Part shown: piece by piece, positions 1-64,000 of the stretch
Layout: each line of letters begins with the position of its first letter
Position numbering within the stretch: position 1 is the stretch's first letter
NCBI RefSeq assembly: GCF_009392895.1
Contig: NZ_CP045488.1
Coordinates: 1,116,001 to 1,180,000 of the forward strand
Direction: 5' to 3'
DNA length: 64,000 bases
From: Natronorubrum aibiense
GTDB lineage: Archaea; Halobacteriota; Halobacteria; Halobacteriales; Natrialbaceae
The notes under the pieces: model-generated
What the model saw: the letters and a program-made list of their open reading frames with translations, nothing else
Told to the model about the DNA's origin: nothing
The model's database searches: none
Program-made: the position numbers and the translations under genes

Positions 1-1384
1 CGCGGTCGACCGCCGATCGGAGCTCGTCCCGATCGTCCGGGTGATAGAACTCGATCGCCTCCGAGAGTCCGACGTCGGGATCGGGCTCGAGACCGTAAAT
101 TCGGGCGACTTCCTCGGACCACTTGAGATCGTGAGACTCCTCACGAACGTCGAGTTCCCAGGCCCCGACCGTGGCCAACTGCTGGGACTGCTCGAGCAAT
201 CGGGTGGTGCGCTCGAGTTCGCGCTCGTTTTCGACCCGTTCGGTGACGTCGGTGATGACCCCCTCGATCGCCTCGAGCGAGCCGTCGTCGTCGAAGATGC
301 CGCGGCCGCGTTCGATGACCCAGCGGCGCTCCCCGTCGGCTGTCTCGATCGGGAACGTCGTGTGAAACAGCTCCCGCTGGGAAACGGCATCCCGTACGAT
401 CTCCCAGCGGTCGTCGTGGCCCTCGAGTACTACATCCGAAAACCAGTCGACGTCGTCGCCGATGAGTTCGTCCGCCTCGTAACCGGTCAGCTCACGACAG
501 CCGTCACTGACGAACTCGAACGAACAATCGCGCCCGGTTCGACAGCGGTAGACCATCCCCGGGAGGTTGCTCATCAGCGTCGTCAGCTGGCGCTCGCGTT
601 CGCGAAGGGTTTGCTCGCGTTCCTTGCGGTCGGTGATGTCTCGGCTAATCACGAGAAAGCGATCCTCGTCCCCGAGGTCGGCTCGAATGAGGTGGATCTC
701 GACGGGAAGCGTCGAGCCGTCGCGGCGTCGATACTGCCCCTCGAACTTCCGCCGGCTGTCAACTGACACGCTCTCGAGGAGCGCCCGAACGTCGGCTGCG
801 TCGAACAACTCGTCGTGTTTCCAGATCTTCGTTCCGAGCAGGTCGTCCTCGGTATATCCAAGTTCGTCACAGAACCGCTGGTTCACGTCGACGATCGTCC
901 CGTCGGTATCGAGCACGTCGATCATATCGGGTGAGCGTTCGAACAGCGCCTCGAGCCGTGCGCTCGGCGTCTCCGATCGTCGCTCGCGCTCGGCCAGCCG
1001 GCGTTCTCGCTTCTCGACTGCCGTCGCCATCGCGTCGACGGCGTCAGCCAGTCGACCGAGGTCGTCGTTTCGCTCGGGATCGACGGAGACGCCGTCGTTT
1101 CGAATCCGGGCCGCTCGGTCGGCTTCGGTGTCCGTCGGCGATCGCTCGTCGTCGATCGACGCTGCCAATGCTTCGACGTCGGCTGTCAGTCGTTCGATCA
1201 CCGTCTCGCGGCTGCCACCACCGTGGACGGCGAGTCCGACGAGCAGTGGCGACCCGATCGGTAATTCCGGGCCCGGTCCCACGACCGAAAGCAGCGAGAC
1301 GACACCGATTCCAAATACGAAAAGCAGCGTCTGCCGATCAGCGACGGGGTTGAGTGAAGTCCCACGAAACGACGGGAAAGCCAT
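1..1384 (-). CDS. multi-PAS sensor protein, C-terminus cut by window edge
   Basis: Reading leftward from the ATG at 1382-1384 gives an uninterrupted frame of 461 codons that runs off the window, so the C-terminus is not seen. Two hydrophobic stretches (about residues 19-36 and 43-53) suggest membrane anchoring. A charged linker follows (about 60-145), then three PAS domains: about 146-260 (ends in the typical DITDRKE motif), 270-390 (ends DVTER) and 400-461 (cut). The family normally ends in a HisKA/HATPase kinase module or a bacterio-opsin activator/HTH output; which one applies cannot be told here. A TATA-like box lies at 1421-1430. It is presumably a signal-transduction sensor with an unknown ligand. 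Confidence 0.85.
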   Translation of the reverse strand, partial: MAFPSFRGTSLNPVADRQTLLFVFGIGVVSLLSVVGPGPELPIGSPLLVGLAVHGGGSRETVIERLTADVEALAASIDDERSPTDTEADRAARIRNDGVSVDPERNDDLGRLADAVDAMATAVEKRERRLAERERRSETPSARLEALFERSPDMIDVLDTDGTIVDVNQRFCDELGYTEDDLLGTKIWKHDELFDAADVRALLESVSVDSRRKFEGQYRRRDGSTLPVEIHLIRADLGDEDRFLVISRDITDRKEREQTLRERERQLTTLMSNLPGMVYRCRTGRDCSFEFVSDGCRELTGYEADELIGDDVDWFSDVVLEGHDDRWEIVRDAVSQRELFHTTFPIETADGERRWVIERGRGIFDDDGSLEAIEGVITDVTERVENERELERTTRLLEQSQQLATVGAWELDVREESHDLKWSEEVARIYGLEPDPDVGLSEAIEFYHPDDRDELRSAVDR

Positions 1385-1420
1385 AGGCAGAGTACGAAGC
1401 CATCACAGATGATATGAGTG

Positions 1421-1430
1421 GTTTATATCC
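1421..1430 (-). promoter_or_regulatory. TATA box for the PAS sensor gene
   Basis: Read on the minus strand this is GGATATAAAC, an archaeal box A about 40 bases before the sensor ATG. It lies in an AT-rich stretch (1415-1500) that contrasts with the GC-rich surroundings. Confidence 0.5.
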
Positions 1431-1589
1431 TTTAGAGGATGGTAATAGATTTACATTTATACCAAAAATCATCTATAAGGTTAGATGTATTATATATAAT
1501 CGAGCGCTCGGAGTCCGGTTTAGCGCATTTTCTCCTCGAGTCCGTCTCTATCTTTCTGCGAGGAGAGAATCCCGTCGTTTACGGCGTTG

Positions 1590-1635
1590 ACGAGAGCGGA
1601 GCTCTCGTTCGCACATCAGAACGCAAAGCGTTCTG
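1590..1635. repeat. double hairpin with 3-base loops inside the relic left end
   Basis: Two perfect 8-bp stems, ACGAGAGC/GCTCTCGT (loop GGA, 1590-1608) and CAGAACGC/GCGTTCTG (loop AAA, 1617-1635), are separated by 8 bases. They sit in the loop of the left-end palindrome. The same architecture with different stems interrupts tnpB at 58720-58764. Confidence 0.7.
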
Positions 1636-1829
1636 AGGACGGGAGTGAATCTGACAACGCCAACACAACCACCGTTCAGCAGCAGAATGTATATATAAGT
1701 CGAATCGCTCCGTAGCATGACGTACACCGAGGCGGTCACACCGCCCACTCAAATGCACAATATCGGGACTCCGAGACCTAGAACGTTTGAGACACCCTGT
1801 TGAACCGCTGTGGTGTCTCGGTCAGCAAG

Positions 1830-1980
1830 ATAACTCCGAGTCCCCTGCCGGGATAGGAGTAACGGCAGTGTGGCCCTGCCAGCGGCCTGTCATGCCGACA
1901 GGTCGTAAACCAGCAAATATCCCAACCTAACGGTGCGGTGCCGTGGGAAGCCTCGCCGTTTACGGCGAGGAGGAGGTCAC
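1830..1980 (+). ncRNA. candidate stand-alone omega RNA (reRNA) of the relic element
   Basis: The region keeps what TnpB systems use as guide-RNA scaffold: the 3' end of tnpB plus the transposon right end. Stems GGCAG/CTGCC (1864-1868/1876-1880), CCTGTC/GACAGG (1886-1891/1897-1902) and CCTCGCCGT/ACGGCGAGG (1951-1959/1962-1970) each have an equivalent with compensatory changes in the element at 58343-59875. The guide would be the bases after 1980. Haloarchaeal IS1341-type genes are known to give such sense-overlapping 3' RNAs. Transcription of this copy is inferred only. Confidence 0.4.
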
Positions 1981-2106
1981 ACCATACTGTAGCCCTCCGT
2001 TCGTCTCGGTTGCGGCCCCCTTCAATACATGTAGTGTCTGAATCGAGGGGAGATTACATGTATAATAGATAGCCAAATGCCCATCACTCGCATCCGGACG
2101 AACGAA

Positions 2107-2364
2107 ATGTCCGGAACGACGCTCGATTATCACAACGATTCGATCAGTCTTTCTGTTATCGAGGCGCTCGCTGCAGAGACCGGCACTGATCCGATCGAAC
2201 TCGAGCCGCTATACCACGCCGTCGACCCCGAAGCACTCGACCAACTCTTTCAAGACGACGCGACCGGAGAGGCACGAGTCACCTTCGAATACGGGGGGCG
2301 CACGGTCGACGTTCGTAGTGACGGGACCATCATCGTCGATGGAACGGTCCATGAACGGTCGTAA
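2107..2364 (+). CDS. HalOD1 output-domain protein
   Basis: Small acidic protein (85 residues from this start) that is essentially one HalOD1 domain, a haloarchaeal module found alone or as the output domain of response regulators. Typical features are the SLSVIEALAAETGTDP helix, the ELEPLYHAVDPEALDQLF segment and a C-terminal beta strand with TFEYGGRTVDV and SDGTI. An ATG at 2077 would add ten residues, but a TATA-like box at 2058-2067 lies too close to serve it, which favours the ATG at 2107. Its role is presumably in signal output. The receiver-like protein that follows 93 bases downstream on the same strand may be a partner. Confidence 0.7.
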   Translation: MSGTTLDYHNDSISLSVIEALAAETGTDPIELEPLYHAVDPEALDQLFQDDATGEARVTFEYGGRTVDVRSDGTIIVDGTVHERS

Positions 2365-2457
2365 ACGCCGAAAACGACAGCCCGTTTGGACGCGGACGTT
2401 CGACCGATCCGATCAGCAACCAAGAGCCACACGCTCGACGGCCGCGGAGGGCATTCG

Positions 2458-3210
2458 ATGACGGTCCCCTCGCCGCTTCTGCGTCGCGCCGTGGCGCGGC
2501 GATCCGCCGACCGAATCACCGTCTTGGTCGCGGCTGGCGACAGACAGCACAGCGCACACCTCGAGGCAACGCTCGATGACGACCGCTTCGCCGTCCGAAC
2601 GACCTCGAGTCCGTCCACTGCGATGGATTTCGATGGGGTCGACTGTCTCGTCAGTGCATCCCCGACGGCGACCGACGACCTCCTCGAGCGAGTGAGACAA
2701 CAAGTGCCCGACCTCCCGGTCGTCGTCCTCGTCGACGCGCCGGCCGCGTCGACGGCCACGCTCGAGACGATCCGCACACACCGATGGGTCGATTACGTGC
2801 TCCGCCACGACGGGAACGTCCCGGCCGAGCGCCTCGAGCACCGGATCGAGACCCTGCTCGAGCGTCGCCGACTCGAGGCGCTGTCTCGGCGCTCGTTGGC
2901 CAGCGTCGACCTCGCTCGAGATGCGATCGCAATCGCTGCTCCCGACGACGACCTCGAGTTTACGAACCGCTCGTTCGCGGTGCAGTTCGGAACCGATCGC
3001 GACGATCTTCCCGGGACCCCATGGCAGGAGCTGTTTACCGACGAGACCGTCGCGCGCCTCGAGACGGCTGCGATTCCGACCGTCGAAGACGGCTGGCGCT
3101 GGACCGGAAACGGTACCGCTCGCCGCGTCTCGGGCGAGCCCGTTTCCGTCAGACTACGACTCGTCGGCCTCGAGGACGGCAGCTTAGTGTTCGTCGTCGA
3201 CACTGCCTGA
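2458..3210 (+). CDS. receiver-like/PAS domain protein
   Basis: 250 residues from the ATG at 2458. The first 110 or so resemble a response-regulator receiver fold (ITVLVAAGDR, then DVDCLV-like and VPDLPVVVLVDAP strands), but the canonical phospho-acceptor context is weak: the position around GVDCLVSAS carries no clear Asp after the third strand. A helical linker rich in Glu and Arg follows, then a PAS-like domain (about residues 155-250, starting DLARDAIAIAAPDDDLEFTN). No kinase or DNA-binding domain is present. It is probably a signalling adaptor working with the neighbouring HalOD1 protein or PAS sensor; this is inferred from context only. Confidence 0.65.
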   Translation: MTVPSPLLRRAVARRSADRITVLVAAGDRQHSAHLEATLDDDRFAVRTTSSPSTAMDFDGVDCLVSASPTATDDLLERVRQQVPDLPVVVLVDAPAASTATLETIRTHRWVDYVLRHDGNVPAERLEHRIETLLERRRLEALSRRSLASVDLARDAIAIAAPDDDLEFTNRSFAVQFGTDRDDLPGTPWQELFTDETVARLETAAIPTVEDGWRWTGNGTARRVSGEPVSVRLRLVGLEDGSLVFVVDTA

Positions 3211-3253
3211 CGGCGAGAGCAAAAGAAAACCGTGACGACGACTCGTCCGACGT

Positions 3254-4543
3254 TTATGTGCCGTGGTCCCAGGAGTCCATGTAGTCGCGCTGGGTGTCGG
3301 TCAGCGAATCGAACGCGACGCCTTCGGCCTCGAGTTTGATCTCGGCGATCTCCTTGTCCAGTTCGTCGGGGACGTCGTGGACGCCCGCGCCGTACGCGTC
3401 GCCGTTTTCGACCAGTTCACGCACACAGGCCGCCTGCACGCCGAAGCTCTGATCCATCACTTCGACGGGGTGGCCAAGCGAGACGGGCGCGGCGAGGTTG
3501 ACGAGACGGCCTTCGGCGACGACGTTGAGTCGGCGACCGTCCTCGAGTTCGTAGGCGTCGACGCCATCACGGGCCTCGTAGCGGTCGACCGCGAGATCGT
3601 CGAGCGCGTCGAGGTCGATCTCGATATCGAAGTGGCCCGCGTTCGCGAGCAGGACGCCATCTTGCATCTTCTCGAAGTGTTCTTCGACGATGACGTCGCG
3701 GTTGCCCGTCGTCGTCAGGAAGACGTCGCCGATTTCGGCGGCTTCGGCCATCGGCATTACGTCGTAGCCTTCCATGTGGGCCTCGAGGGCGCGGCGTGGC
3801 TCGACTTCGGTGACGATGACGTTCGCGTTCTGGCCGGCGGCCTTCTTTGCGACGCCTTTCCCACAGTAGCCAAAGCCGGAAACGACGACGTTCTTGCTGG
3901 CCCACGAGAGGTTCGTGGTCATTGCGATCGAGGCCAGCGAGGACTCGCCGGTGCCGTGGACGTTGTCGAACAGCCGCTTCATCGGCGTGTCGTTGACCGC
4001 GAAGACGGGGTATTCGAGCGCGCCATCGGCGTCCATCGCGCGCAGGCGGTGGACACCCGTGGTCGTCTCCTCGGCACCACCGATGATGCCGTCGATGAGT
4101 TCGGGGTAGTCCTCGTGGATCGCCGCGACGAGGTCCATCCCGTCGTCGACGGTGATCGTCGGCTCGTGGGCGATGACGGCCTCGATGGCGTCGTAGTACG
4201 CCTCGCCATCGACGCCGCGTTTGGCATAGCTGGTGATGTTCTCGTGGGTGTCGAGCGCCGCGCTGACGTCGTCGTGGGTCGACAGCGGGTTGCAGCCGGT
4301 GATCGCCACCTCAGCGCCACCCTCCGCGAGCGTCTCGACGAGGATCGCTGTCTTCGCTTCGACGTGCATCGCCATCGCGATGCGCTCGCCCGCGAAGGGC
4401 TGCTCGGCGACGAACTCCTCACGGACGTGCTCGAGGATGGGCATATGCTGGGCGGCCCAGTCCATCTTGCGACGACCCTCCTCCTGTGCGGATTCGAGGT
4501 CCGCCAACTGATCGCTGATCGGCGGATACGCAGATTCGGTCAT
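3254..4543 (-). CDS. ahcY: S-adenosylhomocysteine hydrolase (adenosylhomocysteinase)
   Basis: 429 residues, close to the archaeal family length. The enzyme reversibly splits S-adenosylhomocysteine into adenosine and homocysteine in the cytoplasm, using tightly bound NAD, and so relieves product inhibition of methyltransferases. The sequence shows EETTTGVHRL (159-168), NDTPMKRLFDN with the catalytic Lys/Asp region (184-194), the NAD-binding GFGYCGKG (223-230) and NAGHFD (301-306). The ATG at 4541-4543 (MTESAYPP) is preferred over upstream in-frame starts, which would add a basic non-homologous stretch. A gene for an MTA/SAH deaminase lies at 5987-7285, so two routes for SAH disposal are close together. 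Confidence 0.95.
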   Translation of the reverse strand: MTESAYPPISDQLADLESAQEEGRRKMDWAAQHMPILEHVREEFVAEQPFAGERIAMAMHVEAKTAILVETLAEGGAEVAITGCNPLSTHDDVSAALDTHENITSYAKRGVDGEAYYDAIEAVIAHEPTITVDDGMDLVAAIHEDYPELIDGIIGGAEETTTGVHRLRAMDADGALEYPVFAVNDTPMKRLFDNVHGTGESSLASIAMTTNLSWASKNVVVSGFGYCGKGVAKKAAGQNANVIVTEVEPRRALEAHMEGYDVMPMAEAAEIGDVFLTTTGNRDVIVEEHFEKMQDGVLLANAGHFDIEIDLDALDDLAVDRYEARDGVDAYELEDGRRLNVVAEGRLVNLAAPVSLGHPVEVMDQSFGVQAACVRELVENGDAYGAGVHDVPDELDKEIAEIKLEAEGVAFDSLTDTQRDYMDSWDHGT

Positions 4544-4807
4544 ACCTCGACTGAGGGGTAGCGGAGGCAAAACGCTACCGAACCAGTGACGACGCGACTC
4601 GAGGGCAGTGGCTCGAGAACGACCAGTGCTCGCGTCCGCACGGTCGTGTCTCGAGGCCTCGAGCGGCGAAAAAAGGTTCGAACGATTCGGTGTGTCGATC
4701 AGTCGCAGCCGCGTCACCGCGCCGGTCGACGGGCAGACACCGGCGATGGGATCGTGCCTCTGACGTATCGGCAAGTCGCCATCGACCGCTGTCCACGGTT
4801 CAGGTCG

Positions 4808-5836
4808 TTACTTCGGTCCAACGTCTTCCGGCGGTCCGCCGCCGTTACCGTTGCCTCTGCGTTCCGTTTCGGCTTCCTCTTCTTCGTCTTCGTTCTCGTC
4901 GTCAGCCTCGTCACCGTCAGCAGCGTCTTTGTCGTCCTCACCCGGTGGACCCTGAGTGCCGTTTTTGTCTTCATCCGACGGGCCACCAGCGTGTTCCGGT
5001 GGGCCCTGATTGTCTTTCGTCTCGTCACCGTCTCCCGGTGGGCCAGCGTGGCTTGGCGGGCCCGCGTGGTCGGGTGCGTTACCGGGGTTGTGCTCGACGA
5101 CGAAGTTCGCGACCGTCAGGCCGAGCGGGCCGTCAGTGTCCTCCTTTGCGTCCTCGACGAACGTGGAGACGAGCGAGCCGAAAGTATCGAACTCGGCGGG
5201 CTCGAGCGTTTCCGTCATCTCGACGGATTCGTCGTCGACCGTCGCGTTAAAGAGGACCTCGACGCTCTCGTTTCCGAACGGTGCATCCAGACTCACCGTG
5301 CCGTTCTCGTCGGTCGTGTACGTTCCCGTATCGGTGTACGACGCGTTCTCGTCGACCGTCGAGACATCGACGGTCGCGTTCGGGACGGCAGTGCCGTTGT
5401 CCGTCACCGTCACGGTGACGTCGCCGTTCTGCTCGACGTCGAGAGCAAGTCCTTCCGGTTCCGGCTCGAGCATCGCCGTCGTCTCACCGGTGACGTCGAC
5501 GCCCGAAGCGTTTTGGGCTGTTGCAGTAACCGTCACGTTGACCGTCTCCTCGGGTTCGATGAGGTCGACCGTGCCGTTGGCATCGGTCGAATACTCGCCC
5601 GTGCCCTCGTAGGTCGCGTTCTCATCGGTCGTCACGTTGACAGTCGCGTTCTCGACTGCGGTCTCGTTCGATTCGACCGTCACGACGGTGCCATCGACGC
5701 TTACGGTTAGCTCGTCGACATCATCGGACGGTGCATCGTTACTCGCTGCCGCCGCTGACACTGTTCCCAGCGGGGCGAATGCAGACAGGATCATAGTCGC
5801 AACCAATGCGACCACGACCAGTCGGTTTCGATTCAT
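4808..5836 (-). CDS. secreted acidic protein with two Ig-like repeats
   Basis: 342 residues from ATG 5834-5836. It has an N-terminal signal peptide (hydrophobic residues about 6-30, ending in an AAA-type cleavage region). Two repeats of about 85 residues follow (roughly 42-125 and 132-205), each with the pattern DxxVTVT...NGTAV.NATV.V.T.DENA.Y..TG.Y.TD.NGTV. This resembles carboxypeptidase-regulatory or bacterial Ig-like beta folds. Many Asn-X-Ser/Thr sequons suggest N-glycosylation outside the cell. The C-terminal 100 residues are low complexity, with GPP and DE-rich segments (HAGPPSHAGPPGD). No membrane anchor is seen at the C-terminus. The function is unknown. A TATA-like TTTATTC about 32 bases upstream suggests a leaderless mRNA. 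Confidence 0.75.
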   Translation of the reverse strand: MNRNRLVVVALVATMILSAFAPLGTVSAAAASNDAPSDDVDELTVSVDGTVVTVESNETAVENATVNVTTDENATYEGTGEYSTDANGTVDLIEPEETVNVTVTATAQNASGVDVTGETTAMLEPEPEGLALDVEQNGDVTVTVTDNGTAVPNATVDVSTVDENASYTDTGTYTTDENGTVSLDAPFGNESVEVLFNATVDDESVEMTETLEPAEFDTFGSLVSTFVEDAKEDTDGPLGLTVANFVVEHNPGNAPDHAGPPSHAGPPGDGDETKDNQGPPEHAGGPSDEDKNGTQGPPGEDDKDAADGDEADDENEDEEEEAETERRGNGNGGGPPEDVGPK

Positions 5837-5986
5837 CTCACTCAAGACATTCAGGAGTTCGTGAATAAACCCACCCGGCAGTTCGGCACGGTTTTGGGTC
5901 GTTGAAACGGATCGAGAAAAGTTTAGAGTGTTTATAACGATACCTGAACGTTCGATTTTCGTTTAGCCAACTCGGGAGAAACCCCC

Positions 5987-7285
5987 TCAGTCGTCGGCGC
6001 GAGCGATCAACGCCTCGGCTTCTTCGGTGGCACGTGCTCGCACAGCGTCCTCGTCGAGCGTCAGGACCTCTCGGTCGCGCATGAGCACCTGCCCGTCACA
6101 GACGGTGTGGCGGACGTCCGACGCCGCGGCGGCGTAGGCGAGGTGGCTCACGAGATCGTGCTGTGGTGTCAAGTGGGGTTGCTTGAGGTCGATCACGGCG
6201 ATGTCGGCGGGTTTGCCCGCCGCAATACGACCCGTGTCGAGGCCGATGGCGTCGGCGCTACCCTGTGTCGCCATCCTCACGACGGCTTCAGCGGGAACCG
6301 CGCTCGCATCGTCGGCGGCGAGTTTGCCGAGCATAGCCGCATCGCGGGCCTCGTCGAGCATCGAGAGGTCGTTGTTCGAGGCCGCGCCGTCGGTGCCGAG
6401 CCCGACCGTGACGCCGGCGTCGAGCAGCCGCTGGACGGGTGCCATCCCGCTGGCCAGTTTCATGTTCGAGGCTGGACAGTGGATGACGCTCGTGCCGGCC
6501 TCCGCGAGCAGGCCGATCTCGCTCTCGTCTACGTGGACGCCGTGGGCGAAGAAGTCCTCGGCCTCGAGCATTTCCTTCTCGGCGGCGTAGGCGAGCGGCC
6601 GGACGCCGTGGTTCTCGACGATCGGCGTCACTTCGTCTTCGGTCTCGTTCGCGTGGTAGTGGACAGGGACGCCGAGGTCGCGGGCCTCCGGGACGTACTC
6701 CGAGAGATACTGCCCGTCGACAGTCGTCAGCGAATGCGGCATGAACGCCGACGTGATCCGGCCGTCAGCCATGCCGTCGATCTCCGCGGCGACCTCGAGG
6801 CCTTCCTGAGCGTCCTCGTGGACTGCTTCCTCGTCTTTCCCGACGGAGATTACGCCGTGACCGAGTCGGGCTCGCAATCCCGCCTCCGCGACCACGTCCG
6901 CGATCGTCGGCACGAAGAAGTACATGTCCGCGAACGCCGTCGTCCCGGATTTGATCATCTCGAGGACGCCGAGTTCGGTGCCAGCGCGGATGGAATCAGC
7001 CGTCAGTTCGGCCTCGACGGGCCAGATGTCCTCCTGCAGCCACTCGTCGAGGGGTTTGTCGTCGGCGTGGCCACGGAGCAACGTCATGGCGACGTGACAG
7101 TGGCCGTTGACGAAGCCGGGCGCGACGAGCGAGCCCTCGGAGTCGAGGGTGTCGTCGGCATCGTCCGCGAGCTCGTCGCCGACCTCGAGGATCTCGCCGC
7201 CGTCTTGGTCGACCAGTACGTCCGCACGCGTCACCGTCAGATCGGGCAACAGCACCTTCCCACCGGTGATCGCCAGTGTCGTCAT
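5987..7285 (-). CDS. mtaD: 5'-methylthioadenosine/S-adenosylhomocysteine deaminase, amidohydrolase family
   Basis: 432 residues, full length for the family. Metal-dependent amidohydrolase (TatD/ATZ-like barrel) that converts MTA or SAH, and in archaeal relatives also 5'-deoxyadenosine, to inosine derivatives. Visible ligands are H62 and H64 in GHCHVAM, the HYHANE motif (209-214) after the substrate Glu/His region, H248 in FAHGVHVD and D299 in GLGTDGAASNND. The start is the ATG at 7283-7285 (MTTLAITGG), where the composite beta-sandwich domain begins. Upstream in-frame codons do not add conserved residues. Being near ahcY supports a role in recycling methylation by-products. Exact substrate preference cannot be read from sequence. 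Confidence 0.88.
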   Translation of the reverse strand: MTTLAITGGKVLLPDLTVTRADVLVDQDGGEILEVGDELADDADDTLDSEGSLVAPGFVNGHCHVAMTLLRGHADDKPLDEWLQEDIWPVEAELTADSIRAGTELGVLEMIKSGTTAFADMYFFVPTIADVVAEAGLRARLGHGVISVGKDEEAVHEDAQEGLEVAAEIDGMADGRITSAFMPHSLTTVDGQYLSEYVPEARDLGVPVHYHANETEDEVTPIVENHGVRPLAYAAEKEMLEAEDFFAHGVHVDESEIGLLAEAGTSVIHCPASNMKLASGMAPVQRLLDAGVTVGLGTDGAASNNDLSMLDEARDAAMLGKLAADDASAVPAEAVVRMATQGSADAIGLDTGRIAAGKPADIAVIDLKQPHLTPQHDLVSHLAYAAAASDVRHTVCDGQVLMRDREVLTLDEDAVRARATEEAEALIARADD

Positions 7286-7446
7286 TGGCCGACATTTCTC
7301 GTCGGACGGCGTTAGACTGTCGATCCCGATGATCGCCGGCACGGACACCGATGGGCTTTGTGTTCAGTTCGTTCAACGAATCTGAACGGTCTGAACGGCA
7401 TCAACCGTCGCTATCCCTTTTTTCTCGAGCGTGACTGTCACCATTC

Positions 7447-8310
7447 ATGGAAAGACGTACGATCCAACTGGTACTGGTTGCAGTCCTCGTCACCACCGCT
7501 GGCTGTGTCGGCGGTCTCGGCGGGGAGCCTGCGAGTGACTCGGCGACCGACGACTCCTCGAGCGACGGTGCGGGCACGGTCGCGTTTTACGTGAGCGACG
7601 AGCCGAATCGGATCGACGACTTCGAGCACCTGAACGTGACGATCACGAAGGTCGGCTTCAAGCAGACTAAGGCGGCGGCCGACGACGGCAACGAGTCGAC
7701 TGGCGACGCCGTCAACGGGACCGACGCGGACGATGCCGACGAGGGGAACGAAACCGCCGAGAACGACACAGACGCCGACGGCGCGGCCGACGAGCGCTGG
7801 CTCGAGTACGACGTCGACGAACGGACGGTCGATCTCACCGAGTTGAAAGGGGAGAACGCGACCGTCGTCGACGAGTTCGACCTCCCGGCCGGAGCGTACG
7901 AGACGGTCTTCATCTACGTCAGCGACACCGAGGGAGTCCTAACCGACGGCACCGAGACGAACGTGAAACTGCCGAGCGAGAAACTGAAGCTCCAGACTCC
8001 GTTCACCGTCGGCGACGGCGACTCGATCGACTTCGTGTACGACATCGCCCCTCACAAAGCCGGGCAGAGCGGGAAATACATCCTCAAGCCGGTGATCGGG
8101 CAGAGCGGAACGGGCGACGACGTCGAAATTCGCGATATCGATGCGGATGACAGGGATGCCGACGACGCGAACGCCACCAGCGAGCAGGAGAATAAAAACG
8201 CCGCCGAGGATGAGGACGAGCGAGCCGACGGGAACGGCGATGAACAGGATAGAAGCGACGATGAGGCCGGAACTGACGAGCGCGCCACCGACGATTCGAT
8301 GACGAGCTAG
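7447..8310 (+). CDS. DUF4382 lipoprotein
   Basis: 287 residues. The N-terminus is a lipoprotein signal with lipobox TTAGC at residues 16-20, so the mature protein is expected to be lipid-anchored at Cys20 outside the cell. The core matches DUF4382: VAFYVSDEPNRIDDFEHLNVTITKVGF, then VDLTELKGENATVVDEFDLPAGAYETVFIYV and a Lys-rich IDFVYDIAPHK-region. An Asp/Glu/Asn-rich insertion splits the domain (about residues 78-118), and a long acidic tail with no predicted fold closes the protein. Function unknown; ligand binding at the cell surface is a guess. Confidence 0.85.
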   Translation: MERRTIQLVLVAVLVTTAGCVGGLGGEPASDSATDDSSSDGAGTVAFYVSDEPNRIDDFEHLNVTITKVGFKQTKAAADDGNESTGDAVNGTDADDADEGNETAENDTDADGAADERWLEYDVDERTVDLTELKGENATVVDEFDLPAGAYETVFIYVSDTEGVLTDGTETNVKLPSEKLKLQTPFTVGDGDSIDFVYDIAPHKAGQSGKYILKPVIGQSGTGDDVEIRDIDADDRDADDANATSEQENKNAAEDEDERADGNGDEQDRSDDEAGTDERATDDSMTS

Positions 8311-8467
8311 CCTCGAGCGCCAGCGGGCGATCAACGACAACGGCTGTCCGCAGAGTCACGCCGGATACAGGGCGTGTCTCCCGTCTCCGCTTCTAATTCA
8401 CCATCTCAATAGTGTTAGAAGAACCACCCATAGAACGTTTTTCATCGTCTGAGTGGTACACACAGTC

Positions 8468-8881
8468 ATGGCTTCAGAAACAGCGGGTTCCACAGCGGAG
8501 AAAACAGCCGCTGTGAAAGACCTTACGCTGGCGGGAGCGGGAGCGCTCGTGCTTTCACTGGTCATCAACTGGCTTATCGTGTTCGGGGCGAACACCGTCG
8601 GTATCGCCCCAGAATTAGACGCGCTAACGTATGGGCCAGTAACGTTGTTTACAACTCTTGGCGTCGTCGGTGCAACGATAACCTACGGTGCTCTGACGCG
8701 AATCGCTACCAACCCCGATCGACTATTCGTCGTCGTCGCAGCGATCATTCTCGTCCTGTCGTTAATTCCTGACTTCACAGTGATCCCCGATCAGCCCGGT
8801 GGAAGCCTCGTAGCCGGCGCCATTCTCGGCGTGATGCACGTCACGACGGCAGTCATCTGTGTCGGCGTGCTAACCCGCTGA
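8468..8881 (+). CDS. four-helix membrane protein (DUF6069-like)
   Basis: 137 residues with four predicted membrane helices (about 22-45, 57-78, 87-106 and 115-136). The start is the ATG at 8468, five codons inside a longer GTG frame. The overall pattern resembles the DUF6069 family of small membrane proteins. No catalytic motif is visible, and neighbours give no functional hint. Function unknown. Confidence 0.7.
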   Translation: MASETAGSTAEKTAAVKDLTLAGAGALVLSLVINWLIVFGANTVGIAPELDALTYGPVTLFTTLGVVGATITYGALTRIATNPDRLFVVVAAIILVLSLIPDFTVIPDQPGGSLVAGAILGVMHVTTAVICVGVLTR

Positions 8882-8932
8882 AACCGCCGCTGATCGCGGA
8901 GCGTGGAGCGACGGTCGCGTCACGACCGACCC

Positions 8933-8944
8933 GTATAGCTATAC
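8933..8944. promoter_or_regulatory. perfect 12-base palindrome upstream of the SpoIIM-family gene
   Basis: GTATAGCTATAC lies 77 bases before the next start codon and overlaps a TATA-like sequence. It could be an operator half-site pair or a promoter element; nothing else supports either. Confidence 0.25.
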
Positions 8945-9020
8945 TAACGGACGGCACCATCCATCAGCGCGCATCGAAATCAAACCGATCATCCGTCGCG
9001 GGTCTAAGGAGTTACATATT

Positions 9021-9986
9021 ATGAACGAACGCGGAGCAGACCGGGAGGGGCGGAGCGAAACGGGTGTCGAGCGCCACACCGGAGATGACCGCGGCGAGTC
9101 ACGATCCGAGCATCCGACGGTCGATCTCAGCACCGACGCCGAGGAAACGCCCTCGAGTCCGGGGTCGGGTCCCGACATCGGAGGCGACGCGGAACCGCCG
9201 GAACCGCCCGATTCGGCGACTGTCCGCCGCTGGACCAGCCTGACGGTCGCGCTCGCCGTGATCGCGTTCGTCACCGCAACTACGATCCTCGCTGCCCACG
9301 CTGCAACGCAGGCGGCTGCCGGGGCGGCCGCCCTCGGATTGGGGCTGGGGACGCTCGCGGTCGTTGGTCGAACGACACCCACCGTGTTCGGAATGCTCGA
9401 CGATGCGTGGGCCGAACACCGACCGTACGTCTGGTTCTCGACCGGGGTGTTCGCTTTCGGCGGCGTCGTCGGGGCGCTGCTCTATGCGGCCGGGATCGAT
9501 CTGACCGAACTGTTCCTCGAGATGATCATGGAGGAGTTCGGCGAGGACGACCTGTCCAGCGAGGGTGGCCTCGAGCTCTCGGCGTCGTTTTTCATCATGA
9601 ACAACACGCCGCCGTTTGTGGCGGCGATCGCCGGCGCGCTCACGCTCGGTGCCGTGACGCTCTTGATCATGGTGTTCAACGGCGTTCTCGTCGGGAATAT
9701 CGTCGCCGCAATGGGCGCCCAGACCGGCTTCGGCGTGATTTTCGCCCTCCTCGTCCCCCACGGGATCTTCGAACTCCCGGCGCTGTTCGTCGCCGCCGGT
9801 GTAGGGTTCCGGGTCGTCCATCGCGTCGGCCAGCGGATCGCCGGCTCGCGGACGTCGCTGGTTACGAAACGGTATCTCGCACGAACGACCGCGCTGGTCG
9901 GCTTCGCGTGGTTGCTGCTCGTTCTCGCCGCGTTCGTCGAGGCCTACGTGACCGGCCTCGTCGCGGACGCGCTGGTTGCGGTCTGA
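9021..9986 (+). CDS. stage II sporulation protein M (SpoIIM/DUF95) family membrane protein
   Basis: 321 residues. An acidic, disordered N-terminus of about 70 residues precedes six hydrophobic segments (about 74-94, 96-116, 138-158, 199-232, 236-263, 291-315). The family signature is clear: a FFIMNNTPPFVAAIAGA stretch followed by NGVLVG and LLVPHGIFELPAL. A GGAG Shine-Dalgarno-like motif at 9008-9011 precedes the ATG. Archaeal members do not sporulate; the family is thought to act in membrane remodelling or transport, but the exact role is unknown. Confidence 0.85.
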   Translation: MNERGADREGRSETGVERHTGDDRGESRSEHPTVDLSTDAEETPSSPGSGPDIGGDAEPPEPPDSATVRRWTSLTVALAVIAFVTATTILAAHAATQAAAGAAALGLGLGTLAVVGRTTPTVFGMLDDAWAEHRPYVWFSTGVFAFGGVVGALLYAAGIDLTELFLEMIMEEFGEDDLSSEGGLELSASFFIMNNTPPFVAAIAGALTLGAVTLLIMVFNGVLVGNIVAAMGAQTGFGVIFALLVPHGIFELPALFVAAGVGFRVVHRVGQRIAGSRTSLVTKRYLARTTALVGFAWLLLVLAAFVEAYVTGLVADALVAV

Positions 9987-10019
9987 TCGCCCGAACGCGG
10001 CGAACGCCCTCCTGTCGCG

Positions 10020-12644
10020 TTACCCGCGGACCCACTCGAGCGGCTTCAGGACCGCCAGCCGATAGTCTTCGTGGGGGTCGTACGTCGCGAACGAGAGGCT
10101 GTTGGTCATCACGCTCACGCTCGAGAAGGCCATCGCCAGTCCGGCGAGGGCGGGATTCAGGAGTCCGAGCGACGCGATCGGGATCAACGTGGCGTTGTAG
10201 ACGAGCGCCCAGAAGAGGTTCTGGCGCACTTTCGCAATCGTCGCCTCGGAGATGCGGACGGCCTTGAGCACGTCCGCGGGGTCGTCGCGCATCAGCGTCA
10301 CATCGGCGCTCTCGATGGCGACGTCGGTTCCCGACCCGATGGCGACGCCGACCTGTGCAGTCGTCAGCGCGGGTGCGTCGTTGACGCCGTCGCCGACCAT
10401 CATCACGCGGGAGCCGTCCGCGTGGAGGTCCTCGACGTGGTCGGCTTTGTCCTCCGGAAGCACCTCCGCGCGCACGTTGTCGGGATCGATCCCGACCTGT
10501 GTGGCGACCGCGTGGGCCGTCCGCTCGTTGTCGCCGGTGAGCATCACGACCGTCGTTCCGCGTTCGCGGAGTGCAGCGACGGTTTCTGTGGCGCTCTCGC
10601 GGACCTCGTCGGCCACCGCAAGCACGCCCAGCAGCTGGCCGTCCACTGCAACGGGCATCGCCGTCTTCCCCTCGCGCTCGAGACGCATCAGCGTCTCCTC
10701 GGCGGGTTCGGTGTCGATCCCCTCGTCCTCGAGGAGCTTTCGGCGACCGATCAGCACGGTGCCGCGGTCGGTCTCGGCGCGGATGCCGTGGCCGGGGACG
10801 TTCTCGAACTCGCTGACCTCGCCGATCGTGACGCCGCGCTCGTCGGCTCCCTCGACGATCGCCCGCGCGATCGGGTGTTCGGAGCCGGATTCGGCCGTCG
10901 CGGCCGCGCCCAAGACGTACGACTCGAGGGATTCTTCGGGTTCTGCTAGGGCGCCACCGTCCGGGGCGGCCGTCCCACCGTCGGTCGTGGCTCGCTCGCC
11001 GACGAGTTCGATATCGGTCAGCGTCATCTCGCCGTGGGTGAGCGTCCCCGTCTTGTCGAAGACGATCGTGTCGATCCCGCGAACCTGCTCGAGCACGTCA
11101 CCGCCTTTGAACAGGACGCCGTTAGTCGCGCTAAGCGTCGAACCGACCATCGTCGCGGCTGGCGTCGCGAGCCCCAGCGCACAGGGACACGCGATCAACA
11201 GCGCGGAGGCGAGCACGATCACCGAGAACTCGAGGACGGGAACGCCCGCACCGCCGACGGCGGCGATCTCGGGCCCGCCGCTGACGGGGCCCCACAGCGG
11301 CAGCCAGTCGACGAACGCGGCCAGTTGTTCGGGAAAGAGCGACCAGAGCGTCGCCCAGACGACGGCATTGACGATGACCGCGGGGACGAAGTAGGCGCTG
11401 ACCGTGTCGACCAGCCGCTGGATCTCGGGCTGGCGCGACTGGGCCTCTTTGACCCGGTTGACGATCTGTTGGATCGCCGTCTCGGAGCCGACTTTCGTCG
11501 CCTCCACGAGGAGCACGCCGTTCTCGTTGATCGTCGAGCCGACGACTTCGTCACCCTCGCCTTTCTCGACGGGCACCGACTCACCGGTGAGCATCGACTC
11601 GTCGACCGCGCTCTGGCCGTCGACGACCACACCGTCCGTCGGAATCTTCTCGCCCGGTCGAACCTTCAACACGTCACCGACGTCGACGTCCTCCAACGGC
11701 ACCTGCCGCTCCTCACCGTCTTCGACGACGGTCGCCTCGTCGGCCTCCATCTCGAGGAGTTCCCGCAGGGCGCTGCCCGCACGGGCTTTCGAGCGAACCT
11801 CGAGCCAATTGCCGAGCGTGATAAACCAGAGAATAAAGGCGACGGCCTCGAAGTAGAGGCCGGCACCGGCGATGGCCCCGAACAAGACGGCCGTACTGTA
11901 GATGTAGCCCGTCGAGGTGCCCATCGCGACCAGCGTGTCCATGTTGGCTCGTCGGTTGTTGGCAAACGCCCGGTACGCACCGACGAGGAACTCCCGGCCG
12001 AGCGTGGCCATTAGGATCGTCGCGAGGGCAAACTCGAGCGATTCGATCAGCCACATCTCGACGCCGAGGACTTCGTGCAGCGATGGAGTGAACCCGAGCA
12101 TGGCGAGCATGATCGGGACGAACGGCAGCGTGAGCAGACCGCCGCCGATCACCAGCCGGCGCTGGCGGCGCAGTTCTGTCTCGACGGCGCGTTCGCGCTG
12201 GCTCTCCTCCTGTGTGTCATTGTCGTCGCGAACCGGTTCGTAGCCGGCGTCCTCGATGGCATCGTGGATCGCCGATAGCGAGACGTCAGCTGGATTGTAC
12301 TCGACGGTCGCTTCGTCGGTGGCGAAGTTCACGTCCGCCCGGACGACCCCCGGCAGGTCGGTGGCCGCGTCGGCCACCGCCTGCGAGCAGGTCGAACACG
12401 ACATCCCCATGACGGAGATCGTCTTCGTCTCCGAGGCGGCCTCGTAACCTGCGTTCTCGATCGCGTCGTAGATTGCCGACAGCGAGACTACGTCGGGGTC
12501 GTACGCGACCGTTCCCTCGTCTGTCGCGTAGTTCGCACTAACCGATTCGACACCCTCGAGTTCATCGACGGCATCCTCGACGGACCCCGAACACGTCGAG
12601 CAGGACATGCCTGTGATCTCGAGATGCGCTCGTCTCGTACTCAT
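10020..12644 (-). CDS. copA: copper-translocating P1B-type ATPase with two metal-binding domains
   Basis: 874 residues. Exports Cu(I) from the cytoplasm at the cost of ATP. Two N-terminal HMA domains carry MSCSTC (Cys15/18 and Cys83/86). Membrane helices follow, then the actuator TGES motif, the transmembrane CPC metal site (about residue 486, in [12 protein letters not shown]), the phosphorylation motif DKTGTLT (about 527), the nucleotide-binding SEHPI/GHG region and the hinge [10 protein letters not shown] (about 751). The CPC motif and the N-terminal Cys pairs point to copper rather than zinc. The ATG at 12642-12644 is chosen because it begins just before the first HMA domain. No TRASH-type copper regulator or small chaperone gene, often adjacent in haloarchaea, is seen next to it. 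Confidence 0.95.
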
Positions 12645-12940
12645 GGATAGACCTATGGGATACACGTTCAAGCGGGTTGTGGCTTTCAAAAGCAGAATAT
12701 TCCTGTTAGATACTTACGAACAGAAGGTAAAATCCATATACAAGTTTCGAAAAGAAGGTGTCGCGGCGAATCGAACACCATTAGACGGCCACACGCGCGG
12801 CAGCCACAGGGGCCCACCGCATGGTGCAGGCGTCGATCCATGCGGTAGACACATCAATAGATGCCACCCTCGCCTCCCGTCGTCGATACGAACCGTCGAG
12901 ATGGAAAGACAATTGCCATCCCGCTTCCAATACTCACCCA

Positions 12941-13807
12941 ATGCGAATCGCCGTTCCCAACAAGGGCCGCCTGCACGAGCCGACGATCGACCTCTTAGAG
13001 CGGGCGGGGCTCCATCTCGAGAACGGTGCCGACCGAAAACTCTACGCCGACACGGTCGATCCCGACGTCTCCGTGCTCTTTGCCCGCGCGGCGGACATCC
13101 CGGAGTACGTCGCCGACGGCGCGGCCGACCTCGGGATCACCGGCTACGATCAGGTCTGTGAGGCCCGCGTCGACAACGTCGAAGAGTTGCTCGACCTCGA
13201 GTTCGGGCGCTGTCGACTCGTTCTCGCAGCCCCAGAAGACGGCGAGTTAGAGACCGTCGCGGACATGGCCGGCAAAACCGTCGCCACGGAGTTCCCGAAC
13301 ATCACCGCGGACTTCTTCGCCGACACGGGTGTCGACCCCGACATCGTCGAGGTCACCGGTGCGACGGAGCTGACGCCCCACGTCGAGATGGCCGATGCCA
13401 TCGTCGACATTACGAGCACGGGGACGACGCTCAAGATGAACCGACTGGCCGTCGTCGACGACGTCCTCTCGAGTTCCGTGCGGCTGTTCGGCCGCGACGA
13501 TGTCCTCGACGATCCGAAAGTCGAGGAGGTCCGGACCGCGCTGGCGTCGGTCAAACAGGCGGAGGGCAAACGCTACCTGATGATGAACGTGCCGACGGCG
13601 AAACTCGACGACGTCCGTGACGTCATCCCCGGCCTCGGCGGCCCGACGGTGATGAACATCGCCGGGAGAGACGGCGGCGAAAGCGACGAAAAAGTAGCCG
13701 TCCACGCCGTCGTCGACGAAAGCGACGTCTTCGAGACGATCACCGAGGTCAAAAAAGCCGGCGCGAGCGATATTTTGGTGACCGAAATCGAGCGACTGGT
13801 CGAGTAA
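12941..13807 (+). CDS. hisG: ATP phosphoribosyltransferase, long form
   Basis: 288 residues. Catalyses the first step of histidine synthesis, joining ATP and PRPP. The start [11 protein letters not shown] at 12941 is the typical family N-terminus. A C-terminal regulatory HisG_C domain (about 210-288, ending [13 protein letters not shown]) marks the long form, which is feedback-inhibited by histidine and does not need HisZ. The PRPP-binding [16 protein letters not shown] segment is intact. The gene stands alone here, with no other his genes in the window. Its TAA stop lies 10 bases before the IS remnant at 13818. Confidence 0.95.
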
Positions 13808-13817
13808 CGACGGTTAC

Positions 13818-13879
13818 AGGGGCAACAGGAGAAAGCCCACGGAGGAATCCCACGACTGAAGTCGTGTGGAGGACGTCAA
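13818..13879 (+). mobile_element. 62-bp IS200/IS605 mini-element at a stop codon
   Basis: A left end after target TTAC (13814-13817) carries AGGAGAAAGCCCAC. It is joined directly to a right-end hairpin CACGACT/AGTCGTG (13851-13857/13860-13866) followed by GGAGGACGTCAA. Both halves match the ends of the full element at 58343-59875. No coding sequence is left. The terminal TCAA supplies the TGA stop of the convergent gene at 13876-14271. The element looks like an internal-deletion product that kept only its ends. Confidence 0.7.
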
Positions 13880-14271
13880 TCGAGCACCGCCTCGAACGCC
13901 GACAGCGTCGCTCCAGGGGCGACGAGTCCCTGTGGCTGATCGTACGAGAGAATCCGATACTGTTCGAGCAGCGGGAGGTGGGTCTGACACAGCGAGACGT
14001 GCACGCGCTGGCGGAGATCGAGTAGCGGCGTGACGGCCGTCGCGTCGTGCTCGCTGTCGGCGATCCGTGCAACCAGCGTGCGCACCTCGAGTGGTCCATC
14101 CTCGGCGAGCAGGCAGCGCAGGACCGCACACCGGCGATCGTTGTCCAGCACACGGCGGACTGCCGCACGCGGGATCGAGTCGTCGATCGAGAGTGCAGCC
14201 TCGAGGTCGTCGCTACTGCCGGGCGCGTAGCGATCCAGCGCGGTCGTCAGTCGGTCTGTGTGGATCGTCAT
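13876..14271 (-). CDS. DUF7344-type winged-helix protein
   Basis: 131 residues. Contains the haloarchaeal winged-helix module usually called DUF7344: VLDNDRRCAVLRCLLAEDGPLEV, then LVARIADSE and an HVSLCQTHLPLLEQYRILSYD segment matching recognition helix and wing. Proteins of this type are small predicted transcription regulators, without a known ligand or target. The last codons read GAT TGA, where TGA comes from the end of the IS mini-element; the inferred ancestral ending is GAG TAA. Divergent or co-transcribed partners are absent. Confidence 0.75.
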   Translation of the reverse strand: MTIHTDRLTTALDRYAPGSSDDLEAALSIDDSIPRAAVRRVLDNDRRCAVLRCLLAEDGPLEVRTLVARIADSEHDATAVTPLLDLRQRVHVSLCQTHLPLLEQYRILSYDQPQGLVAPGATLSAFEAVLD

Positions 14272-14578
14272 CGATACCTGACTCTCAGACCGGTAGCGAA
14301 TAAACGCGGCCAGTCGTTCCGAACTCTCGCGTCGAATTCAGGCCAGTACGAACCGTTTAGCTGGATTTGAACGATCGATAATTCGGCCGAACGGACTGAA
14401 TACGGCCGACATCCGTGCTGACGCGCGAAAAACGGTTGACGGTAACTGACGCCCGCACGCGGCGTAAACACATCCTCATAAACCACGCATAAGCAAACAC
14501 TACTGTCACAACGGAGACTGATTCGATGCGGCCGACGCTAGGTCGTCACTTATCGCCGGCACGCGAAAACGGACCGTC
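14272..14578. other. intergenic region downstream of tbp
   Basis: 307 bases between the winged-helix gene start and the tbp stop, with both genes on the minus strand. It should hold the winged-helix promoter (no strong TATA box found) and the tbp 3' end. No convincing ORF, tRNA or repeat was found. AT-richer patches occur around 14338-14400 and 14465-14500. Confidence 0.4.
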
Positions 14579-15139
14579 TTACTCGAGTAAGCCGAGGTCT
14601 TCGAGCCGGGAGACGATCTTGTCGACGGCGTGTTCGGCGTCTTTCGGCTTCTTGCCGCCAGTAATAACGAGTTTCCCGGAGCCAAACAGCAGGGCAACGA
14701 CTTCGGGATCGTCGAGTCGGTAGACCAACCCGGGGAACTGCTCGGGCTCGTACTCGATGTTCTCGAGGCCGAGTCCGATCGCGATCGCGTTCAGGTTGAG
14801 GTTCCGACCGAGGTCGGCGCTGGTGACGATGTTCTGGACGACGATTTCGGGGTCTTCGTTGACCTGAATCTGGAGTTCACGAAGCTTGTCGAAGACGATT
14901 CGCAGGCTCTCGTGAACGTCGTCGGTGCTTTTGGCACCGGTACAGACGATCTTCCCCGATCGGAAGATCAGGGCGGCGGATTTGGGGTTCTGCGTGCGGT
15001 AGACGAGTCCGGGGAACTGTTCGGGGTCGTAGTCGGCCCCCTCGAGGTCCATCGCGACGCTCTGGAGGTCGAGTTCCTGTCCGATGCCGGTCGACGCCAC
15101 CACGTTTTCGATATTGATGGTGTCCTTCGGGTCGGTCAT
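14579..15139 (-). CDS. tbp: TATA-box-binding protein
   Basis: 186 residues, the normal archaeal length. Binds box A and recruits TFB and RNA polymerase. Two direct repeats of about 90 residues form the saddle; each holds an EQFPGLVYR motif and a SGK(I/L)V.TG.K strand (about 41-69 and 132-160). The N-terminus is a short acidic leader, and no extra domain is seen. Haloarchaea often carry several TBP paralogues; this copy has all the conserved features of the canonical one. A strong TATA box sits about 30 bases before the ATG, so the mRNA is probably leaderless. Confidence 0.97.
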   Translation of the reverse strand: MTDPKDTINIENVVASTGIGQELDLQSVAMDLEGADYDPEQFPGLVYRTQNPKSAALIFRSGKIVCTGAKSTDDVHESLRIVFDKLRELQIQVNEDPEIVVQNIVTSADLGRNLNLNAIAIGLGLENIEYEPEQFPGLVYRLDDPEVVALLFGSGKLVITGGKKPKDAEHAVDKIVSRLEDLGLLE

Positions 15140-15165
15140 AATCGCTTAAAAAGATGTATTTAAGG

Positions 15166-15173
15166 TTTATAAA
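15166..15173 (-). promoter_or_regulatory. TATA box of tbp
   Basis: TTTATAAA, centred about 30 bases before the tbp ATG, in an AT-rich stretch (15143-15210) that also holds a second TATA-like tract around 15190-15210. Spacing predicts transcription starting within a few bases of the start codon. Confidence 0.7.
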
Positions 15174-15423
15174 GGTTAGTACCGCCACCTGATATATCCG
15201 GTATATATGTTGGCCACGGGTTTCGGGTACGGCCCGATTTCGGGATGCACAGCGGGTGACAGGCAGACTCACGAGTCAGGCGGTCTGCTGTCACTCTGTC
15301 TCGGCGTATCCGCAGCGGGTTGGGTGTGCCAGCACTGACGGACCGGGGTTCGTACGACTGACAGGAACCTGTCTCAGTCGCGAAAACGGTAGGCTCATGG
15401 CCGACCCGCGGTGACACGTAGCC

Positions 15424-16536
15424 GTGTACCTGCTCGAGCTTGGCGGCGAGGACGACGCGTTCGCAGCCCGTGAAGCAGCCAGCGGGGCGGCCGACGTCCG
15501 TCGAATCGCCCCCGGGCTCGCCGTCGCGACCGCCATCGACCCCGACCGAATCCGTGGATTAGCCTACACGCATCGTGCAAGTGAGTTGCTCGGCCGCACC
15601 GACGCCGATCTCATGAGCGCCCGCGCGCTCCTCGAGACTGCTCCCATCGACCGCAAGGGAACCGTTGCAGTTCGTGCAACCGACGTCCACGGCTCGAGCG
15701 GCGTCAGTACCGAGCGGGCCGAGCGCGAACTCGGCCAGATTCTGGTGAACCGAGGCTTCGCGGTCGACCTCGACGATCCGGATCACGTCCTTCGGGCGAC
15801 GTTCTCCGAAGGCGTCATCGAAGCGGGGGGGCGACTCGAGGCGGACGAAGCGACCGGTGCCCTGTTCAAGCCGGCGGATGCCGACGGTGCCCAGTCGATC
15901 GGCGAGTCCGTGTCGGTCTGTGCGCTCGGCTGGCTCGCCGCCGAGAGCGTCCGAGACTTCGGAACGCGCGCGCCGACGGACAAACCCTTCTTCCAGCCCG
16001 GGAGCATGGACCCGCTGCTCGCCCGCGCCGTCGCGAACGTCGCCGGCGCTCGCCCCGGTGCGACGATCCTCGACCCTATGTGTGGCACCGGCGGCGTGCT
16101 CGTCGAAGCCGGCCTCGTCGGCGCGGACGTCGTCGGAACCGACGCCCAAGCTAAGATGGTCGCGGGCGCGCGAGAGAATTTGCAATATTTCCTTGAGTCC
16201 GACGAGCCCTCTCCGACCGGCGTCGCCCGCGGCTCGTGGCACGTCGGCCGCGGCGACGGCACCCGACTGCCACTGGTCGACGACGCCGTCGATGGTGTCG
16301 TCTTCGACGCACCCTACGGCCGCCAGTCGAAGATCGAAACCCATCGCCTCGAGGATCTCGTCTCGGGCGCGCTCGCCGAAGCTCGGCGGGTCGCCCCGCG
16401 AGCCGTCGTCGTTGCAGACCGCTCGTGGGCGAGCGAGGCCCGCGCAGCCGGGTGGGAACTCGAGGCCGCGTTCGAGCGACGGGTCCATCGGTCGCTGACG
16501 CGGTACGTGCTCGTGCTCGAGCGCCGGTCCGTCTGA
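15424..16536 (+). CDS. trmG10: tRNA (guanine10-N2)-dimethyltransferase
   Basis: 370 residues, GTG start. Methylates G10 of tRNA to m2G and m2,2G. The N-terminal half is a THUMP-type RNA-binding domain (about 1-160). The C-terminal Rossmann methyltransferase has SAM-binding motif DPMCGTGG (about residues 217-224) and the catalytic motif IV as DAPYG (about 296-300), where most relatives have DPPYG. The GTG is chosen because the family begins with a YLLELGGE-like strand immediately after it. Divergent from tbp, so the 284 bases between hold both promoters. Confidence 0.92.
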   Translation: MYLLELGGEDDAFAAREAASGAADVRRIAPGLAVATAIDPDRIRGLAYTHRASELLGRTDADLMSARALLETAPIDRKGTVAVRATDVHGSSGVSTERAERELGQILVNRGFAVDLDDPDHVLRATFSEGVIEAGGRLEADEATGALFKPADADGAQSIGESVSVCALGWLAAESVRDFGTRAPTDKPFFQPGSMDPLLARAVANVAGARPGATILDPMCGTGGVLVEAGLVGADVVGTDAQAKMVAGARENLQYFLESDEPSPTGVARGSWHVGRGDGTRLPLVDDAVDGVVFDAPYGRQSKIETHRLEDLVSGALAEARRVAPRAVVVADRSWASEARAAGWELEAAFERRVHRSLTRYVLVLERRSV

Positions 16537-16542
16537 GACGCG

Positions 16543-17178
16543 CTATTTTTCGAGATACACCATCGGCGTCTCCGCGACGAGAAACGACTCGTCGTCGGTC
16601 GCGTCGACGGCGTCCCAGTAATCCCACGGCTCAGTGTCACAGCATTCTCGGATGTCCTCAGTCGAGAGGACGTTCTCGCTGGAGAGGACGAGGTCAAACG
16701 CCTCGCGTCGTCGGCCCTCGAGCCACCGATCGAACCGGGCCGGACATTCGGGGTCGGGGTAGTTTACGACGAGAGAACCGCCGTCGGCGACGTGGTCGTA
16801 AAGGTCAGCGACGGCGTCGAGGGTGTCGGGAACGAAAAACAGCGTCGCCGCGGAGTAGACCAGATCGAACTGTTCGTCGGTCTCGAGCGTGGGGAGTGCG
16901 TCGACGGCGAAGGTGAGGTTCTCGAGGCCGCGTTCGGCGGCGCGATCGCGGTTGTCGGCGACGACCTGCTCGGAGATATCGATCCCGTGGAACTCGGTTT
17001 CCGGGTAGCGACTCGCGAGGGCAAAGAGGACGCCGCCGGGGCCACAGCCGACCGACGCGACGCGCTCGAACGGCCCGAAGCGTTCGAGAAAGCGCTCGAG
17101 GTACTCGACCATCACCTCGCCCCGGAGGTAGATACAGCGGTCGTAGTCCGCGTTCCGGTAGAACTCGTCCCAGTCCAT
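16543..17178 (-). CDS. class I SAM-dependent methyltransferase
   Basis: 211 residues. A Rossmann-fold methyltransferase with motif I VGCGPGGVLF (about 43-52), an acidic loop after strand 2 (FHGIDIS), a DLVYSAATLFFV strand and a NYPDPE motif IV-like segment (about 138-143). The substrate cannot be told. The gene converges with trmG10, leaving six bases between stops, and diverges from the pheST leader region. Related haloarchaeal proteins are annotated only as methyltransferase domain proteins. Confidence 0.8.
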   Translation of the reverse strand: MDWDEFYRNADYDRCIYLRGEVMVEYLERFLERFGPFERVASVGCGPGGVLFALASRYPETEFHGIDISEQVVADNRDRAAERGLENLTFAVDALPTLETDEQFDLVYSAATLFFVPDTLDAVADLYDHVADGGSLVVNYPDPECPARFDRWLEGRRREAFDLVLSSENVLSTEDIRECCDTEPWDYWDAVDATDDESFLVAETPMVYLEK

Positions 17179-17273
17179 GTCGTCTCGTCACACTGGACAC
17201 GACCTTAACAGGATCGAGTGGCGTGTCCACACGGACCGCAACGTTTTTCCACCGACCGCCGGTTCCTCGAACT

Positions 17274-17360
17274 ATGGCACCCGAATCCCACACCAGTGCC
17301 GGTATCGACGACCAGTCAGACCGTCTGCAGTCGGGATTCGGCTTCTTTTTCGCCCGATAA
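17274..17360 (+). CDS. Phe-rich 28-codon ORF, candidate pheST leader peptide
   Basis: Short ORF upstream of pheS with peptide MAPESHTSAGIDDQSDRLQS followed by GFGFFFAR and TAA. Four of the last seven codons are Phe (TTC GGC TTC TTT TTC). The three consecutive Phe codons contain a run of five T (17346-17350), which is also a potential archaeal termination signal. A weak T-rich box at 17244-17248 is about 28 bases before the ATG, compatible with a leaderless mRNA. Two hairpins lie between this ORF and pheS (17375-17405 and 17430-17449). Regulation of pheST by Phe-codon translation, as with bacterial pheM-type leaders, is inferred; chance cannot be excluded from one sequence. Confidence 0.5.
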   Translation: MAPESHTSAGIDDQSDRLQSGFGFFFAR

Positions 17361-17374
17361 TCCGGGCCGGTGGA

Positions 17375-17405
17375 GCCACGTTCGCCCACGCCGGGCGAGT
17401 GTGGC
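17375..17405 (+). promoter_or_regulatory. hairpin between the Phe-rich ORF and pheS
   Basis: Arms GCCACGTTCGCC and GGCGAGTGTGGC pair at 10 of 12 positions around a 7-base loop. A second perfect 7-bp stem, GCTCGAG/CTCGAGC, follows at 17430-17449. Neither is followed by a T run, so they look like leader RNA structure rather than a terminator. Confidence 0.35.
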
Positions 17406-17497
17406 GAAACCGACCGAGCCGTCGACAGCGCTCGAGGCCAGACTCGAGCCGAGTCGGAACCGCTAACTGACCCCCACGCAGCCATACGAACAAGCGA

Positions 17498-19024
17498 ATG
17501 CAACTTCCAGCACAACAGGTCGCGGTCTTGGAGGCCGCAAGCGCGGACGACGCAACGTCCGTCGACGCCCTCGCCGCGGCGACCGACCTGCCACCGGAGA
17601 CCGTCACCGGGGCAGTGTTCGAACTCGAGGACGAGGAACTGGTCGCCGTCACCGAACGCGTCGACGAAACCGTCTCACTCACCGACGAAGGTCGGGAGTA
17701 CGCCACCGATGGACTCCCCGAAGTCCGGCTCTACGAGGCCGCACTCGAGGCCGGGGCCGGCGACGAACCGGTCCAGATGGGCCGCGTGATCGGAGCCTCG
17801 GGACTCGAGGGGCCACAGGTCGACATCGCGCTCTCGAACTACGCCCGCAAGGGCTACGGCAGCATCGACAGCGGCGAAATCACGGCCGATCCCGACGCCG
17901 AGCCGGCTTCGGATGCGGAGGCGAACGCACTCACCGAACTCGTCGACGCCGACGATACACCGGTCGAGAGCGTCGACATCGACGCGGAGACGCTCGAGGA
18001 ACTCGAGCGACGGGGTCTGCTCAAGCGCTCGGAGTCGACCGTCCGCGAAGTGACGCTGACGGATGCCGCCGTCACGGAGCTCATGGCAGGGCTCGAAACC
18101 GCCGAGACGGTCGGGCAGGTCACGCCCGAACTCCTGACCAGCGGGGAGTGGGAGGACGTCGAGTTCGCCGAGTACAACGTCGAGGCCGACGCCGAGACCG
18201 TCGAAGGCGGCAACGTACACATCCTGCGCCAGATGTCCGAGCGCGTCAAGGACGTGCTCGTCGGGATGGGCTTTCAGGAGATGGACGGCCCGCACGTCGA
18301 TGCAGACTTCTGGATCAACGACTGTCTATTCATGCCACAGGACCATCCCGCTCGCACGCACTGGGATCGATTCGCCCTGGAGCAGCCGAGTCACATCGAC
18401 GAACTGCCCGAGGACCTCGTCGAGCGCGTCGAACGCGCCCACCGCGAGGGCGTCGGCGAGGACAGCGAAGGCTACCACTCGCCGTGGGACGAGGACTTCG
18501 CCCGCGCGCTCGCGCTTCGGGGCCACACGACGTCGCTGTCGACTCGCTACCTCTCCGGCACCCAGATCGGCGAGATCGAACCGCCAGCGCGATTTTTCAG
18601 CGTCGAGAAAGCCTACCGTAACGACACGCTCGACGCGACGCACCTGCTCGAGTTCTACCAGATCGAGGGCTGGGTGATGGCCGAAGATCTCTCGGTGCGC
18701 GATCTGATGGGCACGTTCGAGGAGTTCTACGCCCAGTTCGGCATCACCGACATCCAGTTCAAACCCCACTACAACCCCTACACGGAGCCGTCGTTCGAGC
18801 TGTTCGGCACTCACCCCACCACGGGCGAACTGATCGAGATCGGCAACTCGGGTATCTTCCGCGAGGAGATGCTCGAGCCACTCGGCGTCGACTGTGACGT
18901 GATGGCCTGGGGGCTCGCCTTGGAGCGACTCGCCATGCTCACGACCGGTGCGGAGGACATCCGCGACCTCCACGGCACGCTCGCCGACCTCGAGTTCCTG
19001 CGGAACGCGGAGGTGACCTACTGA
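17498..19024 (+). CDS. pheS: phenylalanine--tRNA ligase alpha subunit
   Basis: 508 residues, archaeal/eukaryotic length. The catalytic subunit charges tRNA-Phe. The N-terminal part (about 1-170) holds winged-helix domains as in the archaeal-eukaryotic type. The class II core carries motif 2 (RNDTLDATHLLEFYQIEGW), FKPHYNPYTEPSFE and motif 3 ending in WGLALERLAML. The stop overlaps the start of pheT by one base (TGATG at 19022-19026), so the two are translated as an operon. A Phe-rich short ORF lies 137 bases upstream. Confidence 0.97.
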   Translation: MQLPAQQVAVLEAASADDATSVDALAAATDLPPETVTGAVFELEDEELVAVTERVDETVSLTDEGREYATDGLPEVRLYEAALEAGAGDEPVQMGRVIGASGLEGPQVDIALSNYARKGYGSIDSGEITADPDAEPASDAEANALTELVDADDTPVESVDIDAETLEELERRGLLKRSESTVREVTLTDAAVTELMAGLETAETVGQVTPELLTSGEWEDVEFAEYNVEADAETVEGGNVHILRQMSERVKDVLVGMGFQEMDGPHVDADFWINDCLFMPQDHPARTHWDRFALEQPSHIDELPEDLVERVERAHREGVGEDSEGYHSPWDEDFARALALRGHTTSLSTRYLSGTQIGEIEPPARFFSVEKAYRNDTLDATHLLEFYQIEGWVMAEDLSVRDLMGTFEEFYAQFGITDIQFKPHYNPYTEPSFELFGTHPTTGELIEIGNSGIFREEMLEPLGVDCDVMAWGLALERLAMLTTGAEDIRDLHGTLADLEFLRNAEVTY

Positions 19025-20790
19025 TGCCCACTGTCGATATCGACCCCGACGAACTGCGCGAGTTGACCGGCCACGAGGAGACGAGCGACGACGACCTCAA
19101 AACGGACCTGTTCGGACTCGGCCTCGAGTTCGAGGGACGCACCGAAGACGGCGAGTTCGAACTCGAGTTCGCCCCCGACCGCCTCGACCGGCTCTCGGTC
19201 GAAGGCGTCGCGCGCTCGCTTCGCTACCAGTACGGCGACGCCCGCGGCGTCCACGTCCCGTCACCGAACGCGGCAGAGTGGACCATCGAGGTCGACGAGT
19301 CGGTCCCCGACGACCGGCCCTACGTCACGGGCGCGGTAATCCGCGACGTGAACCTCGACGAAGACGCCCTCGACTCGCTCATCCAGCTGCAAGAAAAGCT
19401 CCACGCGACGATGGGCCGCAAGCGCGCGAAGGGCGCGATCGGGATTCACGACCTGACGATGCTGAAAGGGCGGTCCGCCACGGACGACGGCACGCCGTCG
19501 ATCGAGTACGTCGGCGTCGACCCCGACGGCGATCGGTTCGTCCCCCTCGATTCCGACGAGGAGATGACGCCCGCGCAAGTGCTCGAGGACCACCAGACGG
19601 GCCAGACCTACGCCGACCTCGTCAGCGGCTACGATCGCTACCCCGCGATCTACGACGACATCGGGCTATTCTCGTTCCCACCGGTGATCAACGGCCGCCG
19701 AACGGAGGTGTCGACGGACTCGAGAGACCTGTTCGTCGAGATGACCGGCACCGACCAGTGGACGATCGACAAGATGCTGAACATCGTCTGCTATGCGCTG
19801 TCGGCGCGCGGGGCGACGATCGAGGAGGTGACGGTCGAATACGCAGACAGCGAGGCCGCGAACGCGGCCTCGAACGGAAGCCGGGCGCAGTCCGGCGGAC
19901 GCGAACTCGTCCGGCCGGATCTCTCGACGAAGACGAAAACGGTCGCCCACGACCGCATCGAGACGATTCTCGGCATCGACCTCGACCCCGACGAGGTACT
20001 CGATCTGGCCGAGCGATCGGGCCTCGAGGCCGAAACGGACGAGACCGACGACGGCGACCTCGTCTACACGGTGACGGTCCCGCCATACCGTGTCGACGTG
20101 CTTCACCCGCTCGACATCATCGACGACCTCGGGCGCGCCTACGGCTTCAACGATCTCGAGCCGACTTACCCCGACGTGGGGACCGTCGGCGGCCGTCACG
20201 AACGCTCGCGCCTCGAGCGCGCCGTCCGCACCCAACTCGTCGGGCTGGGCTTCGAGGATCTGCTGAACTTCCACATGATCAACGAGGAAGAGAACTACGA
20301 TCGCCTCGAGCTGTCGCCCAGCGCGGACGCCTACGGGGCCGGCGAGCCCGCGACGATCAAAGAACCCTACAGCGAGGACTACACTATGCTCCGAACGTGG
20401 GTCATGCCGTCGCTCATGACGGTCCTCGAGCGAAACACCCACCGCTCGTATCCCCAGCACCTCTCCGAGATCGGATTCCGCGCGGCGCTCGACGACAGTG
20501 AGAACACCGGCGTGGGCGAGAGTCGCCACGTCGGAGCCGTGCTCGCGAGCCACGACGCGGGCTACGAGGACGCCAAAGCGCGCCTGCAGGCGCTCGCGCG
20601 TAAGTTCGACGTCGACCTCGAGACGCCACCGACCGACCACCCGGCCTTCATTTCGGGTCGAACCGCCGCCGTCGTCATCGACGGCGAGGACGTCGGCGTG
20701 ATCGGCGAGGTCCATCCGAAGGTGTTGATCGAGTACGACCTCGAGGTGCCCGTGGCGGCCTTCGAGTTCGACCTCGAGGCGCTGCACTGA
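19024..20790 (+). CDS. pheT: phenylalanine--tRNA ligase beta subunit
   Basis: 588 residues. Forms the alpha2-beta2 enzyme with PheS and holds the editing region (B3/B4, about 60-270) and the B5 domain (about 300-375, with TVTVPPYRVDVLHPLDIIDD). The C-terminal part is a degenerate class II fold (YPQHLSEIGFRAALD and SGRTAAVVIDGEDVGVIGEVHP). No B8 anticodon-recognition domain is present, as expected for the archaeal type. ATG overlaps the pheS stop by one base. Confidence 0.97.
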   Translation: MPTVDIDPDELRELTGHEETSDDDLKTDLFGLGLEFEGRTEDGEFELEFAPDRLDRLSVEGVARSLRYQYGDARGVHVPSPNAAEWTIEVDESVPDDRPYVTGAVIRDVNLDEDALDSLIQLQEKLHATMGRKRAKGAIGIHDLTMLKGRSATDDGTPSIEYVGVDPDGDRFVPLDSDEEMTPAQVLEDHQTGQTYADLVSGYDRYPAIYDDIGLFSFPPVINGRRTEVSTDSRDLFVEMTGTDQWTIDKMLNIVCYALSARGATIEEVTVEYADSEAANAASNGSRAQSGGRELVRPDLSTKTKTVAHDRIETILGIDLDPDEVLDLAERSGLEAETDETDDGDLVYTVTVPPYRVDVLHPLDIIDDLGRAYGFNDLEPTYPDVGTVGGRHERSRLERAVRTQLVGLGFEDLLNFHMINEEENYDRLELSPSADAYGAGEPATIKEPYSEDYTMLRTWVMPSLMTVLERNTHRSYPQHLSEIGFRAALDDSENTGVGESRHVGAVLASHDAGYEDAKARLQALARKFDVDLETPPTDHPAFISGRTAAVVIDGEDVGVIGEVHPKVLIEYDLEVPVAAFEFDLEALH

Positions 20791-21075
20791 GGAGACAGCG
20801 TTTTTTCTCGAGTTCCGTGCTGTTGCTGTGAGAGCATAGCGGTCCAGTGTACTATCCCGGAGTGAGTGGAACGGGCGAGCGGGCCGACACTGACTCGGAG
20901 CGAACGAGAGCGCGGCGCTACGCGCCGCGAGTCAAGTGAGCGGAGAGAACGGAGGAGTGCTTTTCATCGAAGCGGAATCAAAGATTCCGCGAGGGCCAAA
21001 AGAGCGTTCGTGCTCTTTCGAAGGTTTTGCCGAGAGCGCGGCGAAGCCACGCTCGCAGAGTAACAAGTTCGTTCT
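20791..21075. repeat. hairpin-rich spacer between convergent genes
   Basis: No ORF of note. Three hairpins follow each other: CGCGGCGC/GCGCCGCG with loop TAC (20911-20929), GCGGAATC/GATTCCGC with loop AAA (20972-20990) and AAAGAGC/GCTCTTT (20999-21018). The first two have 8-bp stems and 3-base loops, like those at 1590-1635 and 58720-58764. A T6 run right after pheT (20803-20808) could end its transcript. The surrounding GAGCGGAGCGAACGAG-type sequence is typical of haloarchaeal intergenic repeats. Confidence 0.6.
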
Positions 21076-21273
21076 TTAGAACTCGTGTTCTACGTCATTC
21101 TCGTCTGCTTTCTGGATGATGATCTTGCCGTCTCGGACGCGGACGAAAACTTCGTCGCCGATATCCATACCCGCGACTGCGAGCTCGTCCTCGTGGAGGT
21201 TGAGGTGGACGTTGTGATAGTTGCCGTCTTCGTCTTTCGCACCGCTTGGACTCAGCTTCTTTTTCCGTACCAT
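21076..21273 (-). CDS. small AbrB/SpoVT-like protein
   Basis: 65 residues. Starts with a basic MVRKKKL, then a stretch resembling a swapped-hairpin AbrB fold: LHEDELAVAGMDIGDEVFVRVRDGKIIIQKA. Such small haloarchaeal proteins are predicted DNA-binding regulators or antitoxin-like proteins. Whether it binds DNA is unknown. Divergent from the MC1 gene, with a TATA-like AAGTATATCC about 35 bases before its ATG. Confidence 0.7.
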   Translation of the reverse strand: MVRKKKLSPSGAKDEDGNYHNVHLNLHEDELAVAGMDIGDEVFVRVRDGKIIIQKADENDVEHEF

Positions 21274-21499
21274 CGCGGGATTCTATGACGAACTTCGCCG
21301 TAGGATATACTTAAGTGTTTTCGACGACAAGACAGGAGACTGTATTACACACGGAGTAGTCACCCAATGGGACTACTGTGACAGTGGAAATAACGGAGTT
21401 AGTGCGGAAAAGTTCCGCAGGCGATGCACTTAAAGATACCGACGCTGTCGGTCGGTTTTCGGGGATATCTTTATGTCGGGCCGTGTGCTGAATTGACAC

Positions 21500-21504
21500 G
21501 GAGG
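21500..21504 (+). promoter_or_regulatory. Shine-Dalgarno site of the MC1 gene
   Basis: GGAGG eight bases before the ATG at 21513. A TATA-like tract at 21465-21475 predicts a leader of about 20 bases, so this gene, unlike many here, is probably not leaderless. Confidence 0.5.
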
Positions 21505-21512
21505 CCAAAACC

Positions 21513-21821
21513 ATGGTACGCGAAGATGGTAAACGAAACTTTGCACTGCGCGAGTCGGGCGGCGACGAGTCGAGCGTCTTCTCAGGAAACACGCCCCGTC
21601 AGGCTGCCCTGAAAGCGGCTCGACGACTCGAGCCGGGCTCGAGTGAGGACGACGCAGAGCGCGTCGAACTCAGACTGCGAGAGAAAGGGACGGACAAAGT
21701 ACACATCTACGACGGCTGGGCGTGGGAAGAGACGGCACCCGACGACAAGCCTGACTGGATGCCAAGCGAGATCACAGAAGCCAACGTCTCGAAGAAAGGA
21801 ATCGAACACTTAGACGAGTGA
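21513..21821 (+). CDS. chromosomal protein MC1
   Basis: 102 residues. Begins MVREDGKRNFALRE, the hallmark of the archaeal MC1 family. MC1 is a small monomeric chromatin protein that binds and sharply bends DNA. The ARRL, LRLREKGTDKVHIYDGW and MPSEI segments are as expected. It is more acidic than methanogen MC1, in keeping with a salt-in cytoplasm. Confidence 0.93.
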   Translation: MVREDGKRNFALRESGGDESSVFSGNTPRQAALKAARRLEPGSSEDDAERVELRLREKGTDKVHIYDGWAWEETAPDDKPDWMPSEITEANVSKKGIEHLDE

Positions 21822-21971
21822 CGCGCGACCGAGCCTGTTTTCTCGTTCGCCATCTCCCGAGGAGCGGCTGGCTCGGTTTCGCCAGCGGCCGAGTCATCGC
21901 ACTCGCGACCACCCCGCTCCGTTGAGCACGCAGGGACCAAACCGAACCCTCGGGTCATCGACAGTTCGCGT

Positions 21972-22313
21972 ATGACCGACTACGAGGTACACGAGCCTGA
22001 ATTTTCGGGGACGACGATCGAGGAGTGGGAGGAACCGCAACTCGAGGACTTCGACACGGACGAGTTGGCCGATGTCGCGGTCCACTTCATCCTCTCGGCG
22101 TCGGGATTTCTGCCGGAGAACGTCACGGACCGTAAACTGCCAGTCGTCGGTCCCGACGGCAACCTGAACAAAAACGCGCTCAGCACCGCCAAAAGCGGCG
22201 GTCGCGGCGTCGGCGCGGTCGAGAACCTCGACGATGAGCAACAGCGCGAAATCAAGTCACTGATCGACGGACTGGCCAACGATCACTTCGAGGACGCCGC
22301 ATCCAGCGACTAA
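21972..22313 (+). CDS. conserved haloarchaeal protein of unknown function
   Basis: 113 residues, very acidic N-terminus (YEVHEPEF, then EEWEEPQLEDFDTDELADVAVHFILS). The middle reads LPVVGPDGNLNKNALSTAKSG and the C-terminus is helical (LDDEQQREIKSLIDGLA). No known domain recognised. Composition and codon use match neighbouring genes, so it is likely real. Confidence 0.65.
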   Translation: MTDYEVHEPEFSGTTIEEWEEPQLEDFDTDELADVAVHFILSASGFLPENVTDRKLPVVGPDGNLNKNALSTAKSGGRGVGAVENLDDEQQREIKSLIDGLANDHFEDAASSD

Positions 22314-22352
22314 CCACCTCGAGAGCCCCTGTAAACTACCGAGCGAACTCGA

Positions 22353-22559
22353 TTATCCCCGTCCACCACGAACCAGCTTGAGGACGCCCTGAGCGGCCAG
22401 CCCGACCATCGTCCACTTCCAGGCGAGGGCAGCCAAGCCGACCAACAAGATGCCGCGAGTTCGCTTGCCGCGACTGAACGCCCGCTTTGCCTCCGACAGC
22501 ACCGAGACGACGGTCAGCGATCGGGTCGTCGTCGAACCGAGAAGTTTCTTGAACACCAT
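22353..22559 (-). CDS. small membrane protein, unknown function
   Basis: 68 residues from ATG 22557-22559. A basic N-terminal part (MVFKKLLGS, AKRAFSRGKRTRG) precedes one long hydrophobic helix (about 36-62, ILLVGLAALAWKWTMVGLAA). It converges with the gene at 21972. Small size and lack of family assignment make this moderately certain. Confidence 0.5.
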   Translation of the reverse strand: MVFKKLLGSTTTRSLTVVSVLSEAKRAFSRGKRTRGILLVGLAALAWKWTMVGLAAQGVLKLVRGGRG

Positions 22560-22728
22560 ATCCGTCGTTAGGAACCCGACGGGATAACGGGCGTCCCGGA
22601 GGGCGCAAGTCTCGAGGTCACCCATCAACCGCTGAGACGGTCGAACTGAGTGTGTCGAGCTATCACGGCAACTTGCCACGCGGGCGGGAACTTTTTCTCA
22701 CTCCGGTCTGATACGCTGCTCACGAAGG

Positions 22729-24759
22729 ATGGATCTTGAGTCGATTCCGGGCGTCGGTGAGAAGACGGCCCGAGCGCTGGCGGCGCTCGACGACCCCGAA
22801 CGCGCCCTCCGGACAGGTGACGTCGCGACGATCGCGAGCGCACCGGGAATCAGTCAGGGCCGAGCGGCCCGCATCGCACGCGGTGCGATCCGGCTGGAAC
22901 ACGACGACCCCGGCGGCTTTCTCGCGACCGACCGTGCTCGGGAGGTCTACCGAGACGTCCTCGCCCTGCTCAAATCGCGGACGGTCACCGACTACGCCGC
23001 CCAGCGCCTCGAGACGATCTACCCGAGTCCGCGCCGCTCGCGGATCGAGGAGGTACAGGCGTTCGCTCGCACCGCCCTCGAGCGCGAGTGTGACGAGGCC
23101 GTGCTCGCGGCCCTCGAGGGCGTCGAACCACTCGCACAGCCCGGCGATGTTCGGGTCCGCGAGCGCTGTCTGGCGACGACCGACGCCGAACGCTACAGCA
23201 GGGCTCGGGAGGCGATCCCCGAACTCTCCGTCGAGATCGTCGAGGATACACAGGGGCTGGCCGAACTCGCCCGCGGCTACTCGACGGTGATCGCGCTCGA
23301 CGAATCGTTCGCTGGCGTCACAATCGACGGCGACGTGCAGGTTCGCCCCGACGCGCTCGAGACGCCCGCCGAGGTCGTTCCGGAGCGGCCACTCGCCTTT
23401 TTCGCCCGTAATCGGGATCGGCTCCGGGCCGCAGTCGAGGTCCACCGAACCGCCGAGCTCGAGGCCGCCTGCGATCTCGAGGCGCTCGAGGACGGCCTCT
23501 CGCGGCTCGACGAGGACGGCACCGTCGCGGGCGACGCGGAACTCGATCGGCTGACGACGGCGGTCGACGATCTCGACGTAGCAGCGAACGCGGCCGAGAG
23601 CGTCGCCAACGACCGGCTTCGGGAGGCGATCCGCGAGCAGGACGTCACGATCGAGGGCTCGGACCTGCTCTCGCTGGTCGAACGCGGTGCCGGCGTCGAC
23701 TCGCTGCTCTCGCGGGAACTGGCCGACGAGTACGCGGTGGCCGTCGATGCGGCCCGCGAGCACCTGATCGACGCGCTCGATCTCGATCAGGGGGAAGCCG
23801 AACTCGCACGCCGGGCGTTCAGCGACGAGCCGACGTTTCCAGTCGAGCGCGACGAAGACGTCGTCTCGCGGCTGCGCGAGGACCTCACGGCGACCAAAGA
23901 GCGCCGCGCGGGCCGACTCAAGCGCGAACTCGCGGCCGACCTCGCCGACCAGCGCGAAGGGGCTCGCCAACTCGTCCGTGACGCCCTCGAACTCGACGTC
24001 GAACTCGCGATCGCTCGCTTCGCCCGCGAGTTCGAGTGTACGATGCCCGAATTCGCCGACACAGCCGAGAGCTCGGTTGGCTTCGCCATCGAGGGCGGCC
24101 AGTCGCCGCTGCTCGACGAACCGCTCGAGGCCATCGACCCCGTCGATTACGAGGTTTCGGGCGTCGCCCTCCTCTCGGGCGTCAACAGCGGCGGGAAGAC
24201 GTCGACGCTTGATCTGGTCGCCAGCGTGGTCGTGCTGGCGCACATGGGGCTGCCCGTTCCCGCCGATCGAGTTCGTCTGCGGCGATTCGACGATCTGCAC
24301 TACCACGCCAAAACGCAGGGAACGCTCGACGCGGGCGCGTTCGAGTCCACCGTTCGGGAGTTCGCCGACCTCGCGCAGGGCGGCGAGGGATCGCTCGTAT
24401 TGGTCGACGAACTCGAGAGCATCACCGAACCCGGTGCGTCGGCGAAGATCATCGCCGGCATTCTGGAGGCGCTTTCCGAAAACGGTGCGACGGGCGTGTT
24501 CGTCTCCCATCTGGCGGGCGAGATCCGGGAGATGGCCGACTACGACGTCACTATCGACGGGATCGAAGCGGTCGGCCTCGTCGACGGCGAACTCGAGGTG
24601 AACCGTTCGCCGGTCAAAGACCACCTGGCGCGGTCGACGCCGGAGCTGATCGTCGAGAAACTGGCCGACGAGGCACGGGAACCGGCGACGAACGGGGGGA
24701 TGTCGGATGGTGATTCAGGGCCGCTCTTTTACGACCGACTGCTCGAGAAGTTCGATTGA
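22729..24759 (+). CDS. MutS-family ATPase with N-terminal helix-hairpin-helix
   Basis: 676 residues. Starts with helix-hairpin-helix repeats (LESIPGVGEKTARALAAL, residues 3-20, and IASAPGISQGRAARIA, about 35-50) instead of a mismatch-binding domain. A helical lever/clamp-like region follows (about 230-440). The C-terminal MutS ATPase has Walker A GVNSGGKTSTLD (about 484-495), LVDELESITEPGAS (about 557) and VFVSHLA. This resembles the archaeal MutS5/MutS2-like group, whose members are thought to act on branched DNA rather than mismatches. There is no Smr nuclease domain. The exact role is unknown. Confidence 0.85.
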   Translation: MDLESIPGVGEKTARALAALDDPERALRTGDVATIASAPGISQGRAARIARGAIRLEHDDPGGFLATDRAREVYRDVLALLKSRTVTDYAAQRLETIYPSPRRSRIEEVQAFARTALERECDEAVLAALEGVEPLAQPGDVRVRERCLATTDAERYSRAREAIPELSVEIVEDTQGLAELARGYSTVIALDESFAGVTIDGDVQVRPDALETPAEVVPERPLAFFARNRDRLRAAVEVHRTAELEAACDLEALEDGLSRLDEDGTVAGDAELDRLTTAVDDLDVAANAAESVANDRLREAIREQDVTIEGSDLLSLVERGAGVDSLLSRELADEYAVAVDAAREHLIDALDLDQGEAELARRAFSDEPTFPVERDEDVVSRLREDLTATKERRAGRLKRELAADLADQREGARQLVRDALELDVELAIARFAREFECTMPEFADTAESSVGFAIEGGQSPLLDEPLEAIDPVDYEVSGVALLSGVNSGGKTSTLDLVASVVVLAHMGLPVPADRVRLRRFDDLHYHAKTQGTLDAGAFESTVREFADLAQGGEGSLVLVDELESITEPGASAKIIAGILEALSENGATGVFVSHLAGEIREMADYDVTIDGIEAVGLVDGELEVNRSPVKDHLARSTPELIVEKLADEAREPATNGGMSDGDSGPLFYDRLLEKFD

Positions 24760-24825
24760 GCGGGCGATATTCGGCCGGCAACTGCAAGTACAACAGCTAC
24801 TCCCAAATTCGACTAATATCGTGGC

Positions 24826-24993
24826 ATGCCATACCAATTTTCGTGTTCGACCGAAAGCTGTCAGTTCATGATTCGCTCGAGTAGCGCCGACGAAGTGAGA
24901 CGGCTGGTGCGAGCGCACGTACGGATGACCCACGGCGGTCGGATCGATCACGCGGATCTCGAGCGGGGCATGGAGCGGGTCAAGTTGGCCTGA
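24826..24993 (+). CDS. DUF1059-type small protein
   Basis: 55 residues. MPYQFSCSTESCQFMIRS, then ADEVRRLVRAHVRMTHG fits the DUF1059 family of short proteins with a Cys pair (here Cys7 and Cys12) and a conserved helix with His residues (H31, H36), which could form a zinc-binding site. It follows the MutS-family gene on the same strand after 66 bases. Function unknown. Confidence 0.7.
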   Translation: MPYQFSCSTESCQFMIRSSSADEVRRLVRAHVRMTHGGRIDHADLERGMERVKLA

Positions 24994-25318
24994 TCGACGG
25001 ACAGTTCGGCCACCGATTCCAGCCCCACATCTCGGTTCGGTCGTGTCCAGCCGGTGTCGTCAGTCGCTGTGTCACTCGAGAAAGTTTCGGTGGCCCCGTG
25101 ACTCGTGTCCGCTTCGTCTTTCTCGGTGCCCATCGTTGGGTCCGTCTCTCCGCGAGCGTGTTCACCGAGTTCGGACAGTGTTTCCGCTGGGAACTCGGTG
25201 AACGGTTCGACCAGTAACTGATGTGTCGAATGGTGACGAGACTCACTAATGAATAGAAGGTGTGAGAAAATACGCGGCCACCGAAACGTTAAGACGCTGC
25301 GGAAGCAGGGTGAAAGTG
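24994..25318. other. intergenic region before the Orc1/Cdc6 gene
   Basis: 325 bases without a supported gene. It should hold the promoter of the Orc1/Cdc6 gene. I looked for origin recognition boxes and found only one weak look-alike (TTTCCGCTGGGAACTC near 25180), with no inverted copies and no long AT-rich unwinding element. No origin is called. Confidence 0.4.
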
Positions 25319-26449
25319 ATGGCAGACGACCCCGAGGAGGGGATGTTGTCGTGGGACGAATCCGTGTTTAAAAACGAGCACGTCTTCGAAATCGACTACG
25401 TTCCCGAGACGTTCAAGCACCGCGAGGGCCAGACGCAGAGCCTGACGTACGCGCTGCGTCCGGCGGTGCGCGGGTCGCGGCCGCTCAACGTCGTCGTCCG
25501 TGGACCGCCCGGCACCGGCAAGACGACGGCGATCCAGAAACTGTTCGACGAGGTCGGCGCTCAGACCAGTGACGTCCGGACGATCCGCGTCAACTGTCAG
25601 GTCAACGCCACGCGCTACTCGGTATTCTCGAGACTGTTCGAGGGGACCTTCGACTACGAACCGCCGTCCTCGGGTATCTCGTTTAAGAAACTGTTCGGCC
25701 AGATCGCCGAGAAACTCGTCGAGGAAGATCGCGTGCTCGTCGTCGCACTCGACGACGTCAACTACCTCTTCTACGAGAACGAGGCCTCCGATACGCTCTA
25801 CTCACTGTTGCGCGCCCACGAGGAGTATCCGGGGGCCAAAATCGGCGTCATCGTCGTCTCCTCCGATCCCGCGTTAGACGTCATCGACGAACTCGACTCC
25901 CGCGTCCAGAGCGTCTTCCGGCCCGAAGACGTCTACTTCCCGATCTACGACCAGCCCGAGATCGTCGATATCCTCGCAGAGCGCGTACAGCGTGGGTTCC
26001 ACGACGGCGTCGTCTCGCGGGCAATTCTCGAGGACGTCGCCGAACGCACCGCCGAGAGCGGCGATCTCCGGGTCGGTATCGACCTGCTGCGCCGGGCCGG
26101 CCTCAACGCCGAGATGCGAGCCAGCCGCACCGTCGAACTGCAGGACGTCGAGGACGCCTACGAGACGTCGAAGTACATCAACCTCACCCACAGCCTCTCG
26201 GGGCTGACCGACACCGAGGCGGCGCTGCTCGAGGTGATCGCCCACAACGACGGCGAGCAGGCCGGCGACGTTTACGAGGCGTTTCACGACCAAACGGAGC
26301 TGGGGTACACCCGCTACTCCGAGATCGTCAACAAACTCGACCAGCTGGGGCTGATCGACGCCGACTACACGGAGGTCGACGGCCGCGGTCGCTCGCGGTC
26401 GCTCTCGCTGTCCTACGAGAAAGACGCGGTGTTAGACCGCCTCGAGTGA
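25319..26449 (+). CDS. Orc1/Cdc6-family replication initiator
   Basis: 376 residues from ATG 25319. AAA+ ATPase with Walker A GPPGTGKTT (about 62-70), Walker B VVALDDVNYL (about 138-147), sensor 1 GVIVVSSDP, and a C-terminal winged helix (about 295-376, LTDTEAALLEVIAHNDGE then YTRYSEIVNKLDQLGLI). Haloarchaea carry many Orc1/Cdc6 paralogues, only some of which fire an origin; no origin-like repeats lie beside this one, so it may be a paralogue with another role. Confidence 0.92.
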   Translation: MADDPEEGMLSWDESVFKNEHVFEIDYVPETFKHREGQTQSLTYALRPAVRGSRPLNVVVRGPPGTGKTTAIQKLFDEVGAQTSDVRTIRVNCQVNATRYSVFSRLFEGTFDYEPPSSGISFKKLFGQIAEKLVEEDRVLVVALDDVNYLFYENEASDTLYSLLRAHEEYPGAKIGVIVVSSDPALDVIDELDSRVQSVFRPEDVYFPIYDQPEIVDILAERVQRGFHDGVVSRAILEDVAERTAESGDLRVGIDLLRRAGLNAEMRASRTVELQDVEDAYETSKYINLTHSLSGLTDTEAALLEVIAHNDGEQAGDVYEAFHDQTELGYTRYSEIVNKLDQLGLIDADYTEVDGRGRSRSLSLSYEKDAVLDRLE

Positions 26450-26470
26450 ACTGATCATCTGTCGAGACGG

Positions 26471-26740
26471 TCACGCCTGCTCGAGGTCCGTGCGATACGA
26501 CTCGGTCGTCTCGAGGGCGTTCTCGAGTCGGGCCTTCGTGTCGCCACTGGCGCGTTCGCGAGCCTGTCGGAGCGTGTTGAGGTGGGCGTCGAGGACCGCG
26601 TAGTCGGGATCCTGTTCGCTGTTGAGATAGTCGTCGAACGCGTCCGCCGCCTCGCGAAGGTCCGAACGGACATCGTTGTCGGCGGCCGATTTTGCTGCCG
26701 CTTCGAGGTCGTCGTGGGCTTGCTTGAGTTGCTCCGTCAT
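26471..26740 (-). CDS. small helical haloarchaeal protein (DUF7553-like)
   Basis: 89 residues from ATG 26738-26740 (MTEQLKQAHDDLEAAA). Wholly alpha-helical by heptad pattern, with high Ala, Asp and Glu content, resembling DUF7553. An in-frame ATG 27 bases upstream would add MSPFGVPPD. Converges with the Orc1/Cdc6 gene with a 21-base gap. Function unknown. Confidence 0.7.
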   Translation of the reverse strand: MTEQLKQAHDDLEAAAKSAADNDVRSDLREAADAFDDYLNSEQDPDYAVLDAHLNTLRQARERASGDTKARLENALETTESYRTDLEQA

Positions 26741-27038
26741 ATCCGGTGGCACACCGAACGGAGACATAACGGTTGGGCGGGCACGCGCCACCCGACGACG
26801 TGGGCGACGAGAACGGTGAACGAACAGTCGACTAGGCGACGGCTACGCGTTCGTGGCCAGTCGTGGAGCCGAGACCGCCGTCGCTGCACGCTCGAGTGGA
26901 CCCGGGTACGTCGGTGTAGCTTCGTCCTTCAGCGGGCACAGACAGCCTACACGGATGGGGACTGGAGGAAACGGTGCGACAACCATCGCTACTAACTACC
27001 GTGTTTTTTCAGGTTGCGTCCTCCGTCTTGGTCGCACT

Positions 27039-27797
27039 ATGCCAGTATCACGACGCACAGCCCTGAAATCGATGGGCGCTGCCGGTGGACTCGCTGCCGC
27101 GAGCGGAACCGTTTTCGCAACCGGAGAGTACGCGGACGACAAACGATCGAAAAAGAAGGAGAAAGAAATGACAGACGGCGACGACGCTCCCGCCATTCCA
27201 AACGCGGCGGTTCGCGTCGCACACTTCTCGCCGGACGCGCCGAACGTGGACGTCTACGTGAGCGGGAACCAGATCCTGTCGAACGTCGGCTACGGCGACG
27301 TCTCGCCGTATCTCGAGGTCGACCCGGGAACGTACAGAGTCACGATCACGGCGGCCGGCGATCCGGAGACGGTCGCGTTCGACGATGACGTGACGGTCGG
27401 CTCTGCGTTCTACACCGTCGCCGCGATCGGCGAACTCGGGGCCGGCACGTTCCGACCCGAAGTGCTCGTCGACGCCGGCTCGGCGCTCGTCCGGCTGTTC
27501 CACGCGTCACCGGACGCCCCAGCCGTCGACGTCTACGCCGACGACGCGCCCCTGTTCGAAGACGTCGAATTTGGCGAGTCGACGGACTACGTCGCTGTTC
27601 CGGCCGGCAGCTACACCCTGTCGGTTCGACCGGCGGGCGATCCGGAGACGACCGTCGCCGCGTTCGACGTCGATCTCGAGTTGGACACGGCCTACACCGC
27701 AAACGCCATCGGCTACCTCGAGCCGCCAGCGGAGACGGAAGGCCGCGAGTTCACGGCTGAAATTACGGTCGACGGCGTGCTCGGCGACGACGCGTAA
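27039..27797 (+). CDS. Tat-exported DUF4397 protein
   Basis: 252 residues from ATG 27039. The N-terminus is a Tat signal ([14 protein letters not shown], cleavage near residue 30). Two DUF4397 repeats follow (about 52-145 and 147-245), each starting [10 protein letters not shown] or [10 protein letters not shown] with VDVYV/VDVYADD, then a YV.VPAG.Y.....PAGDPET strand pair. DUF4397 domains are beta-sandwich extracellular modules of unknown ligand. A basic KRSKKKEKE segment after the signal is unusual for a haloarchaeal secreted protein. The 298-base upstream region holds a T6 run at 27004 and no other gene. Confidence 0.88.
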
Positions 27798-27913
27798 TCG
27801 ACGCCGGTCGATTCGGTCGGCCATCGGTCGCGTGCGTTCGCGCCGTCGCTCCTGTGACCGTCTCGCGTGCCGCATGCGAGCGGGTGAAGTGGCTCGACCA
27901 CCTGAACCCGATA

Positions 27914-29971
27914 ATGAGCGACACGCGAGGCCCCCTCCAGCCGGACCGTCCCGACGTCGATCGCCCCTTCGAGGTCGACGCGCCCTTCGAGCCCGCAGGC
28001 GACCAGCCGGAGGCGATCGAACAGTTGGCCGATGGCTTCCGGTCGGGGATGGACAAACAGACCCTGCTCGGCGTGACCGGCTCGGGGAAGACCAACACCG
28101 TCTCGTGGACGATCGAGGAGATCCAGAAGCCGACCCTCGTCATCGCCCACAACAAGACGCTGGCGGCTCAGCTGTACGAGGAGTTCCGGAACCTGTTTCC
28201 GGACAACGCCGTCGAGTACTTCGTCTCCTACTACGACTACTATCAGCCCGAGGCCTACGTCGAACAAACCGACACCTACATCGACAAGGACGCCTCGATC
28301 AACGACGAAATCGACCGCCTGCGCCACTCCGCGACGCGCTCACTGTTGACCCGCGAGGACGTTATCGTCGTCGCTTCGGTGTCGGCGATCTACGGCCTTG
28401 GCGACCCGCGCAACTACATCGACATGTCGCTGCGACTCGAGGTCGGCGAGTCGGTCGGCCGCGACGAACTGCTCGCGCGACTGGTCGACCTCAACTACGA
28501 GCGCAACGACGTCGACTTCACGCAGGGGACATTCCGCGTGCGCGGCGACACCATCGAGATCTATCCGATGTACGGCCGCTACGCCGTCCGCGTCGAACTC
28601 TGGGGCGACGAGATCGATCGGATGGTCAAAGTCGACCCGCTCGAGGGGAAAACTCAGGGCGAGCAACAGGCCGTCCTGATCCACCCCGCAGAGCACTACT
28701 CGATTCCCGAAGCGAAACTCGAGCGCGCGATGGACGAGATTCGCGACGACCTCGAGTCGCGAATTTCGTACTTCGAACGGCAGGGCGACATGATCGCCGC
28801 CCAGCGCATCGACGAGCGAACGACGTTCGACTTGGAGATGATGGCCGAGACGGGTTACTGTTCGGGCATCGAAAACTACTCCGTCTACCTCTCGGATCGA
28901 GAGTCGGGCGAGGCCCCCTACACGCTGCTTGATTACTTCCCCGACGACTTCCTGACCGTCGTCGACGAGTCCCACGTAACCCTTCCCCAGATCCGGGGCC
29001 AGTACGCCGGCGACAAGTCCCGCAAGGATTCGCTGGTCGAGAACGGGTTTCGACTCCCCACCGCCTACGACAACCGCCCGCTCACATTCGAAGAGTTCGA
29101 GGAGAAAACTGATCAAACGCTGTACATTAGCGCGACGCCGAGCGACCACGAGCGCGAAGAAAGCGAGCAGATCGTCGAACAGATCGTTCGACCGACCCAT
29201 CTCGTCGACCCACAGATCGAGGTCACAGACGCCACCGGGCAGGTCGACGACCTCATGGACCGCATCGACGAGCGCATCGACCGCGACGAGCGCACGCTGG
29301 TGACGACGCTGACCAAACGGATGGCCGAGGACCTGACCGAGTACTTGGAGGAAGCCGGCATCGACGTCGCGTACATGCACGACGAGACGGACACCTTAGA
29401 GCGCCACGAGATCATCCGCTCGCTTCGACTGGGCGAGATCGACGTCCTCGTCGGCATCAACCTGCTGCGGGAGGGGCTGGACATTCCCGAAGTCTCGCTC
29501 GTGGCGATCCTCGACGCCGACCAGGAAGGGTTCCTGCGCAGCGAAACGACGCTCGTCCAGACGATGGGACGCGCAGCCCGAAACGTCAACGGCGAGGTCG
29601 TGCTCTACGCCGACGAACCCTCGAACGCGATGGAGTCGGCGATCGAAGAGACCCAGCGCCGTCGCGAGATTCAACAGGCATACAACGAGGACCACGGCCT
29701 CGAGCCGACGACGATCGAGAAAGAAGTGGGCGAAACCAACCTCCCCGGAAGCAAGACCGACACCTCGAGCGTCTCCGGGACGGACATTGCGGACGACGAC
29801 GAGGCCGCCCGATACATCGCCGACCTCGAGACGCAGATGCAGGAGGCGGCGAGCAACCTCGAGTTCGAATTGGCGGCGGACATCCGGGATCGGATCCGAG
29901 AGGTGCGTGAGGAGTTCGACCTCGAGGGCGACGATGACGAGGGAATCGCGCCGCCAACCGAGGAGTTCTGA
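27914..29971 (+). CDS. uvrB: excinuclease ABC subunit B
   Basis: 685 residues from ATG 27914 ([11 protein letters not shown]). Damage-recognition helicase of nucleotide excision repair, acquired by haloarchaea from bacteria. Walker [10 protein letters not shown] (about 54-62), the beta-hairpin [10 protein letters not shown] (about 107-116) that inserts behind a lesion, [12 protein letters not shown] (about 350), helicase motifs V/VI ([17 protein letters not shown] and QTMGRAARN), and a C-terminal UVR motif (about 635-670) that binds UvrC. uvrC lies 1.5 kb downstream on the other strand. An acidic Asp/Glu tail adapts it to salt. Confidence 0.97.
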
Positions 29972-30067
29972 GAAGCGACGGTCGTTTCTTCCGACCGAAA
30001 ACTGATCCGTCGAATCCGAAAACGGTATTTTGCGACTCGAGCCGGTACATACTGCTGTGTGGTGTCA

Positions 30068-30481
30068 ATGGACACACAAAAGAACGCAGACGAGGAGAGT
30101 GAGACGCTACCAGCGCGGCGGGCGTTACTCGGCGCGGTCGGGGCGGCAACGGGACTGACGGCGCTGACCGGGACGGGCGCGGCACAGGGAGATGGAGCGA
30201 TCCGAACTCGGGGGTGTACCGACGCCGAACTGACCGCGGACGACTGGTCGACCGGTGCGATCACCGTCCACGACTGTTCGGGTACCGGCGGGCAGGTCGA
30301 CGTCAGCGTCACCGGCAGCGTTTCCGAACAGCGATACGTCTCGTCGACGGCCACTCTGCCCTCGAGTGGGACGTTGTCCGTGCCGGCCGGCGGTCGGGAG
30401 ACGCTGTGGTTCACCGGGCGGCTCTCGCGGCTGTCCTGCTCGAACGACGCACTCAACGTCGGCATCGTCAACCGCGGGTGA
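30068..30481 (+). CDS. Tat-signal secreted small protein, unknown function
   Basis: 137 residues from ATG 30068. The twin-arginine signal ARRALLGAVGAATGLTAL (about 17-34) is followed by an AAQ-type cleavage site near residue 41. The mature part of about 95 residues is predicted to be beta-rich (VDVSVTGSVSEQ, SSGTLSVPAGGRETLWFTG) and has four Cys (GCT, DCS, LSC) that could form disulphides outside the cell. No known family recognised. The stop abuts the hairpin element at 30482. Confidence 0.7.
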   Translation: MDTQKNADEESETLPARRALLGAVGAATGLTALTGTGAAQGDGAIRTRGCTDAELTADDWSTGAITVHDCSGTGGQVDVSVTGSVSEQRYVSSTATLPSSGTLSVPAGGRETLWFTGRLSRLSCSNDALNVGIVNRG

Positions 30482-30584
30482 ACTACCCCTGCCTACTCGC
30501 CGCCTGCGGCGGCTCCTTGAGGCAGGGGCTTAGCGCCCTCACCGCAACGCTACGCGTTGACAACGTTCGCCGCAGTCCGTTTCA
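30482..30584. mobile_element. candidate IS200/IS605-derived mini-element between convergent genes
   Basis: Between two convergent stops. A 9-bp perfect stem CCCCTGCCT/AGGCAGGGG (30486-30494/30520-30528) encloses a second hairpin GCCGC/GCGGC. A CAACGC/GCGTTG stem with a TAC loop (30545-30559) follows, and the right end TTTCA (30580-30584) contributes the TGA stop of the GNAT gene. The ACTACCCCTGCC...GGCAGGGGCTTAGCGCC pattern is reminiscent of haloarchaeal IS200/IS605 left ends. No coding content. It could instead be a bidirectional terminator. Confidence 0.45.
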
Positions 30585-31058
30585 CAGTTCGAGCGTGTAG
30601 ACCGCCTCGTCGTAGTACTCGCCGTCGATTTCGACCTCGCCGGAGTCGGTCTGCTCGAAGCCCAGCCCCTCGTAGAAACGCCGACTGGCGTCGTTGAACG
30701 CGAAGTCGAACGATCGAATTCGGTCGACGTCGTAGGCCTCGAGTTGCTCGATCAGGCGTTCGTGGAGGTCGCTGCCGACCCCCTCACCCTGAAAATCCGG
30801 ATCGACGTACATCCGGAGGATGTCGGCCGTCTCACCCTGCGCGACGGCGTGGGTAAAGCCGACGACCTCGTCGTCGGCCTCGACGACGAGAACGACCGTG
30901 CCGGGTGCCTCGAGCGGCATCGAGTCGCCAGTGTACCAGTTGTCGACCGTGCGATCGATCATGTCGGCCTCGAGTTCGTCGTAGGTGTCGTGCCAGGTCT
31001 CGCGGGCGACGGCTTTGATTGCCTCGAAATCGTCGGCGTTCGCCGGTCGAATGTCCAT
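30582..31058 (-). CDS. GNAT-family N-acetyltransferase
   Basis: 158 residues, one GNAT domain. DIRPANADDFEAIKAVA start, VEADDEVVGFTHA strand, acetyl-CoA-binding motif A with LRMYVDPDFQGEGVGSDLHERLI (about 80-102, Q/R-x-x-G-x-G/A as QGEGVG) and the C-terminal NDASRRFYEGLGFEQ. Acceptor substrate unknown. Ends at the mini-element that provides its TGA. Confidence 0.88.
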   Translation of the reverse strand: MDIRPANADDFEAIKAVARETWHDTYDELEADMIDRTVDNWYTGDSMPLEAPGTVVLVVEADDEVVGFTHAVAQGETADILRMYVDPDFQGEGVGSDLHERLIEQLEAYDVDRIRSFDFAFNDASRRFYEGLGFEQTDSGEVEIDGEYYDEAVYTLEL

Positions 31059-31135
31059 ATTAATAATTGGGAATGGCGGGCATAAAGTGACTTCGGCCGT
31101 GGCATCGACTGCCGATCGCGTGGCTCGTGCGGGGA

Positions 31136-31432
31136 TTACTCCTGGACGTCGAAGCCACGGTCGCGAAGTAAGTCGGGGACGCGATCGCGGTGGTCGCCCT
31201 GCAGTTCGATCCGGTTGTCGTCGATCGTCCCGCCCGTCCCGAGCGCCTGCTTCAGTTCCGACGCCGTCGATTTGAGCTCCGATTGGGGAAGGTCGAACCC
31301 TTCGACGATCGTCACCGGCTTGTCGTACCGACGCCGCTCCATCCGAATTGACAGGCGCTGCTCGGCCGTTTCGAGATCGCCCTGGCTGTCGAGTTCCTCG
31401 AGGAGGTCCTCGAGTTCGTCGTCGTTTGGCAT
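31136..31432 (-). CDS. SUI1/eIF1-family translation factor
   Basis: 98 residues. The C-terminal SUI1 fold is clear: SIRMERRRYDKPVTIVEGF, LKQALGTGGTIDDNRIELQGDH and RDRVPDLLRDRGF. Archaeal aIF1 helps the small subunit select start codons. The acidic N-terminal helix (DELEDLLEELDSQGDLETAEQ) is common in haloarchaeal copies. Confidence 0.92.
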   Translation of the reverse strand: MPNDDELEDLLEELDSQGDLETAEQRLSIRMERRRYDKPVTIVEGFDLPQSELKSTASELKQALGTGGTIDDNRIELQGDHRDRVPDLLRDRGFDVQE

Positions 31433-31483
31433 GGTGTAGCGTACGCCGTCAGTGAGGATAGTACTGTCCCTGCGGTGTGACGG

Positions 31484-33280
31484 CTACAGTCGCGACTTGA
31501 TCGTCTCGGCCGTCCGCTCGCCGACACCGGAAACGCTCTGTAAGTCCTCGAGGCTCGCCTCCCGAACGTTCTCGACGCTGCCGAACCGGCCCAGCAGCCG
31601 CTTTCGCGTCTCGGGACCGACGCCGGGGACGTCGTCTAACACCGTCGACACCTCGTCACGGATCGTCTGGTGGTACTGGACCGCAAAGCGATGGGCCTCG
31701 TCGCGCACCCGCTGGAGGAGGTGCAGGTGGGGCGCGTCGCTCGGCCACGAAAACTGGCGGTCGGGCGTGATGACGCGCTCCTCGGCTTTCGCGAGCGCGA
31801 CCGCCGGCACGTCCCAGCCCACCTCGGCCAGCGCATCGCGGGCGGCCTCGAGTTGGCCCTCGCCGCCGTCGATCAGCAACAGATCGGGGTCGGGCCGGTC
31901 GTCTCGTTCCTCGACGGCGCGGCGAGCACGCCACTCGAGCAAGGCTCGCATGTTGTCGTAGTCGTCGTTCTGGTCAGTAAGTTTCTTCCGCCGGTAGTCG
32001 GCCTTCTCGGCGCTGCCCTCGACGAAGGTGACGTTGCTGCCGACTGCGGCGGTGCCCTGCGCGTGGCTCACGTCGAATCCCTCGATCCGGCGGGCCGACT
32101 CGAGTTCGAGCGCGTCGGCTAACATGGCACACTCGTCACGGCCGCCGACGTTCCGCCGGGCGTTCTTGAGCGCGAGTTCGACAAGTTTGGCTTCCCGACC
32201 GGCGCCGGGGACCCGAACCGAAACGCCTTCGGCCTCGAGCCACGCCGTGACCTCGCTGTCGCCGTGGCGTTCGGGCAAGAGCAGAGCATCGGGCAGGTCG
32301 CGCTCGGCGTAGTACTGGACGACGAAGGCGGCGAGGACGGTCGGGGTGCCGCCGTCGGCGTTGGTGTCGGTATCGGTGCCGGTAGCGGTGTCGGCGTCAG
32401 GGGCCGCGTGACTCGGGTCTGCCCCCGGTGCCTCGAGCGTGTGTCGATCCCGGTCGACCAGTTTGCCGCGCTCGGCGCGCAGTCGCGCAACCGTGGCGTC
32501 GTCGCCCTCGATGGCGACCCCGAGGATGTCGACGGTGCGCTCGTCGCCGACCGACTGGATCGCCTCGCCACCCGCGCCGTGGAAGGCTTCGACGGTCTCG
32601 AGTCGGTCTCGGAGATTCGCCGCGCGTTCGAACTGTTGGTTCTGGGCGGCAGTTTCCATCTCCCGGCGCAGCGGGTCCGCGAGGACGCCCGTCTCGCCCT
32701 CGAGGAAGCGCTTGACGGCAGTCACGTCCTCGGCGTAGCTCTCGAGGTCGATCTCTCGCGTGCAGGGGGCCGTACAGAGCCCCATCTCGTAGTCCAGACA
32801 GGGGCGATCGCGACCCGCGTACTTGTGGTCCGAACAGCCGCGGATGCCGTAGGTTTCCCGCAGTGCTTTCACGACGGTCTCGACCTGCCCTTTGTTCGTG
32901 TACGGGCCGAAGACGGTCGCTGATTCTGCGGGATCGCGGGTGATCTCGATCCGCGGGGCCTCATGGGCCGTCAACTGGACCATCGGATACGACTTGTCGT
33001 CTTTGAGCCGGACGTTGTACCGGGGCTGGTGGCGCTTGATCAGGTTGGCCTCGAGCAACAGCGCCTGCGTCTCGGTGTCGGTGACGGCGATCTCGATCTC
33101 GTCAGCGCGGTCGACCATACGCCCGATCCGCGCGCTCCGCGGGTCGGCGTAGGAGCGCACTCGACTGCGAAGATCGACGGCTTTCCCGACGTAGAGGGTC
33201 GTCCCGTCGGCTCGGAACTGGTAGACCCCCGGCTCACGCGGCAACGCGCCGGCTCGCTTGCGAACCCCGTCGGCGTTCAT
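31484..33280 (-). CDS. uvrC: excinuclease ABC subunit C
   Basis: 598 residues. Makes both incisions of nucleotide excision repair. The N-terminal GIY-YIG nuclease ([24 protein letters not shown] cut short here; about 18-45), a Cys-rich patch ([21 protein letters not shown], about 150-170), the UVR motif that meets UvrB (about 205-240), an RNase H-like second nuclease (FDVSHAQG, about 400; [10 protein letters not shown], about 470) and two helix-hairpin-helix motifs at the end ([28 protein letters not shown]). A low-complexity Asp/Thr stretch (about 296-320) is a haloarchaeal insertion. Confidence 0.96.
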
Positions 33281-33306
33281 CGGCGGCCCTAGGGTCGCGA
33301 GGACTT

Positions 33307-33924
33307 TCAGCCTGACTCCTCGGCGACGGTCGCGGTGCCAGCCGTGTCAGACGTCGATTCGGGCCCAATCGCGGCCTCGAGCGCTTCCGGTCGCCCGGCC
33401 TCGAGATCGGCGGTAGTGACTGGCACCGCGATATCGTCGTCGCCGCTGATCCGGAACACGAGCCGACGCGAGCGCGACCGGGCGTAGCGGGTCGAGAAAA
33501 CGGCCGCGACGAGCAGCAAGACGACACCGACCACGACGAGAGTGATGTCGAACACGACCAGCAGCGTTTCGACGAAGCTGAGCAGGGTTGCGGCGATCCC
33601 CGTGAGCCCGCCGCCACCGAGCTCGACGCCGCTGACGGCGGCCGCGAAATTAGTCGTCGTCGCCACCACGAGCAGCCCGGTGCCGAGGAACAGGAAGACC
33701 GCCATCCACAGGAGGTGTCTCGGCGCGCTCTCGATGTCGACGGAGACCCGGGTGACGTTCGGCCGGTCGGCGTGGCGGTAGGTCGGCCCGTCGCCACCGG
33801 CGGTGAACACGAGCACCCGGTGGTTCGTGATGACCACCGTTGCGGTCTCGAGATCGATGCGCTGGCGCTCGCGCTCGCCGTCGAACAGCAACTCGTCGAC
33901 GTGCTCGCTCCAGGATCGACTCAT
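33307..33924 (-). CDS. two-helix membrane protein, unknown function
   Basis: 205 residues. The cytoplasmic N-terminus (about 1-70) looks like a small PH-like beta domain ([19 protein letters not shown]). Two membrane helices (about 72-92 and 118-141) are joined by a Gly-rich loop, and a soluble acidic tail follows. The layout resembles haloarchaeal proteins with bacterial-PH domains. Separated from uvrC by 26 bases on the same strand, so possibly co-transcribed. Confidence 0.7.
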
Positions 33925-34034
33925 CGAACGAGCGGTTCGGCGTCACGAGGCAAGTAGCTCGCGGCGACCTGCAGCGGCTGCGAACGCGACACGGACACGG
34001 TACATTCTCGGTGATCGACTCGTAAGGGCCGCGT

Positions 34035-34304
34035 ATGAGTGACTCGACGGTGCAGTGCTGGCTCGTCGAACGCGAGTTCGGCGACCGTGATTTCGTGACG
34101 ATCGTCTACGCGACGCCGGACGGCTCGCGCTACCAGCAACGACAGCGCTCGTCGACGGCGCTGCGAACCGGCCCCGACGTCACCGCCGCCACGGAGATTC
34201 CCGAAGACGACCTCGAGCCAGTGCCCGACGCAGAAACCAGAGAACGCTACGCGAACGAGGTCGAGCGGACCGCCGAGCGATACGATCCGGACGACCCGAT
34301 CTAG
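34035..34304 (+). CDS. conserved haloarchaeal protein of unknown function
   Basis: 89 residues. VQCWLVEREFGDRDFVTIVYATPDGSR, then an acidic EIPEDDLEPVPD and a helical C-terminus. Predicted small alpha/beta soluble protein without recognisable domain. Base composition matches the neighbours. Confidence 0.65.
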   Translation: MSDSTVQCWLVEREFGDRDFVTIVYATPDGSRYQQRQRSSTALRTGPDVTAATEIPEDDLEPVPDAETRERYANEVERTAERYDPDDPI

Positions 34305-34392
34305 CCGGACACCGTTTGTTCCTCGGAGATTCTCGGAATATTATCAGTTGGAAGTAACAACTCTTATCGGTGAACGCCGTGACCACACAGCT

Positions 34393-35319
34393 ATGCCAGC
34401 TATCAGCGTCGATACGCTGACCAAGTCCTATGGCCAGACGCTCGCACTCTCGGACCTCTCCTTCGAGGTCGAAGAGGGCGAAGTGTTCGGCTTCCTTGGT
34501 CCCAACGGCGCCGGCAAGTCGACGACGATCAACGTGATCCTCGACTTCATCCGGCCGACCGCCGGACAGGTAACGGTGCTTGGGCTCGACGCCCAGGCCC
34601 ACAGCCGCGAGATCCGCTCGCGGACCGGTGTCCTCCCCGAAGGTGTCGAGACGTACGACCGGCTGACGGCACGGCAACACCTCGAGTTCGCCATCGACTC
34701 GAAAGGTGCCGACGACGATCCCGAAGCCCTCCTCGAGCGCGTCGGCCTCCGCGACGCCATCGACAAGAAGGCCGGCGGCTACTCGAAAGGGATGTCCCAG
34801 CGGCTCATGCTCGCGATGGCGCTGGTCGGCGAGCCCGAACTGCTGATCCTGGACGAACCCTCGACGGGCCTCGACCCCAACGGCGCTCGCGAGATGCGCG
34901 AGATCGTCCGCGAGGAGAACGAACGCGGCGCGACGGTGTTTTTCTCGAGTCACATCATGGAGCAGGTCGAAGCAGTCTGTGACCGGGTCGGCATCCTGCG
35001 CGACGGCGAGATGGTCGCCGTTGACTCGGTATCGGGGCTGCGCGACTCCGTCGGCGGCGGAACGAGCCTGCGAATTACCGTCGACCGAATCGACGACGAC
35101 GCGCTGCAGGCGGTTCGCTCGCTGCCGGACGTCACGAACGCTGCCGTCGACGGTCAGACCCCGCCGACGCTGGTCGTTCAGGTCGACGGCTCGAAAACGA
35201 CCGTCCTCTCGACGCTCGAGGACCACGGTATCGAGGTGCAGGACTTCTCGACGAGCGAGGCCTCGCTCGAGGACGTCTTCCAGTCGTATACGACGGACGC
35301 GGAGGTGACGGCCCGATGA
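34393..35319 (+). CDS. ABC transporter ATP-binding protein
   Basis: 308 residues from ATG 34393. Walker A GPNGAGKSTT (about 36-45), Q-loop region VLPEGVETYDRLT, signature YSKGMSQRLML (about 127-137), Walker B LLILDEPSTGLDPNG (about 151-165) and the H-loop FFSSHIMEQ. The C-terminal 80 residues form the extra domain common in ABC-2 exporter ATPases. Its stop overlaps the permease ATG by four bases (ATGA), showing translational coupling. The substrate is unknown. Confidence 0.93.
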   Translation: MPAISVDTLTKSYGQTLALSDLSFEVEEGEVFGFLGPNGAGKSTTINVILDFIRPTAGQVTVLGLDAQAHSREIRSRTGVLPEGVETYDRLTARQHLEFAIDSKGADDDPEALLERVGLRDAIDKKAGGYSKGMSQRLMLAMALVGEPELLILDEPSTGLDPNGAREMREIVREENERGATVFFSSHIMEQVEAVCDRVGILRDGEMVAVDSVSGLRDSVGGGTSLRITVDRIDDDALQAVRSLPDVTNAAVDGQTPPTLVVQVDGSKTTVLSTLEDHGIEVQDFSTSEASLEDVFQSYTTDAEVTAR

Positions 35320-36290
35320 GCACCGAAACCGCCACCACGAGCGGGGGGACGACCTCGCCCTCGAGTTCGATCAATCTCGAGAGTGTCCGTGCGGTCGCCA
35401 AAAAGGACTTCCAGGACGCGGTCCGCTCGTGGATGTTCTGGGGACTGAGCGTCTTCTTTTTCGTCCTGTTGGTCGCGGTCACGGGAACGATCTCGTACTT
35501 CGGCGAGGAGATCGCTCAGCAAGGCGCGACGACGGAAGCGCTGGTGCTGTTCGTCAGCCAGATCACGCGGCTCGTGATCCCGCTGATCGCGTTGATACTG
35601 GGCTGGAAGGCGATCGCCGGGGAGCGCGAGACGGGCAGCATCAAGATCCTGCTCTCGTTGCCCCACTCCCGAAAGGATGTCCTGCTCGGGAAACTCATCG
35701 GTCGCTCGGCCGTCCTCTCGGTGTCGCTGGTCGTCGGGTTCGCCCTCGCCGCGATCATCGTCGCGGCGCTGCTCGGGAGTTTCGACCCCGTTGACTACGT
35801 GAGCCTGCTCGTGATGGCGATCATCTACGGCATCGCCTACACGAGTATCGCCGTCGCGCTGTCGTCGGTCACGCGGTCGACGACGATCGCCGGCGCGGCG
35901 ATGGTCGGCATCTTCGTGCTGTTCTACATCGTCTGGAACGCGATCCAGACCGTCTTCCAGATCCTGATGAACCGCGGCACGATCGAGGGGGTCAGCTACA
36001 CACAGGAGGTCCCCGTCGCGGACGGCACGACACAGCAGGTGACGATGGACCGACTCCCCGACTGGGCGCTGTTCATCGATACGATCGATCCGGGCAACGC
36101 CTTCCAGAACGCGATCACGGTCCTCAGTTCGAGCGGCGGCAGCGAACTCGGAACGTCCTTCCCCGAGGTGTGGTTCGCCAACGGCGTGCCGTTCTACCTC
36201 GAGAACTGGTTCTCCTTTATTATCCTCCTGCTCTGGATCGTCGTCCCGACGGTCATCGCACTCTACCGGTTCGACCGCGTCGACCTCTAG
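35316..36290 (+). CDS. ABC-2 type exporter permease
   Basis: 324 residues, about six membrane helices (about 40-62, 80-105, 128-155, 166-186, 193-218 and 292-316). It matches the ABC-2 family with a conserved GERETGSIKILLSLPHSRKDVLLGK coupling loop, which faces the ATPase encoded upstream. The soluble loop of about 65 residues between the last helices lies outside the membrane. Similar pairs are often annotated as copper-ABC (NosY-like) permeases, but nothing nearby supports copper. Confidence 0.9.
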   Translation: MSTETATTSGGTTSPSSSINLESVRAVAKKDFQDAVRSWMFWGLSVFFFVLLVAVTGTISYFGEEIAQQGATTEALVLFVSQITRLVIPLIALILGWKAIAGERETGSIKILLSLPHSRKDVLLGKLIGRSAVLSVSLVVGFALAAIIVAALLGSFDPVDYVSLLVMAIIYGIAYTSIAVALSSVTRSTTIAGAAMVGIFVLFYIVWNAIQTVFQILMNRGTIEGVSYTQEVPVADGTTQQVTMDRLPDWALFIDTIDPGNAFQNAITVLSSSGGSELGTSFPEVWFANGVPFYLENWFSFIILLLWIVVPTVIALYRFDRVDL

Positions 36291-36391
36291 ACGACGGTTC
36301 CGCTCTCGTTCTCAAGTCACCCCATCAACAGCGAGGACACTCCCTGAGAACAAGCCGTTCGTTTAGGTTCCGGCCGGTCGTACTCGAGGCA

Positions 36392-37366
36392 ATGACCGAC
36401 TGCATCTTTTACGGCGGCAAAGGCGGGGTCGGGAAGACGACCTGTGCGGCGGCCACCGGCGTTCGACTCGCCGACGCTGGCCAGAAGACGCTGGTCGTCT
36501 CGACGGACCCGGCCCACTCACTATCGGACTCGCTTGAGGTCGATCTCGGAAGCGACCCGCAACGACTCGAGGTCGGCAGCGATCACCGGACGGCGAGCGG
36601 TGAGGGCGGACTGTGGGCCGTCGAGATCGATCCCGAGACGCAACAGGAACGCTACGAAAAGCTAGCACACGCGTTAGCCAGCGACCTCCGCAGCGCCGGC
36701 ATCAGACTCGACGACGAGGAGGTCGAGCGGATCTTCGCCTCGGGTGCGCCGGCCGGCAGCGACGAACTGGCGGCGCTCGATTTACTCGTCGAGTACGTCG
36801 ACTCGAGCGAGTGGGACACCGTCGTCTTCGACACCGCACCGACGGGACACACCCTCCGGCTGTTCGACATGCCCGACGCGATCGGCCCGGCACTCGAGAC
36901 GCTCCGGTCGCTGCGCGGGCAGGCCCGGCGGATCGGCACCGCGGCCAAGTCGGCGGTGTTCGGCCCCATGTCGATGATGACCGGCCGCAGCGACGACGAA
37001 GACGAGAGCCTCGAGGCGTTTCAGGCTCGCCTCGAGCGCGCTCGCGAGTTGCTCGTCGATCCCGAGCGCACCGAGTTCCGCGTCGTGCTCATCCCCGAGG
37101 GGATGGCCATCGCCGAATCCGAACGGCTCGTCGAGACGCTCCGCGAGGCCGGCGTGCGGGTCGATCGCCTCGTCGTCAATCAGGTACTCGAAGATCCCGA
37201 CGAGGACTGTTCACGCTGTCAGTCCCGCCACGAGCGCCACGAGAAACGGCTCGCAGAGATACGAGAGACGTTCCCCGGCCTCGAGGTCGTCACGCTGCCC
37301 GAACGGGAGGGCGAGGTACAGGGCCTCGAGGCAGTGGAGGCGGTCGCCGCCGAACTCCCGTCGTAG
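36392..37366 (+). CDS. arsA: ArsA/Get3-family ATPase
   Basis: 324 residues, single ATPase domain. P-loop GGKGGVGKTT (8-17) with the ArsA/Get3 deviant Walker A Lys, switch I STDPAHSLSDS, switch II DTAPTGHTLRL and the A-loop VLIPEGMAIAES. A C-terminal CSRC pair (Cys273/Cys276) matches the zinc-binding CxxC of Get3-type proteins, which deliver tail-anchored membrane proteins. No arsR, arsB or arsD lies beside it, so arsenite export is less likely than a Get3-like role. Confidence 0.88.
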   Translation: MTDCIFYGGKGGVGKTTCAAATGVRLADAGQKTLVVSTDPAHSLSDSLEVDLGSDPQRLEVGSDHRTASGEGGLWAVEIDPETQQERYEKLAHALASDLRSAGIRLDDEEVERIFASGAPAGSDELAALDLLVEYVDSSEWDTVVFDTAPTGHTLRLFDMPDAIGPALETLRSLRGQARRIGTAAKSAVFGPMSMMTGRSDDEDESLEAFQARLERARELLVDPERTEFRVVLIPEGMAIAESERLVETLREAGVRVDRLVVNQVLEDPDEDCSRCQSRHERHEKRLAEIRETFPGLEVVTLPEREGEVQGLEAVEAVAAELPS

Positions 37367-37480
37367 GGATTGCCTGTCGTCGCGGTGTCGGTCACGTGTG
37401 TTCGTCTCACGCTTTCTTTCCGCGAATCGCACAGGCTAAGTATCCGCATCCGCTTCCACCGGAGCGTGGGTACGTCGGTG

Positions 37481-38653
37481 ATGCGCTGGCGATATCGAGA
37501 AACGGTCCTCGCGCTGTGTACGCTCGCCTTCTTCGTCACGATGGTGGGCCGGTTAGCGATCAGTCCCGTCCTCCCCGACGTCGTCGAGACGTTCGGCGTT
37601 TCGAACGCGGTCGTCGGCCTCTCGCTGACCGGAATGTGGCTCGCCTACGGGCTCGCCCAGTATCCGAGCGGCGTCCTCGCGGATCGGTACGGCGAGCGAC
37701 TGATCATCCTCGTCGCCGTCGGCGGCTCGGCGCTGGCCGCGCTGGCCGTGTCGATCGCCCCCGTCTTCGGGGTGTTCTTCCTCGCGACGATCGTACTCGG
37801 CGCGGTCGCGGGCCTGCACTACAGCGTCGCGACGACGCTGCTCGCCCGAACGTACGACAACGTCGGGACCGCGATCGGAATCCACAACTCCGGGGCGACG
37901 GTCGCCGGCCTCCTCACACCCGTCGCCGTGGCGTGGATCGCAGTCCGATTCGGATGGCGGGCAGCCATTGCCGTCGTCGCCCTGGTCGGGGTCCCGTCGG
38001 CGGTTCTGTTCGCCTGGAAGGTCCGACCGACCGAGCCTCGTCGTCCGGAGACGCCGCTTCGCAAGCGGTTCCAGCTCGGGCCAATCGGCGAGCTGCTCAC
38101 CCGGCCGCCGATCGCGTTCGCGCTCGGTATCGCCATCGTCGGCGAGTTCGCCTGGCAGGGGACCGCCTCGTTCCTGCCGACGTTTCTCATCGACCACCGC
38201 GGCCTCTCGACGACGCTCGCGGGAACGTTCTTCTCGCTGTACTTCGTCGTACAGGGCGTCGCCCAGATCGGCGTCGGGGCCGTCTCCGATCGGATCGGCC
38301 GGGACCGCGCGCTCGCCGGCTGCATGTTCGCCGGCGTCGTCGGATTCAGCGTGCTCGTCACGATGGCCGGACTCCCGTCGATCGCCGTCGGCGTGACGTT
38401 TCTCGGGATCGCCATGAGCTTCGGCTCGGCGCTCATGCCCAGATTCTTGCGCGAGCTCTCCGCCGAAGAGCAAAACGCCGGGTTCGGCCTCGTTCGAACC
38501 GTCTACATGATCGTCGCCTCACTGGGGTCGGTCGTCGTCGGATCGCTCGCGGATCTGTTCGGCTGGGCGGTCTCTTTCGGCTTCCTCGCAGCGGCGCTCG
38601 CCGCCGTCGTGCTCGCGCTCGCGATCAATTCGGCGTTCGACCTCGGCTACTGA
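37481..38653 (+). CDS. MFS transporter
   Basis: 390 residues from ATG 37481 (MRWRYRETVLALC), 12 predicted helices. The signature loop between helices 2 and 3 reads GVLADRYGER, and its second-half equivalent GAVSDRIGRDRA. Substrate unknown; the pattern is that of small-molecule efflux or uptake carriers (CynX/NNP-like). Converges with ligA, 35 bases apart. Confidence 0.85.
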   Translation: MRWRYRETVLALCTLAFFVTMVGRLAISPVLPDVVETFGVSNAVVGLSLTGMWLAYGLAQYPSGVLADRYGERLIILVAVGGSALAALAVSIAPVFGVFFLATIVLGAVAGLHYSVATTLLARTYDNVGTAIGIHNSGATVAGLLTPVAVAWIAVRFGWRAAIAVVALVGVPSAVLFAWKVRPTEPRRPETPLRKRFQLGPIGELLTRPPIAFALGIAIVGEFAWQGTASFLPTFLIDHRGLSTTLAGTFFSLYFVVQGVAQIGVGAVSDRIGRDRALAGCMFAGVVGFSVLVTMAGLPSIAVGVTFLGIAMSFGSALMPRFLRELSAEEQNAGFGLVRTVYMIVASLGSVVVGSLADLFGWAVSFGFLAAALAAVVLALAINSAFDLGY

Positions 38654-38688
38654 TCGCCAGCGCGAGTCGGCTGATCTGTTCGAACTGG

Positions 38689-40920
<2,232 letters not shown>

Positions 40921-41055
40921 CTACAATGGCCCCTCGGTGTCCAACGATTTCGCGCCTTGGAGCAACACCCCCTTCCAAGTGAGGCCGTGTGCGTCTTTGA
41001 TTTCGCTCAGGCGGTCGTACTCGTCTTGATCTACTTCGATGTTCAGATTGGGCAT
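40921..41055 (-). CDS. 44-residue RHH-like protein inside the TnpB element
   Basis: MPNLNIEVDQDEYDRLSEIK, then AHGLTWKGVLLQGAKSL. A beta strand followed by two helices suggests a ribbon-helix-helix-like fold. Divergent from tnpB (58 bases between starts). Similar tiny ORFs with a GLTWKG motif accompany haloarchaeal TnpB genes; a repressor role is a guess. Confidence 0.55.
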   Translation of the reverse strand: MPNLNIEVDQDEYDRLSEIKDAHGLTWKGVLLQGAKSLDTEGPL

Positions 41056-41113
41056 CTACACACATGATTAGTTTTTCGTTAGTTTTTACTATTGCGCTCT
41101 CGTACTCGTAGTT

Positions 41114-42336
41114 GTGACGACGACCGCCACGAAAACGCTCGAAGCCACGCTTGCTCCGCCCACAACGGGCAAAGAGCAACGGCTCGAGCGAACCGTGGCG
41201 ACCTACCGCCGTGCTCTCTCGGATGCTTTCGAGAGTGGCGCGGATACGCAAACGGCAGTCAACGACATTGTCACGGGCTACACGCTCACGTCTTACGCCA
41301 AGGACGCCCTCAAGAACTACGTCCCGCAACTCCGCCGGACGTACAATGCGTCGGAACTCGAGGACGACCATCCGGTTCGATTCACGAATCGTGGCTTCCG
41401 AATCGATCACTCCGACGAGCGAACGCACGAGTTCTGCTGGCGCGTTCCACAGGCCGGACGTGGCAACGCCTTCTGGATTCCACTCCGAATCAATCCTGAA
41501 CAGGAATCCTTGTGGTTCGACCTGCTCAACGAGGATATATTGGTCGGTGAGTTCCGACTGCAACAGTACCGCACGAGTTGGGTGCTGCACGTCACCGTCG
41601 AGTACGAGGTCGCCGACCCAGAGACCCCGGGCGACCCGACTCGAATTGGGTTTGATATCGGTGAGTCCAAGCTGTTGACGGGCTGTGCCTGTCAGAACGA
41701 CACTCCGACTCGACCGTACATCTACGACGGCGGTCGTGCGCGAGCACTTCGTAAGGAGATGCACACGACGCTGAAACGCCTGCAAAAGCGTGATGCCGAG
41801 CAATGGCGGGTGGACGAACGCTTCGACCACTACCAGAACGCCCTGACGGACATCGTCGAGAAGCCGTCGAGTATGCCGAGTCCTTTGACAATCCAGTGAT
41901 CGTGCTCGAGGACTTGTCGTACATCCGTGAGAATCTGGATTATGGGAAGTACATGAATCGACGCTTGCATTCGTGGGCGTTCGCCCGGATCACCGACCGT
42001 CTCGAGGACAAAGCCCTCGAAGCCGGTATCCCGGTCGAGTTCGTGAATCCGCGCTACACGTCCCAGACGTGCCACGCCTGCGGACATATCGGACATCGTG
42101 GATCGCAAGCGGAGTTTAGGTGTACGAACGCGGAGTGCTGGGTCACGGAGTATCAAGCGGATATCAACGCGGCTGCGAATATCGCCGGTCGCGTTGATCC
42201 GTGGGGAGAGAGCGTTCCTTGGAAACCGGAGCGCGATGACTCGCCACGGAACGGGAGCCGTTGTGACACGGCCACAGGACACCGCACGCCGAGTCGGCAA
42301 TCCCGACAGACGACGCTTGCGGTCTTTGAGACCTGA
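41114..42336 (+). pseudogene. tnpB: frameshifted TnpB (RNA-guided nuclease)
   Basis: GTG start. The first frame runs to a stop at 41897-41899 and includes RuvC-I Asp (IGFDIGESKLL). The rest, from about 41860 in another frame to 42336, has RuvC-II VLEDLS with the canonical Glu, a CHACG/CTNAEC zinc ribbon and RuvC-III Asp (YQADINAAANIAGR). The break is near 41860, where VEK should continue into EAVEYAESF; a small deletion explains it. Together the pieces make a protein of about 405 residues, the usual TnpB length. The reading frame is otherwise free of stops, so the damage is recent. Confidence 0.85.
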
Positions 42337-42402
42337 AACCTCCCTCGATACGAGGCTTCCCTTGTAGGAAACCCCGTCCTTGAGGACGGGCGAGGATGTC
42401 AC
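42230..42402 (+). ncRNA. candidate omega RNA of the 40.9-kb TnpB element
   Basis: 3' end of tnpB plus right end, with hairpins CCTC/GAGG around 42343-42357 and CCCCGTCCT/AGGACGGG (42372-42390). It shares no sequence with the other TnpB scaffold in the window except the terminal hairpin layout. The guide would be the sequence after 42402, inside the ferredoxin gene. Confidence 0.3.
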
Positions 42403-42779
42403 CCCCACGGGCTGTCGCCGAGTTCGGCTCGAACCATCGGCCCGACCGCGACGCGACAGTCGGCGTGCGCCATGGCGATACACAGCAGGACGTAGCCGTC
42501 CGCTCGCTCGCGCTCGGTCAGGGCTTCGGGCTGGCGTCGGTAGTCAAACGCCGCGGCGGCGTCGATCGACTCGCTCTCCGCCGACGGTTCGGCGTCGGCG
42601 TCATCCCCGTCGACTGAACGGAGTCGGCCCACACAGGCCGTACAGGTCCCCTTCCGGCAGTCATAGGGCAACCGAACCCCGTCCCGAAGGGCCGCCTCGA
42701 GCACCGTCTCTCGAGGCTCGACCGTCACGGTATCGCGTCGGCCGTCCGGCCACTCGAGCGTCACCTCGTGGCCCGTCAT
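42399..42779 (-). CDS. 2Fe-2S ferredoxin
   Basis: 126 residues from ATG 42777-42779. Plant-type ferredoxin with cluster ligands Cys41, Cys46, Cys49 (CRKGTCTAC) and Cys100 (YVLLCIA). Carries electrons in the cytoplasm. An acidic insertion of about 20 residues (around 58-78) between the third and fourth ligand is typical of haloarchaeal members. The end reads GGG TGA, with the stop supplied by the TnpB element right end. Confidence 0.9.
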   Translation of the reverse strand: MTGHEVTLEWPDGRRDTVTVEPRETVLEAALRDGVRLPYDCRKGTCTACVGRLRSVDGDDADAEPSAESESIDAAAAFDYRRQPEALTERERADGYVLLCIAMAHADCRVAVGPMVRAELGDSPWG

Positions 42780-43004
42780 CGCCCGACCCTCGTTCGCGCT
42801 CGTTCGTACAGGAGCGTCATGCCTAACGTATAGGACGGACAGCGAGAAAAGGCTGTGCGCGCCGCCGACTCGAGGAGCGTGCCTCCGTAGCGAGCCATCG
42901 ATCAGCACACCGTGGACCGATCCGAACCAGTCCTGGATGAACGGTCCAGTTGTCGGTGACCGATACCCAGCACTTTACCCGTCAGAGCGAGTACGAACGG
43001 GTAG

Positions 43005-43874
43005 ATGGGACAGGGAACGGAGTTCGGGCTGGTCGACCTCGAGGAGGTCGAGACGCCGGGCGACGAGTGGGAGGAAATCGACGTTTCAGACACCGAAGCC
43101 GACCGAATCGCCCGCAAGCGTGACCGGGAGTTCGAGCAGTTCGAAGAGCGGATCAAAGACGCAGACCAGTTCAAAGTCGAGCAGTCGGTGTTCGACGACG
43201 CGACGTTCGCGGCGCTGTACAAACTGGTCCAGGACGGCTACGTCGAAGCGTTCGGCGGCCCACTCTCGACGGGCAAGGAAGCGAACGTCTACCACGCGCT
43301 GGGCGACGACCGCGAAGTCGCCGTCAAGATCTACCGGATCAACGCCTCGAACTTCCGGCAAATGCGCGACTATTTGGAGGGTGACCCGCGCTTCGAGGGA
43401 CTGGGCGGAAAGAAAAAGGACGTCGTCCTCGCCTGGACGAAAAAGGAACTGGCGAATCTCGAGCGGGCGAAAGCGGCCGGTGTCCGCGTCCCCGAACCGA
43501 TCGCCACCGAGCGCAACGTGCTCGTCATGGAGTACATCGGTAACGAAGACGGCCGCGCGAAGCGCCTCGGTGAGGTCCACATCGAGAACCCACAGACCGC
43601 CTACGAAGTCATGCGCGAGTACATGCGCCGGCTCTACTCGGCCGGCCTCATTCACGGCGACTTGAGCGAGTACAACGTCGTCTTCGACGAGGGCCAACTC
43701 GTCGTCATCGACCTCGGACAGGCCGTGACGGTCCACCACCCCAACAGCCGCGAGTTCTTGGAACGCGACTGTCGGAACGTGGCGAACTTCTTCTCGAGAC
43801 AGGGGCTCGACGTGACCGAAGCCGAGTTACTCGAGTTCGTCACGGGTCCGGAGCCGGATCCGTCTCGAGACTGA
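43005..43874 (+). CDS. rio1: RIO1-family protein kinase
   Basis: 289 residues. Ribosome-assembly serine kinase/ATPase. RIO-type P-loop GPLSTGKEANVYHA, catalytic Lys in VAVKIYR, long flexible loop with GLGGKKK, hinge VMEYIG, catalytic HGDLSEYNV and metal-binding IDLGQAV. The acidic N-terminal 50 residues precede a winged helix-like segment typical of Rio1. The KH-domain Dim2 homologue lies two genes downstream, as is common in archaea. Confidence 0.95.
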   Translation: MGQGTEFGLVDLEEVETPGDEWEEIDVSDTEADRIARKRDREFEQFEERIKDADQFKVEQSVFDDATFAALYKLVQDGYVEAFGGPLSTGKEANVYHALGDDREVAVKIYRINASNFRQMRDYLEGDPRFEGLGGKKKDVVLAWTKKELANLERAKAAGVRVPEPIATERNVLVMEYIGNEDGRAKRLGEVHIENPQTAYEVMREYMRRLYSAGLIHGDLSEYNVVFDEGQLVVIDLGQAVTVHHPNSREFLERDCRNVANFFSRQGLDVTEAELLEFVTGPEPDPSRD

Positions 43875-43936
43875 GCTCTACCCGTCCGAAGCCGCCGTCC
43901 CGAACGGCTTAGTGGCTCGCCACCGCCGACTGTGGT

Positions 43937-44440
43937 ATGCACATCGGAGTCGTTTCGGACACCCACGACAACGTCGCGGCGATCGAGCGCGCAACCGAGA
44001 TTTTCGACGAAGAGGGCGTCGAAATCGTCATCCACTGTGGCGACTTCGTCGCGCCGTTGATGATCGACTACTTCAGCGAGTTCGAACTCCACGGCGTGCT
44101 CGGGAACAACGACGGCGACGCCGCGACGCTCCAGTCGGCGTTCGACGCGCTGGGCGGTGAAAGCGAACTACATGGCCGATTCTCGAGCCTCGAGTTCGAC
44201 GGGCTCTCGTTTGCCGTCCTCCACGGCGAGAGTACGGACGAGGTCGAAGCGATCGCGGCCGGCGAGACGTTCGATTTCGTCTGCTATGGCCACCACCACG
44301 AGCGGGAGCTGTCCGAACAGGGGCGCACGACGGTTCTCAATCCCGGCGCACACGTGCTGGCGAAGTCCGAGGCCGACCGAACGGTCGCGATCGTGGATAC
44401 GCGTACGGAGGCGGTGCGATTCCGCTCGGTCGAGCCGTAA
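43937..44440 (+). CDS. YfcE/MJ0936-family metallophosphoesterase
   Basis: 167 residues. Calcineurin-like fold with all metal ligands: Asp8/His10 in SDTHDN, Asp35 in HCGDF, Asn58-Asn59 in LGNND, and the HHH-like motif CYGHHHER. Family members are phosphodiesterases of broad substrate range. Physiological substrate unknown. Lies between rio1 and the KH-domain gene. Confidence 0.92.
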   Translation: MHIGVVSDTHDNVAAIERATEIFDEEGVEIVIHCGDFVAPLMIDYFSEFELHGVLGNNDGDAATLQSAFDALGGESELHGRFSSLEFDGLSFAVLHGESTDEVEAIAAGETFDFVCYGHHHERELSEQGRTTVLNPGAHVLAKSEADRTVAIVDTRTEAVRFRSVEP

Positions 44441-44541
44441 CCGATCCCGCGAGATGCGCCGTGGCGGTGTGTGTCCGTCACTTGCAGGGGTTTCGGTGTC
44501 GGACCAAGGTCTTAACCTCGCCCAGCCAGTATCGTGGATAT

Positions 44542-45099
44542 ATGCAACACGTGAAGATTCCGCAGGACCGGATTGGCGTTCTTATCGGCGAAGGGGGCGA
44601 GACGATGCGCGAAATCGAAGCGGAAGCCGAGGTTCGACTCGACATCGATTCCGAGAACGGCTCCGTCGCCGTCGACACCGTCGGCGACCCCGTCCGCGGT
44701 CTCAAAGCGCCGGACATCGTCCGTGCGATCGGCCGTGGATTCCCACCCGAGGCAGCGCTGCGACTGCTCGAGGACGAGATGATGATGTTCGACCTCGTCG
44801 ACATCGACGCCGCCGCCCGCAACAAAAACGACATGAAACGCAAGAAGGGCCGACTCATTGGCGAGGGCGGTCGCACGCGCGAACTCATGGAGGAGCTGAC
44901 CGGCGCCGACGTCGTCATCTACGGCTCGACGCTCGGAACGATCGGCACGCCACAGCAGGTCGACATCGTCCGTACCGCAGCCGAGATGCTGCTGGATGGC
45001 GCACCACACGGCACCGTCTACTCCTTCCTCGAGGACAAGCACAACGAGATGAAACACAAGGGCATGGAGTACCACCGGTTCCCCGGTGGCCAGTCCTGA
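44542..45099 (+). CDS. KH-domain protein, Dim2/Pno1 homologue
   Basis: 185 residues from ATG 44542. Two KH domains with GxxG loops (IGEGGETM, about 14-21; LIGEGGRTREL, about 111-121). Archaeal Dim2/Pno1 binds the 3' end of 16S rRNA and aIF2 during small-subunit assembly, consistent with rio1 nearby. The start at a TATATGC context follows an AT-rich stretch (44530-44541) that could be its TATA box in part. Confidence 0.9.
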   Translation: MQHVKIPQDRIGVLIGEGGETMREIEAEAEVRLDIDSENGSVAVDTVGDPVRGLKAPDIVRAIGRGFPPEAALRLLEDEMMMFDLVDIDAAARNKNDMKRKKGRLIGEGGRTRELMEELTGADVVIYGSTLGTIGTPQQVDIVRTAAEMLLDGAPHGTVYSFLEDKHNEMKHKGMEYHRFPGGQS

Positions 45100-45327
45100 T
45101 CGAGCACCGACCGAATTCGACTTGAGATCGGCCGTCTCACTCGCGCTGTCACTCTCTCCCTCTCATTTGGGAGATATGATACTAGAGCGAATACTTCTTA
45201 GTGATTGATAGTACGGAGCTCATCAGTTACCGACAGCTCGTCGATCGACCACTCGAAGACATCTCTCGATGGGCAGTAGTGCGACAATTGATATGTTACC
45301 ATAGTTGCTAGGTAAGTTCAATCAATA

Positions 45328-45335
45328 TTTATATA
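45328..45335 (+). promoter_or_regulatory. TATA box of the AtoE-type carrier gene
   Basis: TTTATATA centred about 25 bases before the ATG at 45357, predicting a leaderless mRNA. It lies in an AT-rich 257-base upstream region that shows no other gene. Confidence 0.65.
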
Positions 45336-45356
45336 CTAGTACCGTGATCGGCAGAT

Positions 45357-46784
45357 ATGCCATCAAGTGCCACAGACAGATCAGCACTCGAGCGAATGGG
45401 CGACGGAATGGCCACCTGGGTCGAACGGTGGATGCCCAGTCCGTTCCTGTTTGCCATCATCCTCACGTACATCGTCTACATCGCCGCCGTCGTCGGGACG
45501 GATGCCGGCGTATTCGAGGCAGTCGAGTTCTGGTACGACGGGTTCTGGGCGTTCCTGACGTTCGCGATGCAGATGGTACTCATTCTGATGACCGGGTTCG
45601 TCGTCGCCTACCATCCACGGGTCAACGCTGGCCTCCGGCGGTTGAGCCAGTTGCCCTCAAGCGGGAAGCAAGCAGTCGTCCTCGTCGGCATCGTGTCGAT
45701 GGCACTCGCCTGGGTCCACTGGGGTCTCGGGCTGATCATCGGTGCCATCTTCGCGCGTGAGATGGGAAAGACGGCCTACGAGAACGGCATCACCGTCCAC
45801 TACCCGCTGTTGTGCGTGGCGGGCTACATGGGCCTCGGACTGACCTGGCACTGGGGCCTGTCCGGTTCCGCACCGCTGTTGCTCGCGACTGAGGGCAACG
45901 AGTTCATCGAGATGGGGCTGCTCGAGGCGACGATTCCCACCTCCGAGACGATCCTGCACCCCTACGCGCTGACGCTTACCGTTCTCTCGATCGCATTCGC
46001 CGCGGTCGTGCTCTACCTGCTGAGCCCGGCACCCGAACGGTCCCGGGAGATCACGGAGTACATCCCCGAAGCAGACCTGTTCGAGACGAGTACCGATGGC
46101 GGCGAGTTGCAGGCGGCAGCCGAAGACGAGCCCGACACAGGGTCGAGCGATTCGGTTCCCGCAGAGCGGATCAACAACAGCCGGCTCATGGGCGGCCTAA
46201 TCGCCCTCGCCGGGATCGTGATGGTCGGCTACACGTTCGCGACGCTCGGCCTCGACGCGCTCAACCTCAACGTCGTCAACTTCGCGTTCCTGATGGCCGG
46301 GTTGGCAATCTACACGCGCCCGCAGCTCTACCGTGAGCGCTTCGGCGAGGCCTCGAGCGCCGCCGCCGGGGTCATTCTCCTCTTCCCGTTTTTCGCCGGG
46401 ATTCAGGGTATCATGGCATCCTCCGGCCTCGCGGAGATGATCGCGGAGGGGCTGCTCACCATCTCCTCGCCGGCCACGTTCCCGGTGTTCGCCTGGCTCG
46501 CCGCGGCCGTTACCAACATGTTCGTTCCCTCCGGCGGCGGCGAGTGGATCGTCCTCGGGCCGTCGGTACTCGAGGCCGCCCAGTCGTACGACATCCCGGC
46601 GGCCCACGCGACGATGGCGTACGCCGTCGGTGACGCCCACACCAACCTGCTGAACCCGTTCTGGGCGCTCCCGCTGCTCGCGATCACCAAGATCAAAGCC
46701 CGTGAGATGTTCGGCTACGCCATCGCCATGCTGGTGTTGCTGATCCCGTTCCTCGCGGTCGTCCTCTACGCCGTCCCGTACTGA
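45357..46784 (+). CDS. AtoE/TIGR00366-type short-chain fatty acid carrier
   Basis: 475 residues, about 11-12 membrane helices with a soluble acidic loop in the middle (about 225-260). Matches the AtoE/YfcC-like ion transporter superfamily: WVHWGLGLIIGAIFARE near the first third and FVPSGGGEWIVLGPSV with DAHTNLLNPFWALPLL near the end. In bacteria AtoE takes up acetoacetate or butyrate. Substrate here is inferred from family only. Confidence 0.88.
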   Translation: MPSSATDRSALERMGDGMATWVERWMPSPFLFAIILTYIVYIAAVVGTDAGVFEAVEFWYDGFWAFLTFAMQMVLILMTGFVVAYHPRVNAGLRRLSQLPSSGKQAVVLVGIVSMALAWVHWGLGLIIGAIFAREMGKTAYENGITVHYPLLCVAGYMGLGLTWHWGLSGSAPLLLATEGNEFIEMGLLEATIPTSETILHPYALTLTVLSIAFAAVVLYLLSPAPERSREITEYIPEADLFETSTDGGELQAAAEDEPDTGSSDSVPAERINNSRLMGGLIALAGIVMVGYTFATLGLDALNLNVVNFAFLMAGLAIYTRPQLYRERFGEASSAAAGVILLFPFFAGIQGIMASSGLAEMIAEGLLTISSPATFPVFAWLAAAVTNMFVPSGGGEWIVLGPSVLEAAQSYDIPAAHATMAYAVGDAHTNLLNPFWALPLLAITKIKAREMFGYAIAMLVLLIPFLAVVLYAVPY

Positions 46785-46878
46785 GACGCCTGCTCTGCGC
46801 ACCGCGTTCGAACCGGTACGATTTCGCCGCTTTCGCTCGATTCACGGTGTTCGACTCACGATATCGATCGCTATCTCA

Positions 46879-48129
46879 ATGAATCGCCCCTACTACGGCT
46901 GGATCGTCGTCCTCGCGTGTTTTCTGGGCTCGTTCGTCATTTTCGGGCTTTCGTACTCCTTCGGCGTCTTCCTCGAGCGGATGGCGACGGACTTCGCCCG
47001 CTCTCGAGGCGTGACCACGATCGCGTTCGGCGTCCAGACCCTGCTGCTCTACGTCGGCGCGGTCCTCGTCGGCGTGTTCGTCGATCGACTCGGAACCCGT
47101 CGAATGCTCGCCGTCGGAACGGTCGTGCTCTGTCTCGGCTTGCTCTGGACCAGCGTGGCGACGTCGTGGCTCACAGTCGTCCTCGCCTACGGCGTCGTCA
47201 CCGGGTTCGGTATGAGTATCGTCTACGTCGTGGCGTACGCGACGGTGCCGCGCTGGTTCGATCGGCGGGCAGGATTCGCCGGCGGCGTCGCCTCTGCCGG
47301 CCTCGGCGCCGGTATGCTCGTCGTCGCACCGGCGGCGACCGCGCTCATCGATCGCGTCGGCTGGCGCTCGTCGTTTCTCGTGTTGGCCGGCGTCGTCGCC
47401 GTCCTCTTGCTCGTCGCGACGCTGCTGATCAGGGACGAGCCCACCGCGGAGCCGGTTCCAGCCGGGGAGTTCCCCAGGTCTCGAGGAGGTGAGGCAACGC
47501 CGAACGGCGGGCAGCGAAGCACCCGTACACAGCCGTCGCTCCGAGCCCAGTTCGGCGAGATTTGCGCCGTGGCACGGTCGCCGTCGTTCGGGCTGGTCTT
47601 CGTCGGCTGGATACTGATCTACACGACGATGTACATCGTCTTCGTCCACCTCGTCGTCCACGCCTCCGATATCGGGCTCTCCCGGACCGCCGGCGCGACC
47701 GCGCTCGCGCTTATCGGCGGCGCGAACGCGATCGGTCGGGTGGGAATCGGCTACGCGTCGGACTACGTCGGCCGCGTTCGCGTCTTCGCCGGCTGCTCGA
47801 CAGTGATGGGCGTCTCGACGCTCGCCCTGCCGGCACTCGAGACGACGACCGCACTCCTCGGGTTCGCGCTCGTGTTCGGTCTCGCCTACGGCGGGAACGG
47901 CGCGTTGCTCGCACCGCTGACCAGCGATCTGTTCGGCCGGGAGAACCTGAACGCGGTGTTTGGACTGGTTTCGGGTGCCTTTGCTCTCTCCGGGCTCACC
48001 GCGCCGTTTCTCGCCGGCGTCGGATACGACGTGCTCGGAACGTACACCCCTGCGTTCGTGAGCGCCGGGCTGGCCGCCGTCGTCGGCGCAGCGGCGATCA
48101 TCGCTGCCAAGCGACTCGAGGCCACGTGA
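46879..48129 (+). CDS. MFS transporter, OFA-like
   Basis: 416 residues, 12 helices. Opens [23 protein letters not shown], cut here, a start typical of the OFA (oxalate/formate antiporter) and monocarboxylate group. [12 protein letters not shown] is the first signature loop, [12 protein letters not shown] the second. A central acidic/polar loop (about 195-220) joins the halves. Following the AtoE-type gene on the same strand after 94 bases, it may also carry a carboxylate. Confidence 0.85.
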
Positions 48130-48210
48130 GCCGAACCGGGGAGAGTCGACCGGAACACCCTCTAGATCGGTCCGTTCTCGTCGATTTGCAGCACCGGACA
48201 CGCCGAAAAG

Positions 48211-48220
48211 GATATAAATA
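48211..48220 (+). promoter_or_regulatory. distal TATA/BRE of the thermosome gene
   Basis: GATATAAATA directly preceded by CGAAAAG, a purine-rich TFB-recognition-like element. Predicts a transcript starting near 48240 with a leader of about 90 bases. Confidence 0.45.
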
Positions 48221-48287
48221 CCAGTACGTTTCCAAGGGTAGAACACCCCGACTGCACCCTCGTACAGTGATTCGACTCAACAATTCT

Positions 48288-48302
48288 CGAAAGATTTATA
48301 TA
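48288..48302 (+). promoter_or_regulatory. proximal TATA/BRE of the thermosome gene
   Basis: CGAAAG then ATTTATATA, centred about 31 bases before the ATG at 48330. The CGAAAG-plus-TATA layout resembles haloarchaeal heat-shock cct promoters. Confidence 0.65.
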
Positions 48303-48329
48303 GAATCACAATCAATCCTTCGGCTGACT

Positions 48330-50000
48330 ATGGCACAACAGATGGGCAACCAGCCCCTTATCGTTCTCTCGGAGGACAGCCAGCGGACGTCCGGCAAAGA
48401 CGCGCAGTCGATGAACGTACAGGCCGGCAAGGCCGTTGCCGAATCCGTACGGACCACACTCGGTCCGAAGGGGATGGACAAGATGCTCGTCGACTCGACG
48501 GGCAACGTCATCGTCACGAACGACGGCGTCACCCTACTCTCGGAGATGGAGATCGATCACCCGGCAGCGGACATGATCGTCGAAGTCGCCGAGACCCAGG
48601 AAGACGAAGTCGGTGACGGCACTACCAGCGCCGTCGTCATCTCCGGCGAACTCCTCAGTCAGGCCGAAGACCTGCTCGAGCAGGACATCCACGCGACCAC
48701 GCTCGCACAGGGATATCGCCAGGCCGCCGAGGAAGCTACCGAAGCCCTCGAGGAAGTCGCGATCGACGTCGAGCCCGACGACGACGAGATCTTAGAGCAG
48801 ATCGCCGCCACGGCGATGACCGGCAAGGGCGCAGAGAGCGCCCGCGACCTGCTCGCCCAGCTGGTCGTCGACGCCGTCCAGTCCGTCGCGGACGACGACG
48901 ACATCGACACGGACAACATCAAAGTCGAGAAGGTCGTCGGCGGCTCGATCGAGAACTCCGAGCTCGTCGAAGGCGTCATCGTCGACAAAGAGCGCGTCTC
49001 CGACAGCATGCCGTACTTCGCCGAGGACGCGAACGTCGCGATCATCGACGGTGCCCTCGAGATCAAAGAGACCGAGATCGACGCCGAGGTCAACGTCACC
49101 GACCCCGACCAGCTCGAGCAGTTCTTGGAGCAGGAAGAGGCTCAGCTGCGCGAGATGGCCGAGCAGGTCGCCGACGTCGGCGCTGACGTCGTCTTCGTCG
49201 ACGGCGGCATCGACGACATGGCCCAGCACTACCTCGCACAGGAGGGAATCATCGCCGTCCGCCGCGTCAAATCCAGCGATCAGGGCCAGCTCGCCCGCGC
49301 AACCGGCGCAACGCCCGTCTCGAGCGTCGACGACCTCACCGAGGACGACCTCGGCTTCGCCGGCAGCGTCGCCCAGAAGGAGATCGCCGGCGACCAGCGC
49401 ATCTTCGTCGAGGACGTCGAGGACGCAAAGGCCGTCACCCTCATCCTCCGCGGTGGCACCGAGCACGTCATCGACGAAGTCGACCGTGCCATCGAAGACT
49501 CGCTGGGCGTCGTCCGCACGACCCTCGAGGACGGCAAGGTCGTCGCCGGCGGCGGCGCACCCGAAGTCGAGCTCTCGCTCGCCCTGCGTGACTACGCCGA
49601 CTCCGTCGGTGGCCGCGAACAACTCGCCGTCGAGGCCTTCGCGGACGCCCTCGAAGTCATCCCACGCACCCTCGCAGAGAACGCAGGACTCGACCCCATC
49701 GACTCGCTGGTCGAGCTGCGCGCCGACCACGACGCTGGTGAGACCGCATCCGGCCTCGACGCCTACACCGGCGACACGATCGATATGGCCGAGGAAGGCG
49801 TCTACGAGCCGCTTCGCGTGAAGACCCAGGCCATCGAATCCGCCACGGAAGCCGCAGTCATGCTGCTCCGTATCGACGACGTCATCGCTGCTGGCGACCT
49901 CGCCGTCGCCGACGACGACGATGACGAAGAGATGCCACCGGGCGGCGGTGGCATGGGCGGCATGGGCGGTATGGGCGGCGGCATGGGCGGCATGATGTAA
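48330..50000 (+). CDS. thsA: thermosome subunit (group II chaperonin)
   Basis: 556 residues. Subunit of the double-ring ATP-dependent folding machine of archaea. [15 protein letters not shown] start, nucleotide-binding [22 protein letters not shown], catalytic GDGTTSAVV, and [12 protein letters not shown] are all present. The C-terminus ends in a Gly/Met tail ([17 protein letters not shown]) that projects into the cavity. The start is the ATG at 48330; a much longer in-frame extension upstream overlaps the MFS gene and lacks homology. Two TATA/BRE pairs upstream suggest two start sites. Confidence 0.97.
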
Positions 50001-50201
50001 GCCACGGCGACGCCACCATACCCTCACTCGGGAGAACCGATCCGAAAGCACCTCCGTCGGCCCGTTTCACAGCTTCTGCTTCTCGACGGCTGTCGTCGAC
50101 GGACGTTCTGCCGTTTCGAATACGATCCCACGTACACCACTCGAGAACGGCACTCTCGGCAGTTAGCACGACTTAAGTAGGCGCCCGCAATATTCGCCAG
50201 C

Positions 50202-51194
50202 ATGAACACGCTTCTACTGGATAGCGGCGACGTCGACGAGTACGCCGCCCTCGCGGACGTCATCGATGCTGTCGAACAGGCATTCGGGGCCTTCGAACGC
50301 GGCGACACGCAGATGCCTGCAAAATCCTACATCGATCTGCCGCAGTACAACGGCGACTTCCGGTCGATGCCGGCGTATTTAGCGACCGACGAGTGGGACG
50401 CAGCCGGGCTGAAGTGGGTGAACGTCCACCCGGACAACCCCGCCGAGTACGACCTGCCGACCGTGCTGGGAACGATGATCTACTCCGATCCCGAAACCGC
50501 GTTCCCGCTGGCGATCCTGGACGGGACGATGCTCACGATGAAACGCACCGGTGCGGCAGCGGCCGTCGCGACCGACTATCTGGCCGTCGAGGACGCCACG
50601 ACGCTCGGCATCGTCGGAGCCGGCGTCCAGTCGTACACCCAACTCGAGGCCATCAGCGAAGTCCGCCCGATCGAGGAGGTCGTCGTCTCCGATCTCGATG
50701 AGGACCGCATCGAGCGATTCATCGACGCGTTCGGCGACGAGTTCGACGTTCGCGCCGGCTCGATTTCGGAAGCTGGCCACTGTGACGTGCTCTCGACGGT
50801 CACCCCGGTCGAGGACCCCATCGTCGGCCTCGAGGACGTCGGCAACCACACCCACGTCAACGCCATCGGTGCCGACGCGGAAGGCAAACACGAACTCGCC
50901 GACAAACTGTTGCAGGCGGCGCGGATCGTCATCGACGACCACGAACAGTGTACTCACTCCGGCGAGATCAACGTCCCCTACCACGAGGGCGTGCTGACCG
51001 ACGACGACATCCACGGCGAGATCGGAGAACTCGTCGTCGGCGCGAAAGCCGGCCGAACCGACGAGACGGGCGTCACCGTCTTCGACTCGACGGGGCTGGC
51101 GATTCAGGACGTCGCCGCGGCCCACGTCGTCTACGAGAACGCCCGCGCCGACGGCGCTGGCTACGACTTCGGCCTGATCGACACCGAGCGGTAG
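50202..51194 (+). CDS. alanine dehydrogenase/ornithine cyclodeaminase family
   Basis: 330 residues. Rossmann enzyme with NAD-binding GIVGAGVQSYTQLEAI (about 137-152), FRSMPAYL and KWVNVHPDNP for substrate binding, and TMKRTGAAAAVATDYLA. The sequence fits the archaeal alanine dehydrogenase branch of the ornithine cyclodeaminase family. Alanine versus ornithine as substrate cannot be settled by eye. An ACTTAAGTAG box at 50171-50180 may be its TATA element, about 25 bases before the ATG. Confidence 0.85.
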   Translation: MNTLLLDSGDVDEYAALADVIDAVEQAFGAFERGDTQMPAKSYIDLPQYNGDFRSMPAYLATDEWDAAGLKWVNVHPDNPAEYDLPTVLGTMIYSDPETAFPLAILDGTMLTMKRTGAAAAVATDYLAVEDATTLGIVGAGVQSYTQLEAISEVRPIEEVVVSDLDEDRIERFIDAFGDEFDVRAGSISEAGHCDVLSTVTPVEDPIVGLEDVGNHTHVNAIGADAEGKHELADKLLQAARIVIDDHEQCTHSGEINVPYHEGVLTDDDIHGEIGELVVGAKAGRTDETGVTVFDSTGLAIQDVAAAHVVYENARADGAGYDFGLIDTER

Positions 51195-51249
51195 GCGCGC
51201 TGTCGCGATCCACACCGAACACCGGTCAAAAAACGAGCGCGAAGCCGGG

Positions 51250-51334
51250 TCATACGGACTACTGTAAGTCGTTTCCGGCGCATCCGCAGACGGGTTGCGG
51301 ATGCGCCGATAAACAATTACAGCAGACCGTATCA
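51250..51334. repeat. 85-bp palindromic element between convergent genes
   Basis: Imperfect outer inverted repeat (CATACGGACTACTGTAA at 51251-51267 against TTACAGCAGACCGTAT at 51317-51332, 14 of 16 paired) encloses a perfect 13-bp stem CGGCGCATCCGCA/TGCGGATGCGCCG (51276-51288/51296-51308). It ends on the TGA stop of the sugar porter gene. Repeats with CATACGG...CTGTAA ends recur in haloarchaeal intergenic regions as I recall. It may act as a bidirectional terminator or be a mini mobile element. Confidence 0.6.
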
Positions 51335-52768
51335 GTCGTCCGCGTCCGCCACGGACGGCTGATCGGTTTCGCGTCCAAACGCCGTCTCACGCAGGTCGGC
51401 TTCGATCTCCTCGAGCGACCGACCTTTCGTTTCTGGAACGAGCTGGTAACAGAAGACGAGCGCCAGCAGCGAGAGCGCGCCGTACAGCCAGAACGTCCCG
51501 GACTGCCCGAAGACGTCGACGAGTCGCAGGAACGTCAGCGAGACGATCAGGTTGCCGGCCCAGTTGATGACCGTGACGACGCCCATCGCGGTCCCGCGAA
51601 CTTCCATCGGATAGATTTCGGAGATCATCAGCCAGAACACCGGGCCGAGCCCGATCGCGAAGAACCCGACGTACAGCATCAGGCTCCCGGTCGCGAGCCA
51701 GCCGACGATTCCCGAGAGGCCGGGAAGGTAGAACGCAGCCCCGAGGATGGCGAGCATGCCGGTCATCCCGGCCAGCCCCGTCAACAACAGCGGCCGACGG
51801 CCGGTACGGTCTATCAACAGGACCGCGACGACGGTCATCGCGACGTTGACCGCGCCAATTCCGACGGTCGCGAGGATCGACGCCGTATCCTCGAAGCCGG
51901 TCGACTCGAGGATCGTCGGCGCGTAGTACATGACCGTGTTGATGCCCGTGACCTGCTGGAAGACCGCCAGCCCGACGCCGACGACCAGCATCGGCCGAAC
52001 CCACGGCTCGAGCAGGTCGCGAAGCGTGCCGGACTCGGTTTTGATCGTAGTTTTGATCTCACGCAGTTCCTCGTCGACCCGGCTCTCGGTTCGGGTCCGG
52101 GAGAGCACCGCTCGAGCGTCCGACTCGCGACCCTGCTCGTAGAGCCAGCGCGGACTCTCCGGCATGAACACCATCCCGACGAACAGGACGGCTGCCGGAA
52201 TCATGCCCAGCCCGAGCATCCAGCGCCACTCGCCGCCGCTCGAGAACGCGTAGTTGACGAGATAGGCGATCAGGATCCCGCTGGTGATCGTGAGCTGATT
52301 GAGCGACACCAGCGAGCCGCGGATCTTCGGCGGCGAGATCTCGGAGATATACAGCGGGCCGACGACGGAGGCGAACCCGACGCCGATTCCGTCGACGATC
52401 CGTCCGACGATCAGCACTTCGACGGTCGGGGCGATCGCCATGATGAGCGAGCCGACGAAGAAGACGACTGCGCCGATCAAGATGAGGCGGCGGCGGCCGA
52501 GTCGATCAGCCAAACGCCCGCCGAGGGCAGCTCCGATGATCGCGCCGATCATCGCCCCGCTGACGATGATCCCCTCGACGTACGAGGGATTCAACGAATA
52601 GCCCAGAACCGTCGCCAGTTCGAACGTCTCACGAACGTAGAGCATCGCACCGGAGATCACGCCGGTATCGAACCCGAACAGTAACCCGTTGAGCGCGGCG
52701 AGGGCCGCGACGACGTAGACGAACGAGTTCCGTTCGTCGGCTGTCTCTCCGGTCGGTGTAGCTGTCAT
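51332..52768 (-). CDS. sugar porter family MFS transporter
   Basis: 478 residues, 12 helices. All sugar porter signatures are visible: GRLADRLGRRRLI after helix 2, PLYISEISPPKIRG (PETP-like) after helix 4, PESPRWLYEQGRE before the central loop, QQVTGINTVMYYAPTI in helix 7, and VPETKGRSLEEIE at the end. Likely a sugar/proton or sugar/sodium symporter; the sugar is unknown. The ATG at 52766-52768 is preferred to an earlier in-frame TTG or GTG region. Confidence 0.93.
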   Translation of the reverse strand: MTATPTGETADERNSFVYVVAALAALNGLLFGFDTGVISGAMLYVRETFELATVLGYSLNPSYVEGIIVSGAMIGAIIGAALGGRLADRLGRRRLILIGAVVFFVGSLIMAIAPTVEVLIVGRIVDGIGVGFASVVGPLYISEISPPKIRGSLVSLNQLTITSGILIAYLVNYAFSSGGEWRWMLGLGMIPAAVLFVGMVFMPESPRWLYEQGRESDARAVLSRTRTESRVDEELREIKTTIKTESGTLRDLLEPWVRPMLVVGVGLAVFQQVTGINTVMYYAPTILESTGFEDTASILATVGIGAVNVAMTVVAVLLIDRTGRRPLLLTGLAGMTGMLAILGAAFYLPGLSGIVGWLATGSLMLYVGFFAIGLGPVFWLMISEIYPMEVRGTAMGVVTVINWAGNLIVSLTFLRLVDVFGQSGTFWLYGALSLLALVFCYQLVPETKGRSLEEIEADLRETAFGRETDQPSVADADD

Positions 52769-52941
52769 GGATAAAACTTCATGATGTTCTCTCACATCGT
52801 AGTTAACAAATGTAGCGATGTCGGCCACGAAGCATCAACGTGAAAACGAGTTCGAGCGAACCACCATGAGCCACGAGAACGGTACTCGCGGAGGGTACGA
52901 CGAGTATCGTATTCGAACAGCTCGATATTCAGACAGGACGA

Positions 52942-53766
52942 TTACGCATCGCGCAGCCGTCGGGGAACCGATCCCGTCATCGAGAGTTCACCGCAGTAGT
53001 AGGCGACCGGGTCAGCCGTCGGTTCCGGGAGCTCGTTCGCCTCGAGCATGGAATTGTCGTGGATCGTGACGTCGGCGGGCTGCAACGGCCAGCGATCGTG
53101 TGCGATTTCCCCGGTCAGGACACCCCTGCGTTCGGCGGCGTAGAAGCGCCGTCGCTCGGTGAGCCAGTGGGCGAGCGTCCCCGACTCCGGCCTGAACACG
53201 GCACCATCGGGGCGATACGTCGCCGAAAACCGCGCGGGCGTTCGATCGACGTGAAAGCGTGGCCGAGCGCCAGTCCCAGTCTGTCCGCGCGTACTCGAGA
53301 ACGAGACGGTCTCGCCGTCGGTGCTGACCCGCATGTGGGCGTGATAGACCGGCAACCGGGTCGCTCGACCGACTGCGGCGGCGATCAGCGGACTCCCGAC
53401 GTCGATACTGAAAAAGAACAAGCCGGGATCGCCGCGATAGCGGACGTACGTCCGGACGTTGAGTTCGGCGACCGCCGTCCGGAGGGCCGGCGGCGTTCCA
53501 CGGATGCCGACGTCCGTGAGCACGAACGGGAGCACGCTCATCCAGGCGTCGCCGTTTCGCGTCTCGAGCGTCAACTCGTCGGGCACGTGCGATCGAAGCG
53601 CGTCGGGATCGACCGGCCAGTTGACGAACAGGCCGTCACGCCACGTCATCGACGCGACGTGAGGTGCCGTGGGCGACGATCCGTCGCCGAACGTCCATCG
53701 AAACGGGTCCGTACGCGTGCGCGTTCGTGTCCGTCGCCGCGTCTGTCTGGTGTGCTGATCAGTCAT
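52942..53766 (-). CDS. DUF2071 (YqjF-like) protein
   Basis: 274 residues from ATG 53764-53766. DUF2071 is recognisable by MTWRDGLFVNWPVDPDAL, VPDELTLETRNGDAW, ELNVRTYVRYRGDPGLFFFSIDV and the YHAHM region. Fold related to acetoacetate decarboxylase-like barrels, with unknown activity. A basic N-terminal tract of Arg-Thr repeats (about 8-18) is unusual. A TATA-like TTTATATCG lies about 50 bases upstream (53812-53820). Confidence 0.85.
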   Translation of the reverse strand: MTDQHTRQTRRRTRTRTRTDPFRWTFGDGSSPTAPHVASMTWRDGLFVNWPVDPDALRSHVPDELTLETRNGDAWMSVLPFVLTDVGIRGTPPALRTAVAELNVRTYVRYRGDPGLFFFSIDVGSPLIAAAVGRATRLPVYHAHMRVSTDGETVSFSSTRGQTGTGARPRFHVDRTPARFSATYRPDGAVFRPESGTLAHWLTERRRFYAAERRGVLTGEIAHDRWPLQPADVTIHDNSMLEANELPEPTADPVAYYCGELSMTGSVPRRLRDA

Positions 53767-53935
53767 CCTCGAGCGCCAGCCACGTGGCCGTATCAGACGA
53801 CACGACGGACAGCGATATAAATCGGACAGTCGCCTGTCAGAACCGGTGGTAGTTTCGTCAGCACGCTCCGAACAGTCGAAAGCACAGCAGTCGACCAGCG
53901 GACCGGACCGCTGGTACTCGTGACCACAGCGTATC

Positions 53936-56593
<2,658 letters not shown>

Positions 56594-56620
56594 TGCTGTA
56601 TAGACGTGCGAACTCGCTCC

Positions 56621-56628
56621 TTATAATG
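56621..56628 (-). promoter_or_regulatory. TATA box of leuS
   Basis: CATTATAA on the minus strand, centred about 32 bases before the leuS ATG, with transcription expected to begin a few bases before the start codon. Confidence 0.55.
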
Positions 56629-56829
56629 ACTGCGAGGCGACTACCGCTGCCTCGAGACCGTAATACGGGTCGGGACGGCGGCGAACCACCGCCATTCGCA
56701 CACCTGCTGGTGATCCGTCGATGCACACGACTTGAGCGTGCTTCGAACAGCACGAAAATCCGGATATATCGTCGTTTCGGGGCCTGTGTAGCCGAAATGT
56801 TTGAACACTGTGGCGACCTATACGGTGCG

Positions 56830-57252
56830 ATGAGTCAGGATCGATTCACCACCGACATCTCGACCGCACTGGCCGACGAACTCGTCAGTATCGCTCGAAC
56901 CGGACTCGGCGACGAGCTTCGCAGCGTCATCTACTTCACGCCGACGACGTTCGACGTCCTCTACGTCAGACAGGACATCTACGAGTCGCACGCGGACGCT
57001 CGCCGCGCCAAATCACCGCTGGTCGACCTCGAGTCCGTCGGGTTCGTGGAAGCGCCCGTCCGCAGCGCGCTCTCGGGGTCCGACGGCAGCATCGAACTCG
57101 GCCCGTACTCGTTTACCATCCGCGTCCACGACAACGGGTTCGTCGTCAGAAAGCTCGTCGGTGACGTCGGCGTGCTCCTGACGACCGACAGTATGGATAT
57201 CGCGGCGTTCAGGGATGCAGCGACCGCGATCGAGCGGCACCTGCACCAGTAG
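56830..57252 (+). CDS. small haloarchaeal protein (DUF7522-like)
   Basis: 140 residues from ATG 56830. Alpha/beta protein with LADELVSIARTGLGDELRSVIYFTP, FDVLYVRQDIYESH and a C-terminal half ending in IAAFRDAATAIERHL, similar to haloarchaeal DUF7522 proteins. An upstream in-frame ATG at 56797 would add 11 residues. A TATA-like GGATATATCG at 56761-56770 could serve either start. Function unknown. Confidence 0.7.
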   Translation: MSQDRFTTDISTALADELVSIARTGLGDELRSVIYFTPTTFDVLYVRQDIYESHADARRAKSPLVDLESVGFVEAPVRSALSGSDGSIELGPYSFTIRVHDNGFVVRKLVGDVGVLLTTDSMDIAAFRDAATAIERHLHQ

Positions 57253-57316
57253 GTGTTTCGACCGTCGATAGTCGACCACGGCGAACGATCGCCGCACAGT
57301 CGCTGTCGATTCCGTG

Positions 57317-57736
57317 CTACTCGATGTCGATCGCTTTCGACTCGGCGTCACCGCCGACTTTCGGGAGCCGAACCGTCAACACGCCGTTTTCGTGACCCGC
57401 CGTCACCGACTCCTCGTCAACCGGTTCCGGGAGCCGAATGCGGCGACTCACCGACGTTCGGGTCCGCTCGCGCCGGAGATAGCGGTCGCCCTCGTGTGTG
57501 AAGTCCTCTCCGCGGTCGGCGTCGAGGCGAAGGGTCCCCTCCGAGAGCGTCAGCTCGATGTCGTCGGTTTCGTAGCCCGGCAGATCGGCCGTGACGACGT
57601 ACTCCTCGTCGGTGTCGACGACGTTGACCGGGACGGAGCCGGGAACCTGCAACCCGCCGCCGGTCATTCCTTCCTCGACCTGTCGGCTGACGCGGTCGAG
57701 CATCTCCTCGATCTCCTCGAACGGGTTTCCTCGCAT
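57317..57736 (-). CDS. Hsp20/alpha-crystallin small heat-shock protein
   Basis: 139 residues from ATG 57734-57736 (MRGNPFEEIEEML). The alpha-crystallin domain spans about 40-125 with VPVNVVDTDEEYVVTADLPGYE, RRIRLPEPVDEES and the A-x-x-x-NGVLTVRLPK consensus. A short C-terminal extension lacks a clear IXI motif (it ends AIDIE). ATP-independent holdase. PrxQ lies 89 bases upstream on the same strand. Confidence 0.93.
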   Translation of the reverse strand: MRGNPFEEIEEMLDRVSRQVEEGMTGGGLQVPGSVPVNVVDTDEEYVVTADLPGYETDDIELTLSEGTLRLDADRGEDFTHEGDRYLRRERTRTSVSRRIRLPEPVDEESVTAGHENGVLTVRLPKVGGDAESKAIDIE

Positions 57737-57825
57737 ACGCGACGATACGCCCTCGAGTGGGATAAATTCTGCCCGGGACCCGAGGTCAGAAGGCGGCTGC
57801 GTGCGGTTCCGCATCGACCGGAGCG

Positions 57826-58281
57826 CTACTCGGGAAGCGAGACGAGGCCGTCTTCGAGCGCGTCGAGCAACACGTCCCGCGCGTGGCCGTCCGGATCGAC
57901 GTTTTCGTAGACGGCTTGTACCTCGCCGTCGGCGAGGACAAAGGTCGTCCGCGCGGTCTTCCCGTCCCGAAGGTCGACATCGAAGGCGTCGGCGATCTCG
58001 GCGTCAGGATCGGCTAGCAGGTCGAACTCGAGGCCCTCCTGTTCGCAGAACGCTTCGTGGGAATCGACGTCGTCAGTCGAGACGCCGTAGACATCGACAC
58101 CGGCATCGTGGTAGGTCTCGCGCTCGCGCTGGAACTGGTTCGCCTCGATCGTACAGCCGGGCGTGTCGTCTCGCGGGTAAAAGTAGAGGACGGTCGGCTC
58201 GTCGAACTCGAGGGTAAGGGTATCGCCGTCCTGAGTCGGTGCGGTCACGGTGGGCGCGTCGTCGCCGGCGTCGAGCGTCAT
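57826..58281 (-). CDS. bcp: thiol peroxidase, PrxQ/Bcp type
   Basis: 151 residues. Reduces peroxides via the peroxidatic Cys43 in YPRDDTPGCTIEANQF. The resolving Cys of the common type (five residues on) is replaced by Asn48; the only other Cys is Cys79 (AFCEQEG), 36 residues away, matching the alpha3-type PrxQ arrangement. Thioredoxin-dependent regeneration expected. Confidence 0.93.
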   Translation of the reverse strand: MTLDAGDDAPTVTAPTQDGDTLTLEFDEPTVLYFYPRDDTPGCTIEANQFQRERETYHDAGVDVYGVSTDDVDSHEAFCEQEGLEFDLLADPDAEIADAFDVDLRDGKTARTTFVLADGEVQAVYENVDPDGHARDVLLDALEDGLVSLPE

Positions 58282-58351
58282 GTGACCGACTACCGTGCGT
58301 GGTCTAAAACAGATTTCGATGGCCGAGGTGAGCCGCCGTTACGGAGAGTCA

Positions 58352-58394
<43 letters not shown>

Positions 58395-58485
58395 CCCCTT
58401 CACATCCTACAGTTCGATGGCACGGCTGGATATTCCACGCTGCGCAATCCATACCTTCATGTAGGTCTTTCTACATAGGTTACGT

Positions 58486-59821
58486 ATGGCGAAACAGGTC
58501 GTCACCCGCACCTACACTGCTTCCATCAGGAACCAGTCACAGGTGCAAGACGACCTCGATTCGCTCGGGTTCTCAGCATCGAAACTCTGGAACGTCGGAC
58601 GGTGGACAATCAGTCGTGTCTGGGATGAAATCGGCTACATCCCCGAACACGACGAACTCACCGCGTACCTCAAGAGCCACGAACGCTACGATGACCTGCA
58701 TTCTCAGTCAAGTTCGTTCGAGACGGCGAAGCCGTCTCGTGATGCCAATGAGCTTCGCTCATTGAGCACAGCGCGTTCTTCAAGAACTCGCTGAAGCGTT
58801 CAACGGCTGGTACGGCAAACGACGCAACGGAGATACGAACGCGAACCCGCCCGGCTACCGCAAACACGGCGACAAACACCCACGTTCCACAGTCACATTC
58901 AAAGCCGCTGGTTTCAAACTCGACACCCAGTACAACCGCGTTCGACTCTCAAAAGGGTCGAACCTCAAGGAGTACTGGTCGGACTTCATCCTCTGCGAAT
59001 ACCAAACTCGTCCCGACGTTGACCTCTCCACCGTGGAGGGCGTTCAACAAGTCAGGGCCGTTTGGACAGGGGATGAATGGGAACTGCACTTCGTGTGTAA
59101 AGTCGAGGTCGAAGTGTCCGAAGCACCGGGTGAGAAGACAGTGGGTGTTGACCTTGGCATCAACAACTTCGCCGCACTCGCCTATGAAGACGGTCACGCC
59201 GAACTGTACCCGCTGAACTGCCTGAAGCAGGACGACTACTACTTCAGCAAGCGTATCGCTCGCTGTGATGACTCTGGTTCCGAGCAAGCCACTCGGTTGA
59301 ACCAGAAGAAGTCCGCTCGCCGCACTCACTACTTCCATACCCTCTCGAAACACATCGTTCAACAGTGTGTGGACGAGGGAGTTGGAACGATTGTGGTGGG
59401 CGACCTCTCCGGTATCCGTGAGGACGAGGAGAACGGCGAGTCGAAGAACTGGGGCAAGCACGGCAACCTTGACTTGCACTCGTGGGCGTTCGATCGTTTC
59501 ACCTCGATGCTTGAATACAAGGCCGAGATGGAGGGAATCACGGTTGAGCAAGTATCTGAGCGTGACACGTCGAAGTCGTGTTCGTGTTGTGGTCGCAAGC
59601 GTGACGGGAATCGTGTTGAACGCGGGTTGTACGTCTGCGACGAGTGTGGTACGGTGGCGAACGCGGACGTGAACGGTGCTGAGAACATTCGACAGAAAGT
59701 ATCTCCGAGTCTCGCCACGGATGGCGGTGATAGGAGTAACGGCTGGTTGGCACAGCCATCAACGTTCCTGTTTGACAAGGAAACTGGTGCGTTCGCACCG
59801 CAAGAACAGGTCACGTCGTAA
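58486..59821 (+). pseudogene. tnpB: TnpB interrupted by a double-hairpin insertion
   Basis: The first 75 codons (MAKQVVTRTYTASI to LHSQS, 58486-58712) and the rest from about 58768 (RVLQELAEAFNGWYGKRRNG onward, to 59821) are in different frames, separated by about 55 inserted bases. The remainder has RuvC-I Asp in VGVDLGINNFAAL, RuvC-II region VVGDLSGI with Gly at the canonical Glu position, zinc ribbon CSCCG/CDECG and RuvC-III Asp in ANADVNGAENI. A Glu in VSERDTSKSC may replace the missing one. Without the insertion the protein would be about 425 residues. Confidence 0.85.
58713..58767. repeat. double-hairpin insertion in tnpB
   Basis: Two perfect 8-bp stems with 3-base loops: GAGACGGC/GCCGTCTC (loop GAA, 58720-58738) and CAATGAGC/GCTCATTG (loop TTC, 58746-58764), 7 bases apart. 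The length (about 55) shifts the reading frame. Same layout as 1590-1635. Confidence 0.75.
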
Positions 59822-59875
59822 ACCACAATATCCCAACGCGGGAATCCTCGCCCTTCAGGGCGGGGAGGATGTCAA
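59700..59875 (+). ncRNA. candidate omega RNA of the 58.3-kb TnpB element
   Basis: End of tnpB plus right end. Stems GGCTG/CAGCC (59741-59745/59753-59757), CCTGTT/AACAGG (59767-59772/59805-59810) with an inner GGTGC/GCACC, and the terminal hairpin (59846-59865). Each of the three main stems has a counterpart with paired changes in the relic at 1830-1980. The guide after 59875 would match the pheA 3' end, i.e. the empty donor site next to TTAC. Confidence 0.5.
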
Positions 59876-60684
59876 TCGACGACGTGTTCGGTGTCGTACG
59901 AGCCGAGCCGTCGGACCCAGCCGTTCTCGGCCAACTCTTCGAGATCCTGAATCGCTTCTTTCGTCCGTGCTTCGTAGAGGCCAGCCTCGATGTCGATGTG
60001 GAAGACGTAGTCGCCCAACCGCTGCCCGCTGGGCCGGGATTCGACGCGCGTGAGGTTGATCTCACGGTCCGCGAAGGGCTCGAGCAGTTCGAGCAACAGT
60101 CCCGGGTAGTTCGCGTTCGGGTAGACGACGAGCGTGGACTTGCCGCCGCCTTTCGAGCGCTCCTCGGCGGGTGCGAGCGCGAAGAATCGAGTCGCGTTCG
60201 AGTCCTGATCCTGAATGTCCTCGGCCAGCACCTCGAGGCCGTCGCCGCCGTTGTCGGGGTGTCCGATACCGGCGATCGACGGGTCGTCGCGGGCGAACTC
60301 GACGCCCTGGGCGGTACTCGCGACGGCCTCGAGCGTGGCGTTGGGGTACTCGCGGTCGAGATAGGAGCGACACTGGGCCAGCGCCTGTGAGTGGCTGGCG
60401 ATGGTGTCGAACTCCGACCCCTGAGCGAGCAAGGCGTGTCTGATCGGGGTGACGATCTCGCGGACGACGGCGACGTCGTACTCCGCGAGCGCATCGAGGC
60501 TCTCCGTGACGCTGCCTTCGATGCTGTTTTCGATCGGGATGACGCCGCGGTCGTACTCGCCGCGGGCGACGGCGTCGACGATCGACGTGACCGACTGACG
60601 GAAATCGATCTCGTCAGCGTCGGCGATCGCCGTCGCGGCCCGGTGTGAGTACGTTCCTTCGGGACCGAGCGTGACTGCAGTCAT
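59872..60684 (-). CDS. pheA: prephenate dehydratase
   Basis: 270 residues. Converts prephenate to phenylpyruvate in Phe synthesis. LGPEGTYSH start, IPIENSIEGSVTESLD, catalytic TRF motif in NATRFFALA (about 163-171) and a C-terminal ACT domain (about 185-265, with ESRPSGQRLGDYVFHIDIE, the Phe-binding ESRP). No chorismate mutase domain is fused. Its TGA is provided by the right end of the TnpB element. Confidence 0.96.
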   Translation of the reverse strand: MTAVTLGPEGTYSHRAATAIADADEIDFRQSVTSIVDAVARGEYDRGVIPIENSIEGSVTESLDALAEYDVAVVREIVTPIRHALLAQGSEFDTIASHSQALAQCRSYLDREYPNATLEAVASTAQGVEFARDDPSIAGIGHPDNGGDGLEVLAEDIQDQDSNATRFFALAPAEERSKGGGKSTLVVYPNANYPGLLLELLEPFADREINLTRVESRPSGQRLGDYVFHIDIEAGLYEARTKEAIQDLEELAENGWVRRLGSYDTEHVVD

Positions 60685-60774
60685 TGGGTTGTGCTACCGG
60701 GGATGGGATCAAAAGACCTCGGGTCCGGCGCGACGACGCGGACGGACTCGAGACACGGACCGGCTCGCCGTCGA

Positions 60775-61140
60775 TCAGGCCGTTGCCGTCACGATCGCGT
60801 CCTCGTACTCACCGACGGCGGACAGAACCGCCTCGCGGTCGTCGGCGTCGACATCAAACTCCTCGAGCGCCGCCTCGAGATGGGTTGCAATCGCGTCGAA
60901 ATCCGGTTTCGTGATGCCGAGATCGTCGTGTGCAGCCTCCATGTCAGCGCCGGTGTAGTCGACGGGACCACCCGCGACGGCGCTGATGAACTGGGTCTGG
61001 TGGGCACGCTGGCGCTGCATATCGACGTCGTCGAAGTAGTGGGAGACCTGATCGTCTGTGACGACGCGGTCGTAGAATTCGTCGACGACTGCTTCGATTG
61101 CATCCTGTCCGCCGAGTCGTTCGTAGAGAGTTTCGCTCAT
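60775..61140 (-). CDS. truncated hemoglobin (group I)
   Basis: 121 residues from ATG 61138-61140 (MSETLYERLGG). 2/2 globin: LYERLGGQDAI start, B10 Tyr in EFYDRV, VSHYFDDVDM, and proximal His71 in EAAHDDLGI. Binds haem and O2/NO. It diverges from hemC, which makes haem precursors, with 112 bases between starts. Confidence 0.93.
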   Translation of the reverse strand: MSETLYERLGGQDAIEAVVDEFYDRVVTDDQVSHYFDDVDMQRQRAHQTQFISAVAGGPVDYTGADMEAAHDDLGITKPDFDAIATHLEAALEEFDVDADDREAVLSAVGEYEDAIVTATA

Positions 61141-61252
61141 CCGCTCGAACGTACCGACGAGATAGACATAAACTCCCGGTCGAATATGTTCTCGTGTAGA
61201 CCGCAACCGGCGTCCGATAAGCGTGCGCTTTTCATACCCCAAGCGCAGACTC

Positions 61253-62380
61253 ATGGCTATGAGAACACGCGGATCGTTGCGATTGGCGACACGGGGGTCG
61301 ACACTCGCCCGGCGGCAGGCCTCGCTGGTACAGGAGGCACTCGAGGACCGACGCTACGAGGTCGAACTCGTCACCGTCGACACCACGGGCGATCAGATTA
61401 GAGACGAATTGATTCACCGATTGGGGAAAACGGGAGCGTTCGTCCGCGAACTCGACGAACGCGTCCTCGAGGGCGACCTCGACGGAGCGATCCACTCGAT
61501 GAAGGATATGCCGACCGAACAACCTGAAGAGCTGGTGACCGCGGCGGTGCCCGAGCGCGGGCCGCCGGGTGACCTGCTCATCACGCCCGACGGCACGACG
61601 CTCGAGGACCTGCCCGAGGGCGCGACCGTCGGCACCTCGAGTCTGCGTCGGCGCGCGCAACTGCTCGCACAGCGTCCCGACCTCGAGGTCGAGCCACTGC
61701 GGGGGAACGTGGATACGCGTCTCGAGAAGTTGCTCGCGCCCGCGCTGCAAGCGGAGCACCAGAAGCGATCGGAGGCGGACAAAGAGCGTAAGGGTAACAC
61801 CGGTAACGACGACTTCGAGCCCGAGTTCGACCAGAACGTCGACGACTGGTTCGACGGGCTCTCGGAACTCGAAAAGCAGGCGCTCGGCCGCGAGGTCGAC
61901 GTCGAGTACGACGCCATCGTGCTCGCACAGGCCGGCCTCGAGCGCAGCGGCCTCGACCACTACGTCGACTATCAGGAACTCCCGACGTCGACGTTCGTCC
62001 CCGCACCGGGACAGGGCGCGCTCGCGGTCACGGCGACCGACGGCGAGACGGCCCGCGAGATCCAGTCCGTAATCGATCACCCGCGCAGCCGCGTCGAGAC
62101 GACGGTCGAGCGAACCATCCTCGCGGAACTGGGCGGCGGCTGTATCGCACCGGTCGGCATCTACGCGATTCTGCAGGGCGAGTACGTCCACGCGACCGTG
62201 AACGTCTTCGATCAAGATGGCGAGGAGTCCGTGACCGGCAGTCGGGACCTGCCCGTCGAGAACCACGCCGAAGCGGCCCGCGAGTTCGCCCGGGATCTGG
62301 CGGACCGCGGCGCGGCGGAACTGATCGACCAGGCTCGTGATGAGAGCGACGACGACGAGGACGCACCGGAGGGGAAGTAG
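61253..62380 (+). CDS. hemC: hydroxymethylbilane synthase (porphobilinogen deaminase)
   Basis: 375 residues. Joins four porphobilinogens into hydroxymethylbilane. RLATRGSTLARRQA start, HSMKDMP, GTSSLRRRAQL, the APGQGALAV motif and the dipyrromethane-cofactor Cys in GGGCIAPVG. An acidic insertion of about 45 residues (about 165-210, QKRSEADKERKGN...) lies before the LAQAGLERSGL segment, making it longer than bacterial enzymes. ATG 61253 or 61259 are both possible. The TAG stop is directly followed by the ATG of cobA. Confidence 0.95.
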   Translation: MAMRTRGSLRLATRGSTLARRQASLVQEALEDRRYEVELVTVDTTGDQIRDELIHRLGKTGAFVRELDERVLEGDLDGAIHSMKDMPTEQPEELVTAAVPERGPPGDLLITPDGTTLEDLPEGATVGTSSLRRRAQLLAQRPDLEVEPLRGNVDTRLEKLLAPALQAEHQKRSEADKERKGNTGNDDFEPEFDQNVDDWFDGLSELEKQALGREVDVEYDAIVLAQAGLERSGLDHYVDYQELPTSTFVPAPGQGALAVTATDGETAREIQSVIDHPRSRVETTVERTILAELGGGCIAPVGIYAILQGEYVHATVNVFDQDGEESVTGSRDLPVENHAEAAREFARDLADRGAAELIDQARDESDDDEDAPEGK

Positions 62381-63190
62381 ATGCCAGCGACGGACGCCGG
62401 TGACGGGAGCGACCCCGAACCCGGCACCGTCTACCTCGTCGGGAGCGGTCCCGGCGACCCCGACCTGCTCACTGTTAAAGCAACGCGGCTGCTCGAGGCG
62501 GCCGACGTCGTCCTCCACGACAAACTCCCCGGGCCGAATATCATCGAGCGCCTCCCCGAGGACCGTCGCGAGGACGTCGGCAAGCGCGCCGGCGGCGAGC
62601 GCACGCCCCAGTCAGAGATCAACGAGCGACTCGTCGAACTCGCCCGCGAGGGGAAGTCGGTCGTCCGGCTCAAAGGCGGCGACTCGTTCGTCTTCGGCCG
62701 CGGCGGCGAGGAAGCCGAGTATCTGGCTGCCCACGACGTCCCGTTCGAGGTCGTCCCCGCCGTCACGTCGGCCATCGCCGCGCCCGCGGTCGCCGGCATT
62801 CCGGTTACTCACCGCGATCACGCCTCTTCAGTCTCGTTCGTCACCGGCCACGAGGACCCGACCAAAGACGAGTCGAGCGTCGACTGGGATGCGCTGGCCG
62901 CCACCGGCGGCACCATCGTCGTCCTGATGGGCGTCGGTCGGCTGCCAGACTACACGACGGCGCTGCTCGAGGCCGGGATGGCCCCCGAGACGCCGGTCGC
63001 ACTGATCGAACGCGGCACGTGGCCGGGCCAACGGGTCGCGACGGGCACGCTCGAGACCATCGTCGACGTCCGCGACGCCGAAGACATCTCGCCGCCGGCC
63101 GTGACCGTGATCGGCGACGTCGCCGGCACCCGCGAGTCGGTCGTCGAGTTCCTTCGGAACGACTACGGCGATACGAGCGAGGATACCTAG
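62381..63190 (+). CDS. cobA: uroporphyrinogen-III C-methyltransferase (SUMT)
   Basis: 269 residues. Adds two methyl groups to uroporphyrinogen III to give precorrin-2, the branch to sirohaem, archaeal haem and cobalamin. SAM-binding VYLVGSGPGDPDLLT, VVLHDKL, VRLKGGDSFVFGRGGEE, PAVTSA and THRDHASSVSFVTGHE are all canonical. No CysG oxidase/chelatase domain. Starts on the base after the hemC stop, indicating one operon. Confidence 0.96.
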   Translation: MPATDAGDGSDPEPGTVYLVGSGPGDPDLLTVKATRLLEAADVVLHDKLPGPNIIERLPEDRREDVGKRAGGERTPQSEINERLVELAREGKSVVRLKGGDSFVFGRGGEEAEYLAAHDVPFEVVPAVTSAIAAPAVAGIPVTHRDHASSVSFVTGHEDPTKDESSVDWDALAATGGTIVVLMGVGRLPDYTTALLEAGMAPETPVALIERGTWPGQRVATGTLETIVDVRDAEDISPPAVTVIGDVAGTRESVVEFLRNDYGDTSEDT

Positions 63191-63200
63191 TACGAACGTC

Positions 63201-63944
63201 ATGAGTGACACACCCACCGTTGCCGTCTTTCGCCCGGACGACGACCGCCTCACCGACGCCGTCGCCCTGCTCGAGGATGCGGGCGCGTCCCCAGTCGCCG
63301 ACCCGATGTTGGCCGTCGAGGCGACCGACGCGACGCCACGGACCGACGCCGACTACGTGATCCTCACGAGCAAAACCGGCGCGGAACTCGTCTCCGCAGC
63401 CGGCTGGGATCCCGGGGATGCCACCATCTGTGCGATCGGCCCTGCGACCGCCGATGCGCTCCGCGAGGAGGGCTACACCGTCGATATCGTCCCCGAGGAG
63501 TACACCTCGAGTGGCCTCGTTGCGACCCTCGAAGCCGACGTCGACGGCGCACGCATCGAGGTCGCCCGCAGCGACCACGGCAGCGCGGTCTTGCTCGAGG
63601 GCCTCGAGGAGGCGGGTGCGTACATCCACGAGACGATCCTCTACCGGCTGGTCCGTCCCGCGGACAGCGGCGAATCGGCCGAACTGGCTGCCGATGGAGA
63701 GCTCGATGCCACCTGTTTCACCTCGTCGCTGACCGTCGAGCACTTCCTCGAGGCCGCCGCCGACCGTGGTGTGCGCGAGGAGGCGCTCGCCGGACTCGAG
63801 GACGTTACGGTCGGCGTCATCGGCGAGCCGACGGCCGACACCGCCGCCGCGCTGGGGATCGGCGTCGATGTCGTTCCTGCGGACGCCACCTTCGAGGCGC
63901 TCGCACGCGAGACGCTCGAGGCCATCGGGACGACCCCCGCGTAA
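63201..63944 (+). CDS. hemD: uroporphyrinogen-III synthase
   Basis: 247 residues. Closes hydroxymethylbilane with inversion of ring D. The family is poorly conserved, but the two-domain pattern is clear: VAVFRPDDDRL start, DYVILTSKTGAEL, CAIGPATADALREEGY, FTSSLTVEHFLEAA and VIGEPTADTAAALG. Ten bases after cobA on the same strand, third gene of the hemC-cobA-hemD operon. The order in the operon supports the call. Confidence 0.93.
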   Translation: MSDTPTVAVFRPDDDRLTDAVALLEDAGASPVADPMLAVEATDATPRTDADYVILTSKTGAELVSAAGWDPGDATICAIGPATADALREEGYTVDIVPEEYTSSGLVATLEADVDGARIEVARSDHGSAVLLEGLEEAGAYIHETILYRLVRPADSGESAELAADGELDATCFTSSLTVEHFLEAAADRGVREEALAGLEDVTVGVIGEPTADTAAALGIGVDVVPADATFEALARETLEAIGTTPA

Positions 63945-64000
63945 CGCCTCCCACATAACACCCACCGCCGACCGTGCGCGCTATGGTGTATAATCACACA

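Follow-up and report, generated by a model that had tools for sequence, protein, structure and literature searches.

A short open reading frame (ORF) that ends in a cluster of phenylalanine codons was found to precede pheST in Natronorubrum aibiense and to be conserved before pheS in Halobacteria. This ORF is probably part of a cis-acting leader, in which the translating ribosome reports the supply of Phe-tRNA(Phe) and thereby sets pheST expression by attenuation. The analysis was performed on a stretch of 64 kb, here called the window, together with related loci from other genomes. The leader model is based on a conserved ORF with its frame, its Phe cluster and its position, on the spacing of a promoter-like box, on a helix inside the ORF (helix A), on a hairpin following the stop codon (hairpin 1) and on a parallel Trp leader at trpS.

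The leader ORF at the pheST locus

The leader ORF is located at 17274-17360 on the plus strand and its 28 codons encode the peptide MAPESHTSAGIDDQSDRLQSGFGFFFAR, followed by a stop codon. Coordinates and translation of this complete, Phe-rich ORF agree with the initial annotation of the locus, and so does the distance of 137 nt between the leader stop codon and the pheS ATG (17498). The identity of the two downstream genes was confirmed by family matches. The gene at 17498-19024 (plus strand), which would be the regulated gene, matched NF003210 with 607 bits and is pheS, the phenylalanine--tRNA ligase subunit alpha. The gene at 19024-20790 (plus strand), whose start overlaps the pheS stop, matched TIGR00471 with 432 bits and is pheT, the beta subunit. 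The peptide ends in GFGFFFAR and is Phe-rich as described, although Phe accounts for four of these eight residues and not for four of seven codons as was first given.

The Phe codons are found at 17337, 17343, 17346 and 17349 (Phe 22, 24, 25 and 26). The putative sensing codons TTC GGC TTC TTT TTC thus occupy 17337-17351 on the plus strand and include a T5 tract at 17346-17350. Each of the 68 leaders has three to five Phe among its last 10 codons. A total of 255 ATG-started ORFs of 15-45 codons were found on both strands of the 64 kb window, and the leader was the sole case with at least four Phe in the last eight codons. At the local Phe frequency, the probability of such a cluster arising by chance is about 8e-5 per ORF. 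A Pfam search with the leader peptide gave no match.

Conservation across Halobacteria

Eighty pheS loci taken from other haloarchaeal genomes were used for comparison. An upstream homologous ORF of about 24-48 codons with a terminal Phe cluster was observed at 67 of the 80 loci, and the typical leader peptide reads M[AP][PS]E[SP]...GFGFFFA before the stop codon. Among the 13 loci without a clean ORF, several are decayed (L055, L073 and L076), one is frameshifted (L052, a MAG) and others have no leader ORF at all (e.g. L029, L062, L065, L067 and L072). Elements were also located solely by the arms of helix A, without use of the ORF, and the ATG and the Phe codons shared the same frame in 60 of these 61 elements. 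The kept frame is strong comparative evidence for selection on translation of the leader. An alignment of related haloarchaea had been proposed as a check of the original suggestion, and in it the Phe cluster, the frame and the position upstream of pheS were all kept across Halobacteria.

The lengths beyond the leader stop vary freely, with about 100-220 nt between the leader stop and pheS across the loci, and the middle part of the leader peptide is likewise freely variable among homologues. The N-terminal peptide motif covaries with its pairing partner, MALES being found with GFDF and MAPES with GFGF, and the conserved N-terminus of the leader is accounted for by the base pairing of helix A. 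Conservation of the peptide beyond the needs of RNA structure and cognate codons was tested on the leader homologues and was not found.

Promoter-like boxes and transcript start

A BRE/TATA-like box, CGCAACGTTTTT, is present at 17237-17248 on the plus strand, corresponding to positions -37 to -26 relative to the leader ATG, and is the putative promoter (P1) of the leader transcript. The box has the form C-G-N-A-A-C-G-T-T-T-T-T, and its spacing to the ATG is constant and gap-free in 67 sequences, more than 90% of which have AA at positions -34/-33 and T from -29 to -26. A box at -37 to -26 has the spacing expected of a leaderless transcript, and leaderless mRNAs are common in haloarchaea. Judged from the P1 spacing, the leader transcript is probably leaderless, and the TSS map of Haloferax volcanii (PMC4983044) is in line with a promoter at P1.

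A further promoter-like box, P2 (GGAACCGCTAAC, 17456-17467, plus strand), lies 42 nt before the pheS ATG. The same position, exactly -42, was found for P2 in 44 of 81 loci. Several loci that lack the leader are among these, so P2 is probably a second promoter and the candidate promoter of pheS itself. Transcription of pheST from P2 could bypass the leader, which counts against control by the leader.

The dRNA-seq TSS map of Haloferax volcanii lists a 26-aa uORF with a pI of 5.9 in the 150-250 nt 5'-UTR of pheS (HVO_2948) and a 23-aa uORF in the 150-250 nt 5'-UTR of a trpS (HVO_A0127), with no second TSS for either gene (PMC4983044, Table 2). The uORFs are given there by length, mass and pI alone, and codon content, conservation, RNA structure and attenuation are unmentioned. 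The Haloferax leaders of the present study are mostly 26 or 28 aa long, and most of those with 26 aa have a pI of 5.94. No exact match to H. volcanii was obtained; the leaders of its closest relatives have a mass of 2792 Da, compared to 2772 Da in PMC4983044, at equal length and pI. The H. volcanii uORFs before pheS and trpS are very probably the same objects as the leaders described here. A transcript start downstream of 17360 had been named as an observation that would speak against the leader, and it is not seen in H. volcanii, where the 5'-UTR holds the uORF and no extra pheS TSS is listed (PMC4983044).

RNA structures in and after the leader ORF

In helix A, codons 3-6 of the leader are paired with the Gly-Phe-Gly codons immediately 5' of the Phe run. 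The 5' arm CCGAATCCC (17281-17289, plus strand) pairs with the 3' arm GGGATTCGG (17333-17341, plus strand), which overlaps the first Phe codon. Between 8 and 15 contiguous pairs were found in 67 of 68 leaders. In 52 aligned leaders, 97.4% of the helix A cells were paired, compared to 92.0% in shuffles, and sliding the partner by 1-3 columns reduced the paired fraction to at most 64%. Double-sided changes were observed at four of the nine pairs in these 52 sequences; examples of arm pairs from other loci are TCGAATCCC/GGGATTCGA, CCGAACACG/CGTGTTCGG and CTCGAACGCG/CGCGTTCGAG. The MFE fold of the window's leader includes helix A (z = -4.5). Helix A and the P1 box were both absent from the initial annotation.

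Hairpin 1 (17365-17415, plus strand) is composed of a lower stem (17365-17370/17410-17415), an internal loop UGGA (17371-17374)/GAAA (17406-17409) and an upper stem starting from 17375/17405. It begins 4-10 nt 3' of the leader stop codon. The internal loop is invariant, being UGGA or CGGA opposite GAAA (a GGA/GAAA core), and the stems covary. In 54 sequences, 84.6% of the cells were paired versus 71.1% in shuffles, and 86 double changes were counted versus 30 in shuffles. Loops of the GGA/GAA type form consecutive sheared G-A pairs, which is possible for hairpin 1 as well, and the GGA/GAAA loop is possibly a protein or tertiary-contact site.

With strict filters, a covariance model of hairpin 1, designated R1, matched 97 of 242 genomes of Halobacteria, covering 38 of 73 genera and nearly always with a single copy; hairpin 1 was found in all 15 Haloferax species searched (15/15). 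In the R1-matched leader loci that were inspected, the hairpin was always situated between the Phe-rich ORF and pheS, directly before pheS, and the few second or weak matches were without a leader. Hairpin 1 of the window scored 61.7 bits and is the single true copy in the genome. A role as a general element at other genes was rejected, as the next matches scored at most 26 bits and were within long ORFs or without a leader. When 197 genomes were drawn from the phylum, R1 matched solely members of the same order, and the matches were confined to Halobacteria in the genomes searched.

A small hairpin around the stop codon, GCCCG-AUAAUC-CGGGC (17352-17367, plus strand), was predicted in the MFE fold and competes with the lower stem of hairpin 1. 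It was 81% paired with covariation, in Natrialbaceae only. A second hairpin, GCTCGAG-GCCAGA-CTCGAGC with a CTCGAG repeat (17430-17449, plus strand), was obtained by folding, in a stretch that is variable between genomes and consists mostly of gaps in the family alignments. Both of the hairpins reported earlier before pheS are thus present, but only hairpin 1 is conserved beyond close relatives. Two other pairings were considered and rejected: one joining the 3' arm of helix A to the 5' strand of hairpin 1, for which covariation was absent, and one joining the middle of the leader (A2 columns 30-36) to hairpin 1, which was weak and GU-rich.

A Trp leader at trpS and other genes of the genome

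The trpS on contig C2 of the same genome is preceded by a leaderless ORF, MVSTSHANCWRWHASWEVDSGAV, followed by a stop codon (C2:24306-24377; L168:1335-1406). A leader with one to three Trp codons (CWRW, WRWW, WQWRW) was present at 29 of the 30 best Halobacteria homologues of this trpS. The Trp codons sit in the loop of a covarying helix inside the ORF, in which 93.0% of the cells were paired and six pairs showed double changes. A second covarying helix is found downstream of it, and the structure after the stop codon differs from that of the pheS leader. Phe at pheST and Trp at trpS, each the enzyme's own amino acid, form a pattern of codons for which an explanation other than cognate sensing is difficult to find. 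The link of the leader to pheST, originally suggested from position and codon content, is supported by the conserved position, and the Trp-rich sister leader at trpS makes sensing of cognate codons the simplest reading.

Strongly conserved, pyrimidine-rich stretches, GTAACCCG and others similar to GCTCACTCGCTTTCTC, are located 3' of the Trp leader ORF (A3 columns 100-140) and are possibly a termination or antitermination site. The trpS genes on Haladaptatus plasmids (L166, L167) have different Trp leaders, MYPSATAGGRFWPTTAH and MFAATTAGGRFWPTTAH, with a hairpin GTGGTCG/CGACCAC around a single Trp codon.

The chromosomal trpS of the source genome (L121) has no Trp leader. No cognate-rich leader was found in the source genome before the His, Thr, Leu (two copies), Ile, Val, Met, Pro-like, Cys-like and Tyr aaRS genes, nor before the trpE-like genes and the prephenate dehydratase gene. 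For these negative-control loci, gene starts were set by the reading frames, and the inspection was done by eye. The gene for prephenate dehydratase, which acts in Phe synthesis (about 60169-60672), and leuS (53945-56566) are both located in the window on the minus strand, neither with a cognate leader.

Comparison with known attenuators

The ribosome-mediated attenuator pheM-pheST of gamma-proteobacteria is the Rfam family Phe_leader. The haloarchaeal leader resembles it in the short ORF ahead of pheST with its cluster of Phe codons, in the RNA hairpins that come after this ORF, and in having codons cognate to the charging enzyme. It differs in that it is archaeal, in its leaderless ORF, in the location of the cognate codons partly within an in-ORF helix, in the lack of a U-tract terminator before pheS, in the GGA/GAAA core of hairpin 1 and in the lack of an Rfam match. 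Attenuation of pheST is mentioned as classical in PMC1262725. The trpS and leuS attenuators of Streptomyces, also classical (PMC1262725), share cognate Trp codons before an aaRS gene with the haloarchaeal trpS leaders, but they are bacterial, and their sequence and structures are unrelated to the haloarchaeal leaders as far as tested, with no covariance-model match. The T-box riboswitch of Firmicutes also senses tRNA charging at aaRS genes, but it does so by direct tRNA binding without translation, and no Rfam T-box match was found for the haloarchaeal leader. More generally, no Rfam family matched over the leader in the window at the gathering score, none that was relevant was found at E up to 10, and none matched in seven related pheS and trpS loci.

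The leader shares with attenuators of the bacterial type an ORF rich in cognate codons, the translation of which is predicted from the sequence, and covarying hairpins that overlap or follow these codons. For a shared transcript of leader and structural gene, the H. volcanii TSS map, with no second TSS, and the P2 box at -42 of pheS point in different directions. Mutually exclusive antiterminator and terminator folds are less clear. The candidate pairings at pheS lacked covariation, a candidate pairing at trpS between the 3' arm and a downstream pyrimidine tract was 91.5% paired versus 88.3% in shuffles, and the competition by the stop-codon hairpin is confined to Natrialbaceae. An intrinsic terminator (GC hairpin and U tract), a hallmark of the bacterial type, was not found between the leader and pheS. 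By analogy, the sensor appears to work like that of the bacterial pheST and trpS attenuators; the negative results for the intrinsic terminator and for the Rfam families are the reasons why the leader is not classed as a member of this group. Archaeal termination may not need a site made up of a hairpin and a U tract.

Leader-peptide attenuation is a textbook bacterial mechanism that needs coupling of transcription and translation, and archaea couple both. Peptide-based attenuation had been said to be little described in archaea, and this holds: the open-access literature, to which the search was limited, yielded no description of an archaeal leader-peptide attenuator, nor did the open-access papers searched describe a natural archaeal gene switch built on transcription-translation coupling. 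If the model is true, the leaders would represent the first conserved attenuator system of the leader-peptide type to be described in archaea and a concrete case of the ribosome on a leaderless mRNA acting as a sensor. It would also give a likely role to two unannotated uORFs of H. volcanii. With paired Phe and Trp leaders found across the class, and with these two uORFs in a genetically tractable organism, the question is directly testable.

Proposed mechanism and alternative explanations

In the proposed mechanism, P1 would start the RNA at or beside the AUG of the 26-30 codon ORF, and a ribosome would load on the leaderless end and reach the three to five Phe codons located towards the 3' end of the ORF. 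The footprint of a ribosome extends about 15 nt to either side of its P site. When charged tRNA(Phe) is short, the ribosome is predicted to stall at the Phe codons, where it would cover the 3' arm of helix A and stop short of hairpin 1, so that helix A would be held open and hairpin 1 would be free to fold. When charged tRNA(Phe) is ample, the ribosome would reach the stop codon with its front edge over the 5' strand of hairpin 1. From these alternative positions of the ribosome it follows that the RNA folds ahead of pheS would differ between the starved and the fed state. As to the direction of the response, the stalled state would most likely favour transcription into pheST. Read-through of transcription would be the output, with termination by a U-rich or an FttA/aCPSF1-dependent route and read-through on Phe shortage. 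The untranslated stretch from the leader to pheS is a plausible target of aCPSF1/FttA. FttA, an archaeal termination factor, has been proposed to police transcription-translation coupling, with a link of FttA/aCPSF1 to the loss of coupling (PMC11616081). The chances appear about even that the Phe leaders at pheST and the Trp leaders at trpS belong to one class of leaderless ORFs in Halobacteria, marked by cognate codons and in-ORF helices, whose members are true ribosome-mediated attenuators, with archaeal termination replacing the bacterial intrinsic terminator.

The main rival of attenuation of the P1 transcript is control of translation or decay. The sensor would be the same, but the ribosome on the leader would act through re-initiation or unmasking on pheS translation, or would control the stability or 3'-end processing of the mRNA. 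Hairpin 1 lacks a U tract and is strongly conserved, no U-rich terminator is found before pheS, and cleavage by aCPSF1 can make archaeal 3' ends when the RNA is accessible (PMC7515710, PMC11616081), all of which favour another output. The start of pheS, however, is not touched by a conserved structure or Shine-Dalgarno-like sequence in the pheS loci compared, and the 100-220 nt from the leader stop to pheS are long for re-initiation, so this reading is considered unlikely, with an appreciable chance of being right. A terminator within the ORF itself is improbable. According to this version of the initial proposal, helix A and the T-rich Phe codons directly 3' of it form an archaeal intrinsic terminator, which is blocked by a ribosome close behind the polymerase. 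U tracts do terminate archaeal RNA polymerase (PMC8116511), and TTT makes up 20% of the Phe codons in the leaders but 4% in pheS of the same loci, a 5-fold enrichment that accounts for the enrichment of T5. Nevertheless, a T run of at least five was found in only 35 of 68 leaders and 26 of 68 have no T run above three, so the T5 tract, suggested earlier as a termination signal, is enriched but not conserved. As T5 lies within the sensing codons, the polymerase would already be past it when a ribosome stalls there, and T5 alone can therefore not sense Phe. A scan of the window revealed no terminator-like U tract between the leader and pheS; the sole match was the Phe codons themselves, at the level expected by chance from shuffles.

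The remaining explanations dispense with the sensing ribosome. The ORF could be a stand-alone gene for a small protein acting in trans and located near pheS by accident, an option raised for such uORFs in PMC4983044 and in line with the promoter-like box of its own and with P2 apparently serving pheS. This is quite improbable, as base pairing explains the conserved N-terminal residues, the middle of the peptide is variable, the peptide has no Pfam match, the location before pheS is kept class-wide and a Trp counterpart exists at trpS. It is very improbable that the element is a structured RNA which regulates pheST through a bound protein, e.g. a ribosomal protein or PheRS itself, with translation of the Phe codons being irrelevant. 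The invariant UGGA/GAAA loop of hairpin 1 does resemble a binding or tertiary-contact motif, but retention of the frame, of ATG and stop codon and of the Phe cluster would be left unexplained, as would the Trp cluster at trpS with its different post-stop structure. Short ORFs are abundant in the window, as seen from the 255 counted above, and a chance ORF in GC-rich intergenic DNA might be expected; on the sequences compared, a chance origin is nonetheless ruled out by conservation, frame keeping and covariation, and its probability is negligible.

Other features of the window

A gene for a TATA-box-binding protein is located near pheST (14579-15139, minus strand) and is followed by a TIGR01177-like methyltransferase gene (15424-16536), which scored below the family cut-off. 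The Rfam family sot0042 (RF02656, sense overlapping transcript) matched at 59697-59866 of the window with 194 bits.
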